From Acuticoccus sediminis (GTDB taxonomy: Bacteria; Pseudomonadota; Alphaproteobacteria; Rhizobiales; Amorphaceae), in assembly GCF_003258595.1 (NCBI RefSeq), contig NZ_QHHQ01000001.1, positions 372,001 to 436,000 on the forward strand: 64,000 nucleotides of DNA, read 5' to 3'. The notes under the pieces were generated by a model. That model had not been told where the DNA came from and searched no databases. It saw only the letters and a program-made list of their open reading frames with translations. Within the stretch, counting starts at the first letter, position 1. Each line of letters starts with the position of its first letter. A program made the position numbers and the translations under genes. Positions 1-64,000 of this stretch are shown here, piece by piece.

Positions 1-882
1 GCGCTCGAGCTGCTCGTCCGACGACACCGAACGCTGCAGCGCCAGCGCGCCCTCCACGCCGAAGAGCGCGGTGCGGAGCTGGTGGGCGACGTCGGCGATG
101 AAGCTCTGCGCGTTGTCGCGGCTCGCGCCGAGGCGCCGCATGAAGTCGTTGATCGCGCCGACCAGAGCGTCCGACTCGCGCGGCGGCGCGATGGTGAGGG
201 GCGAGAGGTCGTTGGGCGCCCGCGCGCGGATGTCCCGCTCGATGTCGACCAGCGGGCGGATGGCGAGCGAGACGCCCGTGCGCACCGCGAAAAGCCCGGC
301 CGCCGCCACCGCCGCCAGCGGGATGAGCCCCTTCAGGAAGAGGTCGTTGCGCATCGCCCGCCGCGCCAGGGTCGTCTGGCCGACCGCGACGCCGATCAGC
401 GTCCGCTCGGTGAGGCCCGGCAGCTCCAGCCAGCTCGTCGCGAGGCGGACCGGCTCGCCGTCGTAGCGGCCGTCGCTGAGCGCGATGGCGCCGCGCGTCC
501 CGTCCTCCGGCGGCTGGTCGAGGCCCGGGAGGTCGGCGTCGCCCGTCAGCGTCACGCCGCCCTCGCCGACGATCCGGTAGAAGACGCGGTCGTTGGGCGC
601 GAGCGCCAGGATCTCGAACGCGGAGGTCGGCAGGTCGATCTCCAGTCCTTCCGGCGTCAGCGCGATCCGCTCGCCGATGGAGATCGCCGCGCCGGAGAGG
701 ATGAGGTCGTAGGTCCGGTCGGCCGCGCTCTGCGAATAGCGCCACAGCCCGATCGACAGCACCGCGATGATGAGCGCGAAGAGGGTCGACGCCCCCACCG
801 CGAGCCGGCGCTTCAGCGAATAGGGGCGCGGCTCTGGCGGGACCTGGGCGGGGCGGTCCGGCGCGGGAGCCGCGCTAGCCAT
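1..882 (-). CDS. tctE: TctE-like sensor histidine kinase (3' end outside window)
   Basis: Inner-membrane sensor kinase of a tricarboxylate-responsive two-component system; 294 N-terminal residues are present and the ATPase domain lies beyond position 1. Reading the minus strand from 882 gives a short basic N-terminus, a membrane segment at about residues 27-45, a periplasmic region of about 140 residues as in TctE-type kinases, a second membrane segment near 185-205, a HAMP-like stretch and the H-box with phospho-acceptor His near residue 267 (DVAHQLRTAL). The usual Pro after HQLRT is Ala here. Its ATG overlaps the tctD stop by 8 bp, so the two are co-transcribed. Family and the adjacent tctCBA genes support the assignment; the ligand is inferred. 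Confidence 0.85.
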   Translation of the reverse strand, partial: MASAAPAPDRPAQVPPEPRPYSLKRRLAVGASTLFALIIAVLSIGLWRYSQSAADRTYDLILSGAAISIGERIALTPEGLEIDLPTSAFEILALAPNDRVFYRIVGEGGVTLTGDADLPGLDQPPEDGTRGAIALSDGRYDGEPVRLATSWLELPGLTERTLIGVAVGQTTLARRAMRNDLFLKGLIPLAAVAAAGLFAVRTGVSLAIRPLVDIERDIRARAPNDLSPLTIAPPRESDALVGAINDFMRRLGASRDNAQSFIADVAHQLRTALFGVEGALALQRSVSSDEQLER

Positions 883-1546
883 CGGCGATGCTCGCGATAT
901 AGCCGAGGCCGCGGATGGTGCGGATCCTCACCGGCGTGTCGGTCAGCTTGCGGCGCAGGCGCGTCAGGGTCTGCTCGACCGCGTTGAGGCTCGGCGCCTC
1001 GTCGAAGGTGTAGATGCGGTCGGCCACCTCCTCCTTCGTCATCACTCGGTCGAGGTTGGCGAGGAAGAGCTCCAGCGCCTGGATCTCGCGCGGGCGGAGT
1101 TCCAGGTCGCGGTCCTCGATGCTGGCGCGGCGGGCCGAGCGGTCGAACACGAAGTTGCCGGCGCTGAAGCGGTTCGAGGCCGCGCCCGACCGCCGCCGCA
1201 CGATCGCCCTGCAGCGCGCCGCCAGCTCGCGGAAGTCGACGGGCTTCACCATGTAGTCGTCGGCACCGACGTCGAGCCCGGTGACGCGGTCGTCCACCTC
1301 CGAGCGGGCGGTGAGGATGAGGACCGGCGTCGTGTTTCCCCGAACCCGCATCCGCGACAGCACGTCGAAGCCGGAGAGGCCCGGCAGGTGGACGTCGAGG
1401 ATGACGAGGTCGAACACGGCGTGCGTCAGCAGCGAGTCGGCGCTGGAGCCGTCACCCTCCACGTCCACCGCGTGCCCCTCGGCGGTCAGCCGCTCGCGGA
1501 TGCTCTCGGCGAGCTCGGCGGTGTCCTCGACCAGCAGGATACGCAT
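875..1546 (-). CDS. tctD: TctD-like OmpR-family response regulator
   Basis: DNA-binding response regulator of 223 aa. The N-terminal receiver (residues 1-115) has the acidic pair in LLVEDT, phospho-acceptor Asp51 in VILDVHLPG and the conserved Lys in VKPVDF. The C-terminal winged helix (about 125-220) is OmpR/PhoB type. It is first in a two-gene operon with the tctE-like kinase and divergent from tctC, the classical arrangement for control of citrate/tricarboxylate uptake. Direct repeats between this gene and tctC are the likely binding sites. Function is by family and context. Confidence 0.9.
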   Translation of the reverse strand: MRILLVEDTAELAESIRERLTAEGHAVDVEGDGSSADSLLTHAVFDLVILDVHLPGLSGFDVLSRMRVRGNTTPVLILTARSEVDDRVTGLDVGADDYMVKPVDFRELAARCRAIVRRRSGAASNRFSAGNFVFDRSARRASIEDRDLELRPREIQALELFLANLDRVMTKEEVADRIYTFDEAPSLNAVEQTLTRLRRKLTDTPVRIRTIRGLGYIASIADG

Positions 1547-1634
1547 CAGTCTCGCCCCCCGCCGGTGGGCGGCCGGGAGCCTACGCGTCTAACGTGTCGT
1601 ATCGCGACTCTTCCTCCTGAGGGTGCTGAACGCT

Positions 1635-1672
1635 GTCAGCTTGGTGTCAGGCCCCGGTCAACGTCGTGTCAG
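1635..1672 (+). promoter_or_regulatory. Four phased GTCAG direct repeats, probable TctD sites
   Basis: GTCAG starts at 1635, 1646 and 1668, with GTCAA at 1657, so four units at an exact 11-bp pitch (mostly TGTCAG). OmpR-family regulators bind head-to-tail repeats at about one helical turn. The array lies between the divergent tctD and tctC, about 125 bp before the tctC start. Binding by TctD is inferred. Confidence 0.65.
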
Positions 1673-1795
1673 CCCTGTGATATACGAATACCAGCGATGC
1701 ATCGACAGCGGTCTCGGCATCCGCGCCGAGCCCCCGGCTGCTCGCTTCACAAGAAACGCGCCGGTTCCGTGGAACCACTGGAGGAAAACCTTACC

Positions 1796-2773
1796 ATGCG
1801 CATGATAACACTGACATCCGCGGCCGTCGTGTCCCTGATGTTCGCCGGTTCCGGTTTCGCGCAAGAGATCGCGATCGATAAGCCCGAGTGCGTGGCGCCC
1901 GCCAAGCCCGGCGGCGGCTTCGACCTCACCTGCCGCATCGCCCAGTCCGGCCTCAAGGGCATCATCGAGCAGCCGGTGCAGGTGACCTTCATGCCCGGCG
2001 GCATCGGCGCCGTGGCGATCAACCAGTTCAACACCAACCGCACCGACGACCCGAACGCCATCGTCGCGTTCTCGTCCGGCTCGCTCCTCAACATGGCGAT
2101 CGGCAAGTACGGCCAGTGGAACGAGGACGACGTGAAGTTCACGGCGACCGCCGGCCAGGACTACGGCGCGATCATCGTGAAGGCCGACAGCCCGTTCAAG
2201 TCCCTCGGCGACGTGCTCGCCGCCCTCAAGGAGAATCCGGCGGGCGTGGTGCTCGGCGCCGGCGGCTCGGTCGGCTCGCAGGACTGGATGAAGGCCGCCC
2301 TCCTCGTTCGCGCCGAAGGGATCGACCCGCGCAAGATGCGCTACGTCGCGTTCGACGGCGGCGGTGACGCCATGGCCGGCCTCCTCGGCGGCTCCATCCA
2401 GGTCTACACCGGCGACGTCGGCGAGATCGTCTCGATGATGGACGCCGGCACGATCCGAGTTCTCGCCGTGATGAACGACGAGCGTCTCCCCGCCCCCTTC
2501 GCCGACACGCCGACCACGGTCGAGCTCGGCTACAAGGAGGCCGTGTGGCCGATCATCCGCGGCTACTACATGGGCAAGAACGTCTCCGACGAGGCGTACA
2601 ACGCCTGGGTCTCCGCCTTCGAGAAGGCCTACGGGACCGACGAGTGGAAGAAGACGGTGACGGGCCAGGGCCTGCAGCCGGTCGCCCTCGCCGGCGAGGA
2701 GATGAGCGCCGAGATGCTGAAGCGCGTGGAGCGGATGCGCAACATCGCGAAGGAGGCCGGGCTCATCAACTGA
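1796..2773 (+). CDS. tctC: Tripartite tricarboxylate transporter substrate-binding protein
   Basis: Periplasmic solute receptor (325 aa) of a TTT importer. Starting at the ATG at 1796 gives a Sec signal peptide (MRMITLTSAAVVSLMFAGSG, cleavage after FAQ) and a GGAGG ribosome-binding site at 1780-1784. The mature protein has the Bug/TctC pattern: KPGGGFDLTCR near the N-terminus, PGGIGAVA, and a GAGGSVGSQDW loop. The ligand is likely a di- or tricarboxylate, but Bug-family receptors vary widely and the sequence alone does not settle it. It is the first gene of tctCBA; a strong hairpin separates it from tctB. Confidence 0.9.
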   Translation: MRMITLTSAAVVSLMFAGSGFAQEIAIDKPECVAPAKPGGGFDLTCRIAQSGLKGIIEQPVQVTFMPGGIGAVAINQFNTNRTDDPNAIVAFSSGSLLNMAIGKYGQWNEDDVKFTATAGQDYGAIIVKADSPFKSLGDVLAALKENPAGVVLGAGGSVGSQDWMKAALLVRAEGIDPRKMRYVAFDGGGDAMAGLLGGSIQVYTGDVGEIVSMMDAGTIRVLAVMNDERLPAPFADTPTTVELGYKEAVWPIIRGYYMGKNVSDEAYNAWVSAFEKAYGTDEWKKTVTGQGLQPVALAGEEMSAEMLKRVERMRNIAKEAGLIN

Positions 2774-2802
2774 CCGCCCGGTCCCGCCCTGGCGGCACCT
2801 GA

Positions 2803-2835
2803 TAGAGCGCCGGCGGCCTGCCCGCCGGCGCTCTA
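2803..2835 (+). repeat. Perfect 14-bp hairpin between tctC and tctB
   Basis: Arms 2803-2816 and 2822-2835 are perfectly complementary (TAGAGCGCCGGCGG and its complement) around a 5-nt loop. No T-run follows. Such hairpins after receptor genes often stabilise the upstream message or partly terminate, raising receptor levels over the membrane subunits. That role is inferred. Confidence 0.6.
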
Positions 2836-2914
2836 GGCGTCGCCTCATCCGCCCCGGGGCCGCGCCGCGTCCGCCGCGTCCGCCCCGGCCCTCTCACGCG
2901 AAGGCATCACCGTT

Positions 2915-3355
2915 ATGGTCGACAGGCTGTTCGCCGGCGTCCTCTTCCTGGTCGCGCTCGGTTACACCTACATCGCATTCACGGCCATCAAGGCCCCGTT
3001 CCAATACGATCCGCTCGGACCGGAGTCCTGGCCGCAGCTCCTCGGCATCGTGGCACTCCTGTGCTCCGGCTACCTGTTCGCGCGCCCCGAAGTCGCCAGC
3101 TTCGGCCTCAAGCTGCCGACCTGGGGCCGTCTCGCCATCCTCGTCGTGCTGCTGTTCGGCTATGCCGAGCTGTTCCGCCCCGCGGGGTTCATCGTCGCGA
3201 CCTTCGCCTTCTGCAGCCTGCTCTCGCTGATGCTGGGCGCACGCATCCTCCCGGCGCTCGGCTTCGGCGCGGCGACCGGCGTCGTCGGCTTCTTCCTCTG
3301 CACGCGCGTGCTCGAGCTCAACCTGCCCGCCGGCGTCTTCGCCGCGTACCTGTAA
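2915..3355 (+). CDS. tctB: TTT transporter small membrane subunit TctB
   Basis: Small integral membrane subunit (146 aa) of the tripartite tricarboxylate transporter. It has four hydrophobic segments (about residues 5-22, 39-57, 67-88 and 95-135) and the family pattern DPLGPESWPQLLG between the first and second. It lies 13 bp before tctA and is translated as part of tctCBA. TctB subunits are poorly conserved, so recognition rests on size, topology and position. Confidence 0.85.
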   Translation: MVDRLFAGVLFLVALGYTYIAFTAIKAPFQYDPLGPESWPQLLGIVALLCSGYLFARPEVASFGLKLPTWGRLAILVVLLFGYAELFRPAGFIVATFAFCSLLSLMLGARILPALGFGAATGVVGFFLCTRVLELNLPAGVFAAYL

Positions 3356-3368
3356 CGAGGCCGCATCC

Positions 3369-4895
3369 ATGGACGCGATCATCACGGGCCTCGGCCAAGG
3401 CTTCGCCACCGCCCTCGCCCCGCTCAACCTCTTCCTCGTGCTGGCGGGCTGCTTCTGCGGCACGCTGATCGGCGCCTTGCCGGGCATCGGCCCGATCAAC
3501 GGCGTCGCCATCCTGCTGCCGATCGCCTACGGCTTCGGCCTGCCGCCGGAGTCGGCGATCATCCTGCTCGCCGGCATCTACTACGGCGCCGAGTACGGCG
3601 GCCGCATCTCCTCGATCCTCCTCAACGTGCCGGGCGACGCGGGCGCCGTCATGACCACGCTCGACGGCAACCCGATGGCCAAGAAGGGCGAGGCGGGCCG
3701 CGCCCTCTCGCTCTCGGCCATCGCCTCGTTCGTCGGAGGAACATTCGCGGTGGTGCTGCTGACGGCCTTCGGTCCGGCGCTCGCCTCCTACGCGGTCACC
3801 TTCTCGCCGTCCGACTACGTCGCGCTGATGGTGTTCGCGTTCGCCTCGCTCGCCTCGCTGGTGGGCTCGAACCCGGTGAAGACGCTGTTCGGCGCCGTGA
3901 TCGGCCTGATCCTCGCCTCCGTCGGCATCGACGCCAACACCGGCGTCGAGCGCTACACGTTCGGCGTCCCGGACATACTCGCCGGCATCGACTTCCTGGT
4001 CGTCGTCATCGGCCTCTTCGGCATGGCCGAGCTCATCACGCTGGTCGAGCATCAGGCCGCCGGCACGCTGAAGGCGCTGAAGATCGACAAGAGCTTCGTG
4101 TCGATGTCCGACCTCATGCGCGTGAAGTGGACGATCCTGCGCTCGGCCATCATCGGCTTCTTCATCGGCATCCTGCCGGGGACGGGCGCGTCCGTCGCGT
4201 CGGCCGTCGCCTACGGCACCGAGAAGCGCGTCGCGAAGGACGGGCACCTGCTCGGTACCGGCGACATCCGCGGCCTCGCCGCGCCGGAGGCGGCCAACAA
4301 CGCGGCGGCCGGCGGCGCCATGGTGCCGATGCTGACGCTCGGCATCCCGGGCTCGGGCACGACGGCGATCCTGCTCGGCGCGCTGCTCCTCTTCAACGTG
4401 ACGCCGGGCCCGCTGATGTTCACCCAGCGGCCGGAGATCGCGTGGGGCCTCATCGCCTCGATGTACATCGGCAACATCGCGCTGATCATCATCAACCTGC
4501 CGCTGGTGGGCCTCTTCGCCCGGATGCTGACCATCCCGCAGCAGTACCTGACCCCGCTGATCGGCGTGCTGGCGTTCATCGGCGTCTACTCGGTCGTGTC
4601 CAACCCGCACGATCTGTTCATGATCACGGCTCTGGGTGTATTCGGCTGGATCATGCGCAAACTGAACTACTCCCTTGCCCCGGTGATCCTGGGCTTCGTC
4701 CTCGGCTCGCTGTTCGAGGACAACCTGCGGCGGGCGCTGTCGATCTCCGGCGGCGACTGGCTGATCCTGGTGGAATCGTGGAACGCGGTCGTTCTCTACG
4801 TCCTCGCGATCCTGGTCGTGGTTCTGCCGATCCTCGCCTCGCGGCGCCGGGCCTCGGCCCTCGCCGAGGGGGATAGCCCCGCCACCCAGGCGTAG
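3369..4895 (+). CDS. tctA: TTT transporter large membrane subunit TctA
   Basis: Large permease subunit (508 aa, usual family length) that moves the carboxylate across the inner membrane using an ion gradient. The TctA signature is clear: GTLIGALPGIGPINGVAILLP near residue 35, YYGAEYGGRISSILLNVPGDAGAVMTTLDG near residue 75, and GILPGTGASVASAVAYGTEKR near residue 265. About eleven to twelve hydrophobic segments are visible. It is followed after 3 bp by the AbrB-type membrane gene, which is probably in the same operon. Confidence 0.93.
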   Translation: MDAIITGLGQGFATALAPLNLFLVLAGCFCGTLIGALPGIGPINGVAILLPIAYGFGLPPESAIILLAGIYYGAEYGGRISSILLNVPGDAGAVMTTLDGNPMAKKGEAGRALSLSAIASFVGGTFAVVLLTAFGPALASYAVTFSPSDYVALMVFAFASLASLVGSNPVKTLFGAVIGLILASVGIDANTGVERYTFGVPDILAGIDFLVVVIGLFGMAELITLVEHQAAGTLKALKIDKSFVSMSDLMRVKWTILRSAIIGFFIGILPGTGASVASAVAYGTEKRVAKDGHLLGTGDIRGLAAPEAANNAAAGGAMVPMLTLGIPGSGTTAILLGALLLFNVTPGPLMFTQRPEIAWGLIASMYIGNIALIIINLPLVGLFARMLTIPQQYLTPLIGVLAFIGVYSVVSNPHDLFMITALGVFGWIMRKLNYSLAPVILGFVLGSLFEDNLRRALSISGGDWLILVESWNAVVLYVLAILVVVLPILASRRRASALAEGDSPATQA

Positions 4896-4898
4896 GGA

Positions 4899-5921
4899 AT
4901 GCGGGGCATCCTCGTCGCGCTCGTGCCCGCTCTGGCGGGCGCGGCGCTCTGCCTGGTGCTCGGCGTCCCGGCCGGGGCGCTGATCGGCTCGACCCTGGCG
5001 GTGACGGCGGTCGCCCTCGCCAAGCTCGGCCCCCGTGTCCCGCAGACGCTGCGGGACACGGCCTTCGCGACCATCGGCGTGACGCTCGGGTCCGGCGTGA
5101 CGCCGCATCTGCTGTCGGACCTCGCCCGCTTCCCCCTCAGCCTCGCGGCGCTCACGGTGACGATCGTCATCGTCATGACCGTGTCCGGATACATCCTGCG
5201 CCGCGGCTTCGGGATCGACCGGCCGACGGCGATCCTCGCCACCTCCCCGGGGGCCATGTCCTACGCGCTGTCGCTGTCGGTGAGCGGCGGCTCGGCCAGG
5301 CCCGACACGCAGACGGTGATGACGCTGCAGAGCCTGCGGCTCCTCCTCATCACCATCGTCCTGCCGCCCCTGATCGCCGAGATCGACGCCACCACCGGGA
5401 TGCCTCACCCCGCGGTCGCCGCCATGCCGGTGCTGACGCTGCTGCCGAGCATCCTCCTGATCGCGCTGGCCTTCGGCGTCGGCATCCTGTTCGGCCGCAT
5501 CAGGGTGCCGGCGGCGTTCCTGCTCGCGGGGGTCGTCACCAGCGGCATCGCGCACGGGGTCGGGCTGGTGGAGGGGCGCCCGTCGGCGATCCTCACCTTC
5601 ATCGGCTTCTCGCTGGCGGGCGCCGTCATCGGCGAGCGGTTCGGGCGGCTGGACCGCCAGACGCTGCGGCACCTCCTGCTCGCCGGACTCATCTCGGCCG
5701 GCATCGCGGTCGGCCTGTCGGGGGTCGTCAGCATCGGCGTCGCGGAGGTGCTGGGGCTGCCGTTCGGGCAGGTCTGGGTCTCTTTCGCGCCCGGCGGTGT
5801 CGAGGGGATGGGCGCGATGGCCCTGGCGCTCGGCTACGACCCCGTCTACGTGGCGACGCACCACATCTTCCGCCTGCTGCTGCTGATCGCGGTCCTCCCG
5901 GTCATGCTGCGGCGGGCCTGA
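4899..5921 (+). CDS. AbrB-family membrane protein (putative ammonia monooxygenase family)
   Basis: Multi-pass inner-membrane protein (340 aa) of the family named AbrB/putative ammonia monooxygenase; despite the names it is neither a DNA-binding regulator nor a proven oxygenase. Two homologous halves each carry a stretch such as PGAMSYALSLS and PGGVEGMGAMALALGYDPVYVATHH. Members often sit at the end of tct operons. Its ATG lies 3 bp after the tctA stop. The function is unknown; a transport or accessory role for the adjacent TTT system is an inference from position. Confidence 0.8.
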   Translation: MRGILVALVPALAGAALCLVLGVPAGALIGSTLAVTAVALAKLGPRVPQTLRDTAFATIGVTLGSGVTPHLLSDLARFPLSLAALTVTIVIVMTVSGYILRRGFGIDRPTAILATSPGAMSYALSLSVSGGSARPDTQTVMTLQSLRLLLITIVLPPLIAEIDATTGMPHPAVAAMPVLTLLPSILLIALAFGVGILFGRIRVPAAFLLAGVVTSGIAHGVGLVEGRPSAILTFIGFSLAGAVIGERFGRLDRQTLRHLLLAGLISAGIAVGLSGVVSIGVAEVLGLPFGQVWVSFAPGGVEGMGAMALALGYDPVYVATHHIFRLLLLIAVLPVMLRRA

Positions 5922-5928
5922 CACGAAA

Positions 5929-5952
5929 AAGGGCGCCCCTACGGGCGCCCTT
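5929..5952. terminator. Bidirectional intrinsic terminator
   Basis: AAGGGCGCCC (5929-5938), loop CTAC, then GGGCGCCCTT (5943-5952). Five A residues precede it, which read as a T-run on the minus strand. It therefore ends the leftward esterase gene well and may also end the rightward tct operon. Confidence 0.85.
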
Positions 5953-5981
5953 CCCTCCTTCTCTCCTTCCGGGCCGACGCG

Positions 5982-7004
5982 TCAGTCGGCGAAGCGGGCG
6001 GCGAGCCAGTCGCCCGCCTGTGCCACCGCGGCACGGACCGCGGGCGTCTGCGCGATCGGGTTCAGCAGCATGAAGTCGTGGATCGTGCCGTTGTAGCGCA
6101 CCGCGCTGACGGTCACCCCGGCGGCGGCGAGATTGCGGGCGTAGGCCTCGCCCTCGTCCCGCAGGACGTCGTTCTCGTCGACGATCACCAGCGCCTGCGG
6201 CAGGCCCGAGAGCTCCTCCGACGTGGCGTTGAGGGGCGAGACGTGCCGGTCGGCGCGGGCGTCGACGTCGGGAAGGTACTGGTCCCAGAACCAGGCCATG
6301 GCGTTCTTCGTCAGCCACGGACCGTCGGCGAACTCGGTGTAGGACCCGGTCTGCATGGAGGCGTCGGTGACCGGGTAGAAGAGGGCCTGGGCGACGAGGT
6401 CCGGACCGCCGCGCTCCTTGGCGAGGAGGGCGAGGACGGCGGCCATGTTGCCGCCGACGCTGTCGCCCGCGACCGCGATGCGGCTGCCGTCGGCCCCGAA
6501 TTCGCCCGGATGCTCGGCGACGTACCGGAGCACCGCGTAGCCCTGCTCGATCGCCACCGGGTAGCGCACCTCGGGCGAGCGCTCGTAGTCGACGAAGACG
6601 AAGACCGCGCCGGAGCCGAGGGCGAGTTCCCGGACGAGCCGTTCGTGGGTGTCGGCGTCGCCGAGGACCCAGCCGCCGCCGTGCATGTAGACGACGACCG
6701 GGAGCGTTCCCTCGGCCGCCTCGGGCCGGGTGACGCGGATCTTCGTCTCGCCCGTGGGGCCGAGGGCGAGGGTGCGGTCCTCGCTGATCGTGCCGGGGAC
6801 GGCGATCGGCGTGCCGGACTGGGCGCCGGCGAGCACGGCGCGGGCGTCGTCGGGCGCGAGGGTGTAGATGCCGGGTGCGCCGGCGAGGCTGTCGATGAAG
6901 GCCTGCGTCTGGGGCTCCAGCGGACCGGCCACGGCCTGGGCCGTGCCGAGGGCGACGGCGGAGATGGCGGCGGCACGGGTGATCTTGGCGAAGGAGGTCG
7001 ACAT
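5982..7004 (-). CDS. Secreted alpha/beta-hydrolase, HSL-type carboxylesterase
   Basis: 340-aa serine esterase with a Sec-type signal peptide (residues 1-26, cut after AVA). It has the hormone-sensitive-lipase fold markers: oxyanion motif HGGGW at 108-112 and nucleophile elbow GDSVGG with Ser182 (family usual GDSAGG). A catalytic Asp in the DENDVLRDEGEAYA stretch and His in NGTIHDFMLL follow in the expected order. The substrate is unknown; short-chain esters are typical. Its promoter carries two CGAT-N3-ATCG palindromes also present before the OhrR-like regulator, so redox- or ligand-dependent control is likely. Transcription ends at the 5929-5952 hairpin. Confidence 0.88.
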   Translation of the reverse strand: MSTSFAKITRAAAISAVALGTAQAVAGPLEPQTQAFIDSLAGAPGIYTLAPDDARAVLAGAQSGTPIAVPGTISEDRTLALGPTGETKIRVTRPEAAEGTLPVVVYMHGGGWVLGDADTHERLVRELALGSGAVFVFVDYERSPEVRYPVAIEQGYAVLRYVAEHPGEFGADGSRIAVAGDSVGGNMAAVLALLAKERGGPDLVAQALFYPVTDASMQTGSYTEFADGPWLTKNAMAWFWDQYLPDVDARADRHVSPLNATSEELSGLPQALVIVDENDVLRDEGEAYARNLAAAGVTVSAVRYNGTIHDFMLLNPIAQTPAVRAAVAQAGDWLAARFAD

Positions 7005-7027
7005 GGCTCTTGCCTTTCATTAGTGCG

Positions 7028-7055
7028 CGATTTGATCGTGCACGATATAATCGTG
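7028..7055. promoter_or_regulatory. Tandem operators for the OhrR/MarR-like regulator
   Basis: Two CGAT-N3-ATCG units lie at 7028-7038 and 7043-7053, centres 15 bp apart, directly upstream of the esterase. The second is a perfect palindrome over 7041-7055 (CACGAT-ATA-ATCGTG). The same motif precedes the regulator gene at 7929-7939. MarR/OhrR dimers bind palindromes of this size. Confidence 0.65.
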
Positions 7056-7430
7056 ATGCGTAGAAAATCTTCCAGCCCTCATCACGCGTTCGTGAATGGC
7101 CGATGCGGGCGCTGACGACGTCCCGGCGTGCATGCGCGTGCCTCCGGGCGAGCGGCGGCGTCTGCCGGCCCGAAGGCCGCAACGAACGCCGCCAGCGCGG
7201 CCGTCCGGCCGGACGATCGGTGAGACGACAATCTATGGGATGAAGCGGATCGCGGGGAAACGGCCGACTTTGGCGCAGGCGGGATGCCTGCCGGCCGTGT
7301 TCGGCCCTCGCAGGGCGCCGGGATCAGCCGGCGGGCAAGAGCGGGATGCGCCGGCCATCCGGCGGGACGCCCGAAGCCGGTCGTACCGGGCCGGGGCGTC
7401 GGATACTCGGCGGCGGACGGTCGGCGGGCG
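7056..7430. other. Intergenic region with no gene seen
   Basis: This 375-bp stretch lies between the esterase promoter and the end of the leftward regulator gene. Open frames here have no recognisable protein features and no ribosome-binding site. It starts AT-rich (AGAAAATCT near 7063), consistent with promoter DNA, then becomes GC-rich. I see no convincing structured RNA or repeat. Confidence 0.5.
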
Positions 7431-7907
7431 TTACGCCCCTTCGTGGGCGGTGAGGTTCTCGCGCACGCGCTCCAGCGCCCTGGAGAGAGTGTCGATCTCC
7501 TCGGCGGAGAGGCCCATGGCCTTCAGCATCGTCTCCGGAACGCAGGCCGCCTCCCCGGCGCGCGCCCGGCCGATGTCGGTCAGCGCCACGCGCACCACGC
7601 GCTCGTCACCCGTGTCGCGGTGGCGCGTGACGAAGCCCGCGGCCTCGAGGCGCTTGACCAGCGGGGTGAGCGTGTTCGACTCCAGCGAGAGCGACTGGGC
7701 GAGCTGCCCCATCGTCTGCGGCCCGCCCTGGAGCAGCAGCATGACGAGATACTGCGGGTAGGTCAGCCCGAGCTTGTCAAGCAGCGGCTTGTAGGCTCGG
7801 TTCAGCGCGAGCCCCGTCGCGTAGACGGAGTAGCACAGCAGCCCCTCGAGCGCCGGCGGCACCGCCGGAGCGGAGGAGGTCGTGGGATGAGGGGTCGGCT
7901 TGGTCAT
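7431..7907 (-). CDS. OhrR-like MarR-family redox-type repressor
   Basis: Winged-helix regulator of 158 aa counted from the ATG at 7907 (MTKPTPHP); a longer frame upstream would run through the operator. The segment LLCYSVYATGLALNRAYKPLLDKLGLTYPQYLVMLLL matches the OhrR subgroup, in which the Cys at this place (Cys25 here) is the peroxide sensor. The helix-turn-helix follows (MGQLAQSLSLESNTLTPLVKRLEAAG) with a wing containing DTGDERVVRVALT. It has its own CGAT-N3-ATCG palindrome 22 bp before the start and shares it with the esterase promoter, suggesting autoregulation and control of the esterase. No ohr gene is visible nearby. Confidence 0.85.
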   Translation of the reverse strand: MTKPTPHPTTSSAPAVPPALEGLLCYSVYATGLALNRAYKPLLDKLGLTYPQYLVMLLLQGGPQTMGQLAQSLSLESNTLTPLVKRLEAAGFVTRHRDTGDERVVRVALTDIGRARAGEAACVPETMLKAMGLSAEEIDTLSRALERVRENLTAHEGA

Positions 7908-7926
7908 GATCCCATATGTGATCGCG

Positions 7927-7941
7927 TGCGATTGAATCGCA
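7927..7941. promoter_or_regulatory. Autoregulatory operator of the OhrR-like gene
   Basis: Perfect 15-bp palindrome TGCGATT-G-AATCGCA containing CGAT-TGA-ATCG at 7929-7939. A further ATCG half-site at 7921-7924 sits exactly 15 bp away from its counterpart, reproducing the tandem spacing seen before the esterase. Confidence 0.65.
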
Positions 7942-8106
7942 AGCGGCCCGGAACACAAACTCTCGCGCAAGAATATTAGACGAAACGCTTAATTGTCTGC
8001 GATTTTGCCGCAATCTACTGCTTGCCTGTATGTCGGCACATGGCATGCCGTCGATACAGAACAATAAGTCTCCGCCACATAGAGCGGGACGGGAGGATAG
8101 TTGAGA

Positions 8107-9357
8107 ATGGTTCGGTCGATTTTCACAACCGTTGCAGCAACTCTTTTCGCGACGACCGCCCTCGCCCAGGCGCCCGTGCCTGACAATTTGGAAAAACTGT
8201 CGAATTTCCAGAGCACTGGCGTGACCGACTTTACGGTCATCGAGCAGGGCGGCAAGAAAGCGGACAACCTGCGCGCGATTCTGGAGAACATCACCCTCCC
8301 CGAGGGCTTCAAGATCGAGCTCTACGCCATCGTCCCCGACGCGCGCCACATGACCGTCGGTCCGCAGGGCATCGTCACCTTCGTCGGCACCCGCAAGACC
8401 AAGGTCTGGGCGGTGACGGACCGTGACAAGGACCGCGTCGCCGACGAGGTGAAGGACTTCGCCCCGTCGCTCGCCTTCACGATCCCCAATGGCCCGTGCT
8501 TCTCGCCGGATGGGTTCCTCTACATCGCCGAGCAGAACCGCGTGCTGGTCTTCCCCGCGGCGGAGTTCTTCTATGAGAGCCCCGACGTCGCGGCGTTCAA
8601 CGTCGTGAAGCAGGGCGACCTCATCCCCGCATCCGAGGAGAGCTTCAACCACACCGCCCGTGTCTGCAAGATCGGTCCGGACGGCAAGCTCTACATCACG
8701 CTCGGCCAGCCCTTCAACGTGCCGGCGGAGGACAAGCTCGACCTCTACAAGAAGTACGGGATCGGCGGGATCGTCCGCCTCAACACCGACGGCACCGGCC
8801 GCGAGGTCTACACCACCGGCGTGCGCAATTCCGTCGGCATGGACTTCGACCCCGACACCGGCGACCTCTGGTTCACCGACAACCAGGTCGACGGCATGGG
8901 CGACGACATCCCGCCGGGCGAGCTCAACCACCAGACGGCGGCGGGCCAGAACTTCGGCTTCCCGTGGTACGGGGGCGGGTCGATCCGCACCAACGAGTAC
9001 AAGGGCGAGGAGCCGCCGGCGGACGCCGTGATGCCGGCCGTCGAGATGACCGCGCACGCGGCCGACCTCGGTATGGAGTTCTACAACGGCAGCATGTTCC
9101 CCAACGAGTACAAGGGCGCGATCTTCTCCGCGCAGCACGGCTCGTGGAACCGCACGACGCCGGTCGGCGCGCGCATCATGGTGACGACCATCGACGAGGA
9201 GGGCACGGCCGTCTCCAAGCCGTTCGCGGAGGGCTGGCTGACGAAGAGCGGCGAGTATCTCGGCCGTCCGGTCGACATCGCCGAGCTGCGTGACGGCTCG
9301 ATCCTCGTCTCGGACGACCTCGCCGGCGCGATCTACCGCATCTCCTACGGCGAATAG
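8107..9357 (+). CDS. Periplasmic sorbosone/glucose dehydrogenase-like beta-propeller protein
   Basis: Soluble periplasmic protein (416 aa) of the glucose/sorbosone dehydrogenase (PQQ-type six-bladed propeller) family. The ATG at 8107 has a GGAGG at 8092-8096 and gives a signal peptide ending ATTALAQA; a TTG at 8101 is less likely. Visible family features are LPEGFKIELYAIVPDARHM, the blade segment GVRNSVGMDFDPDTGDLWFTDN and the C-terminal AQHGSWNRTTPVGARI stretch. It probably oxidises a sugar or aldehyde and passes electrons to the cytochrome c encoded 51 bp downstream. Substrate and cofactor are inferred. Confidence 0.85.
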   Translation: MVRSIFTTVAATLFATTALAQAPVPDNLEKLSNFQSTGVTDFTVIEQGGKKADNLRAILENITLPEGFKIELYAIVPDARHMTVGPQGIVTFVGTRKTKVWAVTDRDKDRVADEVKDFAPSLAFTIPNGPCFSPDGFLYIAEQNRVLVFPAAEFFYESPDVAAFNVVKQGDLIPASEESFNHTARVCKIGPDGKLYITLGQPFNVPAEDKLDLYKKYGIGGIVRLNTDGTGREVYTTGVRNSVGMDFDPDTGDLWFTDNQVDGMGDDIPPGELNHQTAAGQNFGFPWYGGGSIRTNEYKGEEPPADAVMPAVEMTAHAADLGMEFYNGSMFPNEYKGAIFSAQHGSWNRTTPVGARIMVTTIDEEGTAVSKPFAEGWLTKSGEYLGRPVDIAELRDGSILVSDDLAGAIYRISYGE

Positions 9358-9408
9358 GCGACGACGGCCGCGTCCGACCGGGCGCGGCCGCTCACAGAGG
9401 CGAACCCC

Positions 9409-9738
9409 ATGAAACGTGTTGCAACCGCCGCGGCGATCGCCGCGGTGTCGATCTGGGCGGCGGGCGCGGCGTCGGCGGATCCGGCGGCCGGGCGGGAGAA
9501 GGCCGCGATGTGCCAGGTCTGTCACGGTCTCGACGGCATCGGGAAGAACCCGGAGGTGCCGCACATCGCCGGCGAGAGCGAGATCTACCTGATGGCGCAG
9601 CTTCGCGCCTTCCGCTCCGGCGAGCGGCAGCATCAGCAGATGTCGATCATCGCCCAGTCCCTCAGCGACGAGGACATCCGCGACCTCGCCGACTACTACG
9701 CCTCGATCAAGTTCGAGGTGACGGTGCCGGACTACTGA
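9409..9738 (+). CDS. Small class I cytochrome c
   Basis: 109-aa periplasmic haem protein with a signal peptide (about residues 1-23, ending ASA). A single CxxCH haem site, CQVCHG, occurs near residue 36, and the distal Met candidate lies in the C-terminal half (QQMSIIAQSLSDEDIRDLADYYASI), the usual c4/c553-like pattern. It directly follows the sorbosone-dehydrogenase-like gene and is likely its electron acceptor. It is convergent with the nit cluster, with only 3 bp between the two stops. Confidence 0.9.
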   Translation: MKRVATAAAIAAVSIWAAGAASADPAAGREKAAMCQVCHGLDGIGKNPEVPHIAGESEIYLMAQLRAFRSGERQHQQMSIIAQSLSDEDIRDLADYYASIKFEVTVPDY

Positions 9739-9741
9739 GCG

Positions 9742-11037
9742 TCAGGCCTCGACAAGCTTGCCGGCTGATACGAGCTGCGCCTCGATCTGGCCGGCGAGGT
9801 GGCGGCTGTCCTCCTCGATGCCGAGGAAGCGGCCGGAGCCCCAGGTGTTGAGCCAGCCGAGGCCCAGGAAGTGGATCCCCGGCACGTCCGTAACGCCACG
9901 GAAGTGCCGCGGCTTGCCCCGCTCGTCGAGGACGTCGACGTGGAGCCACGAATAGTCGGGGCGGAAGCCGATCGCCCAGAGGACGGAGGTGATGCCGGTC
10001 TCGGCGAGGTCGATCCCGGTGCGCTCCTCGCCCGGCTCCCACACCTTCGCGAACGGCGGTTCGACCGGCGCGTCGATCCCTTCCCGGGCGATGTAGGCGT
10101 CGATCTGGTCCCGGATGCCGACATAGCTGCGGTCGGCGTCGTCGAGGTTCTTCGCAAGGTCCGGCAGGAAGCTGACCGTGGTGCCGTCCATTCCGGCGAG
10201 GGAGCCGTAGAGCTCCACCCCGTGCTCCACGTGGAACCTGCGCAGGTCGATCTCCTTGCCCCCGTCGCGGCCGGACATGTAGTGGTTGGTCTGGCCGAGC
10301 GCCTTGGCGGGGTCGGGATGCCTGTCGATGGTGACCGCGTAGTGGCCGGCGTCGTAGAGCCAGTCGGTCGCGTCCCGGCCGCGGTACTTGCGCGGGCTCC
10401 GCGGCGCCGGGCCGACAGCGAGGTGGACCGGCCGCCCCGCCCGCACGAAGTCCTCCATGAGCTGCACGCCGGACTGGCCGGTGCCGACGATGAGGACGCC
10501 GCCGTCCGGGAACTGCTCCGGGTTGCGGTACTCGCGCGAGTGCATCTGCATGACCCTCGGGTCGAGCGCTCTGGCGTAGGCGGGCTCGATCGGCGTGTCG
10601 TAGCCGCCGGTGGCGACGACGACCTGGTCCGCCGTCCAGTCCCCGTCGGTCGTCTCGACGAGATAGCCGCCCTCGGTACGCGGGGTGACCCCGGTCACCT
10701 CGACGTGCTCGCGGATGTTCGGCGCGACGCGGGCGGCGAAGGCGTCGAGGTAGGCGACGATCTCGTCCCGCAGCATGAAGCCGTCCGGGTCCGTTCCGCC
10801 GTACTCGCCCGAGTAGGAGAACCCCGGCAGGCGGCACTGCCAGTTCGGCGTCACGAGGCAGAAGCTGTCCCAGCGGTTGACGCGCCAGGAGTGGAACTTC
10901 GCTTCCCGTTCGAGGACGACGTAGTCGATGCCCTTCTCGCTGAGGCAGGCGGCGAGGGAGAGGCCGGCCTGTCCGCCGCCGACGATCACGACGGGGACGT
11001 GGGGCGGCACCGGCTCGAGGGTGGGCGTCAGCTTCAT
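9742..11037 (-). CDS. nitH: MSMEG_0569-family flavin-dependent monooxygenase (NitH)
   Basis: FAD/NAD(P)H oxidoreductase of 431 aa, last gene of the Nit1C cluster. The N-terminal FAD site VVIVGGGQAGLSLA is at residues 14-27 and a second dinucleotide site GVLIVGTGQSGVQLMEDF near 170. The FMO-like body includes SWRVNRWDSFCLVTPNWQCRLPG, typical of this subfamily. The ATG overlaps the nitG stop by 4 bp (ATGA). Nit1C members are required for growth on cyanide in Pseudomonas fluorescens NCIMB 11764; the individual reaction of NitH is not established. Confidence 0.9.
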   Translation of the reverse strand: MKLTPTLEPVPPHVPVVIVGGGQAGLSLAACLSEKGIDYVVLEREAKFHSWRVNRWDSFCLVTPNWQCRLPGFSYSGEYGGTDPDGFMLRDEIVAYLDAFAARVAPNIREHVEVTGVTPRTEGGYLVETTDGDWTADQVVVATGGYDTPIEPAYARALDPRVMQMHSREYRNPEQFPDGGVLIVGTGQSGVQLMEDFVRAGRPVHLAVGPAPRSPRKYRGRDATDWLYDAGHYAVTIDRHPDPAKALGQTNHYMSGRDGGKEIDLRRFHVEHGVELYGSLAGMDGTTVSFLPDLAKNLDDADRSYVGIRDQIDAYIAREGIDAPVEPPFAKVWEPGEERTGIDLAETGITSVLWAIGFRPDYSWLHVDVLDERGKPRHFRGVTDVPGIHFLGLGWLNTWGSGRFLGIEEDSRHLAGQIEAQLVSAGKLVEA

Positions 11038-11321
11038 TGCGTGATCTCCAGGCAAGTGACCGATGCCCCGTCCTGGCCGTCGAAGGCCTGGGCGCGGGTC
11101 TCGATCCGGTGGAGCTGGGCCATGGCGTTGGAGCAGGGGTGGCCGTACTTGGCCTTCACGCGGTCGGACGCGCGCTGCATGGCCGTGCGAGAACGGGCGA
11201 GGAAGTCCTCCAGCGGGTAGGTCACGCCGGGGGTGAAGATTTCGCAGACGACGCTGGAGGGCGAGTAGCACCGCTCCTTGGCGCCATCCGGCCAGCGGAC
11301 GGTCCAGAAGGTCTCAGGCAT
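11034..11321 (-). CDS. nitG: MSMEG_0570-family small nitrogen-starvation protein (NitG)
   Basis: 95-aa soluble protein of unknown function found only in Nit1C-type clusters. The start at 11321 gives MPETFWTVRWPDGAKERCYSPS, the family N-terminus. The central segment LEDFLARSRTAMQRASDRVKAKYGHPCSNA is typical. It overlaps nitF at its start (8 bp) and nitH at its end (4 bp), implying coupled translation. No enzymatic motif is visible. Confidence 0.88.
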   Translation of the reverse strand: MPETFWTVRWPDGAKERCYSPSSVVCEIFTPGVTYPLEDFLARSRTAMQRASDRVKAKYGHPCSNAMAQLHRIETRAQAFDGQDGASVTCLEITQ

Positions 11322-12303
11322 GGGCTGGCTCCTTGGCGCGGAGGCCGAGGTAGGGTGTGTCGCGGTAGTCCCAGAAGAGCGCCGCATCCTCCCCGTCGAC
11401 GAGGCGGACCGTCGAACCCTCGGTGACGCGGCCGATCACATCGGCGCGGATGTCGCGGACGGCGAAGCGCGCGAGCGTCGTCTCCACCATGTCGGGGGCC
11501 ACCGAAAGCAGGAAGCCGAAGCTCGGAAAGGTGCGGAGCCAGCGCGCCGGCGCCGTGCCGGCCGGCGGGTCGAGGGCTGCGACGTCGATGTCGAGCCCGA
11601 CGCCGGAGCATTCGGCGAGCATCAGGCCGGTGCCGACGATGCCGCCCTGGCTGATGTCCTTTCCGGCGGTGACGAGTTCCGCCTCCGCAAGCTCGGGCAG
11701 GATCTCGAGGTCGGCGCGCAGCCGCTCGGCCGGCGCGCCGAGGAAGGCGCCGAAGTTGTCGAACCCGCTGTACTCGCCGCGCCGGTCGATGGCGGCGACC
11801 AGCAGATCGCCGGGCAGCGCGTCGAAGCTCGTGATGAGCGCGTTCGCGCGGCCGAAGATGGAGGCCGCGAGCGACAGTTCGGACGCGGCGAAGTTGGTGT
11901 GGCCGCCGACGAGCGGCACGCCGTAGGCCTCGGCGGCGGCCCTCATGCCCTCCATCACCGGGCGGGCCGCCTCCGGATCGGGCGCCCAGATCTGGTCGAC
12001 GACGGCGACCGCGCGCCCGCCCATCGCGGCGATATCCGAGACGTTCACCATCACGGCGCACCATCCGGCGAACCAGGGCGCGGAATTCACGAAGGCGGGG
12101 ATGAAGCCCTCGCCGGCGAATAGGTCGTAGCCGCCGTCGCGCGGCAACACCGCGGCGTCGTCGCCCGGTCGCCCGTCGGAGTGCACCGACAGGCCGAGCG
12201 CCGCGGCCGCGCGTCCGATGGCGAGCTTGCCGCGGATGGAGGGGTGCCCGCGCAGTTCGGCGGCGATCGCCGCGAGGCCGGATGGTCCGGGGTCCGCGCT
12301 CAT
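11314..12303 (-). CDS. nitF: Sll0787-family AIR synthase-like protein (NitF)
   Basis: 329-aa PurM/AIR-synthase-superfamily protein. It carries the ATP-site motif PGDDAAVLP near residue 40, the VNVSDIAAMGG loop near 88 and GGHTNF near 128, as in ThiL/SelD/HypE relatives that activate a substrate with ATP. The C-terminal half contains GKDISQGGIVGTGLMLAECS. Start at 12303 overlaps nitE by 4 bp. In Nit1C clusters it probably phosphorylates an intermediate; the substrate is unknown. Confidence 0.88.
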   Translation of the reverse strand: MSADPGPSGLAAIAAELRGHPSIRGKLAIGRAAAALGLSVHSDGRPGDDAAVLPRDGGYDLFAGEGFIPAFVNSAPWFAGWCAVMVNVSDIAAMGGRAVAVVDQIWAPDPEAARPVMEGMRAAAEAYGVPLVGGHTNFAASELSLAASIFGRANALITSFDALPGDLLVAAIDRRGEYSGFDNFGAFLGAPAERLRADLEILPELAEAELVTAGKDISQGGIVGTGLMLAECSGVGLDIDVAALDPPAGTAPARWLRTFPSFGFLLSVAPDMVETTLARFAVRDIRADVIGRVTEGSTVRLVDGEDAALFWDYRDTPYLGLRAKEPAHA

Positions 12304-12860
12304 GCCGCTCTCCGCACGGGGCGGAACCAGCCTTCCTCCGGGTTGGCGCAGGCGGGGTAGCGGGAGAGGTCGACCTGCATCCTGGCGTGCGGGACGCCGT
12401 GAAGGTCGGCCTCCTCCAGGACGCGCCAGTGCATCCGCTCGAAGAGGGGGACGTTCTGCATCTGCACGTGCGCCAGGAAGGTATCGGCGCCACGCCCGTT
12501 CGCGGTCGAGACCGCGAGACGGATGAGCTCGGTACCGAGGCGGTGGACGTGGCGGAAATCGCGGTCGACGGCGAGCCGCGATCCCCACCAGAGGCCCGGC
12601 TCCTCCTCGTGGATGCGCACGGTGCCGACGATCTGGTCCGCCTCCCCCGCGTAGGTGGAGAGGGCGACGAGGTGGGTCGCGATGAGGTCGATCTCGTCGC
12701 GGTCGTGCTCGGCGAAGATCTTCTGCTCCTCCACGAACACGCGGTGGCGGAGGGCCGCCGCGCCCCGCGCCTCGAACGGCTGCGAGGCGGCGCGGATGTA
12801 GTAGCCGGGCGAGCGGAACTGGTAGTCGTCCTCCCGCATCGAGACGAGGTCGATGATCAT
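12300..12860 (-). CDS. nitE: MSMEG_0567-family GNAT N-acetyltransferase (NitE)
   Basis: 186-aa GNAT-fold acyltransferase. After the N-terminal strand it has ALRHRVFVEEQKIF, a pattern shared with GNAT members acting on small metabolites, then the acyl-CoA region (LWWGSRLAVDRDFRHVHRLGTELIRLAV) and FERMHWRVLEEADLHGVPHARMQVDL near the end. The ATG overlaps the nitD stop (ATGA), and its own stop overlaps the nitF start. Substrate unknown; the conserved cluster suggests it modifies a product of the nitrilase/radical-SAM steps. Confidence 0.88.
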   Translation of the reverse strand: MIIDLVSMREDDYQFRSPGYYIRAASQPFEARGAAALRHRVFVEEQKIFAEHDRDEIDLIATHLVALSTYAGEADQIVGTVRIHEEEPGLWWGSRLAVDRDFRHVHRLGTELIRLAVSTANGRGADTFLAHVQMQNVPLFERMHWRVLEEADLHGVPHARMQVDLSRYPACANPEEGWFRPVRRAA

Positions 12861-13960
12861 GCCGGCACCTTCAGCTTCTCGAAGACGGAGAGCGCCGAGC
12901 ACGCGCCGCACTTGCCGCAGCCGGCCTTGATGTCCTCCGAGCGCATCCCGGCATCGACGACCATCTCGCCGAGGGGGCGCAGGATCGACGCCATGAATTC
13001 CGCCGTCGGCGTCGGGTGGCTCTCGAGCGGCGTTCCTGAGATCGGCACGAACGGCACCACGAAGGGGTAGACGCCGATCGCGGTGAGGCGGGCGGACATG
13101 TCGAGGATCGCCTCGCGCGTGTCGCCGAGGCCGGCGAGGATGTAGGTCGAGACCTGCCCCCAGCCGAACACCTTCACCGCCGCCTCGAAGCTGGCGAAGT
13201 ACTTCTCCAGCGGCACCGACGCCTTGCCGGGCATGATCCGCTGCCGCACCGCCGGGGTGACCACCTCGAGGTGCATGCCGAGCGTGTCGATGCCGGCGTC
13301 GGCCATGCGCTGGTGCCAGGCGTCGTCGTCCGGCGGCTCGCACTGGCCCTGGATGGGGATGTCGACGGCGGCCTTGATGGCGCGGGCCGACTCGGCGAGT
13401 ACCCGGGCGCCGCGGTCCTTTCCGGGGGGCGTGCCGGTGGTGAGGACCATGTGCTTCACGCCGTCGAGCCGGACGGCGGCCTCGGCCACCTCGGCGAGCT
13501 GCCCGGGCGTCTTGTGCGCCACGGTGCGACCGGCTGCGAGCGACTGGCCGATGGCGCAGAACTGGCAGGTCTTCTTGCGGCTCTCGTATCGGATGCAGGT
13601 CTGCAGCACCGTCGTCGCCAGGACGTCGCGGCTGTGGAGCGTCGCGATGTGGCTGTAGGGGACGCCGTCGGCGGTGGCGAGCTCGTAGAAGCGCGGCCGC
13701 AGCGGAAAGCGGACCCTGGCGACCTCGACGCCGTCCCGGGTGACGACGGCATCCCCCGCCGCGTCCGGCCGCTCCACGAGGTACGGCGAGGCGAACGCCG
13801 GGGCGGTGTGCACCGGGACCATCACGGTCGTCCCGTTGATGGTGATCGCCTTGTGGTCCGAGGGACCGGCACCGCCGCGGCGCGCCTCGTGCCCGGCGCG
13901 CGGGTCGACCAGGCGCATCCCGTGGGTCTGCAACTCGTTGATCAGGTCGCCGTCACGCAT
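12857..13960 (-). CDS. nitD: MSMEG_0568-family radical SAM protein (NitD)
   Basis: 367-aa radical S-adenosylmethionine protein. The cluster-binding cysteines are in [14 protein letters not shown], that is C-X9-C-X2-C rather than the classical C-X3-C-X2-C. A biotin-synthase-like TIM barrel follows, with [10 protein letters not shown] and [19 protein letters not shown]. The C-terminal stretch CGKCGACS could bind an additional cluster. It overlaps nitC by 8 bp and nitE by 4 bp. Reaction unknown; the gene is a defining member of Nit1C. Confidence 0.9.
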
Positions 13961-14957
13961 GTTCGCCCTCCTCGCTGGGCTGGTGGGTCCGGGTCGGCTC
14001 GCTCGCCGGTTGCAGGGACGGGGCCATTTCGACCGCCTCGCGCGGGACCGCGGGACGCACGTCGTGGACGAGATGCAGGAGCTCGGGCCGGGCGTAGTGG
14101 CCGACCGAATCCATCATCCGCTTGCGCTTGGTGATGAGGCGCATGTCGAGGTCGGCAATCAGGATGCCTTCGCCCTCGGTCAGCGGCGGGGCGAGATGCC
14201 TGCCCTCCGGCGAGACGATGCAGGTCATGCAGCCGTCCCGGATCCCCTTCTGCAGCTTCGGGTCGGGGTGGATGGACCGGATCTGCTCTTCGGTCAGCCA
14301 TCCGGTGGCGTTGACGACGAAGCAGCCCGATTCCAGCGCGTGGTGGCGCATCGTCACCTCGATCTGCTCGGCGAAGATCGGCCCGACCAGGCTGCCGGGG
14401 AAGTGCGAGGCGTGGATCTCCTCGTGCTGCGCCATGAGGGCGTAGCGGGCGAGCGGGTTGTAGTGCTCCCAGCAGGCGAGCGCGCCGACGCGGCCGACCC
14501 TCGTCTCGGCCACCTTGAGGCCGGCGCCGTCGCCCTGCCCCCAGATCATCCGCTCGTGGTAGGTCGGCGTGATCTTGCGCCGCTTGAGGGCGAGGGAGCC
14601 GTCCGCGTCGAAGACGAGCTGGGTGTTGTAGAGGGAGCCGTGGTCGCGCTCGTTGACGCCCAGCACAACGATGACGCCGCGCTTGCGGGCCGCCTCCGCC
14701 ACCGCGTCCGTCTCCGGCGAGGGGACGACCACGGCCTCCTGGTAGAGCTCGAGATGCGGGGCACCCTGCTGCACCGGCGGCAGGATGAACGAGAAATAGG
14801 GGTAGTAGGGCACGAACGTCTCGGGAAAGACGATGAAGTCCGCACCCTTCTCCGCGGCTTCGGCGATGGCGTTGAGCACCCGCTCGATGGTGCCGGCGCG
14901 GCCCGAGAGGTCCGGCGCGATCTGTACGGCCGCAGCGCGGATGGTATCGGTTCGCAT
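13953..14957 (-). CDS. nitC: Nit6803-type nitrilase (NitC)
   Basis: 334-aa carbon-nitrogen hydrolase. The catalytic triad is recognisable: Glu46 in [13 protein letters not shown], Lys128 in [11 protein letters not shown] and nucleophilic Cys162 in [17 protein letters not shown]. These match aliphatic/aromatic nitrilases of the Synechocystis Nit6803 group. It is the core enzyme of the Nit1C cluster, converting a nitrile to acid and ammonia. In cyanotrophic pseudomonads the homologue is needed for cyanide assimilation. It lies 142 bp after nitB and overlaps nitD, so it is translated together with the downstream genes. Confidence 0.93.
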
Positions 14958-15099
14958 GGGGCGTCTCCCGTCCTGGTGCGCGGTGGTGGCTTCGGCACTC
15001 GTCGTGGTTGGGCTCGGGCGCCGGGCGCCCTTGCGGCGGCCGGAGCGGCCGCCGCGGCGGGGAGGCCGAGCCGCCCCGGGAAGTTGCAGGCCGCCCGCC

Positions 15100-15582
15100 T
15101 CAGACGGTCCAGGTGTCGAGGATGACGGCGTTGGCCTTCTTGTGGATCAGGACGCAGTCGAGCACGTCCTGCGGGGCGATCGGGACGATGCCGGGGAGCA
15201 GCGACGGCTCGCCGTGGCCGTAGAGGGCCTGGAGGGCGAAACGGCAGGCGTAGACCTTGCCCCCCTCGCCCATGAACTTCTTGAGGTTGGCGGCGAAGTT
15301 CTGGTGGCCGGGGAAGGCCTCGTCGCCGAGCGTCGGGAAGCCGCGCTGGATGCCGAGCGTGACACCCGGGCCGTAGAGGAGGATCGAGGTCTCGTAGCCC
15401 TTCCGGTTGAGGCGGATGGCGTTGAGGATGTTGACGAGCCCGATCGAGCCCTCGAACGCGACGGTGTGGAAGGTGACGAGCGCCTTCTCACCGGGATCGG
15501 CTTTGACGTCCTCGAAGACCTTCTGCTCGTAGTCGACGAAGTAGTCGCCGTCCTTGTGGGCTTCCTGGGTGACTGCGGGCAT
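15100..15582 (-). CDS. nitB: MSMEG_0572/Sll0783-family nitrogen starvation protein (NitB)
   Basis: 160-aa soluble protein, first gene of the nit operon. The start at 15582 is preceded by AAGGAG. The family pattern is present: [66 protein letters not shown]. The overall shape resembles a DsrE/DsrF-like fold with a Cys in the second half. Sll0783 in Synechocystis is strongly induced on nitrogen starvation and affects polyhydroxybutyrate storage. The biochemical function is not known. Confidence 0.9.
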
Positions 15583-15647
15583 CTCGTGCTCCTTGCTGTG
15601 TCCGGACGGGAGGAGACGCCCTCCATTCAATCAAGTCAATCACCATT

Positions 15648-15814
15648 CAATGTACAGACAATAAATTCAGCACAGATCCACCTGTTTGCGGCAGATCTGG
15701 GCATGAAATCTCGCCATAAGCTTAACTTTTCAGCGTTGATTGGCGCATGAATGATCGGATTCCTGCGCCCGCAATGAGGGGCTTGCGCCAGATCCATACA
15801 ATGTGCTTCAATGT
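15648..15814. promoter_or_regulatory. nitB/MocR divergent promoter with CAATGT repeats
   Basis: CAATGT occurs at 15648-15653, 15799-15804 and 15809-15814; the last two are one helical turn apart (10 bp). Further TCAAT units at 15627-15631 and 15636-15640 extend the first site. GntR/MocR regulators commonly bind short direct repeats in divergent promoters. The last copy covers an upstream ATG at 15811, which favours the start at 15853 for the regulator gene. Confidence 0.5.
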
Positions 15815-15852
15815 CCCGGTCGGCAACGCGTCGGCGCGTGGCGGAGACCCTG

Positions 15853-17322
15853 ATGATCGACTGGACCCCTGACCTCGGGACGAGCAGCCGCCCGCGCTAC
15901 ATCTCCATCGCCGAGGCGATCGAGCGGGACGTGCGCGCCGGCACCCTGTCCCCGGGGGACCGCCTGCCGCCGCAGCGCAAGCTGGCCCAGCGCCTCGGGA
16001 TCGACTTCACGACGGTCTCCCGCGCCTATGCCGAGGCGCAGGCCCGGGGCCTCGTCGACAGCCACGTCGGCCGCGGCACGTTCGTGACGGCCGGCGCGCC
16101 CGGGCGCGGCAGTGCCGCCGGCGACGCGGCCGGCCCGGTCCCGGCCGGCATCCCGCTCAACGGCGCGAACGGCACAGCGGCCCCGCCGCCGGCGGCCCCC
16201 GTCCCCGGCGCGCCGGATCCCGCGCGCGTCGTCGCCACCGACCTCTCGATGAACATGCCGCCGGAGCCGGCCGACCCGGCGCTCCTGTCCCGCATGCAGG
16301 AGGGGCTGAGCGCAGTGTCGGCGAACCTCGTCCACCTGCTGCGGTACCAGTCCGCCACCGGTTCGGAGAAGGACCGCATCGCCGCGTCCACGTGGCTGTC
16401 GCTCCGCGGCATGGTCCCGCGGCTGGAGCGCATCGCGGTGACGCCCGGCGCGCACCCGACCATGACGGCGATCCTGTCGATCCTCACCCGCCCGGGCGAC
16501 ACGGTGCTGTGCGAGCGGATCACCTATCCCGGGTTCCGCAGCATCGCCGGACGCATGGGCCTCAACCTCGTCGGACTGGAGATGGACGGGGACGGCATCC
16601 TCCCCGACGCGCTGGAGAGGGCGATCGCGAGGGTTCGCCCGAAGGCGCTCTACCTGAACCCGACGCTGCAGAACCCGACCACGATCACGATGCCGGTCGA
16701 GCGGCGCCTTGCGGTATCTGAGGTCCTCAACCATCACGGCCTGCCGCTGATCGAGGACGACGCCTACGGCTTCATCCCGCCCAAGGCGCCCGCCCCGCTC
16801 GCGGTCTCGGCGCCGGACCTCACGTGGCACATCGGCGGGCTCGCCAAGTGCATCGGGGCGGGCCTGCGCCTCGCCTACACGGTGGCGCCGTCGGGCCGCG
16901 ACGCGTTCGCGCTGGGCCAGGCCGTGCGGTCGTTCGCGGTGATGCCCTCCCCGCTGTCGATGGCGCTGGCGACGCAGTGGATCGAGGACGGGACGGCCGA
17001 CCACATCCGCCGCTTCATCCGCTCGGAGTCGGCCGCGCGGCAGCGCATCGCCGCGGAGGCGCTCGACGGGTTCGAGTTCCGCGCGGCGGACAATGCCTTC
17101 AACATCTGGCTGAGCCTGCCGGAGGGGGTAGGCCGGTCCGACATCATGGCGCGGATGGCCGGCCGCGAGATCGGCATCATGCCGTCCGACGCCTTCACGG
17201 TGGACGGCCCGCCCGACGAGCGGCTGCGCGTCTGCCTCGGCGGCTCCATCACCCGCGAGGCCCTGCACACCGGCCTCTACCACCTCGCCGACGCGATGGT
17301 CCCCGCCCCCTACATGGGATGA
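15853..17322 (+). CDS. MocR-type GntR/aminotransferase-fusion regulator
   Basis: 489-aa PLP-dependent regulator. The N-terminal GntR winged helix (about 12-85) contains TLSPGDRLPPQRKLAQRLGIDFTTVSRAYAEA and SHVGRGTFV. After a Pro/Ala-rich linker comes a fold-type I aminotransferase domain with LYLNPTLQNPTTITM, LIEDDAY and the PLP lysine in GGLAKCIGAGLRLAY. The ATG at 15853 has CGGAG 7 bp upstream and starts with the family's usual WTPDL segment. Divergent from nitB, it is the only regulator next to the Nit1C cluster and probably controls it in response to an amino compound. Confidence 0.9.
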   Translation: MIDWTPDLGTSSRPRYISIAEAIERDVRAGTLSPGDRLPPQRKLAQRLGIDFTTVSRAYAEAQARGLVDSHVGRGTFVTAGAPGRGSAAGDAAGPVPAGIPLNGANGTAAPPPAAPVPGAPDPARVVATDLSMNMPPEPADPALLSRMQEGLSAVSANLVHLLRYQSATGSEKDRIAASTWLSLRGMVPRLERIAVTPGAHPTMTAILSILTRPGDTVLCERITYPGFRSIAGRMGLNLVGLEMDGDGILPDALERAIARVRPKALYLNPTLQNPTTITMPVERRLAVSEVLNHHGLPLIEDDAYGFIPPKAPAPLAVSAPDLTWHIGGLAKCIGAGLRLAYTVAPSGRDAFALGQAVRSFAVMPSPLSMALATQWIEDGTADHIRRFIRSESAARQRIAAEALDGFEFRAADNAFNIWLSLPEGVGRSDIMARMAGREIGIMPSDAFTVDGPPDERLRVCLGGSITREALHTGLYHLADAMVPAPYMG

Positions 17323-17381
17323 CCCCAGGCCCGCCGCGCACCACGGACCCAACCACCCGCGCGGACACGGCAAGGCCTCAG

Positions 17382-17525
17382 CCTGTTCCCCGGAGCCAAC
17401 CATCGCTGAAGCCCGACAGGAACCGGAGCGGGGTGCAGGGCAAGGCCGAAGAACGAAGTGTGCCTTGCCCTGCACCCCGCTCCGGTTCAGGGCTTCATCA
17501 GCGATGGTTGGCTTCGGGGAACAGG
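17382..17525. repeat. 144-nt imperfect hairpin between convergent genes
   Basis: Outer arms CCTGTTCCCC (17382-17391) and GGGGAACAGG (17516-17525); a middle segment that pairs except for a 3-nt insertion and a few mismatches; and a perfect 25-bp inner stem (17421-17445 with 17463-17487) around a 17-nt loop. A further copy of CCTGTTCCC at 17534-17542 could pair with the right outer arm instead. It separates the MocR gene from the convergent ABC operon, so bidirectional termination is likely; a small palindromic repeat element is the alternative. Confidence 0.8.
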
Positions 17526-17596
17526 CGACCGCCCCTGTTCCCTGGTGAATCCGGAGCGGCCCTGCGGTCCCGCACGCAGACGACCGTCGAGTCCGC

Positions 17597-18538
17597 CTAC
17601 TCCTTCACGGCCCCGGTCATCGACGCGACGTAGTGCTCGACGAAGAACGAGTAGAGGATCGCGACGGGGAGCGAGCCCATCAGGGCGCCCGCCATCAGCG
17701 AGCCCCAGTGGTAGACGTCTCCCTCGACGAGCTCCGTGATCACGCCCACCGGCACGGTCTTGTTCTCCGACGAGGAGATGAACGTGAGCGCGTAGATGAA
17801 CTCGTTCCACGACAGCGTGAAGGCGAAGATGCCGGCCGAGATGAGCCCCGGCACCGCGAGCGGCAGCAGGATCTTGACGAGGATCTGCAGCCGCGAGGCC
17901 CCGTCGATGAGGGCGCATTCCTCGAGTTCGTAGGGGATGGAGCGGAAGTAGCCCATCAGGAGCCAGGTGCAGAACGGGATGAGGAACGTCGGGTAGGTGA
18001 GGATCAGGGCCAACGGCGAATCGAACAGCCCGTACTGGAAGACGATGACGGCCAGCGGGATGAAGAGGATCGACGGCGGCACCAGGTAGGCGAGGAAGAT
18101 CCCCATGCCGACGAGGCGCGAGCCCTGGAAGCGCAGCCGCTCGATCGCGTAGGCCGCGCACACCGCGCAGAACAGCGAGATGAACGTCGCGACGACCGAC
18201 ACCAGCATCGTGTTCCAGAGCCAGACCGGATAGCTCGTCTCGAAGAACAGCTTGTGGATGTTGGCGAAGGTCGGGTGAGCCACCCAGAACGGACTGTAGT
18301 CGGTGTAGTTGTAGAGCTCCTCGTTCGATTTGAACGTCGTGATCGCCATCCAGTAGAACGGGAAGAGCAGCACGAACAGGAAGATGACCATCGGGATGTA
18401 GACGGTCACCACCCGCCGCGGCAGCGACACGAGGTAGTCCGTGCTCGCGCCCTCGGGCTCGTCCTTCGGGTTCTGCCGGCCCCACTTCCAGAAGCGGGCG
18501 GACGTCTCGGTGAGCTTTTCCTCTTCGCTGACAGCCAT
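17597..18538 (-). CDS. ABC sugar transporter permease (MalG type)
   Basis: 313-aa inner-membrane permease with six hydrophobic segments after a 45-residue cytoplasmic N-terminus. The EAA loop that docks on the ATPase is ELEECALIDGASRLQILVKILLPLAVPG near residue 205. It belongs to the carbohydrate-uptake-1 family and is last in the order ATPase, receptor, permease, permease. It lies 10 bp after the MalF-type gene. Confidence 0.9.
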   Translation of the reverse strand: MAVSEEEKLTETSARFWKWGRQNPKDEPEGASTDYLVSLPRRVVTVYIPMVIFLFVLLFPFYWMAITTFKSNEELYNYTDYSPFWVAHPTFANIHKLFFETSYPVWLWNTMLVSVVATFISLFCAVCAAYAIERLRFQGSRLVGMGIFLAYLVPPSILFIPLAVIVFQYGLFDSPLALILTYPTFLIPFCTWLLMGYFRSIPYELEECALIDGASRLQILVKILLPLAVPGLISAGIFAFTLSWNEFIYALTFISSSENKTVPVGVITELVEGDVYHWGSLMAGALMGSLPVAILYSFFVEHYVASMTGAVKE

Positions 18539-18548
18539 GGTCGCCCCC

Positions 18549-19502
18549 TTAGTCCCCGCCGCCCTGCTGCCAGCGCCGGCGTTGCAGTCCGAAGTAGCTG
18601 AAGAGGATCGCGCCCAGGAGGAACGGGATCATCGACACCGCGATCGCCGCGCCCTCGCCGAGGTAGCCGCCGGGAATCGCGCGCTGGAAGGACAGCGTCG
18701 CCATGAGGTGCGTCGCGTTCAGCGGGCCGCCGCGGGTCAGCACGTAGATCAGCTGGAAGTCGGTGAACGTGAAGAGCACCGAGAAGGTCATCACCACCGC
18801 GATGATCGGCGTCAGCATCGGGAAGGTGACGTAGCGGAAGCGCTGCCAGGGCGACGCGCCGTCGATCAGCGCCGCCTCGTAGAGCGACTGCGGGATCGTC
18901 TGCAGGCCGGCGAGCAGCGTGATCGCCACGAACGGGATGCCGCGCCAGATGTTGGCCGCGATCACCGAGGCGCGCGCGTTGGCCGGGTCGCCCAGGAAGT
19001 CGATGTAGTGGTCGATGAGGCCGAGCTTCACCAGCGACCACGAGATGATCGAGAACTGCGCGTCGTAGATCCACCAGAAGGCGATGGCCGACAGAACCGT
19101 CGGCACGATCCACGGCAGCAGGACGATGGCGCGCAGCAGCGCCTTGAACGGCAGGTGGTGGTTGAGGAGCAGCGCCAGCCAGAGGCCGAGGCCGAATTTG
19201 ATGATGCTCGCGACCACCGTGTAGAGGAACGTGTTGAATACCGCGAGCCAGAAGACCGGGTCTTCCATCAGCCATTCGTAGTTCTCGAGGCCGATGAAGG
19301 TGCCCGCCTGGCCGATGCGCGCGTCGGTGAAGCCGAGCCAGACGCCGAGCGCCAGCGGATAGGCGAGGAACAGCAGCAGCAGCGCCGCCGCGGGCAGCAT
19401 GAACCAGAAGCTGAGGAAGCCCTTGCTCTGCCCGATGCGCGAGATCCTGCTCGGCGCATGCGCGGCGGCCCGTGCGCTGGGCTGTTGAACGTCTACGGCC
19501 AT
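18549..19502 (-). CDS. ABC sugar transporter permease (MalF type)
   Basis: 317-aa permease, six predicted membrane segments. The EAA motif SLYEAALIDGASPWQRFRYVTFPMLTP lies near residue 215. The ATG at 19502 is used; a TTG just before it is unlikely. The N-terminal 30 residues are cytoplasmic and basic. It pairs with the MalG-type permease to form the channel of a carbohydrate-type importer. Confidence 0.9.
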   Translation of the reverse strand: MAVDVQQPSARAAAHAPSRISRIGQSKGFLSFWFMLPAAALLLLFLAYPLALGVWLGFTDARIGQAGTFIGLENYEWLMEDPVFWLAVFNTFLYTVVASIIKFGLGLWLALLLNHHLPFKALLRAIVLLPWIVPTVLSAIAFWWIYDAQFSIISWSLVKLGLIDHYIDFLGDPANARASVIAANIWRGIPFVAITLLAGLQTIPQSLYEAALIDGASPWQRFRYVTFPMLTPIIAVVMTFSVLFTFTDFQLIYVLTRGGPLNATHLMATLSFQRAIPGGYLGEGAAIAVSMIPFLLGAILFSYFGLQRRRWQQGGGD

Positions 19503-19697
19503 CAAGGCGCCCTTCGGTCAGATCGGCGGGCGGTGTCGCCCCGTCGGTCACGGTCCGCGAGCGTCAGTCCGCCCGCGCGTCCATCCGTGCGGACGGCCCG
19601 TAGGCCGCCAGCACCTCGAGCGTGACGGCGGCCGCACGGGCCGCCGGTGCCGCGCTTCGGGCGCCTCGGCGCCCGGAGCGTCGGCGGAGCGAGCGCG

Positions 19698-21017
19698 TCA
19701 GCGGTACGAGCGCTCGGCGCGGCGCGCGGCGTACTTGGCCGCGTCCTTCGGGGAGCGCTCGCCGGAGGCGGCCTGCGCGAACATGTCGACGATGATGTAG
19801 TCGGCCATCGTCGCGGCGGACGCGGGGCCGAGCTCGCCGGAATAGCCGTTCCAGAGCATGTTCTTGACGCAGTCGCGGTACGGCTCGGACTTCGGGATCT
19901 CGGTCCAGACCGAGTTCTCGGCGTAGGCCGCGAGCGGGTGCGAGATGTAGCCGTTGGCCGCGAGCTGCCAGGGCTCGTACTGCTCCTTCTCCCACATGAA
20001 GCGGAGGTACTCTTTCGCCGCATTGGGGTACTTCGTGTAGCCGAACACCATCGCCTGGGTGAACAGGTGCAGCTCGGTCGGCTTGCCGACGGGGCCGACG
20101 GGCATCTGCGCGTGGTAGATGTCCTTGGCCATCTCCTGCAGCGCCGGGTCGTCCGAATTCTTCGCGGCATACCAGATCGAGATGCCGTTGATGGTGGCGC
20201 CGAGCTCGCCGGCGAGGAACACCTTGTTATTGTTCGGATCGAGCCAGGAGAGCGTGCCGGGGATGAAGTACTGGTAGAGCTCCTTCACGTACTCCAGCGC
20301 CGCGACGGTCTCGGGGCTGTCGAGGACGACGGCGTTCTCCTCGTCGACCATCTTGCCGCCGAAGCCCCACAGGATGGTGTGCAGCCAGCCGTTGGCGTCG
20401 CCGACGCCGTGGCCGAGCGCCATGCCCATCGGATGGCCGTTCTCCTTGAGCTTCTTCGCGACGTCGAGGAAGCCCTGGGTGTCGGTCGGGAAGGTCTCGA
20501 AGCCGGCCTCCTGCACCCACTTCTGGCGGTAGACGACGCGCGCGCCGGAGGCGCCCAGCGGCAGGCCGATCCACTCGTCACCCTTCTTGCCGTAGCGCTG
20601 CGCGGCGTCGTACCAGCCGCCGTACTTGTTGCCGAGGTACTCGGCGAGGTCGGTCAGCGGGACGAGCTTGTCCGGGTACTGGTGCGGGTCGTCGAACCAG
20701 CCGAGGATGATGTCGGGTCCCGAGCCGACGTTCGCGGCGACGGCGGCCTTCGGGCGCACGTCCTCCCACGACTCGTTGTCGACGCGGACCGGCACGCCCG
20801 TCGCCTCGGTGAACTTCTTCGTGTTCTCCATCCAGAGGGTCTCGTCGCCCTGGACGAACTTCGACCACCTGAGGAGCCGCAGCTCCGCGCCGTCCTCCGG
20901 CTTGAAGTTCATCGTGTCCTGGGCGAAGGGTTGCCGGATGCCGAGAAGCTGGCTGCTGGCCGCCCCCGCGGCCACGGCGGAGGACGTCTGCAGGAAGCGG
21001 CGTCTCGTAAAGCTCAT
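19698..21017 (-). CDS. ABC transporter sugar-binding protein with Tat-like signal
   Basis: 439-aa periplasmic receptor of the family 1 extracellular binding proteins. The N-terminus MSFTRRRFLQTSSAVAAGAA has a twin-arginine motif (RRRFL), suggesting Tat export after folding, which is common for these receptors. The middle contains GWFDDPHQYPDKLVPLTDLAEYLG and the C-terminal RYGPSA-like helices are helical. Substrate class is likely a sugar, polyol or glycerol-phosphate-like compound, not resolvable from sequence. 195 bp separate it from the downstream permease genes. Confidence 0.9.
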   Translation of the reverse strand: MSFTRRRFLQTSSAVAAGAASSQLLGIRQPFAQDTMNFKPEDGAELRLLRWSKFVQGDETLWMENTKKFTEATGVPVRVDNESWEDVRPKAAVAANVGSGPDIILGWFDDPHQYPDKLVPLTDLAEYLGNKYGGWYDAAQRYGKKGDEWIGLPLGASGARVVYRQKWVQEAGFETFPTDTQGFLDVAKKLKENGHPMGMALGHGVGDANGWLHTILWGFGGKMVDEENAVVLDSPETVAALEYVKELYQYFIPGTLSWLDPNNNKVFLAGELGATINGISIWYAAKNSDDPALQEMAKDIYHAQMPVGPVGKPTELHLFTQAMVFGYTKYPNAAKEYLRFMWEKEQYEPWQLAANGYISHPLAAYAENSVWTEIPKSEPYRDCVKNMLWNGYSGELGPASAATMADYIIVDMFAQAASGERSPKDAAKYAARRAERSYR

Positions 21018-21088
21018 GGTCTTCCTCCCGATCTATGGCCGGTCTTCGCCGGCTCTCTCGTTGTTCCCGCCGCGCGGGCGGGACGTGA

Positions 21089-22162
<1,074 letters not shown>

Positions 22163-22286
22163 GCGCGCCCTCCCTCTATCGTTTTCGCCCGGATCTGACG
22201 CCCGTGGTCGTGATCATCCCAAGCGAGGCTGACCTCCGGATGGAATGCGAGCGCAGCATGCGGCCGCGCATAAGGAAAGGTCAAGC

Positions 22287-22303
22287 CTCTAAATAAGTTA
22301 GAG
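22287..22303. promoter_or_regulatory. Inverted repeat upstream of the ABC operon
   Basis: CTCTAA-N5-TTAGAG, a perfect palindrome within a short AT-rich patch, 125 bp before the ATPase start. It is the best candidate for an operator or promoter in this 273-bp intergenic stretch. The binding protein is unknown; no local regulator gene is adjacent. Confidence 0.4.
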
Positions 22304-22435
22304 TTTAAGTAGCTGATTTTCGGGAGGAACGCCTGCGGCGGGTGCCCAAAGTGTCGAGATTTACTGAGAATTCGTCCAGTCCGGTGTCGCAGGACCTTGG
22401 TCGGGGTTTCCTTGCGCGAGCCTGGCCCCAGCGCC

Positions 22436-23518
22436 TCAGCTCACCGCCAGCAGCGCGGGGTCGAGGCGCGGCAGGCGCGCGGGCGCGAAGGCCGCGATGT
22501 CGACGTGGCGGGTGGACCCGGTCTCGATCAGCTCCGCCATCGCCTCGCCCGTCGCCGGGGCGTTGAGGATGCCCCAGACGCTGTGCCCGGTGGCGACGAA
22601 GGCGCCGGGGACACCCGGCACCGGGCCGATGACGGGCCAGCCGTCGGCCGTAACCGGACGGAAGCAGGCGCCCCGGGCGACGACGGGGCTGTCGGCGAGG
22701 ACGGGGGAGAGACGCGCGCACATCGCCTCCAGCCGCGCGAAGGCCCCCTCGTCCGGACCGACCGCGGCAGGGTCGACCGGCAGCGGCGTCTGGCTTGAGA
22801 TGGCGCAGACGTAGGTCGTGCCGTCACTGCGGGGAAAGACCTCCGGCGTCGCCGTGCCCGCCGCATCCTTGCATTCGAGGAATAGCGCCTCGGCCGGGAG
22901 GCGGTCGCCGGTGCGGTAGACGAGGCTGTGCCCCTTCATCCCGTAGACCGCCGGCAGCGGCAGCCACCGCGCCGCCAGGATCGACCACGGCCCCATCGCC
23001 ACCACCACGGCCTCGGCCGGGTGGACCGCGCCGTCGACGACGAGGCCCGTCACGGCACTGTCTGGCCCCGTCTCGACGCCCTCCACCGCGCCGGCGAGGA
23101 GCCTCGCGCCCCGCGCGACTGCGGCGTCCATCAGCGCCCCGGTGTAGCGGGCGGGGTGGACCTGCGCGGTGGTGCGGGGTCCGCCGAGCTTCTGGGTGAT
23201 CGCGACCCGGCCGACCCAGTCGACCGGACCGGTCTGGTCGCCCGTCGCCTCGTAGCCGGCGTAGGTGGTCATGCGGCGGTAGCACCAGTCGGCGCCGAGG
23301 CTGCCGGCGAGTTGCTCATGCAGGGCGAAGCTGCGCCGCGCGAGGCGCTCCACCGGCTGCCCGTCGCACCAGTCGAGGGCGAGGAAGCCGCCGGACTTGC
23401 CCGACGCCGCGCACGCGACGCCGGCCCGCTCCACGACGGTCACGTCCGCCCCCGCGCTGGCGAGGTAGTACGCGATCGACGCCCCGATGGCTCCCGCCCC
23501 GCACACCATGACCTGCAT
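22436..23518 (-). CDS. DadA/glycine-oxidase-like FAD-dependent oxidoreductase
   Basis: 360-aa DAO-family enzyme. The start at 23518 has GGAGG upstream and gives MQVMVCGAGAIGASIAYYLA, the FAD-binding GxGxxG motif. The second half has the DAO-type substrate region and the C-terminal GHSVWGILNAPATGEAMAEL, which closes over the flavin. It probably oxidises an amino acid or other secondary amine. It ends 273 bp from the ABC operon promoter and starts 62 bp from the TAXI gene end; all are leftward. Substrate inferred only by family. Confidence 0.82.
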   Translation of the reverse strand: MQVMVCGAGAIGASIAYYLASAGADVTVVERAGVACAASGKSGGFLALDWCDGQPVERLARRSFALHEQLAGSLGADWCYRRMTTYAGYEATGDQTGPVDWVGRVAITQKLGGPRTTAQVHPARYTGALMDAAVARGARLLAGAVEGVETGPDSAVTGLVVDGAVHPAEAVVVAMGPWSILAARWLPLPAVYGMKGHSLVYRTGDRLPAEALFLECKDAAGTATPEVFPRSDGTTYVCAISSQTPLPVDPAAVGPDEGAFARLEAMCARLSPVLADSPVVARGACFRPVTADGWPVIGPVPGVPGAFVATGHSVWGILNAPATGEAMAELIETGSTRHVDIAAFAPARLPRLDPALLAVS

Positions 23519-23579
23519 CGCGCATCCTCCGCTTGGCATCCTCGCCATATGAAGCGCCGGGCCGCCGGGGCCAGTGGCG

Positions 23580-24956
23580 TCAGCGGGCGAGGTTCTGGGT
23601 CACCTCCGCCCGCACGAAGGCGACGTGCATCCTGAGGCGGTAGAGGTCGTCCCGGAAGGCGAGCGGGACGCGGATGACGCTCACCTGCCGCTCGACCTCG
23701 TGGAGCCCGTCGAGGACCGTCTTCAGCTCCGTCTCGGTCGAGGCGTCGAGGGCGGCCCCCTCGAGGTCCTTCAGGTCGCGGTACCACCGGTAGATGCGCC
23801 GGCGGATGCTCCACTGCAGCGTCGTCGGGCCGAAACGCAGGATCGGGATGAGGAGGGTCGCGATCGGGATCATCAGCACCCAGAACCGCTCGAAGAGATT
23901 GGCGGCCCAGTACGGCAGGTACCGCCGCGCAGGCGTCGGCCCGTAACGGAAATAGCGCTCCGCCTCCGTGTCCAGCGGATATTCCACCAGGTCGGCGCTC
24001 GGGAACTGGCCGCGCGTGCCGAGCACGGGGTCGCCGCGGGCGAGCATCGTCGAGATCTGCAGCATGAGCTGCTTGACCGCCGGATGGAGGCTCTCGCGCA
24101 CCAGAAGGACGGTGGCGACGCCGAGGATCGAAGTGTCCTCCGCCGGCACCTTGTCGACGATGTCGATCGCGCGGGCGGGGAGGTCCACCCGCGAGGCGAA
24201 CGGCAGGCGGCGGGTCAGCGCGTCGGCATAGTCCATCTCGACGAGGCGGATCGCCGGGTCGCGCAGGAGGTCGTGCACCCAAAGCGTCTGCGGGCTGGTC
24301 ACGAAGGCCGCGAGGTCCACCGTCCCGTCGCGCAGCGCCGCGGCCGCGGCCGCGCCGTCGAGTGCCTCCGTCGCCATCCCGCCGGCGAGGCCGGTCAGGG
24401 CGAGGACGTGCATCATGAGCTGGCGCGTGCCGCTGCCGCCAGAGCCGATGGCGATGCGCAGGTCCTCCCGCCCGTCCAGCCCGGACAGGGTGTCGACCCC
24501 GCGCGAAAAGATCCACAGCGGCTCGATCGCGAGCGCGGCGAGGGAGCGCAGATGCGTATCGCGCGGCGGCGGCGAGCCGACACCGCCCTGCACGAACGCC
24601 GCGTCCACGTCCGAGGCCCGCAGCAGGTCGATGTTCTCGGCCGATCCGGCGGTCGGGACGAGGTCGACCTCGACCCGCTCCTGGCGCAGACGCAGGGCGA
24701 AGCGGCGGCCGAGGCGGTCGTAGAAGCCGTCCTCGATGCCGGTCGCGATCTTGATCCGGGCCGGCGGGGCGGGATCGACGAGGAACCACGCCACCGCCGC
24801 AATGGCGAACCCGGTCAGCACGAGAGTCGACCAGAAAACGACACGAACCGACGTCACCGACGCCGGGATGCGCGGCCGGTCGGAGGCTTGCTTCACCACG
24901 CTCAGCCACGAGAATCGCCGGGCGGGGGGCGGGTCTATCGGCGCCTTTGAGTCCAA
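23580..24956 (-). CDS. TAXI-family TRAP solute-binding protein with two membrane anchors
   Basis: 458-aa protein. After a basic N-terminus comes a membrane segment (about 38-60), then a TAXI receptor domain (about 68-330) with the pattern IKIATGIEDGFYDRLGRRFALRL and IAIGSGGSGTRQLMMHVL. A second hydrophobic segment near 355-375 is followed by a cytoplasmic coiled tail. Domain order resembles the anchored TAXI proteins that occur without TRAP permease genes. It may act as a sensor or receptor for a distant TRAP permease; no DctQM homologue is next to it. Confidence 0.8.
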   Translation of the reverse strand: MDSKAPIDPPPARRFSWLSVVKQASDRPRIPASVTSVRVVFWSTLVLTGFAIAAVAWFLVDPAPPARIKIATGIEDGFYDRLGRRFALRLRQERVEVDLVPTAGSAENIDLLRASDVDAAFVQGGVGSPPPRDTHLRSLAALAIEPLWIFSRGVDTLSGLDGREDLRIAIGSGGSGTRQLMMHVLALTGLAGGMATEALDGAAAAAALRDGTVDLAAFVTSPQTLWVHDLLRDPAIRLVEMDYADALTRRLPFASRVDLPARAIDIVDKVPAEDTSILGVATVLLVRESLHPAVKQLMLQISTMLARGDPVLGTRGQFPSADLVEYPLDTEAERYFRYGPTPARRYLPYWAANLFERFWVLMIPIATLLIPILRFGPTTLQWSIRRRIYRWYRDLKDLEGAALDASTETELKTVLDGLHEVERQVSVIRVPLAFRDDLYRLRMHVAFVRAEVTQNLAR

Positions 24957-25146
24957 TCGTCTAACCTAATTCCAGCAATTCGGCATTTACAAACCAGTTC
25001 TTCAATTGGCAAAACCATACAGTAGACGCCCTACCAGCGCCAAAATCCTTCGACACTTACGACTTCTTCTGGGTTTTCATCGCGTAGTTTCCCGGAAGGT
25101 TAATCAGAATTCGAGGCATTGTTCGCCGACATTCCGGGAGACGCCC

Positions 25147-26475
25147 ATGCGCTTCATGGCCCTTGCGTTCGCCGTTGTCCTGTTCATCGTTCCCGCCGCC
25201 GCCCAGGAGAACGCGCCCCCGGCCGCCGAGGCGGCCGCGCCCGCAGGCGACGCCGCGCCGGAGACGCAGCTCCCCGCCGCCATCACCAACCCCGACATCC
25301 CGGACAGCGAGCTGAAGCTCCGACTCGTTCCATTGACCAAGCAGGAGCTCGCGGAAGCCGCCGCCGCCTGGCTCGGCATCGTGAAGAGCAAGACCGAGGC
25401 GGTCTCGGAGGCGATGATCGCCGTCGCCGCCGCCGACGGCAGCCCCACCGATGCCCAGCGCGAGCGGGTCACGACGCTGACCGCCGAGCGCAAGGCCCTC
25501 TTCGACAACTACGCCGACGTGATCCGCGCGTGGGAGCTGAAGGGCGGCGATCCGGATGCGGTCGCCGAGTACAAGGCATATCAGAGCGCGATCTTCATCG
25601 ACGAGGTGCGCACGTCCGACTTCAAGACCCTCCTCAACCGCGCGCTGGAGTGGCTGACCTCGGCGGACGGCGGTGTCGAGCTCGGCCTCGACATCATCAT
25701 CATCGTCATCGCGATCGCCGCGCTCCTCGTCGTGGCGCAGATGGTGCGCCGCACCGCGGGCCGGGCGATCGGGCGCGTGCCGAACCTGTCCAAGCTGCTA
25801 CAGGCCTTCCTGCTGGTGGTGGTCTACTGGGCGACGATCGCCATCGGCCTGATGGTGGTGCTTTCCGCACTCGGGGTCGACATCTCGCCGCTCTTCGCCG
25901 TCGTCGGCGGCGCCTCCTTCATCCTCGCCTTCGCGCTGCAGGACACGCTCGGCAACCTCGCCGCGGGGCTGATGATCATGATCAACCGCCCGTTCGACGA
26001 GGGCGACTACGTCGACATCGGCGGCACCGCGGGCACCGTGCAGAAGATGAACATCGTCTCCACCACGGTCACGACGCCCGACAACCAGATCATCCTGGTC
26101 CCGAACGGGAAGGTGTGGGGCAACATCATCACCAACGTCACCGGCAGCACGACGCGGCGCGTCGACTTCGTGTTCGGCATCTCCTACTCGGACAGCGTGG
26201 AGAAAGCGCAGGCGTTGCTGGAGACGATCGTCGCCGAGCACCCGCTCATCCTTTCCGAGCCCGCCCCCGTGGTCCGGGTGAACGCGCTCAACGAATCCTC
26301 GGTCGACTTCATCGTCCGGCCCTGGACGCGGGGCGAGGACTACTGGACTGTCTACTGGGACATCACCCGCGCCGTGAAGGAACGCTTCGACGAGGCGGGG
26401 ATCTCGATCCCCTTCCCGCAGCGGGACATCCACGTCCACCAGGCGAGCGCCTCCAACAGCCTCGCCGCGGAATAG
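25147..26475 (+). CDS. MscS-family mechanosensitive ion channel
   Basis: 442-aa inner-membrane channel. The ATG at 25147 gives a signal-like N-terminus (MRFMALAFAVVLFIVPAAAQ), a periplasmic region of about 150 residues, then membrane helices and the MscS core: FALQDTLGNLAAGLMIMINRPFDEGDYVDI near residue 260 and the beta domain with TTVTTPDNQIILVPNGKVWGN. It releases solutes under hypo-osmotic shock. No operon partner is evident; upstream 190 bp are AT-rich at first and hold its promoter. Confidence 0.92.
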   Translation: MRFMALAFAVVLFIVPAAAQENAPPAAEAAAPAGDAAPETQLPAAITNPDIPDSELKLRLVPLTKQELAEAAAAWLGIVKSKTEAVSEAMIAVAAADGSPTDAQRERVTTLTAERKALFDNYADVIRAWELKGGDPDAVAEYKAYQSAIFIDEVRTSDFKTLLNRALEWLTSADGGVELGLDIIIIVIAIAALLVVAQMVRRTAGRAIGRVPNLSKLLQAFLLVVVYWATIAIGLMVVLSALGVDISPLFAVVGGASFILAFALQDTLGNLAAGLMIMINRPFDEGDYVDIGGTAGTVQKMNIVSTTVTTPDNQIILVPNGKVWGNIITNVTGSTTRRVDFVFGISYSDSVEKAQALLETIVAEHPLILSEPAPVVRVNALNESSVDFIVRPWTRGEDYWTVYWDITRAVKERFDEAGISIPFPQRDIHVHQASASNSLAAE

Positions 26476-26568
26476 CCCGGGGCTGACCACCTATTCCGGC
26501 ACGGAACTTCTGATCCTCCGTGCCGGCGGCTAGAACTGCATCTGCCGAACGATTTGCGGGAGATGCTG

Positions 26569-28212
26569 GTGGAAGCGATCAAACAACTGGACCCGATTTC
26601 CCGCGCGGTGATCCAGCACCGGCTCTCCGCCATCGTCGAGGAGATGGGCGAGGCGATGCTGCGCACCGCCTTCTCGCAGATCCTCAACGCGAGCCGCGAC
26701 TTCTCGATGGGCATCGTCGACCGGGACTGCCGGCTCGTCGCCCAGGCCGACCACATTCCCGTCCACGTCGGCGCCCTCCCCTGGGCCGTCCGCGCGCTGG
26801 AGGCGCGGTTCGGCGACGACGTGAACCCGGGCGACGTCTTCGTCCTCAACGACCCCTACGCGGGCGGGTCGCACCTGCCGGACGTCACGGTCTTCGCGCC
26901 GGTCTTCGCCGAGGGCGAGCGGCGGCTCTGGGCCGTGGTGCGCGCGCACATGGGCGAGATCGGCGGTGCCAGCCACGGCGGCTACAACCCGAGCGCCACG
27001 GAGATCTGGCAGGAGGGGCTGCGCATCCCGCCCATGCGCCTCGCCGAACGCGGCCGGATGCGCGAGGACGTCCTCGAGATGATGCTGATGAACGTGCGCC
27101 TGCCGCGCGAGGTCCGGGGCGACCTCGACGCGATGATCGGCGCCGCGCACCTCGGCGAACGCTCCCTCGACACGCTGTACGACGAGTTCGGCCGCGCCAC
27201 GGTGGACGCCGCGATCGACGAGATCCTCGACGGCGCGGAGGCGCGCGCCCGCTCCATCGTCGCCGAGTGGCCGGACGGGACCTACCACGGCACCGCCTAC
27301 CTCGACGACGACGGGCGCGAGCGCAGGGACCTCGCGATCCGCGCGGCGGTCACGATCCGCGGCAGCGACATCACCGTGGACCTCACCGGGACGGACGACG
27401 AGACGAACAGCTTCGTCAACTCCGCCTTCGCCAACACGCAGGCCGCCGTCGCCATGGCCCTCGCCTACCTGATCGACGCGGACATCCCGAAGAACGACGG
27501 CGTCTTCCGCCTGCTCGACGTTCGCCTGCGGCGCGGCTCGCTGGTCCACCCGCACGAGAACATGCCGGTGACGCTCTCCACCTCGCACCCCTCCAACGAG
27601 ATCGTCGAGGCGATCATCCGCGCGCTGCAGCACGCCTGTCCGGAACGGTGCATGGGCGGCTGGTCACGGCGTTTCCGCATGTCGATCACCGGGCAGAACC
27701 CGCGCAACGGGCGCAAGTTCATCTGGCACCTGTTCCACGCGCGGCCGGGCGGTGGAGCCTCGCCGCAGGGCGACGGATGGCCGGGCGCGGGCGAGTGGCA
27801 CTCCGTCGGCGGCATCAAGTTCGGCTCCGTCGAGGTCTCCGAGGCACGCTTCCCGCTGGTCTTCGAGCGGCATGAGTTCCGGCCCGGCTCGGGCGGGGAC
27901 GGGCAGTATCGCGGCGGCGTCGGCTGCGACCTCGACCTGCGCGTCGAGGTTCCCGCCTACGCGCACACCGCGGGCGAGGGCATCCGCCACGGCTCGGCCG
28001 GCATCGCCGGCGGGCTGGACGGCGCGCCGCACGACTACCGCCTGGTGACGGACGCGGGCGTGCAGCACCTCGCGACCAAGCAGTTCGGCATCGAGATCGC
28101 GTCCGGGAGCCTCCTCGAGATCCACTCGGCGGGCGGCGGAGGCTGGGGCGACCCGGCGAACCGCACCCCGGAGGCGCGCGCCCGCGACACCGCCGAAGGC
28201 TTCACCGAGTAG
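26569..28212 (+). CDS. hyuB: Hydantoinase B/oxoprolinase family protein
   Basis: 547-aa HyuB-type subunit. The usual N-terminal block is present: DPISRAVIQHRLSAIVEEMGEAM, LNASRDFSMGIVDRDCRLVAQADHIPVHVGAL and NDPYAGGSHLPDVT. The C-terminal part has EFRPGSGGDGQYRGGVG. GTG at 26569 follows GGGAG by 6 bp; ATG at 26563 is too close to it and TTG at 26554 lacks one. It works with the hyuA product in ATP-dependent opening of a cyclic amide (hydantoin, 5-oxoproline or similar). The exact substrate is unknown. Confidence 0.9.
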   Translation: MEAIKQLDPISRAVIQHRLSAIVEEMGEAMLRTAFSQILNASRDFSMGIVDRDCRLVAQADHIPVHVGALPWAVRALEARFGDDVNPGDVFVLNDPYAGGSHLPDVTVFAPVFAEGERRLWAVVRAHMGEIGGASHGGYNPSATEIWQEGLRIPPMRLAERGRMREDVLEMMLMNVRLPREVRGDLDAMIGAAHLGERSLDTLYDEFGRATVDAAIDEILDGAEARARSIVAEWPDGTYHGTAYLDDDGRERRDLAIRAAVTIRGSDITVDLTGTDDETNSFVNSAFANTQAAVAMALAYLIDADIPKNDGVFRLLDVRLRRGSLVHPHENMPVTLSTSHPSNEIVEAIIRALQHACPERCMGGWSRRFRMSITGQNPRNGRKFIWHLFHARPGGGASPQGDGWPGAGEWHSVGGIKFGSVEVSEARFPLVFERHEFRPGSGGDGQYRGGVGCDLDLRVEVPAYAHTAGEGIRHGSAGIAGGLDGAPHDYRLVTDAGVQHLATKQFGIEIASGSLLEIHSAGGGGWGDPANRTPEARARDTAEGFTE

Positions 28213-28274
28213 CGGTCCCGCCCGCACCGAGACCGCCCCCGATTCCGAAGACCCCGAAGATTTCCGAAGACCCC

Positions 28275-30347
28275 ATGACCGACACCTTCAAAATCGGCAT
28301 CGACGTCGGTGGAACGTTCACCGACCTCGTCGCCATCGACGCGAGCGGCGCGACGGTCGCCTGCAAGACGCCCTCGACGCCGCAGGACCAGTCGGTGGGC
28401 GTGCTCACCGGGCTCGGCAACCTCGCCGGGCGCCTCGGCCTCCCGCTGGCCGACCTTCTGGCGCGGACCGAGCGGATCGTCCACGGCACCACCGTCGCGA
28501 CCAACGCGCTGCTGGAGCGCAAGGGCGCCAAGGTCGGCCTCCTCACCACCGAGGGGCACCGCGACATCATCGAAATGCGCGAAGGGCTGAAGCCCGAGCG
28601 CTACAACCTGATGATGCCGCCGCCGGAGCCGCTTGTCCCGCGCAGCCGCCGGCGCGGCGTGCCGGAGCGCATCGCCTACGACGGCTCGGTGATGATCCCG
28701 CTCGACGAGGAGGCGCTGCGCCGCGAGGTCGCGGAACTCGCGGCCGAGGGCGTCACCTCCGTCGCGATCTGCTACCTCCACGCCTACCGCAACGGCGCGC
28801 ACGAGGCGCGTACCGCCGAGATCGTCGCCGAGATGATGCCGGACGCCTACGTCTCGGTGTCCTCGCGCGTGCTGCCGCAGATCAAGGAGTACGAGCGGCT
28901 CTCGACGACGGTCGTCAACGCCTACATCGGCCCCGTCGTCCGGCGGTACATGGAGCGGCTGACCGGGCGGCTGGTCGAGGCGGGCTTCGCCGGACCGCTG
29001 TTCATCATCCTCTCCCACGGCGGCATCACGCTGGTGCAGGACGCCGTCGCGCTCGCGGCCGGCACCTGCCTCTCCGGTCCGGCCGGCGGCATCGCCGGGG
29101 CGGAGGCGTGCGCGGCGCTGCTGGGCGCGCAGAACGTCATCCCGTTCGACATGGGCGGCACCTCGACCGAGATCTCGCTCATCGCCGGCGGCCGCGTTGC
29201 GCTGACCTCCGAGCGCGGGCTCGCGGGCGAGCGGATCGCGCTGCGCAGCTACGACATCCTGTCGATCGGCGCGGGTGGCGGCTCGCTCGCGGTTCCGGAC
29301 GCGACCGGGAGCTTCACCGTCGGCCCGCAGTCGGCCGGCGCGGTGCCGGGGCCGGCCTGCTACGGCCAGGGCGGCACGATCGCGACCGTCACGGACAGCA
29401 ACCTCGTCCTCGGCCTCCTCGACGAGGGCGCGCTCGCGGGCCGCGCCGGGCGACTCGACAGGGCCGATGCGGAGGCGGCAGTCGACGCGCTCGCCGGGGA
29501 GATCGGCCTCTCCCGAATGGACGCCGCCGCCGGCATCCACCGGCTCATCAACGTCAAGATGGCCGACGGCATCCGCCTCATGACGCTGCGGCGCGGTGTC
29601 GATCCGCGGAACTTCACCCTCCTCTCGTTCGGCGGTGCGGCCGGACTGCACGCGGCCGAAGTGGCGCGCGAGATGGGAATCCCGCGGGTCGTCGTGCCGA
29701 CGGTCGCCTCGGTGCTCTCCGCCTGGGGGATGCTGGCAAGCCACCTGCGCTACGAAGTCGCCCGCTCGCAGGTCGGCAACACCGCCGTCATGGACGACGA
29801 GCCGCTCCGGGCCCTCTACGCGGCGCTGGAGGCGGAGGCGCGGGAGCGTCTGCCCGAGCGCTTCGCCGAGCGGCGCCGCATCGAACGGTCGGCGGAGATG
29901 CGCTACGGCGAGCAGATCTTCGAGGTGAACGTGCCGCTCGACGGCATCGACTTCGACGCGCCGGGTCTCACGGCCGCCGTCGTCGACCGCTTCCACCGCC
30001 GGCACGAGGAGCTCTACACGTACGCCTCGCCCGGCCAGGAGGTGGACCTCGTCAACGCCCGCGTCGCCGTGATCGGCGAGGTCGAGCGGGGCGAGGTGGC
30101 GCGGGCGCTGCCGGACGCCACGGGACCGATCGCGCCCTCGGGCCGGCGGTCGATCTATCTCGACGGGGCATTCGCCGACGTCCCGGTCTATCCGCTCGAT
30201 GCCCTCGCCCACGGCCACACGCTCGCCGGGCCCGCGCTGGTGGCCGGCGAGACGACCACCGTCGCACTGCACCCCGGCGACACGGCGGCGGTGACGCGGC
30301 AGGGCTGGCTCGACATCGCCGTCGCGCCGAAGCGGACACGGGCCTGA
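28275..30347 (+). CDS. hyuA: Hydantoinase A/oxoprolinase family protein
   Basis: 690-aa HyuA subunit of the sugar kinase/Hsp70-like ATPase fold. IGIDVGGTFTDLV near residue 8 is the phosphate-1 motif; GTTVATNALLERKGAKVGLLTTEG follows near 75 and PFDMGGTSTEISLI near 290 is phosphate-2. The reverse order hyuB-hyuA with a 62-bp spacer is seen here. The spacer carries two copies of TTCCGAAGACCCC (28243-28255, 28262-28274) and no clear ribosome-binding site, so translation may start by a leader-independent route or at a later codon. Confidence 0.92.
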   Translation: MTDTFKIGIDVGGTFTDLVAIDASGATVACKTPSTPQDQSVGVLTGLGNLAGRLGLPLADLLARTERIVHGTTVATNALLERKGAKVGLLTTEGHRDIIEMREGLKPERYNLMMPPPEPLVPRSRRRGVPERIAYDGSVMIPLDEEALRREVAELAAEGVTSVAICYLHAYRNGAHEARTAEIVAEMMPDAYVSVSSRVLPQIKEYERLSTTVVNAYIGPVVRRYMERLTGRLVEAGFAGPLFIILSHGGITLVQDAVALAAGTCLSGPAGGIAGAEACAALLGAQNVIPFDMGGTSTEISLIAGGRVALTSERGLAGERIALRSYDILSIGAGGGSLAVPDATGSFTVGPQSAGAVPGPACYGQGGTIATVTDSNLVLGLLDEGALAGRAGRLDRADAEAAVDALAGEIGLSRMDAAAGIHRLINVKMADGIRLMTLRRGVDPRNFTLLSFGGAAGLHAAEVAREMGIPRVVVPTVASVLSAWGMLASHLRYEVARSQVGNTAVMDDEPLRALYAALEAEARERLPERFAERRRIERSAEMRYGEQIFEVNVPLDGIDFDAPGLTAAVVDRFHRRHEELYTYASPGQEVDLVNARVAVIGEVERGEVARALPDATGPIAPSGRRSIYLDGAFADVPVYPLDALAHGHTLAGPALVAGETTTVALHPGDTAAVTRQGWLDIAVAPKRTRA

Positions 30348-30548
30348 CCCCCGCGTCGCCGCGCGGCGGACGCGGGTCACCGCCGGGCGAAGGCGGCACG
30401 GGCGCTCGGCGTATTGAGGGCGCGCGCCACCGTCGGCGAGGACGCGCTCCCGACCTCAACCGTCGCGTCGGGCCTCGCTTAAATAAATCTTGAATCGACA
30501 ACAATTGCGGGGCACGACCATCGTCATCCGACGTTCGGAAAGGCCCCC

Positions 30549-31853
30549 ATGGACACGCGAAAGACGCTGCACATCGGCCTCTCGCTCGCCCCCACGTGGC
30601 TGAGCGGCGCGGCCTGGCGCCGGCCGGACAGTGACGTCGAGGGGATCTACGGTCCCGCCTTCGCGATCGACGTCGCCAGGCGAGCGGAGGCGGCAAAGCT
30701 CGACTTCGTGTTCCGGCCCGACACGCTCTACCTCAACACCGAGATGCTCGGCACCGGGCCCGGTTTTTCGAGCCTCGACCCGACGATGCTGCTGGCCGCT
30801 GTCGCCGGGGCGACCGAGGCGATCGGCCTCCTGACGACGGTCTCGACCACCTTCTGGCCGCCCTACGTCGTCGCCCGGCAGCTCCTGTCGCTGGACTGGA
30901 TCAGCAAGGGCCGGGCCGGCTGGAACATCGTGACCGCGCTCGACGGGCACGAGAACTTCGGCCTCTACGCGATGCCCTCCTCGGAAGCGCGGTACGACCG
31001 GGCGGCGGAGTTCACCGACGTCGTGCGCGGCCTGTGGGAGAGCTTCCCGAACCAGGCGCTGGTGCGCGACCGCCGCACGGGGCGCTACGCCGACACCACG
31101 CGCATCACCCCCATCGACCACGAGGGCCTGCATTTCCGCGTGAAGGGGCCCATGAGCCTGCCGTCGTTCGGGACCGGTCGCATCCCGCTGTTTCAGGCGG
31201 GGGCGTCCGAGGACGGGCGCAACTTCGCCGCGGACGTCGCCGACGCGATCTTCGCCTCGACGCCCGACAAGGCGGCGGCGATCGAGCTGCGCGGCGACCT
31301 CCGCCGCCGGGCCGAGCGCTACGGGCGCGTGGCGGGCGACATCCGTGTCCTGCCGGGCCTCAGCCTGACGCTGGCCGCGAGCCGCGCCGAGGCGGCCGAG
31401 CTCTTCGCCGCGACGCACCGCGGCGCGGACAGGTCGCGCGCGCTCGCATCGGTCAAGGCGATGACGGGGCTGGACCTGACGGGCTGGCCGTCCGACCGCC
31501 GCGTCCGGCCGGAGGACCTGCCCGAGGCGCCGGAGACCGTGCGAAGCCGCACCCACGCCGACCTCCTGCGCCGCCTCATCGCCATCGAAACGCCGACGGC
31601 GGGCGATCTGCTGACCCGGCCCGAAGTCGTCGGCTCGGCCCATTGGCGCATCATCGGCACACCGGACGACGCGGCCGACGAGATCGAGGACTGGGCGGCC
31701 GCCGGCGCGATCGACGGCTTCGTCGCGCTGCCGGCGGGGTCCACGACCTCGATGCACCTCTTTCTGGAGGAGGTGGTGCCGCGGCTCACCCAGCGCGGGC
31801 TGTTCCGCTCCGAGTACCGCGGCACGACGTTCGCCGACCACCTGCTGGATTGA
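30549..31853 (+). CDS. NtaA/SnaA/DszA-family FMNH2-dependent monooxygenase
   Basis: 434-aa luciferase-like monooxygenase of the nitrilotriacetate monooxygenase component A family. It starts MDTRKTLHIGLSLAPTWLSG, then AEAAKLDFVFRPDT, GLLTTVSTTFWPPYVVARQL and the typical GRAGWNIVTALDGHENFG and PLFQAGASEDGRNFAA segments. The enzyme needs reduced FMN from a separate reductase, not seen in the window. Substrates of the family include metal chelates and sulfur compounds; here unknown. It is convergent with the TonB-dependent receptor. Confidence 0.88.
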   Translation: MDTRKTLHIGLSLAPTWLSGAAWRRPDSDVEGIYGPAFAIDVARRAEAAKLDFVFRPDTLYLNTEMLGTGPGFSSLDPTMLLAAVAGATEAIGLLTTVSTTFWPPYVVARQLLSLDWISKGRAGWNIVTALDGHENFGLYAMPSSEARYDRAAEFTDVVRGLWESFPNQALVRDRRTGRYADTTRITPIDHEGLHFRVKGPMSLPSFGTGRIPLFQAGASEDGRNFAADVADAIFASTPDKAAAIELRGDLRRRAERYGRVAGDIRVLPGLSLTLAASRAEAAELFAATHRGADRSRALASVKAMTGLDLTGWPSDRRVRPEDLPEAPETVRSRTHADLLRRLIAIETPTAGDLLTRPEVVGSAHWRIIGTPDDAADEIEDWAAAGAIDGFVALPAGSTTSMHLFLEEVVPRLTQRGLFRSEYRGTTFADHLLD

Positions 31854-31892
31854 GCCAGCGAGAACCCTCGCCGCAGTGAGGGTGCCACCGGT

Positions 31893-31911
31893 CGTTCCGG
31901 GGGCCGGAACG
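31893..31911. terminator. Hairpin between convergent genes
   Basis: CGTTCCGG-N3-CCGGAACG (31893-31911), a perfect 8-bp stem between the monooxygenase stop and the receptor stop. There is no strong T-run on either side, so termination efficiency is uncertain. Confidence 0.5.
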
Positions 31912-31943
31912 CCGGACGCGCGGGCCGGTGGGCGGGACGGCGC

Positions 31944-34118
31944 TCAGAAGGTCGCCGAAAGCTCGCCCCAGATGGCACGCGGCTGGCCGTAGAAGTTGAA
32001 CGTGCCGGTCGTGCCGATCCGCTCGTAGTACTTCTCGTTGAAGATGTTGGTGACCGTCAGCGTGGCGCTGAACCGCTCGCGGAAGGTGTAGCCGACCTGC
32101 CCGTCGACGGTGACGTAGCCGTCCTCCTCGATCCGCACGCCGTTGTAGATGTTGTGGAAGGGACCGGTGACGTTGACGCCGCCCGCGACGTGCGCCCCGT
32201 CGAGCGGCCCTTGATGGACGGTGTACTTGGTCCACAGGTTGAACTGGTGCTGCGGCAGGTAATAGCGGTAGCTGAGGTCGGCCGAGTCCTCGACGTACTG
32301 CATGTCCTGGTAGGTGTAGGCGGCGAAGATGTCCCAGCCCGGCAGGGGTGAGCCGTTGACGCTCGCCTCGATGCCGTTGACCTCGATCGCGCCGCTCGCG
32401 GTGTAGGTGCCCGGCAGGTCCGGGTTGGCGATGGCGCGATTCCGGTCCTTCAGGTGATAGGCGGACAGCGAGGCGCCGAGCTTGTCGTCGAGCCACTGCG
32501 TCTTGATGCCGACCTCGTACTGCTCCGCCTCGCGCGGGCCGAGCGGGTCGCCGCCGGCGTCGAGTTCGGTCTGCGGCTGGAACGTCGTGGTGTAGCTCGC
32601 GTAGAGCGAGATGTTGTCGGTGACGTCGTATACCGCGCCGACGTAAGGGGAGGCGTGCGCCTCGCCGATGTGTGTCTTCGTGTCGGTGAGGAGGTTCTTC
32701 ACGTCCGCGTCGTAGCCCGAAGCGCGCACGCCGGCGATGAGGGTCAGCGGCTCCCACGGCTTGATGCGCACCTGCCCGTAGGCGCCGACCTCGGTGCTGG
32801 TGGTGTCCGTGCGCGAGCGCCAGGCGATGTCCGGCCGAGCGAAGTCCGGGTCCGGATTGTAGATGTTGTTGTTCGGCAGCGCGGACGCGCCGGACCCGCG
32901 ATAGAAGCGCTCGTTCAGGTACTTGAGGTCGGTGCCGACGAGGATGTTCTGCTCCAGCCCCATCACCTCGAACGCCTTGTCGATGTGGGCGTCCACGTGC
33001 AGCGCCTTGTCGTAGACGTCGATCGCCGCGGACGTCATCGACACGTCGCCGGTGACCGGGTCGGCGGGCCCCGAGGTGTAGGCGTAGAAGCCGTCGCCCT
33101 GCTGGTCGGTGTAGCGGGCGGAGAGGCGCATGTGGCCGCTGCCGTCCTCGAAACGGTGCTCCAGTTCGCCGATGACGCTGGTCTGCTGGGTGTCGAACTC
33201 GTTCCAGTCGGCGCCGAGGAAGGTGTCGCGCGAGACGTCGAGGAGCTCGCCGTCCGGATAGGTCGGCAGGGCGTTCGAGGGCGCATAGGACCGGCGCTGG
33301 TGCCACGCCCCGATCGACAGGGTCGTGTTGTCGGTGAGGTCCACGTCGACGGCCGCGTAACCGACCCCGCCGTCCCACTCGTTGTCGTCGACGAAGCCGT
33401 CGGACGACTCGCCCGCCAGTACGGCGCGGGCGCGGACGGTCTTGGCCGCGTTGAGCGGGCCGCCGGCGTCGATCATGCCGCGCCAGTGGTCCCAGGAGCC
33501 GTAGCCGGCCCTGCCCTCCACCCGGTACTCCTCGAGGCCGCGCTTGCGCACGAGGTTGACGATACCGCCGGGGTTGCCGGCGCCGGCGTAGAGCGCGCTC
33601 GGCCCCTTGAGGAACTCGACCGCCGAGAACGGGGCAAGGTCCGGGTTGGAGCCGGCGATGCTGGAGAGCGGCGACCAGAGACCGTCGACGAAGTAGGAGT
33701 CGAACTCGAACCCCCGGGAGAAGAGGGAGGAGCGGCCGGGGTCGTTGCGGAAGGCACGCAGGCCCGGCGTGACGGCGACGGCGTCGTCGAGGACGGTGAT
33801 GTTCTGGTCGTTGAGCCGCTCCTCGGTGAGGACGGTGACGGTCTGCGGGATCTCGCGGACGGGCTGGTTGAGAAGTCCGCCGAAGCTCATGCCCCGGGGG
33901 TCGTAGCCGGTGCTGGCGACGGTCCCCGATCCGCTGTCCGACGCGGCGGCCTGCCCGTCGACGGTGATCGGGTCGAGGACGATGGAGGGGCCCTCCACCG
34001 TGGACTGCGCCCAGGCGGCGGCCGGCAGGCCGAGGGCCGTGCCCGAGAGGAGAGCTGACAGGACAGCAACCCGCATCGGCCGCACGCCGGGACGGTCATG
34101 ACAAGGGTTGGTCTTCAT
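31944..34118 (-). CDS. TonB-dependent siderophore-type outer-membrane receptor
   Basis: 724-aa outer-membrane receptor. The ATG at 34118 is preceded by GGAGTGGGGA. A signal peptide ends AAWAQ, followed by a TonB-box-like segment (GPSIVLDPITVDGQ), a plug domain with REIPQTVTVLTEERLND, then the barrel with sequence FLKGPSALYAGAGNPGGIVNLVRK. The terminal residues EKYYERIGTTGTFNFYGQPRAIWGELSATF end in Phe, as outer-membrane porins do. It belongs to the FhuE/ferrichrome-type group. Iron-siderophore or another metal chelate is the likely ligand. Confidence 0.92.
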   Translation of the reverse strand: MKTNPCHDRPGVRPMRVAVLSALLSGTALGLPAAAWAQSTVEGPSIVLDPITVDGQAAASDSGSGTVASTGYDPRGMSFGGLLNQPVREIPQTVTVLTEERLNDQNITVLDDAVAVTPGLRAFRNDPGRSSLFSRGFEFDSYFVDGLWSPLSSIAGSNPDLAPFSAVEFLKGPSALYAGAGNPGGIVNLVRKRGLEEYRVEGRAGYGSWDHWRGMIDAGGPLNAAKTVRARAVLAGESSDGFVDDNEWDGGVGYAAVDVDLTDNTTLSIGAWHQRRSYAPSNALPTYPDGELLDVSRDTFLGADWNEFDTQQTSVIGELEHRFEDGSGHMRLSARYTDQQGDGFYAYTSGPADPVTGDVSMTSAAIDVYDKALHVDAHIDKAFEVMGLEQNILVGTDLKYLNERFYRGSGASALPNNNIYNPDPDFARPDIAWRSRTDTTSTEVGAYGQVRIKPWEPLTLIAGVRASGYDADVKNLLTDTKTHIGEAHASPYVGAVYDVTDNISLYASYTTTFQPQTELDAGGDPLGPREAEQYEVGIKTQWLDDKLGASLSAYHLKDRNRAIANPDLPGTYTASGAIEVNGIEASVNGSPLPGWDIFAAYTYQDMQYVEDSADLSYRYYLPQHQFNLWTKYTVHQGPLDGAHVAGGVNVTGPFHNIYNGVRIEEDGYVTVDGQVGYTFRERFSATLTVTNIFNEKYYERIGTTGTFNFYGQPRAIWGELSATF

Positions 34119-34130
34119 TCCCCACTCCAT

Positions 34131-34762
34131 CGCAAGAACAATTGATCACGCACGATGGTGGTAGGTTTTGTGCTCTTTTGAAGTCAAGTTTAGACACCAT
34201 ATGAGCATGAAATCTAACGTTACAGAATCGGCCTATATTTCATTCGTTCTAAACTTTGAGAGATTTAGACGAAATCAATACTGTGATCGACGCGCCGACC
34301 AAACGGCGGAGTATAGATCGAAGGCGATCGTTCAGCGATGCATCATTCTTTTTGAAACGATCGGCGGCCTTTGTCGGAGAGGCAATCGGGCCCGGCGACG
34401 GTCCTTTCGGCGGGCGCCGGGAAGGTTACAATCGTGGCAAATCCCGGCGGACTCTAGACCGGATACAGAGTGTTGCCGCCGCGCACCAAGGGGTCGAAAA
34501 GTGCCGGCGGCCCGCCCGGAGCGTCCGCACGGCGCTCCACGGCCCGCCGAATCAGCCCTTCGGCCGTTCCGATCCCACCTCGGACCACATTCCGCATGCT
34601 GATGTATCCGCAAGAATATACGTTGGCATGATCGCTCCGCCGGTCCGGGCGCGCCATCCTCAGCGCACCCAAGGGACCGGCGGCGACACCCGCTCCTCGG
34701 CGGAAACCCGCCGCATCCGGCCCGACCTTGCACCCCGACATGCTGGACCAGGAGCCAGAACC
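34131..34762. other. 632-bp intergenic region, receptor promoter
   Basis: No gene is supported here. The left part is AT-rich. On the minus strand a TTGACT box (complement of 34182-34187) could be a -35 element for the receptor. TTTAGAC occurs at 34189-34195 and 34264-34270, and TCTAAA at 34248-34253; these resemble but do not match iron-response boxes of Rhizobiales. AGCGATGCATC at 34334-34344 recurs at two other intergenic sites. The rest, up to the haloperoxidase start, shows nothing recognisable. Confidence 0.5.
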
Positions 34763-35584
34763 ATGAGCACGTTCACCACCCGCGACGGCACCGAGATCTA
34801 CTACAACGACTGGGGCACCGGGCAGCCCGTCGTCTTCAGCCACGGCTGGCCCCTCAGCGCCGACGCCTTCGAGGACCAGATGGTTTTCCTGGCCGAACGC
34901 GGCTACCGCTGCATCGCGCACGACCGGCGCGGGCATGGCCGCTCCAGCCAGCCCTGGACCGGTAACGACATGGACACCTACGCGTCCGACCTCGCCGAGC
35001 TGATGACCGCGCTCGACATCCGGGACGCGGTCCACGTCGGCCACTCCACCGGCGGCGGCGAGGCGGCGCGCTACGTGGCCCGGCACGGCAAGGGCCGCGT
35101 CGCCCGGCTGGTGCTGATCTCCTCCGTGCCGCCGATCATGCTGAAGACCGACGCCTACCCCGGCGGCCTGCCGATGTCGGTGTTCGACGAGATCCGCGCC
35201 GGCGTCGCGGCCGACCGCTCGCAGTTCTTCATGGACCTGTCGATGCCGTTCTACGGCTACAACCGCGAGGGCGCGAAGGTGTCCGAAGGGGTGCGCGCCT
35301 CGTTCCGCCGCCAGGGCATCCAGGCGGGCCTGCCGGCCGCATACTTCTGCATCAAGGCGTTCTCGGAGACCGACCAGACCGAGGACCTCAAGGCCATCGA
35401 CGTGCCGACCCTGGTGCTCCAGGGCGACGACGACCAGATCGTGCCCTTCGCGCAGGCCGGCAAGCTCCAGGCGGAGATGATCGCGGGCGCGACGCTGAAG
35501 GTCTACGAGGGCGCCCCGCACGGCCTCTGCACCACGCTCAAGGACCGGGTGAATCAGGAATTGCTGGCGTTCCTGAAGGGATGA
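34763..35584 (+). CDS. Non-haem haloperoxidase-type alpha/beta-hydrolase
   Basis: 273-aa hydrolase of the cofactor-free haloperoxidase/perhydrolase group. The start at 34763 has AGGAG upstream and begins [29 protein letters not shown]. Catalytic residues fit: Ser95 in HVGHSTGGG, Asp224 in GDDDQIVP and His253 in APHG. These enzymes hydrolyse esters or form peracids; no haem or metal motif is present. Its stop overlaps an ATG of the following frame, but the downstream gene probably starts 108 bp later at 35692. Co-transcription with that redox protein is likely. Confidence 0.9.
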
Positions 35585-35691
35585 CGCAATCTGACCCGAC
35601 CGCGATCCCGGCCGCGCCGGACGGCACCGGCCAGGATCGGCGACCCGCGTCCACCGCCCTATCTGCGGATCTCGACCATGGGAGTGCGTCG

Positions 35692-37365
35692 ATGACTGAG
35701 ACCCTCTACCCCGCGTCGGACACACGATACGCCCAGCGGTGGCCGGTGCTCGGCGCCGAGGAGATCGCGCGGCTCGAACGCTTCGGCACGAAGGAGCGGT
35801 ATGCCGAAGGGGCGATGCTCGTCGAAGGGGGAGGCCGGGCGCCCGGCCTCGCCGTCATCCTCTCCGGCGAGGTGAAGGTGACCCAGCCCGGCGCGCTCGA
35901 ACCGCGCCTCATCACCGTCCACCGCGCCGGGCAGTTCATGGGCGAGCTCGGCCAGCTCTCCGGCCGGCCGTCGCTCTACAACGCGCAGGCGGCCGCCCCG
36001 GTCGAGGCGCTCGTCATCGCCCCGGAGCGGCTGCGCGCCGTCTTCGTCGCCGAGGCCGAGATCGGCGAGATCATCATGCGCGCGCTCATCCTGCGCCGTG
36101 TCGGCCTGATCGCCGGCGGCGTCGGCGGGCCCATCATCATCGGCCGCGCCGACAGCAGCGACGTGCTGCGGCTCGCCGGCTTCCTGCGCCGCAACGGCCA
36201 CCCGCACCGCGAGCTCGACCCCGAGGCCGATCCGGAGGCGTCCTGCCTCATGACCCGCTTCGACATCGCCACCGGGGACCGCCCCATCGTCGTGTGCCCG
36301 GGCGGGCAGATCCTGCGCAATCCGAGCGAGTACGAGCTCGCGCGGTGCCTCGGCATGGTCGAGACCATCGACCCCGACCGCCAGTACGATGTCGCGATCA
36401 TCGGCGCCGGCCCCGCCGGCCTCGCCGCCGCGGTCTACGCGGGGTCGGAGGGGCTGGCTGCGGTCGTCCTCGACTGCCGCTCGTTCGGCGGGCAGGCCGG
36501 CGCGTCGAGCCGCATCGAGAACTACCTCGGCTTCCCGACCGGGATCAGCGGCCTCGCCCTCATGGCCCGGGCCTTCAACCAGGCGACCAAGTTCGGCGTC
36601 GAGTTCGCGATTCCCGAGGAGGTCGTCGCGCTCGACGGCACGCAGGGGGAGCACCGCCTGACCCTCGCGAGCGGCGGGTCGGTGAAGGCCCGGGCCGTGG
36701 TCATCGCCAACGGCGTCGACTACCGCCACCTCGCCGCCGACGGGATGGAGGCGTTCGAGGGCGGCGGCTGCATCCACTACTGGGCCTCGCCGCTGGAGGC
36801 GAAGCTCTGCACCGGGAGCGACGTCGTCCTCGTCGGCGCGGGCAACTCCGCCGGGCAGGCGATCGTCTACCTCGCCAGCAGGGCCAGGCACATCGTCGTG
36901 CTGGTGCGCGGCGAGAGCCTCTCGGCCTCGATGTCGAGCTATCTCGTCGACCGCATCGAGGGTCTGCCGAACGTGACGATCGCGACCCGCTCGGAGGTGA
37001 GCGGCCTCGAGGGATCGGACGGAGTCCTTTCGGCGGTCCGCTGGCGCAGCCGCGGCGACGGCGAGGAGCATGTGACGCAGACGCGCCACCTCTTCCTCTT
37101 CATCGGCGCCGAGCCGCGCACGAGCTGGCTGGCCGGCACCGGAGTGGCGCTCGACCGCCACGGTTTCGTCCTCACCGGGACGAACGCCGGCGACGGCCGC
37201 GGCATACTGGAGACGAGCCGCCCGGGGATCTTCGCGATCGGCGACGTCAGGTCGGCGTCGGTGAAGCGCGTCGCGTCGGCCGTCGGCGAGGGGGCGCAGG
37301 TTGTGGCGGCGCTCCACCAGCACATCCAGCCCCTCAGGACCGCCGCCCCCGCGCCGGCTCTCTGA
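35692..37365 (+). CDS. Cyclic-nucleotide-binding/thioredoxin-reductase-like fusion protein
   Basis: 557-aa protein. Residues about 20-150 form a cNMP-binding-type domain (LAVILSGEVKVTQPG, GQFMGELGQLSGRPS). A short region follows, then an FAD/NAD(P)H thioredoxin-reductase fold: DVAIIGAGPAGLAAAVYAGSEGL and VVLVGAGNSAGQAIVYLAS. Where true thioredoxin reductases have CxxC, this has YWAS, so it cannot use the usual disulfide relay. The start at 35692 has GGGAG 7 bp upstream; an ATG at 35581 overlapping the previous gene is less likely. The function is probably redox signalling, unproven. Confidence 0.85.
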   Translation: MTETLYPASDTRYAQRWPVLGAEEIARLERFGTKERYAEGAMLVEGGGRAPGLAVILSGEVKVTQPGALEPRLITVHRAGQFMGELGQLSGRPSLYNAQAAAPVEALVIAPERLRAVFVAEAEIGEIIMRALILRRVGLIAGGVGGPIIIGRADSSDVLRLAGFLRRNGHPHRELDPEADPEASCLMTRFDIATGDRPIVVCPGGQILRNPSEYELARCLGMVETIDPDRQYDVAIIGAGPAGLAAAVYAGSEGLAAVVLDCRSFGGQAGASSRIENYLGFPTGISGLALMARAFNQATKFGVEFAIPEEVVALDGTQGEHRLTLASGGSVKARAVVIANGVDYRHLAADGMEAFEGGGCIHYWASPLEAKLCTGSDVVLVGAGNSAGQAIVYLASRARHIVVLVRGESLSASMSSYLVDRIEGLPNVTIATRSEVSGLEGSDGVLSAVRWRSRGDGEEHVTQTRHLFLFIGAEPRTSWLAGTGVALDRHGFVLTGTNAGDGRGILETSRPGIFAIGDVRSASVKRVASAVGEGAQVVAALHQHIQPLRTAAPAPAL

Positions 37366-37398
37366 CAGATCCACCACTCGAACCCTTCGACCACAAGG

Positions 37399-37424
37399 AC
37401 GGCGCGCCACCCCCGGCGCGCCGT
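37399..37424 (+). terminator. Hairpin terminator after the CNB-reductase gene
   Basis: ACGGCGCGCC (37399-37408), loop ACCCCC, GGCGCGCCGT (37415-37424), then TCTTCC. A perfect 10-bp GC stem 33 bp after the stop. Confidence 0.75.
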
Positions 37425-37708
37425 TCTTCCTTGCGGGCGCCTGCGACCGGCTCACCGCCGGCACGATCCGAAGCGGCCGGCAGCCGGTCGCCCGTCGGCA
37501 AAACGAGGAGGATTTCGAAGGGCGCGGGCGCTTCGGGCCGGCCGGCGGGTCGTCTGGACGGGGCGCGCCACGCCGCGTCGACGTGGTCAGGCGGCGGAGA
37601 ACGTCGGGTGGGTCACATTCGACGTCAGGACGCGCCACGACGTCGCGACACGCCCGGGCCGTCGGCATCCGGCCCCGCCCGTGCGGGCGGCGCCGAGCGG
37701 CCTGCGCG
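37425..37708. other. Intergenic DNA between convergent genes, nothing seen
   Basis: Together with 37366-37424 this makes a 343-bp gap between the CNB-reductase gene and the convergent response regulator. Beyond the hairpin it is uniformly GC-rich with no supported gene, RNA or repeat. Confidence 0.5.
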
Positions 37709-38158
37709 TCAGGCGTCGCCCTGGTGGCTGGCCAACGCTTCTTCCAGGCAGCGGATGATCACACGGTCCTGGACCGGCTTCTCGAGCACGTAGAGCGCCC
37801 CGCCCCGCATCGCGCGGCGGCGAACGTTGTCGTCCCCGTAGGAGGTCACGAAGATGATCGGCGGGGCCGCGTTGGCCTCGACCAGCTGCGTCTGAAGGTC
37901 CAAGCCGTTGGTCCCCGGCATCTGCACGTCGAGGATCATGCAGCCGACGTCCACCTCGCCCTTCGAGCGCAGGTAGTCGTCCGCCGACGCGAAGGTTCGC
38001 GCACGATAGCCCAGTGAGTCGATCAGCGCTTCCAGCGCGTCGCGCATGGATTCGTCGTCGTCGACAACGGCTACGATTGGGGGGACTGACACGGCGGTAC
38101 GCTTTCGGTTTTCATCGTTGGTCACAATGATGTGCGCCGATCCGTCGGCTCTCACCAT
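37709..38158 (-). CDS. Single-domain receiver response regulator
   Basis: 149-aa protein that is one receiver domain with no output domain. Acidic residues in VAVVDDDESM, phospho-acceptor Asp in CMILDVQMPG, and the conserved Lys in YVLEKPVQ. A 25-residue N-terminal extension precedes the domain, so a later start is possible. It overlaps the end of the FixJ-like gene and is last in a three-gene operon with the kinase. It may be a phosphate sink or act through protein contact. Confidence 0.85.
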   Translation of the reverse strand: MVRADGSAHIIVTNDENRKRTAVSVPPIVAVVDDDESMRDALEALIDSLGYRARTFASADDYLRSKGEVDVGCMILDVQMPGTNGLDLQTQLVEANAAPPIIFVTSYGDDNVRRRAMRGGALYVLEKPVQDRVIIRCLEEALASHQGDA

Positions 38159-38826
38159 CGACCTTGCGTATAGGGGGCGGTATCTCTGCGCGCCTTCTCG
38201 TCCTCGTGGGACTTCACCAGGTCGGCCTTGCGGACCAGCTCGGCGACGGACGTCGCCTCCATCTTCTGCATGACGTTGCGGCGGTGGATCTTCACCGTGA
38301 TCTCGGCGATCCCGAGCTCGTAGGCGATCTGCTTGTTCATGAGCCCCTTCCAGACGAGGTTCATCACCTCCCGCTCACGCGGCGTCAGCGACTCGGCGAG
38401 CTTCACCACCGCGTCCGCCGCGCCGGTAGTGCGGCGCTGCTCCGCGTCCTTGCGCAGGGCCTCGTTGACGGCGTCGATGAGCTCCTGGTTGCGGAAGGGC
38501 TTCGTCAGGAAATCCACCGCGCCGCCCTTCATCGCGCGCACGCCCATCGGGACGTCGCCGAAGCCTGTCACGAAGATCACCGGAACGCGGCTTCCCATCT
38601 GATGCAGCCGCTCCTGCAGCTCGAGCCCGCTCTGCCCCGGCAGGCGCACGTCGAGGATCATGCAGTTCACCCCCTCGACGCCGACGGCGAAGAGTTCGTC
38701 GACCGAAGTGTAGCAGCGCACGTTCATCTCCACCGACTTCAGTAGGTCGGCGAGCGCCATCTGCATGCCCTCGTCGTCGTCGACGACGACCACGAGGGGA
38801 CCGCTCGCTCCCTGAGGCGTCCTCAT
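38152..38826 (-). CDS. FixJ-like response regulator
   Basis: 224-aa two-domain regulator. The receiver (residues 10-125) has the phospho-acceptor Asp in CMILDVRLPGQSG and Lys in FLTKPF; a LuxR-type helix-turn-helix (about 150-210) has LTPREREVMNLVWKGLMNKQIAYELGIAEITVKIHRRN. The ATG at 38826 overlaps the kinase stop (ATGA). Partner kinase and FixJ architecture suggest control of a small promoter set; the inverted repeat at 41138-41151 in the kinase promoter is a candidate site. Confidence 0.9.
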   Translation of the reverse strand: MRTPQGASGPLVVVVDDDEGMQMALADLLKSVEMNVRCYTSVDELFAVGVEGVNCMILDVRLPGQSGLELQERLHQMGSRVPVIFVTGFGDVPMGVRAMKGGAVDFLTKPFRNQELIDAVNEALRKDAEQRRTTGAADAVVKLAESLTPREREVMNLVWKGLMNKQIAYELGIAEITVKIHRRNVMQKMEATSVAELVRKADLVKSHEDEKARRDTAPYTQGRW

Positions 38827-40892
38827 GCGTCTTCCCCTCCCGCTGCGGGAAGTACGAACTCGAACGTGGCGCCCTTCCCCTCGTTGTTCCTGGCCGACAT
38901 GTCGCCCCCGAAGGACTGGATCGTCGCCCGGCAGATCTGGAGGCCCATGCCCATCCCCTCCGGCTTGGTCGTGAAGAACGGCTCGAAGAGGCGGTCGATG
39001 TGCTCCTGGTCGATACCGGTCCCGGTGTCGCTCACCCTGACGCGCACCTTGTCCTCCCCGTCCGCGTCGACGGTGATGTCGAGGATGCGCTGCCCGGCCG
39101 GCGACTGCCGCATGGCCTGAACGGCGTTCACGACGAGGTTCACCATCACCTGCTGCAGTTCGATCCGGTCCGCCTCGATGGGCGGCAGGCCGTCGGCGAC
39201 GCGAAGGTGAACCCGCGTCCGGCCGACACGGATCTCGCGTTCCAGCAGCGACAGGGACGAGCTTACCACGTCCGCGACGTCCAGCGCGCCCACCACGCGG
39301 CGCCCCTTGATGAGCTGTTCGCGGGTCCGGCGCAGGATGCCGCTGGCGCGCTCGGCGTTGCCGGCGACACGGCTGAGCGCCCGGCGCGCCGACTCGAGGT
39401 CCGGCGGATCGCGCTCGAGCCAGCGCGCGGCCGTCTGCGCGTCCATCATCACCGCACCGATGGGCTGGTTCAGCTCGTGCGCGATGGAGGCGGACAGGGC
39501 CCCCAGAGTCGCCGCGCGGTTGGCGCGGGCGAGTTCCTCCTGCGCGGCCAGCAGCAGCTCCTGCGCCCGTTCGCGCTCGGTGACGTCGATCATGCCGACG
39601 AGGATGTGGAAGCGGTCGTCCGGCGCATCGATGCGCGAGGTGCCGAACAGGACTTTGACGATTTTCCCGTTCGACGCCATCACCTCCGACGCCCCCTCGA
39701 CCCGCTGGTTGTGCTCCACCAGGGCGCAGTAGAGGTCGACGGTCTCGCGCGAGCGGTCGCGCATGAAGGTGCCTTCGTGGGCGATCAGCTCCTCCCGCCG
39801 CTCGGCGCCGAGGAGCCGCACGGCGGCGTCGTTCGCATCGAGGACGCGCACCGAGTGGAGGCACTCCTCCAGGATGTCCTGATGCTCGAAGAGGTAGGCC
39901 GCGGCGCTTTCGACCCCGGAGTCCTTCAGGCCGAAGATCCGGTCGCGGGCGTCGGAGATGTCCATCTCGAAGAGGGCGACGTGCGACTGCTCGAAGGCGG
40001 AACGGTAGCGCCGCTCGCTCCGGGCGAGCTCGGCCGTGCGCTCGGCGACGCGCTGCTCCAGCGTCTGGTTGAGGTCGCGGATGGTCAGCTGCGCGCGCAT
40101 CTCCGCGTCGATGTCGGTGGAGACGCCGTACCAGCGCAGCACATGCCCGCTCTCCTCGGAGCGGATCGGCCGCGCGCTGATCTGCAGCCAGCGGTAGCTG
40201 CCGTCCTGGACCTTGAGGCGGCGATAGGATTCGAACGCGGCCTCGCCGGCGATCGCGGCGCCCCAGTCGTCGAGCAGCGGCCCGCGATCCTCCGGATGGA
40301 ACCAGTCGAGCCAGCCGCGGCCATCCTTGGAGAGCCCCTCCTCCACGGACGCGCCGGTCATCTCGGTCCAGCGGTGGCTGAGGTAGGTGATGCGTCCGTA
40401 CGGCAGCGCCTGCCACAGGATCTGCGGCACCGAGTCGGCGACCGCCCGCAGGTTCGCCTCGCTCTCCTGCAGCGCAAGGCGGGTCTTCTGCACCGTGAGG
40501 CGGCTCGACAGGAGGGCCGCCGTGAGCGCGATGGCAACGAGCGAGACCACCATGCGCCCGATGTTGCCGGTGTCGACGTCGCCGAGGTGGGTGGCGGAGA
40601 AGGAGATCACCACGAGGACCGAGCACACAGCCGAGACGCCGAGGATGACCGATCGCCCCTGCCCCTGGGCGCCGATCACCACGACCAGCGCGTAGAGCAC
40701 CGCGATCGCGCTCTCGAACCCGCTCAGCGTGTCCGCGACGAAGACGGCTCCGCCGAGGATCCCGGCAGTGGCCATCCAGAAGAGGCGCCCGTCGACCCTG
40801 CGGGGCGCGGCGGCGGGCGCCGCATCGGCGGCGGTCTCCCGGGGGCGCGGGTCGACGGCGCGCTGCACTAGCGTCCCGCCTCGTGGCGCCAC
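38823..40892 (-). CDS. PAS-domain membrane sensor histidine kinase (FixL/DctB class)
   Basis: 689-aa kinase. The N-terminal half has several hydrophobic segments (about 37-130, a MASE-like membrane block), then a PAS domain (about 148-270, VADSVPQILWQALPYGRITYLSHRW with a PAC segment), a coiled coil (QTLEQRVAERTAELARSERRYRS), a second PAS-like domain and the kinase core. The H-box is LSASIAHELNQPIGAVMMDAQTAARWL and the G-box GMGMGLQICRATIQSFGG. No haem-ligand evidence is visible, so an oxygen signal is unproven. Confidence 0.88.
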   Translation of the reverse strand: MAPRGGTLVQRAVDPRPRETAADAAPAAAPRRVDGRLFWMATAGILGGAVFVADTLSGFESAIAVLYALVVVIGAQGQGRSVILGVSAVCSVLVVISFSATHLGDVDTGNIGRMVVSLVAIALTAALLSSRLTVQKTRLALQESEANLRAVADSVPQILWQALPYGRITYLSHRWTEMTGASVEEGLSKDGRGWLDWFHPEDRGPLLDDWGAAIAGEAAFESYRRLKVQDGSYRWLQISARPIRSEESGHVLRWYGVSTDIDAEMRAQLTIRDLNQTLEQRVAERTAELARSERRYRSAFEQSHVALFEMDISDARDRIFGLKDSGVESAAAYLFEHQDILEECLHSVRVLDANDAAVRLLGAERREELIAHEGTFMRDRSRETVDLYCALVEHNQRVEGASEVMASNGKIVKVLFGTSRIDAPDDRFHILVGMIDVTERERAQELLLAAQEELARANRAATLGALSASIAHELNQPIGAVMMDAQTAARWLERDPPDLESARRALSRVAGNAERASGILRRTREQLIKGRRVVGALDVADVVSSSLSLLEREIRVGRTRVHLRVADGLPPIEADRIELQQVMVNLVVNAVQAMRQSPAGQRILDITVDADGEDKVRVRVSDTGTGIDQEHIDRLFEPFFTTKPEGMGMGLQICRATIQSFGGDMSARNNEGKGATFEFVLPAAGGEDA

Positions 40893-41249
40893 ATGGCGCG
40901 GCGCCTCAGGTGCGCGGGATGCCCGCCCGCCGGAGACCGGGCCGCGGCCTCATGCAGGGACGCGCCGTCGTGCTGCAGCACAGGTGTTCTCCTTCGCGCT
41001 CGCCGCGGGAATTGTACGCGGCGGGGCCACGGCCCCGTATCCAGCCCGACAAGAAAACAACTCGGCGCCCGGCAAAACCATACATTCGTTTACCTTGCCC
41101 CCGCCCCGGAGGACCGATCCGTTCGCGCCAAGGGGGGCATACCCCCGTATGGGCCGACCACCCCGCTGGATGGCTATCGGGAAACCACCCTTCCGGGCGA
41201 GGCTCCGGGTGTCGGCGGAGAGGCCGGCCCAGAGAGAACGAGGTGGGTG
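40893..41249. promoter_or_regulatory. Divergent promoter region with CATAC-N4-GTATG
   Basis: This 357-bp region separates the kinase operon from the SnoaL-like gene and holds no supported gene. CATAC (41138-41142) and GTATG (41147-41151) form an inverted repeat around CCCC, flanked by G/C runs, about 100 bp before the SnoaL-like start. A FixJ-type regulator could bind it. The stretch around 41040-41095 is AT-richer and fits a promoter. Confidence 0.45.
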
Positions 41250-41663
41250 ATGAAGACGATGCCGCGCGAAGAGATCGCCAAGCTGAGCGTGACCATGCCG
41301 CGTCTGCGGTCCGACGAGCTGCTGCTCCAGAACCTCACGCGGGTGTTCAACGAGCCGTCGGCCGAGCGGCGCGAGGCGGCGATGGCCGAGCTCTACACCG
41401 ACGACGCCGAACTGCTCGACGCCCGCCACACCTTCGTCGGCCGCGCGGCGATGTCGTTCGCCGTCGCCGGGTTGCGCGCCCGTATGCCGGAGGGTGGCGT
41501 GTTCGCCCCGGCGGGCCTGACGCTCGGACACCATGGCGCGACGCTGCTGCGCTGGACCGCCGGCGTCCCGCACCGCATGCCCCGCCTCACCGGCACGACG
41601 ATGGCGATGACGCGCGAGGACCGGATCGAGCGCCTCTACATCTTCGTCGACGCCTGGTCCTGA
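41250..41663 (+). CDS. SnoaL/NTF2-like small protein
   Basis: 137-aa soluble protein with an NTF2-like cone fold pattern: a helical start, then LLLQNLTRVFNEPSAERREAAMAELYTDDAELLDARHTFVGRAAM, and strands ending IERLYIFVDAWS. The start at 41250 has GAGGTGGG upstream. Such proteins are ligand-binding or isomerase-like; no specific activity can be given. It is divergent from the two-component operon, so it may be its target. Confidence 0.7.
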   Translation: MKTMPREEIAKLSVTMPRLRSDELLLQNLTRVFNEPSAERREAAMAELYTDDAELLDARHTFVGRAAMSFAVAGLRARMPEGGVFAPAGLTLGHHGATLLRWTAGVPHRMPRLTGTTMAMTREDRIERLYIFVDAWS

Positions 41664-41834
41664 CGCCGTCGCCCGCCCGGGCGGGGGAGCGCGGCTCCGT
41701 CGCCGGCCTTCGCGACGTCCCCCGCGCAATGACATTCCAGCCCCGCATTTCCGGCTTTCCGGCCTTCCGGGCGGCCCGATGCATCGCTGGCCTGCGGTGG
41801 GGGCAAGGCGCCGATGCCTCGAAGCCCGGTCGGG

Positions 41835-41872
41835 GTCAGGCTCGTGTCAGTACCGTGTCAGAACAGCGTCAG
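41835..41872 (+). promoter_or_regulatory. Second four-copy GTCAG array, 11-bp pitch
   Basis: GTCAG at 41835, 41846, 41857 and 41868, exactly 11 bp apart, the same motif and phase as the array before tctC. It lies in the convergent gap between the SnoaL-like and LysR genes, with the last unit covering the LysR stop codon. No promoter-driven gene follows it directly on the plus strand. Confidence 0.6.
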
Positions 41873-42822
41873 TCGCCACGCAGCTCGCCGACCAGCCGCG
41901 TCACAAGATGCCGCATCCAGGTGTGGCCCGGATCGTGAGTCCGGGAGGCGTGCCACAGGAGCGAAACGGCGACGTCGTCGATCTCGATCGGCGGCGGGCT
42001 GAGGTCGAGCCGATACCGGTCGGCGAACAGCCGGGCGATGCGGGCGTGCATCGTCACGAGCACCGGCGCCTCGGCCACGAGCGACGGCACGCCCAGGAAC
42101 CGGGGCGTCGTCAGCACCACCGTGCGCTTCAGCCCCAGCGCCTCCAGCGCGTCGTCCACCACCCCCCGCACCCCCTCGCCGTGGCGCAGGCTGGTGAGGA
42201 TGTGCGGCACGCGGATATAGTCCTCCAGCGTGAGCGGCGCGGTCAGCCCCGTCTGCGCGGCGGAGAACATGCACACGTAGCTCTCCGAGCACAGGAGCCG
42301 CCATTTGTGGTGGGTACGGCCTTGAGGGAAATCGCCGAATCCGACCGCGAGCTCCATCCGGTCGGCGTCGAGATCCTCCAGCACCTCGGCCGAATCGATG
42401 TTGTAGAAGCGCAGCCGCACGCCCGGCGCGTGGGCCCGCAGATGCGTCAGCAGCGCCGGGCCGATGAGCATCTCCATGCTGTCCGGCAGCCCGAGGCGGA
42501 AGGTGCGCTCGGCGGTGCCGGGGTCGAACGGCTCCTCGCGCGCCAGGATGTTGCGCACCTCGGCCAGCGCGGTGTCGACCGGCCCGACCAGCGCCATGGC
42601 CCGGGGGGTCAGACGCATCCCCTCCGGCCCGCGCGTCAGCAGGTCGTCGTCGAGCAGCGTGCGCAGCCGGGCGAGGTTGTGGCTCATCGCCGACTGGCTG
42701 AGCCCGACGCGGGCCGCGGCACGGGTGACGCTTCGTTCCGAGAGCAGCGCTTCGAGATGCACCAGCAGGTTCAGATCGACCCGGGAGAGATCGACGCCAT
42801 CGATACTCACAATGCACCCCAT
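41869..42822 (-). CDS. LysR-family transcriptional regulator
   Basis: 317-aa regulator from the ATG at 42822 (a longer start at 42864 would run through the palindrome). The winged helix is VDLNLLVHLEALLSERSVTRAAARVGLSQSAMSHNLARLRTLLDDDLL. The effector domain occupies the rest; its NodD-like group is suggested by the VDLNLL start. It is divergent from a small secreted protein gene, and the palindrome at 42830-42847 between them is the likely binding site. Confidence 0.88.
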   Translation of the reverse strand: MGCIVSIDGVDLSRVDLNLLVHLEALLSERSVTRAAARVGLSQSAMSHNLARLRTLLDDDLLTRGPEGMRLTPRAMALVGPVDTALAEVRNILAREEPFDPGTAERTFRLGLPDSMEMLIGPALLTHLRAHAPGVRLRFYNIDSAEVLEDLDADRMELAVGFGDFPQGRTHHKWRLLCSESYVCMFSAAQTGLTAPLTLEDYIRVPHILTSLRHGEGVRGVVDDALEALGLKRTVVLTTPRFLGVPSLVAEAPVLVTMHARIARLFADRYRLDLSPPPIEIDDVAVSLLWHASRTHDPGHTWMRHLVTRLVGELRGD

Positions 42823-42829
42823 CCGATTG

Positions 42830-42847
42830 ATGGATGAGGGTATCCAT
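42830..42847. promoter_or_regulatory. LysR-type inverted repeat
   Basis: ATGGAT (42830-42835), six bases, ATCCAT (42842-42847), just upstream of the LysR start and 61 bp before the secreted protein gene. Spacing and position suit a LysR dimer. Confidence 0.5.
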
Positions 42848-42907
42848 ACGATCTCCTGGCTCAAGTCGAGCGGCCCCGCCCCTCGACAAAAGTATTAGGA
42901 GAGTTTC

Positions 42908-43249
42908 ATGTCCATCCGCCGCCCCATTGTTGCAGCCACCCTCGCCCTTGCCACCCTCAGCGGCGCCGCCTACGCGGGCGATGCCGTGCCGAACGAGGCG
43001 CACTCGCTGGACCTCGGGACCGTCTCCGGCGTCGCCTACTACACGGTCGAGCCGGAGGGCTACCGGGTCGTCGCCACCCTCGCCGAGAACGCCGACGGTA
43101 CGCCGCTGCGCGTGACCAGCGTCCTCGCCCCGGGCCAGAGCGTCACGTTCTCGACGCCGCGCGCCGCCGGCATCGATCCCGTCGAGGTCGAGATCACCCG
43201 CGAGGCCGACATCCTGCGCGTCCGCGACACCGCGACCCTCACCAACTGA
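42908..43249 (+). CDS. Small secreted protein of unknown function
   Basis: 113-aa protein with a clear Sec signal peptide (MSIRRPIVAATLALATLSG, cut after AYA). The mature part of about 90 residues is acidic and beta-rich, with YYTVEPEGYRVVATLAENADGTPLRVTS and PGQSVTFSTPRAAG. No cysteines or lipobox. It is divergent from a LysR gene that probably controls it. I do not recognise the family. Confidence 0.75.
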   Translation: MSIRRPIVAATLALATLSGAAYAGDAVPNEAHSLDLGTVSGVAYYTVEPEGYRVVATLAENADGTPLRVTSVLAPGQSVTFSTPRAAGIDPVEVEITREADILRVRDTATLTN

Positions 43250-43288
43250 CCCCGTCGCCGGACCGTCCGGCGCCCGCCACGACACCAG

Positions 43289-43322
43289 ACGCCCCGCATG
43301 GCCCGGCCGCCGTGCGGGGCGT
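43289..43322 (+). terminator. Hairpin terminator after the secreted protein gene
   Basis: ACGCCCCGCA (43289-43298), 14-nt loop, TGCGGGGCGT (43313-43322), followed by TCGTCGTT. It lies 40 bp after the stop. Confidence 0.7.
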
Positions 43323-43588
43323 TCGTCGTTCCGGCCCGCCCCCTCCCGGAGGCACGGCGCGCGGGCGGACCGACCGGCGCTTCCGTCGCCCGATTTCCTC
43401 GCCGGCCTTGACGGGCGGCGACGGCGCCACTACCCGCCTCGGCTCCAGGGGGCGCCACGCGTGTTCGCCTCGGGACGGGCACGAATTTCCGCGGCCTGTC
43501 ATCGAAGCGTCAAGGACAGCCGCCATGAGGGGGAGTCGTTGTGGCGGCTATCAGGGTCGCCAGTGACCGCGACAGAAGGATGAATTCC
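43323..43588. other. Upstream region of the iron ABC importer genes
   Basis: With 43250-43322 this is a 339-bp gene-free stretch. Two GTCA units 11 bp apart (43498-43501, 43509-43512) echo the tct array but only two copies exist and flanks differ. AAGGA at 43575-43579 is the ribosome-binding site for the receptor gene. No structured RNA is evident. Confidence 0.4.
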
Positions 43589-44560
43589 ATGCGTTTCGCT
43601 CTCGCCGTTGCTGCGACTCTCGTCGCCGGCTCCGCGCTCGCCGAGCCGTCCGGCACCCTCACCCTCTACACCTCGCAGCCGAACGCGGACGCACAGGCGA
43701 CCGTCGACGCCTTCCAGAAGGCCTATCCGGGCGTGACCGTCGACTTCTTCCGCGACGGCACCACCAAGGTGATGGCCAAGCTCGAGGGCGAGTTCGCCGC
43801 AGGCCAGCCGCAGGCCGACGTGCTGCTGATCGCCGACACGGTCACCATGCAGGCCCTCAAGGAAGGTGGCCGCCTGATGGCCTACCCCGAGGCCGACACC
43901 GCCGCCTACCCGGACGGCCTGATGGACAAGGAGGGGTTCTATTTCTCCACCAAGCTCATCACGACCGGCATCGTCTACAACAAGAACGCGCCCCTGAAGC
44001 CGACCAGCTACGCCGACCTCCTCTCGGACGAGGCGGCCGGGAAGATCATGATCCCCTCGCCGCTCACCTCCGGCGCCGCCACGATCACGATGGAGACGCT
44101 GACCTCCGACCCGGCCCTCGGCTGGGACTTCTACGAGGGTCTCGCCGACCAGGACACGCTGGCGTCCGGTGGCAACGGCGGCGTCTACAAGGCGGTCGCG
44201 GGCGGTGAGAAGCTCTACGGCTTCCTCGTCGACTATCTCGCGATCCGCAGCCGAGAAGAGGGCGCCCCGATCGACTTCGTGTTCCCGACGGAGGGCGTCT
44301 CCTACGTGACCGAGCCGGTGGCAATCCTGTCGACCACCGACAACGCCGAGGCCGCCAGGGCCTTCGTCGACTTCCTCCTCTCGGAGGACGGCCAGACGCT
44401 CGCCGCCGACCAGGGCTATCTCCCGGCGGATCCCGCGGTGCAGGCGCCCGCCGGCTTCCCCGCCCGCGACGAGATCAAGCTGATGCAGTTCGACCCGGCG
44501 GCCGCGCTGAAGAACTCCGACGCCGACAAGATGCGCTTCTCGGAGCTCTTCGGCGGCTGA
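43589..44560 (+). CDS. Fe(III)-type ABC transporter substrate-binding protein
   Basis: 323-aa periplasmic receptor of the iron/polyamine-type family 1 group. The start at 43589 has AAGGA 9 bp upstream and a signal peptide MRFALAVAATLVAGSALA. The mature N-terminus LTLYTSQPNADAQATVDAFQKAYPGVTVDFFRDGTTKVMAKLEGE is typical. Fe(III) ligation would need Tyr residues later in the chain, several of which are present, but the ligand could also be a phosphonate or polyamine. It is 7 bp before the permease. Confidence 0.85.
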   Translation: MRFALAVAATLVAGSALAEPSGTLTLYTSQPNADAQATVDAFQKAYPGVTVDFFRDGTTKVMAKLEGEFAAGQPQADVLLIADTVTMQALKEGGRLMAYPEADTAAYPDGLMDKEGFYFSTKLITTGIVYNKNAPLKPTSYADLLSDEAAGKIMIPSPLTSGAATITMETLTSDPALGWDFYEGLADQDTLASGGNGGVYKAVAGGEKLYGFLVDYLAIRSREEGAPIDFVFPTEGVSYVTEPVAILSTTDNAEAARAFVDFLLSEDGQTLAADQGYLPADPAVQAPAGFPARDEIKLMQFDPAAALKNSDADKMRFSELFGG

Positions 44561-44567
44561 TCGGCCG

Positions 44568-46319
44568 GTGTCGCTGTCCAACCCGCCGTTGCGCGTCGCG
44601 GACCGCCGAGGTCCGCGCTGGCGCCTGGCGTGGCGACCGCGCGGCGAGGGCCTCGCCCTCGCCGTCGCCATCCTCCTCGCGACGGTGCTGATCGCGCTGC
44701 CGCTCGGCCTGCTTCTGGTGAAGGGGCTGGCGGCCGGCGACGGCCTCTCCCTCGGCCCCGTCGCAGAGGCGCTCGGCAGCCGCTCGGTCCAGCGCGCCCT
44801 CCTCAACAGCCTCGATTCCTCGTTCTTCTCGGCGCTGGCGGCGACGGCGGTCGGCACGCTGCTCGCGCTCGTCCTCGGCCTGACCGACGTTCGCGCCAAG
44901 GGCCTCTTCGTCTTCCTCCTGCTGATCCCGATGATGATCCCGCCCCACGTGACGGCGATCTCGTGGATCCAGGCCGCCGGACCGTCGAGCCCGCTCCTGC
45001 GCACGCTGGGCCTCGCGCCGGAGCCCGGCACGACACACCCCCTCTATTCCCGCTGGGGCGTCATCCTGCTGCTCGCGGTCCAGCACACGCCGCTCGTCTT
45101 CCTCGTGGTGCGCGCCGCGCTCCGGGCGCAGCCGCGCGAGCTCGCAGACGCGGCGCGGACCGCCGGCGCCCCGCCCTCGCGGGTGCTGAGGCGCATCGTC
45201 CTGCCGCTGCTGGCGCCGGCGATCGTCGCGGGCTTCGGCCTCGCCTTCGTCTCCGCGCTGAAGAACTTCGGCATCCCCGCGCTACTCGGCATCCCCGCCC
45301 GCTACACCACGTTGCCGGTCCTGATGTGGCAGCGGATGGCGAGCTTCGGGGTCTCGATCCTGGAGAACGTCGCCGTCATCGCCACCATCATGGCCGGCGT
45401 CGCGGTGATGGCGGTCATCGTCGTGGCCCTGCTGCAGCGCTACGGACGCGCGGCGCTGACGGGACCGCCGCGCCCGCCGCTGTCCTTCAGGCTCGGCGCG
45501 AAACGGCCGCTGGTGGAAGGCGCGCTCCTCATCTTCGTGGCGCTTGTCGTGGTGTTGCCGCTGTCGGCGCTCCTCGCGACGGCGCTGGTGCGCACGTACG
45601 GTCTCCCCCTCAACGCGGCCACCGCCACGCTGGACAACTTCGCCGAGGTCCTCGTGCGCCAGGGCGTGACGGTGCGTGCCTTCCTCAACTCCTCGGTCGC
45701 GGCGGGCGGGGCGGCGCTGGCGCTCGCGGCCTTCGCCATCGTCGTCGCCCATCTCGGCACACGGCACGGCGCGGTCCGCCGGCTCGCCGGCGCGGTCGAC
45801 GGGCTCGGCGACATCGCCTACGCGATCCCCGGCATCGTCATCTCCATCGCCTTCATCGTCGCGTTCATCGCGCCGCTGCCGGTGATCGGCGTTTCGCTCT
45901 ACAACACGCTGTTGATCATCACGCTCGCCTACGGCGCCGCCTTCCTCACCATCGCCATCAAGCCGGTCGCAACGGCGTTCGCCCAGCTCGACCCGGCTCT
46001 GGAGGACGCCGCCCGGGTCGCCGGCGCGGGCTACGCGATGCGCATGCGCCGGATCTTCGCGCCGCTGGTGGCGCCGGCAGCCGCGTCCGCCGCGATCCTG
46101 GTCTTCCTGACGGCCTACAACGAGATCACCGTCTCGGCCCTCCTCTGGTCGTCGGGCAACGAGACCATCGGCACCACGATCTTCAACTACGAGGACGGCG
46201 GCTACACCACGCTCGCGGCGGCGATGAGCACCGTCACGGTCGGGGCGACGGTGGTGTTGATGCTGATCCTGGACCGCATGGGGCGGCATCTCCCCGCCGG
46301 CGCCGTCCCCTGGCGCTGA
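44568..46319 (+). CDS. Fused double-domain ABC permease (FbpB type)
   Basis: 583-aa permease holding two transmembrane halves, each with about six segments. EAA loops occur in ELADAARTAGAPPSRVLRRIVLPLLAP and LEDAARVAGAGYAMRMRRIFAPLVAPA, both required to dock on the ATPase. The GTG at 44568 starts MSLSNPPLRV. The fused form is standard for iron(III) uptake systems. Its stop is 9 bp from the stop of the convergent ATPase gene. Confidence 0.9.
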   Translation: MSLSNPPLRVADRRGPRWRLAWRPRGEGLALAVAILLATVLIALPLGLLLVKGLAAGDGLSLGPVAEALGSRSVQRALLNSLDSSFFSALAATAVGTLLALVLGLTDVRAKGLFVFLLLIPMMIPPHVTAISWIQAAGPSSPLLRTLGLAPEPGTTHPLYSRWGVILLLAVQHTPLVFLVVRAALRAQPRELADAARTAGAPPSRVLRRIVLPLLAPAIVAGFGLAFVSALKNFGIPALLGIPARYTTLPVLMWQRMASFGVSILENVAVIATIMAGVAVMAVIVVALLQRYGRAALTGPPRPPLSFRLGAKRPLVEGALLIFVALVVVLPLSALLATALVRTYGLPLNAATATLDNFAEVLVRQGVTVRAFLNSSVAAGGAALALAAFAIVVAHLGTRHGAVRRLAGAVDGLGDIAYAIPGIVISIAFIVAFIAPLPVIGVSLYNTLLIITLAYGAAFLTIAIKPVATAFAQLDPALEDAARVAGAGYAMRMRRIFAPLVAPAAASAAILVFLTAYNEITVSALLWSSGNETIGTTIFNYEDGGYTTLAAAMSTVTVGATVVLMLILDRMGRHLPAGAVPWR

Positions 46320-46328
46320 GCGCTCCGG

Positions 46329-47423
46329 TCAGGCCGGCAGCACCCAGCCGCCGTCGACGGCGAAGCGCACGGTCTCGCCCACCGCCGGTGCCGTGGCGGC
46401 GTGAAGCTGCACCTCCCCGAGCGCCTCGTGCGCGACGACCAGCTCGAACACGCCGCCGCGCCAGGTGACGCGGGTGACGCGACCCGACAGCGGTCCGTCA
46501 CCGGCGAGGCGCACGTCCGCGGGACGCAGGAGGACCCGCACCGTGCCCGCTCGGGGCCGGTCGGCGGCGACGGCGATGTCCAGCGCGCCGCAGCGGACCA
46601 GCGCCCCGTCGCCGTCGTGGCGCATCATCGTGCCGTCCACGATCGCGCCGCGGCCGATGAAGCGCGCCACCGCCTCGTTGGCGGGGCGGCGGTAGAGCGT
46701 CACGGGGTCGGCCACCTGAAGGACGCGGCCGGCGTCCATCACGGCGATGCGGCTCGCCAGCGCCATCGCCTCGCGCTGGTCGTGGGTGATGTAGAGCGTC
46801 GTCGCGCCGGACGCGCGGTGAACGCGGGCGAGCTCGGTCTCCATCACGTCGCGCAGGTGCGGGTCGAGGTTGGCGAGCGGCTCGTCCATCAGCAGAACCC
46901 GCGCGTTGGACGCGAGGCAGCGCGCGAGCGCCACGCGCTGCTGCTGCCCGCCCGAGAGCGCAGCCGGCTTTCGCTCGGCGAAGGGGGTGAGGGCGACGGC
47001 CTCGAGCGCGGCGGCGGTGGCGGCCGCAGCGTCCTGCCGGGAGCGCCCGCCCGCCTCGGCAACGAAGGCGACGTTCTGGAAGACGCTCATGTGCGGCCAG
47101 AGTGCGTACGACTGGAACACCATCGCGACGCCGCGATGCTCCGGCGGGATCGAGCGGCCGCGCCCGGCCACCTCCTGCCCACCGATGGTGATCGCGCCCG
47201 CATCGGGCGTCTCGAGCCCGGCGACGAGGCGCAGCAACGTGCTCTTGCCGCAGCCGGACGGGCCGAGGACGCAGAAGAACTCGCCGGGCGCGACGCTGAG
47301 GTCGATATCGTCGACGGCGGCCTTTCCGGCGAAGCGCTTGGTGAGGCCGGCGACGCTGACGCCGTGGGTATGTCGCGCCTCGACGGAGGTTCCGTCCGCC
47401 GCACGCGCGGTGGCATTGGTCAC
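46329..47423 (-). CDS. ABC transporter ATP-binding protein (FbpC type)
   Basis: 364-aa nucleotide-binding subunit. Walker A GPSGCGKST near residue 55, signature LSGGQQQRV near 155, Walker B VLLMDEPLANLDP, and the TOBE-like end (residues 280-364). It matches the preceding receptor and permease, but is transcribed toward them. Coordinated expression must then come from a separate promoter in 47424-47655, a region with no other supported gene. Confidence 0.92.
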   Translation of the reverse strand: MTNATARAADGTSVEARHTHGVSVAGLTKRFAGKAAVDDIDLSVAPGEFFCVLGPSGCGKSTLLRLVAGLETPDAGAITIGGQEVAGRGRSIPPEHRGVAMVFQSYALWPHMSVFQNVAFVAEAGGRSRQDAAAATAAALEAVALTPFAERKPAALSGGQQQRVALARCLASNARVLLMDEPLANLDPHLRDVMETELARVHRASGATTLYITHDQREAMALASRIAVMDAGRVLQVADPVTLYRRPANEAVARFIGRGAIVDGTMMRHDGDGALVRCGALDIAVAADRPRAGTVRVLLRPADVRLAGDGPLSGRVTRVTWRGGVFELVVAHEALGEVQLHAATAPAVGETVRFAVDGGWVLPA

Positions 47424-47655
47424 AGCGGCGCCTCTCCTCTCGGCCCTACCGCCACCGGTCTAGGCAAGCGCCCCGCATGGCGCAAGGCGAGCCGTCCCTC
47501 CGCGGCGCGCAGCCGCTATGCCCTTGCGTGAACAGCGGCGACGGGCCGGCGTCGGGCCCCGCCGGCATCCCGTCGCCGCGCAGGGGCCGATGCACGCCGC
47601 GCAGGGGAACGACGTCGCGAGGGCGTGGCGGTGGAAGCAGAGCCCCGGCGGCGCG

Positions 47656-47997
47656 CTAGTCGTTCGCGCGCATCGCCAGGTGGATCGTCCGCCCCTCGAG
47701 GCGGACGTCGAAGGTGCAGGTGGCGCCGTCGTCGGCACCGGTCGCGCGGCCCGACTGCAGCGAGATCACCCAGTTGTGCAGCGGGCAGGTCACGCACCCG
47801 TCGTGCACGATCCCCTGCGACAGCGGGCCGCCACGGTGGGGACACCTGTCCTCCAGGGCGAAGATCCGGTCGTCCGCCGTGCGGAAGACGGCCACCCTCG
47901 TCTCCCCCATCGTGACGCAGCGCGCGCCCTGGGCGGGGATGTCGTCGATGGTGCCAACGATGGCGTAGGCGGCGCGGGTGTCGGTGTGCGCGGTCAT
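47656..47997 (-). CDS. nirD: Assimilatory nitrite reductase small subunit NirD
   Basis: 113-aa Rieske-fold subunit. Both ligand pairs of a true Rieske cluster are present: CPHRGG and CPLHNW, unlike enteric NirD, where they are lost; this resembles NasE-type subunits. It overlaps the nirB stop by 1 base. It works with NirB to reduce nitrite to ammonium with NADH. Confidence 0.9.
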   Translation of the reverse strand: MTAHTDTRAAYAIVGTIDDIPAQGARCVTMGETRVAVFRTADDRIFALEDRCPHRGGPLSQGIVHDGCVTCPLHNWVISLQSGRATGADDGATCTFDVRLEGRTIHLAMRAND

Positions 47998-50441
47998 CAG
48001 ACGAGCTCCGGCTGAAGGGCGGCGAGCGGCTTGAACTCGTGCTTGTCCTTGCCGGACACACGCTCCGACCACGGGTCCGACTGAGCGAATGTCTGGGAGA
48101 GGACGAAGCGGTCGTAGTACTCGCGCCGCTTCCCGGCGTCCTCGAGGATCTGCTCGCGCACCACCTGGTAGCCGACGCGCCGGGCCCACTTGTAGATACG
48201 CTCGAGGTAGTAGCCCTGCTCGCGGTACATCTGGATCAGCGCGGCCGTCACCTCGATGGCCTCCTCCTCCGTCTTCACGAGGCCGAGGACCTCGGTGCCC
48301 TTGATGTCGAGGCCGGCGGCGCCGGCGTAGTGGATCTCGTAGCCGCTGTCGACGCACACGATACCGACGTCCTTGCAGGTCGCCTCGGCGCAGTTGCGCG
48401 GGCAGCCCGACACGGCGAGCTTCACCTTCGCCGGCGTCCAGGACCCCCACAGGAACCGCTCGAGCTTCACGCCGAGCCCGGTGGAATCCTGCGTGCCGAA
48501 GCGGCACCATTGCGAACCCACGCAGGTCTTCACCGTGCGCAGGCCCTTCGCATAGGCGTGGCCGGACACGAACCCCGCCTGGCCGAGGTCGGCCCAGACC
48601 GCCGGCAGGTCCTCCTTCTTCACGCCCAGCATGTCGATGCGCTGGCCACCGGTGACCTTCACGGTCGGAATGTCGAACTTCTCCACCACGTCGGCGATGG
48701 CGCGCAGCTCCTGCGCCGAGGTGAGCCCGCCCCACATCCGCGGCACCACGGAATAGGTGCCGTCCTTCTGGATGTTGGCGTGAACGCGCTCGTTGATAAA
48801 GCGCGACTGGCCGTCGTCCTCGTACTCGCCCGGCCAGTCGGCGACGAGGTAGTAGTTCAGCGCGGGACGGCACTTGGCGCAGCCGCCCGAGGTCGACCAC
48901 TCCAGCTCCTGCATCACCGCCGGGATCGACTTCAGGCCCTTCGCCTTGATGAGGCGGCGCACCTCGCCATGGCCGAGCGGCGTGCAGCCGCACATCGACT
49001 TCACCGCGTTCGCGTTGAAGGCGTCGCCGAGGGTGGCGGACATCAGGTTCTCGACGAGGCCGGTGCAGGACCCGCAGGAAGCCGAGGCCTTCGTATGAGC
49101 GCGCACGTCGTCGAGGCTGGTGAGCCCCTTTTCCGTGATGGCGGCGACGACCCTGCCCTTGCAGACACCGTTGCAGCCGCAGATTTCCGTGTCGTCCGGC
49201 AGGGCCGCGACGGCGGCGACCGGATCCATCTGCCCGCCGCCCTGGAAGGCCTGACCGAAGATCAGCGTCTCGCGCATCCCGGAGACGTCGACGCCCTTCT
49301 TCAGGAGGTCGTTGAACCAGGCGCCGTCGGCGGTGTCGCCGTAGAGCACGGCGCCGATGATCCGGTTGTCCTTCAGGACGACGCGCCTGTAGGCGCCGCG
49401 GGCCGCGTCGCGCAGGACGATCTCCTCGCGGTCCGGCCCGTCGGCGAAGTCGCCCACCGAATAGAGGTCGCAGCCCGTGACCTTCAGCTTGGTGGGAACC
49501 TCGGAATGCCTGAACGCCGCGTCGCCGCCAGTCAGCCGGTCGGCCGCGACCCGCGCCATGTCGTAGAGCGGCGCGACGAGGCCGTAGACGCGCCCGCCCA
49601 CCTCCGCGCACTCGCCCAGCGAGAGGATCGCGGGGTCGGAGGTCACCATGCCGTCGTCGACCACGATGCCGCGGTTCACCTCGAGCCCGGCGGCCCTGGC
49701 GAGGAGCGTGTTCGGGCGGATGCCGACCGCCATCACCACCAGCGAGGCGTCGATGACGGTGCCGTCCTTCAGCTCGACGCCCGTCACCCGTGTGTCGCCG
49801 AGGATCGCCTTCGTGTCGGCGCCGCAGCGGATCTCGATGCCACGCGCAGTGAGCGCCTTTTCGAGGAGGTAGCCGGCGGCCGGGTCGAGCTGGCGGTCCA
49901 TCAGCGTCGGCGTCAGGTGCAGCACGGTGACGTCCATGCCGCGCGCTCTCAGCCCCGCCGCCGCCTCGAGGCCGAGGAGGCCGCCGCCGATGACCACGGC
50001 GCGGCCGCCCCTGTCGGCGGCGGCGAGCATCGCCTCCACGTCGTCGAGGTCGCGGTAGGCCCGCACGCCCGGCAGGTCGCGGCCCGGGACCGGGATGATG
50101 AAGGGGTCGGACCCGGTGGCGATGACGAGGGTGTCGTAGGCGGCGGACACCCCCGCGTCGGAGGTCACGGTCCGCGCGACGCGGTCGATCCCGGTCACGC
50201 GCTGGCCCTTGTGGAGGGTCACGCCGTGGCGGGCGTACCAGTCGTCGCCGTGGATGACGATGCTGTCGTATGTCTTCTCGCCCGACAGGACCGGAGAGAG
50301 CATGATGCGGTCGTAGTTGACCCGCGGCTCCGCATTGAAAATGGTGACGTCGAAGGCCTCGGGCGCCGCCTCGAAGAGGTGCTCCAGCATCCGGCCGGGG
50401 GCCATACCGTTACCAACGATGACAAGCCTGGTCTTCGCCAT
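47997..50441 (-). CDS. nirB: Assimilatory nitrite reductase large subunit NirB
   Basis: 814-aa cytosolic NAD(P)H-dependent enzyme that reduces nitrite to ammonium at a sirohaem. Order: FAD domain (LVIVGNGMAPGRMLEHL), NAD domain (VVIGGGLLGLEAAAGL), BFD-type [2Fe-2S] motifs CGCNGVCKG and CGSCTG near residues 420-465, then the sirohaem/4Fe-4S region with CVGSQWCRFGTQDSTG and SGCPRNCAEATCKDVG near residues 635-685. The operon is preceded by a structured leader at 50528-50607. Confidence 0.95.
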   Translation of the reverse strand: MAKTRLVIVGNGMAPGRMLEHLFEAAPEAFDVTIFNAEPRVNYDRIMLSPVLSGEKTYDSIVIHGDDWYARHGVTLHKGQRVTGIDRVARTVTSDAGVSAAYDTLVIATGSDPFIIPVPGRDLPGVRAYRDLDDVEAMLAAADRGGRAVVIGGGLLGLEAAAGLRARGMDVTVLHLTPTLMDRQLDPAAGYLLEKALTARGIEIRCGADTKAILGDTRVTGVELKDGTVIDASLVVMAVGIRPNTLLARAAGLEVNRGIVVDDGMVTSDPAILSLGECAEVGGRVYGLVAPLYDMARVAADRLTGGDAAFRHSEVPTKLKVTGCDLYSVGDFADGPDREEIVLRDAARGAYRRVVLKDNRIIGAVLYGDTADGAWFNDLLKKGVDVSGMRETLIFGQAFQGGGQMDPVAAVAALPDDTEICGCNGVCKGRVVAAITEKGLTSLDDVRAHTKASASCGSCTGLVENLMSATLGDAFNANAVKSMCGCTPLGHGEVRRLIKAKGLKSIPAVMQELEWSTSGGCAKCRPALNYYLVADWPGEYEDDGQSRFINERVHANIQKDGTYSVVPRMWGGLTSAQELRAIADVVEKFDIPTVKVTGGQRIDMLGVKKEDLPAVWADLGQAGFVSGHAYAKGLRTVKTCVGSQWCRFGTQDSTGLGVKLERFLWGSWTPAKVKLAVSGCPRNCAEATCKDVGIVCVDSGYEIHYAGAAGLDIKGTEVLGLVKTEEEAIEVTAALIQMYREQGYYLERIYKWARRVGYQVVREQILEDAGKRREYYDRFVLSQTFAQSDPWSERVSGKDKHEFKPLAALQPELV

Positions 50442-50486
50442 GGGCGCGCGCTCCTGGTTTCTCGGGGAAGAACCGGAACGCGAACA

Positions 50487-50607
50487 GGCGCCGCGCTCCG
50501 GAGGGCGATAAGCCGAAACGGAGTGAGGCAGCGCCTTTGCTGCACATGCCCTTCCACGACCGAAGGTCCCGGAAGGTCAGCTGTCTGGAAATGCCGCATC
50601 TTTGCGG
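50487..50607 (-). promoter_or_regulatory. ANTAR (NasT-type) antitermination leader of nirBD
   Basis: On the RNA (minus) strand two hairpins have six-nucleotide loops: CCGC-AAAGAT-GCGG (50594-50607) and GCAGC-AAAGGC-GCTGC (50528-50543). Both loops have A at position 1 and G at position 4, the rule for targets of ANTAR-domain antiterminators such as NasT. A competing hairpin (GGCGC at 50531-50535 with 50487-50491, CTCCG at 50519-50523 with 50496-50500) overlaps the second loop stem. Binding would block it and allow nirBD expression. The competing stem lacks a clear U-run, so the termination step is inferred. Confidence 0.7.
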
Positions 50608-50850
50608 TGGCGCCCGGGCGATGGTCTACGCAAGACCTTCAACACCGAACGTAACGTGTATCGCCGAACGTCCCGCGGCCTTCAAGCCACCATTTTTATG
50701 CAATCTGCTCAAATTTTCTGCAGGCTTCTGTTGACGGCGGCCGCGCCACCGGGGCGGTTTTTCCTCGGCTCAGGTCACATCCCGCCGACCCATCACCCTT
50801 CGCCGCAAAATCCGTCTACACTCCGCCGACCACGGGGCGCCCGGCGCGAC
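50608..50850. promoter_or_regulatory. Divergent nirBD / HupE-like promoter region
   Basis: Between the leader hairpins and the HupE-like start. The minus strand has CATAAAA near 50694-50700, 17 bp after a weak -35-like CTGCAG, giving a possible nirBD start just upstream of the hairpins. No supported gene. Confidence 0.35.
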
Positions 50851-51948
50851 ATGACACAGACCCCCCATCCCTGTGCGACCGGCCTGCCGGTGCGGGACCG
50901 GCGGTCCCGCGGACCGCGGCCCGGGTGCTGCGGCCGTGCTCGCCCCGCGCGACCGGCCATCGGACGGGTCCTCCTCGCGGTCCTTTCGGTCTGGCTCGGC
51001 TGGGTGGCGGCGGCAACGGCCCACGAGGTGCGTCCCGCGTACCTGCAGATCGACCAGACGGCACCCCGGTCCTATAACGTCCTCTGGAAGGTGCCGAGGA
51101 CGGGCGACACCTTCCCCGACATCGAACCGCAGTTCGATCCCGCCTTTACCCGGACGACGATCGGCGGCGATACGGTCCTCGACGGGTTCGCGGTCCGCCG
51201 CTTCCGCCTGACCGGCACGGCGGACCTCGCCGGGACCCGGATCGCGATCGGCAACCTCGCGCGCACCGCCATCGATGTCCTCGCCAACGTCACCCTGCTC
51301 GACGGCGCCCGGCACACGCTCCTCCTCCAGCCCGCGGCCCCCTCGGCGTCCGTGCCGCAGGCTCCCACGGGGTGGAGCGTTCTGTCCTCGTACGTCCGGC
51401 TCGGCGTCGAGCACATCCTGCTGGGGTTCGACCACCTTCTCTTCGTGCTCGCGCTGATCCTGCTGACGAAGGGGGTCGGCAGGCTGGTCAAGACGATCAC
51501 CGCCTTCACCGTCGCCCACAGCATCACCCTGAGCCTCGCGGTGCTCGGCATCGTGCGGGTGCCCGGACCGCCGGTCGAGGCGGCCATCGCGCTCAGCATC
51601 ATGTTCCTCGCGCTCGAGGTCCTGCGGACCCTCGACGGGGAGGCGACGCTCACCGCCCGCAAGCCGTGGCTCGTCGCCTTCACCTTCGGCCTCCTCCACG
51701 GGCTGGGGTTCGCCGGGGCGCTGTCGCGGATCGGTCTGCCGCCCTCCGACATTCCCCTCGCCCTCGCCGCATTCAACATCGGCGTCGAGCTCGGCCAGCT
51801 CCTCTTCGTGGCCGCCGCGCTTCTCGCGATCCGCGCGCTCGGGCTCTACCGGGCCTGGCCGCTCGCAGCACGCAGGGTGCCGCCGTACGCGATCGGCGCC
51901 GTGAGCGCGTTCTGGGTCATCGAACGGATCTGGGGCTTCGCCGCCTGA
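50851..51948 (+). CDS. HupE/UreJ-family membrane protein
   Basis: 365-aa membrane protein from the ATG at 50851. After a signal-like segment (about 35-57, ending ATAHEVRPAYLQIDQ) comes a periplasmic domain of about 130 residues and then a C-terminal block of six to seven helices. The motif LGVEHILLGFDHLLFVLALILLTKG matches the HupE/UreJ family, whose members are linked to nickel or cobalt. Related two-domain members are common beside metabolic genes of unknown role. Metal transport here is only a suggestion. Confidence 0.82.
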   Translation: MTQTPHPCATGLPVRDRRSRGPRPGCCGRARPARPAIGRVLLAVLSVWLGWVAAATAHEVRPAYLQIDQTAPRSYNVLWKVPRTGDTFPDIEPQFDPAFTRTTIGGDTVLDGFAVRRFRLTGTADLAGTRIAIGNLARTAIDVLANVTLLDGARHTLLLQPAAPSASVPQAPTGWSVLSSYVRLGVEHILLGFDHLLFVLALILLTKGVGRLVKTITAFTVAHSITLSLAVLGIVRVPGPPVEAAIALSIMFLALEVLRTLDGEATLTARKPWLVAFTFGLLHGLGFAGALSRIGLPPSDIPLALAAFNIGVELGQLLFVAAALLAIRALGLYRAWPLAARRVPPYAIGAVSAFWVIERIWGFAA

Positions 51949-51969
51949 CGTAACATGCGGCCCCGCCCG

Positions 51970-52602
51970 TCACCGCGGGCGGCGCACCGTGCGGATCGTC
52001 GCGCTGCGGGCCCCGCCGCAGAAGAATAGGTCCGCCCCGTCGGACTCCAGGCCCGACACGTTGACCCCTGCCGGCATCTCCAGCACCTCCAGCACCTCGC
52101 CGGTCCCGGCATCGATATGCCTGAGGTCGCAGGTGTCGTCCTCCCACGTCGCATGCCACAGCTCCCCGCCGGCCCAGGTCACGCCGGTGACGAAACGGTT
52201 CGAGGCGAGCGTGCGCAGGACGGCGCCGGTCTCCGGGTCCACCTGATGGATGCAGCGCGCACGGGCCTCGCCGACCCACAGCGATCCCTCGGCCCACGCC
52301 ATCCCCGAATCGGCGCCGCCGCCGGGCGCCGGGATCGACGACAGGACATCGCCCGAGCCCGGATCGATCTTCTGGATGCGGTCTCCGGCGATCTGGTAGA
52401 GGTGAGTGCCGTCGAACGCGGTCCCGGCGCTCGCCGGAACGTCGAGCGCGCGCCGGAGTGCGCCGTCCGCCGGCGCGATGGCGTTCAGCCGTCCGTCGGA
52501 CGCGAACCAGACCGACGTTCCGTCGTACGTCACCCCGTGCACGGCATCGACGCCGTCGAACGGTCCGAATTCCGCGATGATCTCCGCTGCCGCTCGTCGC
52601 AT
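51970..52602 (-). CDS. Beta-propeller (glutamine-cyclotransferase-like) protein
   Basis: 210-aa protein without a signal peptide. Repeated blades of 40 to 45 residues begin with patterns such as GVTYDGTSVWFASDG, GTAFDGTHLYQIAGDRIQKIDPGSG and GVTWAGGELWHATWEDDTCDLRHIDAGTG, like NHL/SMP-30 or glutaminyl cyclase propellers. Five blades are visible, fewer than the usual six, so it may be a shortened form. Function unknown. It is convergent with the HupE-like gene and precedes the HTH regulator by 27 bp on the same strand. Confidence 0.75.
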   Translation of the reverse strand: MRRAAAEIIAEFGPFDGVDAVHGVTYDGTSVWFASDGRLNAIAPADGALRRALDVPASAGTAFDGTHLYQIAGDRIQKIDPGSGDVLSSIPAPGGGADSGMAWAEGSLWVGEARARCIHQVDPETGAVLRTLASNRFVTGVTWAGGELWHATWEDDTCDLRHIDAGTGEVLEVLEMPAGVNVSGLESDGADLFFCGGARSATIRTVRRPR

Positions 52603-52629
52603 GCCGTCACTCCCTGTGTTCCGTCCCCC

Positions 52630-53850
52630 CTACCTGCCGAGCAGCAGGGCGGGGAGTAACAAGCTTGTCGGGAAACCGGGCGTCGGCGGCGTCATCCAGC
52701 GGCGCGCCCGGGCGCGCCCGACGGACTGAACCTTGCCCGCGGAGGCGAGCGTGTCGAGCGCGCGCTGCGCCGTGCGCTGGCTCACCCCGAGCGCCAGGGC
52801 CAGCGCCGAGCTCGACCACAGCTCCCCGTCCGCCAACAGGGCGAGAACCGCCGCGTGCTCGTCGTCGGCGGGTGGCGCCAGCACCACCACCTCGGCGGCG
52901 CCCGGCGCCGACAGCCGGAAGCCGCGCCTTGTCGCGGTAATGTCGGCGATCCCCTCCAGCGCCTTGCGCAGGCGGCCGATCTCGACCCGCAACCGCGCGC
53001 GATGCGACTCGTCGGCGTGCCGCGCATGGAAGGCCTCGGCGAGCAGCGCCTCGCGCGGGGCGTCGCCCGGCCACGCGGTCGCGAGCGACCGCGCCAGGGC
53101 GAACAGCACCGGGCGCGATGCGAGCACCACAGCGCGGCCCTCGTGGCGTACCGCATACCGCGAGGCGTCGACGATGACGGCGTCCGTCGCCATCACCCGC
53201 TCGACCTCGTCCAGCTTCAGAAGCCGCTCCCCGCCGCGCGCGACCAGCCGCGCGGCCGGTGTCTCGAGGACGAGCGCCGCGGCCTCCACCTCCGCGAGGA
53301 GCGCCGGGACCCCCGCCCGCCTCGCGTCGCGCTGGGCGAGCGCCAGCGCCGCGCGCGCCTCCCCCGCCCGCAGGCGCCGCACGGCGATGCCGGCGACCAC
53401 CAGTCCGTGCGCCGCCCGGAACGCCGCGGGAAGCGCCGCGGCGTCGAGCACGCCGGCCGCGCGCGCCGCATCCTCGACCCGGCCGATCAGCAGCAGCCGC
53501 CGCGCGGCGAGATAGCGCGCGTACGCGGCGTTCAGCCGGTCGCCGCCGCGATCCAGTGCGTCCGCCGCCGTGTCGAGCGGCAGCGTCGGGTGGGTGAGGT
53601 CGCGCAGGGCGAGCGCGATTTCCGCCTCGGCGACCGCGCAGCGTGCCCGCTCCACCCCGGCCTCGGGGCCGAAGGCGCGGGCCGCCGCCCTGACGAGGCT
53701 CCGGGCGCGGGGGAGATCGCCGATCTGCGCCATGGCGATGCCCCGCAGCGCGAGCGCCGCCGCATCGTTGCGCAGGGCGACGCGGTTGAGCGCGCCGAGC
53801 GGATCGCCGGACGCCAGCGCGCCGGCCGCGGCGTCGATCACCGGGTCCAT
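52630..53850 (-). CDS. Helical-repeat regulator with C-terminal winged helix
   Basis: 406-aa protein. The first 230 residues are Ala-rich helical hairpins resembling TPR repeats (ALRGIAMAQIGDLPRARSLVRAAARAFG). A SARP-like DNA-binding region follows with LLAEAFHARHADESHRARLRVEIGRLRKALEGIADITATRRGFRL, a wing-type repeat, and a final winged helix (SSSALALALGVSQRTAQRALDTLASAGKV). The order of helical repeats first, DNA binding last is unlike SARP proteins. The ATG at 53850 lies 122 bp from a divergent operon. Probable activator or repressor of the 53973-55083 genes. Confidence 0.78.
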   Translation of the reverse strand: MDPVIDAAAGALASGDPLGALNRVALRNDAAALALRGIAMAQIGDLPRARSLVRAAARAFGPEAGVERARCAVAEAEIALALRDLTHPTLPLDTAADALDRGGDRLNAAYARYLAARRLLLIGRVEDAARAAGVLDAAALPAAFRAAHGLVVAGIAVRRLRAGEARAALALAQRDARRAGVPALLAEVEAAALVLETPAARLVARGGERLLKLDEVERVMATDAVIVDASRYAVRHEGRAVVLASRPVLFALARSLATAWPGDAPREALLAEAFHARHADESHRARLRVEIGRLRKALEGIADITATRRGFRLSAPGAAEVVVLAPPADDEHAAVLALLADGELWSSSALALALGVSQRTAQRALDTLASAGKVQSVGRARARRWMTPPTPGFPTSLLLPALLLGR

Positions 53851-53972
53851 GAAAATCGCGCCACACTTGTCACTCACGCCGCTCCGGCACCGATCCCTAC
53901 CTTCCCGCTGTGACCAGCAGACCGAGGCCGGAGACATTCCGGCCGCGACGTCGAACCGACGGGAGACCCCCG

Positions 53973-54260
53973 ATGCTTCATCGCCCCCACCCCCCGGACG
54001 CCGCGCGCGACCGCCATTGCGCCCCCGCCGGCACGGTCGCGCAAGACATGGCCGACGGGCTCGGCCTCGTCGCCGCGCCCGCCTTCGCCGCGCTCGCGCT
54101 GCTGACGGCGGCATTCGACGCGCCCGGCGCCCTCTGCGGTCCGGGCCAGAGCGCCTCCCCCATCGGCGGCATGGTGACGATGTACCTCGCGATGAGCGCC
54201 GTCCACCTCGCGCCGTGGCTGCGGCTCGCGTCCGCCCGGTCGGGCCCCCGACGCGACTGA
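53973..54260 (+). CDS. Small membrane protein of unknown function
   Basis: 95-aa protein from the ATG at 53973 with GGGAG 7 bp upstream. Two hydrophobic segments are visible (about 27-50 and 62-80) and a Cys in the loop between them (GALCGPGQ). It precedes the DUF899 gene by 43 bp and is probably in the same transcript. I do not recognise the family. Confidence 0.6.
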   Translation: MLHRPHPPDAARDRHCAPAGTVAQDMADGLGLVAAPAFAALALLTAAFDAPGALCGPGQSASPIGGMVTMYLAMSAVHLAPWLRLASARSGPRRD

Positions 54261-54303
54261 CCGCCACTGCAACCGAATTCCGAGACACCTGAAGGAGCAC
54301 ACG

Positions 54304-55083
54304 ATGGACATGCACCACCCCAAGGGGACACGCGAAGAATGGCTGACGGCACGCCTCGCGCTGCTCGACGCCGAGAAGGACCTCACGCGTCGCAGCGACC
54401 AGGTCGCCCTCCAGCGCCGGAGCCTGCCCTGGGTCCGGGTCGACAGGGACTACCGGTTCGAGACGGAGGACGGCAGTCTCTCGCTGCGCGACCTCTTCGG
54501 CGGGCGCTCGCAGCTCCTCGTCTACCATTTCATGTTCGGGCCGGACTACGCCGCGGGCTGCCCGTCCTGCTCGGCGATCGCGGACGGGTTCAACGGCATC
54601 GTCGTCCACCTCCAGCACCACGACGTCGCCTTCTGGGCGGTGTCGAGCGCACCGCTGGCGAAGCTGGAAGGCTTCAGGCGGCGGATGGGGTGGACCTTCC
54701 CGTGGGCGTCGTCCGGCGGAAGCGCCTTCAACACCGACTTCCAGGTGACGTTCACCGAGGAGGAGCAGCGGGACGGCATCCGCTACAACTACCGGGACGA
54801 GCCGCCCGTCGTGGCGTCTGCCCCGTCGATACCGACGCGCACGACACCGACCGTGCCGGCGACCAACGCCGAGATCAGCGGCACCGATCCGGCAACCTAC
54901 GCCCGCGAACGGCCGGGCACGAGCGCCTTCGTCCTGGAGGACGGGGACGTCTACCACACCTATTCGACGTACGCGCGCGGCGTCGACAGCCTGTGGGCGG
55001 TGTACCAGTGGCTCGACCGGGCCCCGCTCGGCCGCAACGAGCCGGGCGGCTGGCTGCGCCACCGCGACGCCTACGGCGGCTGA
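54304..55083 (+). CDS. DUF899 thioredoxin-like family protein
   Basis: 259-aa protein of the DUF899 family. It starts MDMHHPKGTREEWLTARLALLDAEKDLTRRSDQVALQRRSLPWV, then LVYHFMFGPDYAAGCPSCSAIADGFNG, where CPSC is the thioredoxin-like active-site position. Members are thought to act as thioredoxin-like redox proteins; the substrate is unknown. The preceding HTH regulator gene is divergent and may control it. Confidence 0.88.
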   Translation: MDMHHPKGTREEWLTARLALLDAEKDLTRRSDQVALQRRSLPWVRVDRDYRFETEDGSLSLRDLFGGRSQLLVYHFMFGPDYAAGCPSCSAIADGFNGIVVHLQHHDVAFWAVSSAPLAKLEGFRRRMGWTFPWASSGGSAFNTDFQVTFTEEEQRDGIRYNYRDEPPVVASAPSIPTRTTPTVPATNAEISGTDPATYARERPGTSAFVLEDGDVYHTYSTYARGVDSLWAVYQWLDRAPLGRNEPGGWLRHRDAYGG

Positions 55084-55111
55084 GACGCCACCGGCGGACG
55101 CGCGTCGGATG

Positions 55112-56170
55112 TCAGCGGTCGGGCAGGGCGAACACGGCGCACGGGGTGGCGACACCGCGAAGCGGGTGCTCGCCGAGCGGGACGAGCGGCGCTGCGATCT
55201 CGGCCGCGACGGCGCCCGAGACCAGCACCGGCCGCCCCAGCACGCGGCAGAGCCCCTCGAGCCGGCTGACGAGGTTCACGGCGGGTCCGATGGCGGTGAA
55301 GTCGAGCCGGTTCGCCGCGCCGACGTTGCCCCAAAGCACCTCGCCGAGGTGGAGCGCCATGCCGTACCGCAGGGGCGGCGCGCCTTGGGCCCGCCGTGCC
55401 GCGTCGAGGTGGGCCATGCCGGCGCGGGCGGCCGCCGCTGCGCGCAGCGCCGCCTCGCACGCCTCGCCCGGAGTGCCGACGACCGGGAAGATCGCCAGCA
55501 CCCCGTCGCCGATGAACTTCAGCACCTCGCCGCCAAAGGCATGCACCGCCCCGGCGACACGGTCGAACCAGGCGTCGAGCGCGGCGATCATCACCGCGGG
55601 CTCGGTCGCCTCGGACATGACCGTGAAGTCGCGAAGGTCGGCGTAGAGCAGGGCCGCCCGGATCGTCTCACCGGTGCCCCGGCCGTGCGCCCCGGCCTCG
55701 ACACGGGCGGCGCTGCGCCGCCCGAGGTAGGCCTCGAGGAGGCCCGTCAGCGCCGCCCGCGCGGCAAGGGCCGCGAGCGGGGCGGCGGCAAACCGCGACG
55801 CCTCGTCCACCCGGCGCGTCTCGCCGGGGTCGAGCGGCCGCGCCGCCGCCCAGCCGAGGAGAGTGGCCCCGGGGGCCCGGCCCAGCACGGCCTCGTGGAC
55901 CGGGCCGGACCCGGCGAGCCAGTCGCGCGCCGCCTGAAAGCCCGGGCCGGCGGAGAACCCGAACGCCTCGACCACGGCGCCGGTGTCCCCCCGCCAGAGG
56001 AAGGTGCGGTGGGAGATGATCGGGTGCGGCACAGCGATCGCCACCGCGCCGCGTGCGAGCGGTACACCGTCCCCCGTCAGCCGGGCGGCGAGATCGGCGA
56101 GGAAGCGGTCGGGGCCGCTGACGGCGCTCGCCTCGTCCACGAGCCAGGCGACGGTTGGTGGCAGGTCCAT
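55112..56170 (-). CDS. Class III adenylate/guanylate cyclase
   Basis: 352-aa cyclase from the ATG at 56170. Residues 1-175 form an N-terminal domain of no clear family. The catalytic domain contains the metal-binding Asp in YADLRDFT (about residue 184), the second Asp in FIGDGVLAIF and the transition-state-type motif GNVGAANRLDFTAIGPAVNLVSRLEG. These support an active enzyme that makes cyclic AMP or GMP. The CNB-fusion protein encoded 18 kb away could be a receptor for it, which is speculative. Confidence 0.88.
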   Translation of the reverse strand: MDLPPTVAWLVDEASAVSGPDRFLADLAARLTGDGVPLARGAVAIAVPHPIISHRTFLWRGDTGAVVEAFGFSAGPGFQAARDWLAGSGPVHEAVLGRAPGATLLGWAAARPLDPGETRRVDEASRFAAAPLAALAARAALTGLLEAYLGRRSAARVEAGAHGRGTGETIRAALLYADLRDFTVMSEATEPAVMIAALDAWFDRVAGAVHAFGGEVLKFIGDGVLAIFPVVGTPGEACEAALRAAAAARAGMAHLDAARRAQGAPPLRYGMALHLGEVLWGNVGAANRLDFTAIGPAVNLVSRLEGLCRVLGRPVLVSGAVAAEIAAPLVPLGEHPLRGVATPCAVFALPDR

Positions 56171-56345
56171 GCGGCGATCATGCCGCGACGGCACGACCCC
56201 TGTCATCCGCGCCGGTCATGGACGGCCCGGCGGAAGGACCTATTTTCGCCGTCTGGCCGTGGAACGGGCCACCCGCCGGATCCGGCGCGTGCCGCCGCGC
56301 CCCGACCGGCACGGGAACCCGGCACGAAAACATGGAGGAAACCCG

Positions 56346-56795
56346 ATGCAGGACGGCTTCGTCGTTCGCCGCGAGCAGCACATCCCGGCGCCGCCCGCCG
56401 CCGTCTTCGCCCTCCTCACCGATCCGGAGAAGATCCTGAGCTGGATGGGGACGGAGGCGGACGTCGAGCCCCGTGTGGACGGCGCCTATATCGTCAACGT
56501 CACCGGGGCGCGGTGCGCCCGCGGCGCCTTCCGCGAGGTCGTCCCGGTGCACCGCCTCGCCTACAGCTTCGGCTGGGACGGCAGCGATGCCGTGCCGCCG
56601 GGGTCGAGCCTCGTCGAGATCGACCTGATCGAGCAGCCGGACGGCACCCTGCTGCGCCTCACCCATACCGGTCTGCCGAGCGAGGCCCAATGCGCCGGCC
56701 ACGAGGAGGGCTGGACGCACTACCTCGGCCGCCTCGCCGTCGCCGCCGGCGGACGCGATCCTGGCCCCGACCCCTTCGAAGGCCGCACCGGCTAG
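56346..56795 (+). CDS. SRPBCC/AHSA1-family protein
   Basis: 149-aa START-like domain protein. MQDGFVVRREQHIPAPPAAVFALLTDPEKILSWMG is the AHSA1 N-terminus, and the last helix is GHEEGWTHYLGRLAVAAGG. The start at 56346 has GGAGGAAA upstream. These proteins bind small hydrophobic ligands or assist Hsp90-type chaperones. Its end is 69 bp from the convergent TetR gene. No specific role is inferred. Confidence 0.85.
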   Translation: MQDGFVVRREQHIPAPPAAVFALLTDPEKILSWMGTEADVEPRVDGAYIVNVTGARCARGAFREVVPVHRLAYSFGWDGSDAVPPGSSLVEIDLIEQPDGTLLRLTHTGLPSEAQCAGHEEGWTHYLGRLAVAAGGRDPGPDPFEGRTG

Positions 56796-56864
56796 GACGC
56801 CGCCGCCGGATCCGGCCCCGGCGCGGACCCTGCGTCCGTGGCGGCCCCGCAGGCGCCGGGGGCC

Positions 56865-57545
56865 TTACCGGGTCGTCCGGCGCGAGAGCAGGACGAAGAA
56901 GGTTTCGGCGTAGAGGTCGAGCGCCGCCGCGCTGCGCTCCAGCTTGGCGCGGAGCACGGCGCCCTCCCAGCCGATCCAGAAGACCTGCGCGAGGTGGCGG
57001 CAGTCCACGTCCGGGGCGATCTCCCCGGCGGCCTTCGCGGCTTCGAGACAGCGCGCGGTGCGAATCTCCCAGTCCTCGAACACCGCCGACAGGCGGGCGC
57101 GGAACGGCTCCGGCAGGGCGCCGATCTCCTGCCCGAGATTGCCGACGAGGCAACCCCTGGCAAAGTCGAAGCGCTCCATGCCGGCCCGGGCGTCCGCCAC
57201 GAAGGCGCGCAGCCGGTCGAGCGGGGCGAGCCGCTCGTCCAGGAACCAGCGGTCGAGCTTGCGGGCGAAATAGGCGGCGTACGAGTCGATCAGCGCGAGG
57301 CCGAAGTCCGCCTTGGAGCCGAAGTAGTGGTAGAATGAGCCCTTCGGCACGCCCACCGTGCCGAGGATCTCGTCCAGCCCCACGGCGCCGAACCCCCGCT
57401 CGGTGAGCATCGCGACACCGGTGCGCAGGAGATTCTCGCGCGCCTCCACCAGGCGGGCCGCGTCGCGCGGCGGCCGCCCGCGGCGCCGCGGACGGGGCGC
57501 GTCGTCCGGCGACACGAAGACGGGGCCGACGGAGTCTTGGCTCAA
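56865..57545 (-). CDS. acuR: AcuR-like TetR-family repressor
   Basis: 226-aa TetR regulator. A TTG at 57545 with AGGAGG 9 bp upstream is the likely start. The DNA-binding helices are LRTGVAMLTERGFGAVGLDEILGTVGVPKGSFYHYFGSKADFGLALIDSYAAYFARKLDRW, close to AcuR, which represses acrylate catabolism genes until acrylate is bound. The body has RGCLVGNLGQEIGALPEPFRARLSAVFEDW. It is next to acuI, and the palindrome at 59509-59529 upstream of acuI is the likely operator. Confidence 0.82.
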   Translation of the reverse strand: MSQDSVGPVFVSPDDAPRPRRRGRPPRDAARLVEARENLLRTGVAMLTERGFGAVGLDEILGTVGVPKGSFYHYFGSKADFGLALIDSYAAYFARKLDRWFLDERLAPLDRLRAFVADARAGMERFDFARGCLVGNLGQEIGALPEPFRARLSAVFEDWEIRTARCLEAAKAAGEIAPDVDCRHLAQVFWIGWEGAVLRAKLERSAAALDLYAETFFVLLSRRTTR

Positions 57546-57736
57546 CGCTGGACCTCCTGCACGGCCATCCCGGCCGGACCCGCCGGGACGCACCGGCACG
57601 ACGTTACCGGACAGGCCCGTCGACGGGTCAATAGGTTAACGACGCCATGAAATAGAACGGCATCCCGCCGCCTCAAGCCCCGGCGACGCGGGACGAAGGT
57701 CGGAGCCCGGCACGGCGGCGGGCCGATGGCGCATCC

Positions 57737-58315
57737 TCAGCCGCGGCCGAGGGTGTAGAACTCGGCGTTCGGGCGCATGCCGGTGACATTCGCCATTCGG
57801 TTCGACAGCGCGAAGAAGGCGGCGATCGCGGCGATGTCCCAGACGTCGTCCTCGTCGAACCCGTGCGCCTTCAGCGCCTCGATCTCGGCCTCGCCCACCG
57901 TCTCGGCCGACTGGCTGACCTTCACCGCGAAGTCGAGCATCGCCTTCTGGCGCGGCGTGATGTCGGCCTTGCGGTAGTTCACCGCCACCTGATCGGCGAG
58001 CAGCGGGTTCTTCGCCCGGATCCGCAGGATCGCGCCGTGGGCGATCACGCAGTACTGGCACTGGTTGAGGTTGGAGGTCGCGACCACGATCATCTCGCGC
58101 TCGGCCTTCGTCAGGTTGCCGGGCTTGTCCATCAGCGCGTCGTGGTAGGCGAAGAAGGCGCGGAACTCGTCCGGCCGGTGGGCGAGGACGAGGAAGACGT
58201 TCGGGATGAAGCCCGACTTCTCCTGCACCGCCTCGATGCGGGCGCGGATATCGTCCGGCATCTCGGCGAGCGGCGGGACGGGGAAGCGGCTGATCGGCAG
58301 ATCGACGGCGGTCAT
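57737..58315 (-). CDS. AhpD/carboxymuconolactone-decarboxylase-like peroxidase-related protein
   Basis: 192-aa protein of the AhpD-like family. The active-site motif CQYCVIAHGA near residue 85 matches the CxxC plus His charge relay. DKPGNLTKAEREMIVVATSNLNQ precedes it, as in peroxidase-related members. It is likely an alkylhydroperoxide-type reductase or related antioxidant. It lies between acuI and the acuR-like gene, reading in the same direction, and may belong to the acrylate response. Confidence 0.85.
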   Translation of the reverse strand: MTAVDLPISRFPVPPLAEMPDDIRARIEAVQEKSGFIPNVFLVLAHRPDEFRAFFAYHDALMDKPGNLTKAEREMIVVATSNLNQCQYCVIAHGAILRIRAKNPLLADQVAVNYRKADITPRQKAMLDFAVKVSQSAETVGEAEIEALKAHGFDEDDVWDIAAIAAFFALSNRMANVTGMRPNAEFYTLGRG

Positions 58316-58437
58316 GTGTCCACTCTTCGGCAGGGGAACCGGCTCCAGCGTCCGGTCCTGATGGGGTGCGCGACGGAAGCGCCGGCCCGGCGGCTGCGCC
58401 GCATCGCGGCACGCCGCGGGGCCGACGCCGTGACGGT

Positions 58438-59430
58438 TCAGGCGACGGACGGGTCGATCGGCACGACGATGCGGCCGCGCACCTTGCCGGCGATCAGGCG
58501 GTCCGCGGCGGGGATCGCCTCGGCGAGGGAGAGCCGCTGCACAATCCCGGCGAGCAGCTTCGGGTCGAGATCCTCCCCGAGGCGCCGCCAGGCCTCGATC
58601 CGATCCTCGCGCGGACACATGACGCTGTCGACGCCCGCGAGGGTCACGCCGCGCAGGATGAAGGGCGCCACGGTGGCCGGGAGGGACATGCCCCCGGCGA
58701 GGCCGCACGCCGCCACGGTCCCGCGATAGCGCATCTGCGCGCAGACGTTGGCGAGCACCTGTCCGCCGACGACGTCCACCGCGCCCGCCCAGCGCTCCTT
58801 GCCGAGAGGGCGGCCCGGCTCGGTGAAGTCCGCCCTGGGCAGGATCTCGGACGCGCCGAGCGCCGTCAGGTAGTCCGCCTCCTCGGCGCGGCCTGTCACC
58901 GCGTGGACCTCGTGCCCCAGTTTGGCGAGGAGGGCCACCGCGACGCTGCCGACGCCGCCGGCCGCACCCGTCACCAGCACCGGGCCGGCGGACCGCGTCA
59001 CGCCGTTCCGCTCCAGCGCCATCACGCACAACATCGCCGTGTAGCCGGCGGTGCCGATCGCCATCGCCTCCTCCATGGAGAAGGCCGGGACGAGCGGGAC
59101 CAGCCACTCCCCCTTCACGCGGGCCTTGCCGGCGAGACCGCCCCAGTGCCGCTCGCCGACGCCCCAGCCATTGAGCACAACCCGGTCGCCGGCCTTCCAG
59201 TCCGCGCTGGAGGACGCCTCCACCACGCCGGAAAAGTCGATGCCCGGCACCATGGGGAAGCTGCGCACCACCGGGCTCTTGCCGGTGATCGCCAGCGCAT
59301 CCTTGTAGTTGAGCGTCGAGCACGCGACGCGGACGGTGACGTCGCCCTCGGGCAGCCGGTCGTCGTCCAGCTTGGTCACCGAGACGGTCTGCCCGGAATC
59401 GTCCTTGTCGATGAGGATGGCGTCGAACAC
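58438..59430 (-). CDS. acuI: Acrylyl-CoA reductase AcuI (NADPH-dependent)
   Basis: 330-aa MDR-family enzyme of the YhdH/AcuI group that reduces acryloyl-CoA to propionyl-CoA, detoxifying acrylate from DMSP or other sources. The start is a GTG at 59430 ([18 protein letters not shown]) with GGAG 7 bp upstream. The core has [33 protein letters not shown] and the NADPH site [25 protein letters not shown]. No DMSP lyase gene is visible in the window. Confidence 0.92.
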
Positions 59431-59508
59431 TGCAGTCTCCTCCCCTGGCGGAGCGGCCCTCGCGATGTGGCGGCGCGCCCTGCGGGTCCTGTTCATCGTC
59501 ACCACGGG

Positions 59509-59529
59509 AAATAGACCGAACGTCTATTT
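59509..59529. promoter_or_regulatory. acuR: TetR/AcuR-type palindrome in acuI/TRAP intergenic region
   Basis: AAATAGAC (59509-59516), CGAAC, GTCTATTT (59522-59529), a perfect 8-bp inverted repeat. It lies 79 bp before acuI and 181 bp before the TRAP receptor gene, so an AcuR-like repressor could control one or both. Confidence 0.7.
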
Positions 59530-59710
59530 AAATCAACACGGCGTCCCCGGTCGTCGTCGTCCGGCCGAAATCGCGTTGCCATCCCTCTGATTTTTTTCAG
59601 GCGGCCCTCGCGGCCATAACAAAAGCCTGTTGAGTGGCGGACGCGAACATCATAGGCTCGCGAACAAAGAGCGGTGTTAACCGTCCATCATCAGGGGGGA
59701 AACGGATTCC

Positions 59711-60682
59711 ATGATCATCCGTACGATTCTGGCGGCCTCCGCCGCCGCGCTGGCGCTCGCGCCTGTGGCCGCGTCGGCTCAGACGATGCTGAAGTTTGCG
59801 CACGTCTACGAGTCGAGCGAGCCGTACCACACCTGCGCCGTTGCAGCGTCCGACAAGCTCCTCGCCGCCACCGACAATCGCTACGGGATCGAGGTTTTCC
59901 CGGCCTCGTCGCTGGGCAAGGAAGTCGACATCAACGAGGGCCTCGGCCTCGGCACCGTCGACATCATCTACACCGGCCAGCTCTTCGCAGGCCGCGCTTA
60001 TGGGCCGATCGCCATCGGCGGCGCGCCCTTCATGTTCCGCGACTACGCGCACTGGGACGCCTACCGGCACTCCGACCTCTTCAAGGAGCTCAGCGAGGGC
60101 TACGAGAAGGCGACCGGCAACCACATCGTCTCGCTCACCTACTACGGCAACCGGCACGTCACCTCGAACAAGCCGATCCTGAAGCCCGAGGACATGAAGG
60201 GCCTCAAGATCCGCGTGCCGAACGCGCCGCTCTACATGATGTTCCCCAAGGCCGTCGGCGCGAACCCGACGCCGATCGCTTTCGCCGAGGTGTACCTGGC
60301 GTTGCAGCAGGGCACGGTGGACGCGCAGGAGAACCCGCTCCCGACCATCCAGGCGAAGAAGTTCTACGAGGTCCAGAAGGACATCAACCTCACCGCCCAC
60401 ATCACCGACGCGCTCCTGACCATCCTCGGCGGTCCGACCTGGAACCAGCTGTCCGACGCCGACAAGGAGGCGCTGTCGACGGTCCTGCAGGAAACGGCCG
60501 AATGCGCCACCCAGCAGATCATCGACAAGGAGAAGGAACTCGCCGCCTGGTTCGAGGAGCAGGGCGTGACGGTCAACGAGGTGGACCGCGGCCCATTCAT
60601 CGAAGCCACCAAGAAGATGCACAACGGCGACATGGCGACCTGGGACCAGGAGACCTACGACCGCCTGCAGGCGATCCAGTAG
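59711..60682 (+). CDS. TRAP transporter substrate-binding protein (DctP)
   Basis: 323-aa periplasmic receptor with a Sec signal (MIIRTILAASAAALALAPVAASA). DctP features: LKFAHVYESSEPYHTCAVAASDKLLAATDNRYGIEVFPASSLG, then MKGLKIRVPNAPLYMMFPKAVGANPTPIAFAEVYLALQQGTVDAQENPLPTI, where the Arg is the carboxylate clamp. The ligand is likely a carboxylate; its neighbour acuI suggests a 3-carbon acid as one option. First gene of the TRAP operon. Confidence 0.9.
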   Translation: MIIRTILAASAAALALAPVAASAQTMLKFAHVYESSEPYHTCAVAASDKLLAATDNRYGIEVFPASSLGKEVDINEGLGLGTVDIIYTGQLFAGRAYGPIAIGGAPFMFRDYAHWDAYRHSDLFKELSEGYEKATGNHIVSLTYYGNRHVTSNKPILKPEDMKGLKIRVPNAPLYMMFPKAVGANPTPIAFAEVYLALQQGTVDAQENPLPTIQAKKFYEVQKDINLTAHITDALLTILGGPTWNQLSDADKEALSTVLQETAECATQQIIDKEKELAAWFEEQGVTVNEVDRGPFIEATKKMHNGDMATWDQETYDRLQAIQ

Positions 60683-60692
60683 GTCGGAGGCC

Positions 60693-61160
60693 ATGGCAGC
60701 GTGGCCTCCCCTTCCCTGGCTCGGCGGCTGCGCTTGCGATGCGGTGCGCTACATCGTGACCGGCGATCCGGTCGCGATCTACGCGTGCCACTGCCGGGAC
60801 TGCCAGAAGCAGACCGGCTCCGCCTACGCGCTGGTGCTGCGCCTCGCCACCGACGACTTCTCCGTCGACTGGGAGACGCTTGCCGCATACGAGCGCACCG
60901 CCGCGTCCGGCGCGCGCATGATGTGCCACTTCTGCCCCGACTGCGGGACGCGCATCGTCCACACGCGGCCCGACCGCGGCGTCGTCAACCTGCGCGCCGG
61001 GACGCTGGACGACCCGTCCTTCATCGTTCCCACCGCCCACATCTGGACGTCACGGGCGCTGCCCGGCGTGGAGTTCCCCGCGTCGGTCTACACGCACCCC
61101 GGACAACCCGAGGATCCTGACGCCTTGGTCAAAGCCTTTCGCGACGCGGTCCCTGCATGA
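60693..61160 (+). CDS. GFA-family (Gfa-like) zinc-binding protein
   Basis: 155-aa protein of the glutathione-dependent formaldehyde-activating enzyme family. Zinc-ligand cysteines are visible in CACDAV, CHCRDC and CHFCPDCGTRI. GGAGG at 60686-60690 supports the start. It lies between the TRAP receptor and DctQ genes and overlaps DctQ by 4 bp, so it is in the operon. In other bacteria the family acts in S-hydroxymethylglutathione formation, which is disputed; here the role is unknown. Confidence 0.88.
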   Translation: MAAWPPLPWLGGCACDAVRYIVTGDPVAIYACHCRDCQKQTGSAYALVLRLATDDFSVDWETLAAYERTAASGARMMCHFCPDCGTRIVHTRPDRGVVNLRAGTLDDPSFIVPTAHIWTSRALPGVEFPASVYTHPGQPEDPDALVKAFRDAVPA

Positions 61161-61717
61161 CCGACAAATCCCCGGCTGAATCGACCCTCGATCTGGCCTC
61201 CGACGACGAGCACATCGACCTTTCCGACATCCAGTGGGACGACGCGCCCGTGCTGGTGGTCTTCTGGACGCTCGCGTTCGTCGTCTTCCTGCAGTTCTTC
61301 ACCCGCTACGTGCTGAACAACTCGCTCGGCTGGACCGAGGAGATCGCCCGCTTTCTCCTGATCGCCGTGACCTTCATCGGCGCCATCATGGCGGTGCGCA
61401 AGGGCAGCCACATCGCGGTGGAGATCCTCTACCGCTGGTTCCCGCGGCCGCTGCGGCGCGTCCTGCAGACCGTCGTCGACGTGGCGGCCGTCGTCTTCTA
61501 CGGCGCGCTGACCTGGTACACCTACCAGCTCGCCGGCCGCACCTTCCAGATGATGGTGTCGATCGATGTGCCGAAGTCCTGGCTCTACTACGGCATCGCC
61601 GTCTGCTTCGCGCTGATGACGGTCTACGCCGTGATCGTCGCCCTGCGCCACCTCGTCTCCGGGTCCAGCCGCCTCATCGACCCGGCGCTTCACGAAGCCA
61701 CACCCTCGATGGAGTGA
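61157..61717 (+). CDS. TRAP transporter small membrane subunit (DctQ)
   Basis: 186-aa protein with four hydrophobic segments (about 30-50, 65-85, 100-125, 140-165) after an acidic N-terminus of about 28 residues. FLQFFTRYVLNNSLGWTEEIARFLLIAVTFIGAIMAVRKGSHIAVEIL is the DctQ signature. It overlaps the upstream gene by 4 bp, so translation is probably coupled. Confidence 0.9.
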   Translation: MTDKSPAESTLDLASDDEHIDLSDIQWDDAPVLVVFWTLAFVVFLQFFTRYVLNNSLGWTEEIARFLLIAVTFIGAIMAVRKGSHIAVEILYRWFPRPLRRVLQTVVDVAAVVFYGALTWYTYQLAGRTFQMMVSIDVPKSWLYYGIAVCFALMTVYAVIVALRHLVSGSSRLIDPALHEATPSME

Positions 61718-61720
61718 GCG

Positions 61721-62206
61721 ATGACTATCGAAATCACGACCCCCGACGAAGAGACCGCCGACGTCTTCGCTCCCCCGCCGCTGATCCTGCTGGCCTCCCT
61801 CGGGATCGGCCTCAGCGCGGACCGGGTGATCGGCCTCACCTTCGAGGGATGGGTGCTGCCGCGCATCATTCTCGGCGGTGCGCTCGTCGCCGGCGCCATC
61901 GTGCTGGGCCTTGCCGGCCTGACCCGCTTCCGCCGCGCCGGAACCGCGGTCGAGCCGTGGCACCCCTCCACCCAGCTCGTGACCGACGGCGTCTTCGCCC
62001 GCACGCGCAATCCGATGTACGTCGCGCTGGTCATGCTGCAGCTCGGCATCGGCTTCGCGTTCGGCGGGCCGGTGACGCTCCTCCTGGTGATTCCCCTCGC
62101 GATGATCCTCCACTCGGGCGTGGTGCTCGCGGAGGAACGTTATCTCGACCGCAAGTTCGGCGCGCCCTACCGGGCCTACCGCGACCGCGTGCGCCGCTAC
62201 CTCTGA
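61721..62206 (+). CDS. Isoprenylcysteine-carboxyl-methyltransferase-family membrane protein
   Basis: 161-aa membrane protein of the ICMT/phospholipid-methyltransferase-like group. It has about four hydrophobic segments and the family end DGVFARTRNPMYVALVMLQLGIG and LAEERYLDRKFGAPYRAYRDRVRRYL, where S-adenosylmethionine binds. It sits between DctQ and DctM and is very probably co-transcribed. Bacterial members methylate lipids or unknown acceptors. A link to transport is not established. Confidence 0.85.
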   Translation: MTIEITTPDEETADVFAPPPLILLASLGIGLSADRVIGLTFEGWVLPRIILGGALVAGAIVLGLAGLTRFRRAGTAVEPWHPSTQLVTDGVFARTRNPMYVALVMLQLGIGFAFGGPVTLLLVIPLAMILHSGVVLAEERYLDRKFGAPYRAYRDRVRRYL

Positions 62207-62212
62207 GCGTAT

Positions 62213-63493
62213 ATGGACCTCGTACTTCTCTTCGGAATCCTCTTCGGGGCCATCGCGCTCGGCTTTCCCGTGGCCATCGCGCTCGCGGGCTCCTCGGCGA
62301 TCTTCATCATCGTCACCGGGCAGGTGCCGCCGATGGTCGTCGCGCACCGGATGATCAACGGCGTGGACAGCTTCCCGCTGCTCGCCGTGCCGTTCTTCAT
62401 CCTCGCCGGCAACCTGATGAACACCGCCGGCATCACCGAGCGGATCTTCGAGTTCGCCAAGGCCCTCGTCGGCTGGATGCGCGGCGGGCTCGGCCACGTG
62501 AACGTCGGCGCCTCGGTGATCTTCGCCGGGATGTCCGGCGCGGCGGTGGCGGATGCGGGCGGCCTCGGCGCCATCGAGATCAAGGCGATGCGGGACGCCG
62601 GCTACGACCCCGGCTTCTCGGTCGGCGTGACGGCGGCGTCGTCCACCATCGGGCCGATCATCCCGCCGTCGCTGCCGATGGTGATCTACGGCGTCGTGGC
62701 GGGCGCCTCCATCGGCCAGCTCTTCGCCGCGGGCTTCATCCCCGGGCTGATCATGGCCGTGTCGCTGATGATCATGGTCTTCTACTACGCCCGGGTGCGG
62801 AACTACCCGCGCGACGCCCGCTTCTCGATCCGCCGGCTGGGCTCGACGTCGCAGCGCGCCTTCCTCTCGCTGCTGACGCCGGTCATCATCGTCGGCGGCA
62901 TCCTCACCGGCGCGTTCACGCCGACGGAGGCGGCGATCGCGGCGTGCGTCTGGGCGCTGTTCCTCGGCCTCATAGTCTACCGCACGCTGACCTGGCGGCG
63001 CTTCCTGCGGGTCTCCTACGACACCATCGAGACCACCGCCGTCGTGCTCTTCATCGTCGCCGCGGCCTCGATCTTCGCCTGGGTGCTGACCTCCAACCGC
63101 GTGCCGGAGCACTTCGCCGCGCTGCTTCTCTCGGCGTCGGACAACCCGATCGTCATTCTCATCCTGATCAACCTGATCCTCCTCATCGTCGGCTGCTTCC
63201 TGGAGACGGTGGCGGCGATCACCATTCTCGTCCCGGTGCTGCTGCCGATCGCGACGCAGGTGGGGATCGACCCGGTTCACTTCGGGGTGATCATGGTGCT
63301 CAACCTGATGATCGGGCTCCTGACACCGCCGATCGGCATGGTGCTCTACGTCCTCTCGCGGGTTTCGAACGTGCCGTTCGAGCGCTGCGTGGTGGCGACG
63401 GCACCGTTCCTCATCCCGCTCGGCATCGTGCTGGCGCTGATCACGTTCGTCCCCGCCCTCACCATGTGGCTGCCGACGCTGATCTACCGCTGA
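62213..63493 (+). CDS. TRAP transporter large membrane subunit (DctM)
   Basis: 426-aa permease subunit with twelve or so hydrophobic segments. DctM features: FAGMSGAAVADAGGLGAIEIKAMRDAGYDPGFSVGVTAASSTIGPIIPPSLPMVIYG and the C-terminal GLLTPPIGMVLYVLSRVSNVPFERC. It completes the TRAP transporter, which takes up a carboxylate with sodium. It is the last gene of the TRAP operon. Confidence 0.93.
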   Translation: MDLVLLFGILFGAIALGFPVAIALAGSSAIFIIVTGQVPPMVVAHRMINGVDSFPLLAVPFFILAGNLMNTAGITERIFEFAKALVGWMRGGLGHVNVGASVIFAGMSGAAVADAGGLGAIEIKAMRDAGYDPGFSVGVTAASSTIGPIIPPSLPMVIYGVVAGASIGQLFAAGFIPGLIMAVSLMIMVFYYARVRNYPRDARFSIRRLGSTSQRAFLSLLTPVIIVGGILTGAFTPTEAAIAACVWALFLGLIVYRTLTWRRFLRVSYDTIETTAVVLFIVAAASIFAWVLTSNRVPEHFAALLLSASDNPIVILILINLILLIVGCFLETVAAITILVPVLLPIATQVGIDPVHFGVIMVLNLMIGLLTPPIGMVLYVLSRVSNVPFERCVVATAPFLIPLGIVLALITFVPALTMWLPTLIYR

Positions 63494-63511
63494 TCTCGGT
63501 TGACTGTGCTG

Positions 63512-63549
63512 CCCGTCCGGTCCGAACCTAGAGGGCCGCACCGGACGGG
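63512..63549 (+). repeat. Hairpin after dctM
   Basis: CCCGTCCGGT (63512-63521) and ACCGGACGGG (63540-63549), 10-bp perfect arms with an 18-nt loop. There is no T-run. It may reduce transcription into xdhC, whose start lies 12 bp after it. Confidence 0.55.
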
Positions 63550-63560
63550 ATCGAAGGACC

Positions 63561-64000
63561 ATGGCAGGAACGGGCGAGGCGTCGCTGGAGCGACTTCGCG
63601 ACTTTGTCGCGAAGGGCCCCACCGTCGTGGCCGCAATCACCAGAAAGGCCGGCTCCACCCCGCGTGACCGCGGCGCGTGGCTGATCGTCTCGCCGGAGCG
63701 CTTCGTCGGCACCATCGGCGGCGGGGAGGCGGAGCGGCGGACCGTCGAGGCCGCCCGCCGGATGCTGCAGGACGGCGCCGCGACGCTGACGCTCGACCTG
63801 CCGCTCGGCCCCGCGCTCGACCAGTGCTGCGGCGGCCACCTCATCGTCGCGCTGAAGCGGATCGAGACGCCGCCCGAGGGTCCCTTCACCATCGAGGAGG
63901 ACGGCCCCCTCCTCACCGACCCGCCCCGGCGCTCCATCAGCGTCTACGGCGCCGGCCACGTCGGCCAGGCGCTGGTGCGCGCCCTCGCCCCGCTCCCGTT
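63561..64000 (+). CDS. xdhC: XdhC-family molybdoenzyme maturation protein (3' end outside window)
   Basis: 146 residues of an XdhC-like protein, cut by the window end. The N-terminus AITRKAGSTPRDRGAWLIVSPERFVGTIGGGEAERRTVEAARRML is the XdhC/CoxI pattern and LDQCCGGHLIV contains the conserved paired Cys. A Rossmann segment RSISVYGAGHVGQALVRAL begins near residue 130. It binds the molybdenum cofactor and inserts it, sulfurated, into xanthine-dehydrogenase-type enzymes. No such enzyme is in the window, so its partner is probably downstream. Confidence 0.9.
   Translation, partial: MAGTGEASLERLRDFVAKGPTVVAAITRKAGSTPRDRGAWLIVSPERFVGTIGGGEAERRTVEAARRMLQDGAATLTLDLPLGPALDQCCGGHLIVALKRIETPPEGPFTIEEDGPLLTDPPRRSISVYGAGHVGQALVRALAPLP

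Follow-up and report, generated by a model that had tools for sequence, protein, structure and literature searches.

The nirBD operon in the 64-kb window (the whole stretch of DNA analysed here) is preceded on the minus strand by two hairpins with six-nucleotide loops. The pair is conserved with compensatory changes and tracks one clade of NirB proteins, the same genome carries a gene pair that we take to be nasT-nasS, and no standard intrinsic terminator accompanies the hairpins. We consider it very probable that this region is a NasT leader, acting by a transcriptional or a translational route. With less confidence, but still as the probable reading, we regard it as the leader of a second, probably acquired nirBD that would serve as a NasT binding site and attenuate the operon mainly at the level of transcription. 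The earlier note on this DNA had proposed a NasT/ANTAR leader. Conservation, recovery by a covariance model and the nasT-nasS pair bear this out, whereas antitermination of an intrinsic terminator in the strict sense finds no support in the sequence.

Two hexaloop hairpins precede nirBD

The operon and the hairpins upstream of it are as follows.

47656-48018 (span scanned), minus strand: nirD, nitrite reductase small subunit, above the TIGR02378 cut-off
47997-50441, minus strand: nirB, nitrite reductase large subunit, above the TIGR02374 cut-off
50451-50455, minus strand: probable nirB Shine-Dalgarno sequence AGGAG, by eye
50543-50528, minus strand: hairpin P2, GCAGC-AAAGGC-GCUGC, hexaloop with A1 and G4; present in 10/10 clade members, stem cells 100% paired
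50607-50594, minus strand: hairpin P1, CCGC-AAAGAT-GCGG, hexaloop with A1 and G4, read from the sequence; present in 10/10 clade members
50623-50637, minus strand: upstream hairpin P0, GGUCU-UGCGU-AGACC, weak, with a loop that breaks the A1/G4 rule

The two TIGR families confirm the nirB and nirD that had been claimed downstream, so the leader lies before nitrate/nitrite assimilation genes. Likewise, the hexaloops AAAGAT and AAAGGC, each with A1 and G4, were both found on the minus strand where the earlier note had placed them. P1 and P2 start 166 and 102 nt upstream of the nirB ATG (50441). The stem of P1 is 4 bp long in the window, as the fifth pair of the family is an A-C mismatch at the stem base. 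The dual-hairpin motif described for ANTAR proteins (EutV, NasR, AmiR) consists of two stems of at least 3 bp with hexaloops carrying A1 and G4 (Ramesh et al., 2012; PMC3369931). The window leader resembles it in both stems, in the six-nucleotide loops and in A1 and G4, which are present in both window loops and in 20/20 loops over the ten leaders of the clade described below.

We asked how often such a pair appears in dinucleotide shuffles of the 200-nt leader, requiring A1/G4 hexaloop hairpins with stems of at least 4 + 5 bp and a gap of at most 60 nt. A Watson-Crick pair was seen in 3 of 5000 shuffles, and 33 of 5000 gave one when G-U pairs were allowed. The window pair is the only such Watson-Crick pair in the 64 kb, both strands included. 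Given that 64 kb had been searched by eye, these statistics alone are only suggestive, and the short stems and the 33 shuffles with G-U pairs would fit hairpins that arose by chance in a G+C-rich leader. We nevertheless consider that explanation extremely unlikely, as the pair is conserved throughout the clade with compensatory changes and is recovered by a model built without the window; it is this comparative evidence, rather than the shuffling, that decides for a real hairpin pair.

Taken together, the ten leaders are enriched in hairpins just 5′ of P1 (combined p 1e-5); the window's own P0 has p 0.23, and a control segment lying further upstream reached p 0.009. As the control was somewhat enriched too, P0 was set aside as a supporting feature. 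A search for a sigma-70-like promoter at the window leader found none. In five other loci (L180, L181, L183, L169, L091) a TGGCAC-N5-TTGC-like stretch lies shortly 5′ of P1, which we take to be a sigma-54 type promoter motif; none was seen by eye before the window leader. The divergent neighbour of nirB (50602-51948, plus strand) encodes a HupE/UreJ-type membrane protein (PF13795), and its frame as listed begins upstream of the likely true start.

The hairpin pair tracks one clade of NirB proteins

The window nirBD is a second copy, as another nirB sits elsewhere in the 7.76-Mb genome. The genome probably belongs to the Hyphomicrobiales (Rhizobiales), since a genome of its order (L007) has a NirB that matches the one at the Bauldia litoralis locus L102 in all 600 residues compared. 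Among seven genomes of the same genus, searched for nirB matches at E 1e-40, five have one, two have none and 0/7 have more. In a NirB tree of 47 chosen rows with up to 600 residues, the window NirB stands apart from the other NirB of its own genome. Together with nine Rhodobacteraceae NirB it forms a 10-member clade (100/99), within which it branches off first. The other NirB of this genome is joined by the same-genus NirB of L005, L009, L013 and L014; the fifth same-genus genome with nirB, G001, is outside the tree. The nine other clade members are Salipiger mangrovisoli (L034) and eight of the nine matches at E 1e-62 from a search that took in 394 Rhodobacteraceae genomes, about one per genus. 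The ninth match, L192, groups with the canonical Leisingera NirB and is without such a leader. Judged from these sequences, the window nirBD was probably acquired from elsewhere, with lateral transfer as its likely history, and the leader appears to have travelled together with its operon.

All ten leaders of the clade contain the P1-P2 pair. An automatic rule (250 nt upstream, gap of at most 60, stems of at least 4 bp summing to 9 bp) passes 9/10 clade members, compared with 5/167 other distinct nirB loci; the exact test gives 5e-11, with kinship ignored and the sequences not independent. The one member that fails, L187, has an internal C-A mismatch in P1. The non-clade loci that pass are L091, L135, L150, L015 and L192, the last with unrelated hairpins, while inspection by eye suggests nas-type leaders of other kinds for L091, L150 and L015. 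Many nirB loci lying directly behind nrtC or another gene have no hairpin pair of their own. In Rhizobium and relatives a single hairpin, CGGC-AAGGCN-GCCG, recurs about 280 nt upstream of nirB.

The earlier note had suggested aligning the nirB leaders of relatives, with missing conservation of loops or stems as the result that would speak against a leader. Both are conserved, and the stems show compensatory changes. In the alignment of 10 sequences and 10 base pairs, 98/100 stem cells pair, the two exceptions being the A-C at the base of the window P1 and the L187 mismatch. Changes on both sides of a pair were found in 4/10 pairs (7 cells), compared with 0 to 2 pairs in slid control alignments. 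The covariation score of 0.287 was reached by 0/500 shuffles, and likewise the share of paired cells and the 7 cells changed on both sides; the number of further pair types (7) was no better than in shuffles (121/500). In the loops, A1, A2 and G4 are invariant (20/20), whereas position 3 can be C, T or A, position 5 G or A and position 6 C, T or G. At position 3 the two window loops have A, which none of the other 18 loops has.

A model built without the window recovers the leader

A covariance search had been proposed as a further check. Rfam at gathering scores matched nothing in the window, and in the leader even a limit of E 10 brought up nothing ANTAR-like. Since six canonical nas leader loci were unmatched too, this negative result is uninformative on the window leader. 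Model R1, which we built from the nine other clade leaders with the window left out, did find it: within the 64 kb, 50611-50525 ranked first with 21.9 bits (E 1.6e-4), followed by a match of 12.7 bits. In the whole genome the window leader was second of 31 matches up to E 10, with a modest E of 0.02. The top match, C1:313586 (23.4 bits), falls within a reading frame that looks hydrolase-like; the third, C3:403885, overlaps the beginning of an obgE-like one (gene names by eye). Each contains one A1/G4 hairpin of at least 4 bp, and both were rejected as leaders.

R1 was also run on 30 other loci, one of which (L196) holds a training sequence. Leaders recovered outside the training set were the one near the ANTAR gene of G818 (L197; 4.4e-7) and those of P. 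yeei (2.7e-5), of P. denitrificans nasA (1.1e-4), of P. liaowanqingii nirB (1.3e-4), of Methylocystis (L179:2004; 2.4e-4), of Rhodobacter (0.0015) and of Paracoccus AK26 (0.0022). The other canonical leaders given to it, including this genome's own (E 4.5), are missed or weakly scored. Matches at L206:1155 (0.0018) and L113:4470 (0.029) look like coding sequence and were rejected.

Two of these searches touched on other arrangements. At L179:2004-2120 of Methylocystis iwaonis, a hexaloop pair, a GC-rich stem and T7 stand in this order ahead of a gene annotated as alpha-amylase, which itself precedes nasT and nasS; this is possibly another NasT-controlled operon. Some nas-type leaders (L091 Reyranella, L175 Rhodobacter, L197 G818) have three A1/G4 hexaloop hairpins in a row, of which the third, on the terminator side, has 3-5 bp.

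The genome encodes a candidate NasT and a canonical nitrate cluster

The earlier note had asked for nasST to be located elsewhere in the genome and had regarded the lack of a NasT gene as evidence against its reading. Two ANTAR genes lie above the cut-off in this genome. One (E 1.3e-20) is followed by an NMT1_2 gene (E 1.2e-71), 1.1 Mb from the window leader. NasS is an NMT1_2-type protein, and we take the two genes as nasT-nasS, the identity of NasT resting on its NMT1_2 neighbour. The second ANTAR gene, L002 (C9:60280), has an AmiR N-terminal domain and stands behind a Peripla_BP_5 protein gene, an AmiC-AmiR type arrangement.

The putative nasT belongs to a canonical nitrate cluster (L113, C1:1557386-1573500) with the ANTAR gene, a NasS-like gene, a leader, an NrtA-like gene, the second nirB and a molybdopterin oxidoreductase, along with further transporter genes (by eye). 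In the leader that separates nasS from nrtA, the hexaloops are ACGGTG and AACGCT, at a distance of three nucleotides, and a GC-rich stretch precedes a T6 run.

ANTAR matches at E 1e-19 or better were found in 8/8 clade genomes searched, in G913 and in 8/18 other Rhodobacteraceae (p 0.009, with kinship ignored and the Salipiger genome outside the comparison). Two of three further genomes of G1036's genus also have one. In G792 a divergently oriented ANTAR gene directly precedes nirB; this nirB carries the leader, and a hexaloop pair with a T6 run is found at the other end of the same locus. Altogether, 5/8 clade genomes have a hexaloop pair with a T6 run close to an ANTAR gene; the other three of the eight ANTAR loci reach only 1.5 kb to each side, and nothing follows from them. 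In the record of Paracoccus marcusii KGP, the nasS-like gene is annotated as two short pieces (L178:1074-1858) and may be disrupted or mis-assembled.

The linker is long and predicted to fold

Three features of the leader had been pointed out as unusual, namely a short first stem, a linker of about 50 nt holding a stem and the lack of a U-run. All are present, but only the 4-bp first stem is the window's own, the other two being family-wide. The linker has 50 nt in the window (49 nt between 5-bp stems), the longest of the ten leaders; the nine others, measured between 5-bp stems, have 29, 32, 30, 31, 13, 26, 21, 39 and 31 nt. The window linker folds with -20.3 kcal/mol (p 0.023 against shuffles) and is predicted to contain the following hairpin.

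50576-50550, minus strand: linker hairpin CCUUCCG-G-GACC-UUC-GGUC-G-UGGAAGG between P1 and P2, predicted fold

A linker hairpin is predicted in 8/10 clade members and is absent from the two shortest linkers. Taken singly it reaches p < 0.05 in 2/10 (the window and L191), and the combined p is 0.0075. Long linkers are also seen in leaders behind nasS (Leisingera 32, Ruegeria 38, Sulfitobacter 35 nt), and leaders near ANTAR genes of five clade genomes have linkers of 30-39 nt.

In the eut leaders of E. faecalis the linker measures 5-12 nt, and EutV induced eutP much less strongly once its linker had been raised to 14 nt (PMC3369931), whereas the clade linkers span 13-49 nt and mostly carry the predicted hairpin. 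A curated search for actinobacterial ANTAR targets allowed 2-25 nt (PMC8164766). The 50 nt of the window lie outside both ranges. We do not treat linker length as defining, because of the 32-38 nt in the Leisingera, Ruegeria and Sulfitobacter leaders and because Ramesh et al. define the linker only as variable (PMC3369931).

A competing stem overlaps P2, and no terminator follows

The claim that a competing stem overlaps the second hairpin was confirmed, the stem being stronger than expected by chance.

50519-50535, minus strand: 5′ arm of the competing stem, which shares positions with the P2 loop and 3′ arm; p about 0.003
50487-50500, minus strand: 3′ arm of the competing stem, with no U-run after it

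The competing duplex has -21.9 kcal/mol, compared with a shuffle mean of -15.0 (p about 0.003, 300 shuffles), and is the strongest among the ten leaders. Forcing P2 costs 4.5 kcal/mol relative to the free ensemble, in which its 3′ arm favours pairing in the downstream stem; forcing P1 costs 0.9 kcal/mol. The 199 nt before nirB fold better than 200/200 shuffles (z -4.1). Over the clade, the competing stem reaches p ≤ 0.02 only in the window, L187 and L189 (3/10; L034 0.06), and it was therefore rejected as a clade-wide conserved switch and kept for the window. Forcing at least one hairpin costs at least 3.0 kcal/mol in 6/10 leaders and neither costs more than 2.0 in the other 4/10, which shows that the switch is not uniform over the clade. 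A long-range helix between the P1 3′ arm and a stretch nearer the start codon was rejected as a family feature: it has p 0.72 in the window and p ≤ 0.05 only in L034, L185 and L184 (combined p 0.007).

A search for a terminator-like site in the window leader found none, and no intrinsic terminator overlaps P2, although the competing stem does. The absence of a clear U-run was upheld, as the longest T-run between P2 and the nirB ATG is 3 in the window; in the ten leaders it varies from 2 to 5 between P2 and the start codon. The longest T-run in the final 150 nt of 17 compared leaders was 6-8 in 10/17. It was 2-5 in those of P. yeei, AK26, P. marcusii, Methylocystis nirB, Roseibium (T4-C-T4), Salipiger and P. 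liaowanqingii, so that a missing U-run is not peculiar to the window clade. As the long linker and the missing U-run recur in the nirB clade, they do not count against the NasT reading.

The features peculiar to the window could point to a decayed or captive leader, inherited with nirBD from a Rhodobacteraceae-type lineage and unread by the host NasT, in which case nirBD would be constitutive or silent. Of the family's two unpaired cells one is in the window P1, no other linker is as long as that of the window, the A at position 3 sets the window loops apart, and the host's canonical leader has different loops. With the flanks greatly changed, however, both loops retain A1, A2 and G4, P2 has stayed intact, and the competing duplex is the strongest of the ten. 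We therefore consider decay distinctly unlikely and retain the reading of a functional NasT leader.

Comparison with known leaders

Well-studied proteobacterial ANTAR leaders work by preventing an intrinsic terminator. By its title, a paper of Romeo et al. (2012; cited in PMC6759348) reportedly described transcriptional antitermination of nirBD-PA1779-cobA by NasT in Pseudomonas aeruginosa, a case that resembles ours in that the leader belongs to an operon starting with nirBD. The canonical nasS-nrtA leaders (own genome, Leisingera, Ruegeria, Sulfitobacter) share the A1/G4 hairpin pair with the window leader, and the three from the Roseobacter group also share a long linker. Unlike in the window, a GC-rich stem and T6-T8 come after their last hairpin.

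A close precedent for a leader of this kind is that of P. denitrificans nasA (nasTS-nasABGHC), which NasT binds (PMC3795266). In strain HAMBI 2443, which is another strain than that of the published NasT work, the leader (L193) contains GGCGC-AACGGC-GCGCC and UCGC-AAUGAU-GCGG with no T-run above 3 after P2. It is thus like the window leader in its two A1/G4 hexaloops, in being found by R1 and in lacking a long T-run. It differs in its linker of 10 nt, too short for a hairpin, and in its position behind nasTS and before the nasA transporter gene rather than nirB.

A model for the nirBD leader

Without nitrate or nitrite, NasS would hold NasT, P2 would give way to the competing stem and nirBD expression would be attenuated. 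Nitrate would release NasT, and a NasT dimer could then take the AANGRN loops of P1 and P2, which the linker hairpin may bring closer together. Bound NasT would hold P2 against the competing stem, its binding to both hairpins paying the 4.5 kcal/mol cost of forming P2, and the operon would be read through.

As no U-run follows the competing stem, the off state would not be a standard terminator. We favour a transcriptional stop of another kind, Rho-dependent or otherwise non-canonical, because of the P. denitrificans precedent: that leader, also without a U-run, acted in transcriptional fusions, in which mutation of hairpin HI cut activity (PMC5424462). The chief rival is a NasT leader that acts on translation, a folded nirB ribosome site being opened or closed by NasT binding upstream. 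The ribosome-site region of the window is largely paired, with a mean unpaired probability of 0.11 compared with 0.28-0.30 in shuffles. With start codons checked, its accessibility is below the average of 40 shuffled leaders in 8/10 and falls within the lowest 7.5% of shuffles in 6/10 (the window, L034, L185, L187, L190, L191). No T-run exceeds 5 in any of the ten leaders. Ramesh et al. also note many ANTAR motif matches without a terminator, which may act otherwise, for example on translation (PMC3369931), and such action has been proposed for ANTAR RNAs without terminators in PMC8164766 as well. The accessibility result lowers our confidence in a transcriptional mechanism. On the other hand, the starts of P1 and P2 lie some 100-195 nt ahead of the start codon, away from the ribosome site, accessibility is not reduced in L186 and L189, and the analysis yielded no mutually exclusive pairing of P1 or P2 with the ribosome site. 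Together with the transcriptional fusions in P. denitrificans, this leaves translational control rather unlikely in our view, and we retain attenuation that would be mainly transcriptional.

NasT-type antitermination before nirBD is already known. The open literature that we searched, with most subscription papers outside the search, yielded no account of a long-linker, terminator-less nirBD leader class. We tentatively propose, as a view that could turn out either way and if anything somewhat more readily against us, that two classes of NasT leader may coexist in one alphaproteobacterial genome: one with an intrinsic terminator (nrt/nas), and a mobile, nirBD-linked, hairpin-bridged one that is terminator-less and Rho-dependent or translational. 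Such genomes contain their own control, as the same NasT would face a leader with a T6 run and a leader without one, in this genome and in 5/8 clade genomes, which makes ANTAR action without a terminator directly testable. The 25-nt linker limit of the published actinobacterial search would miss most members of this leader class.
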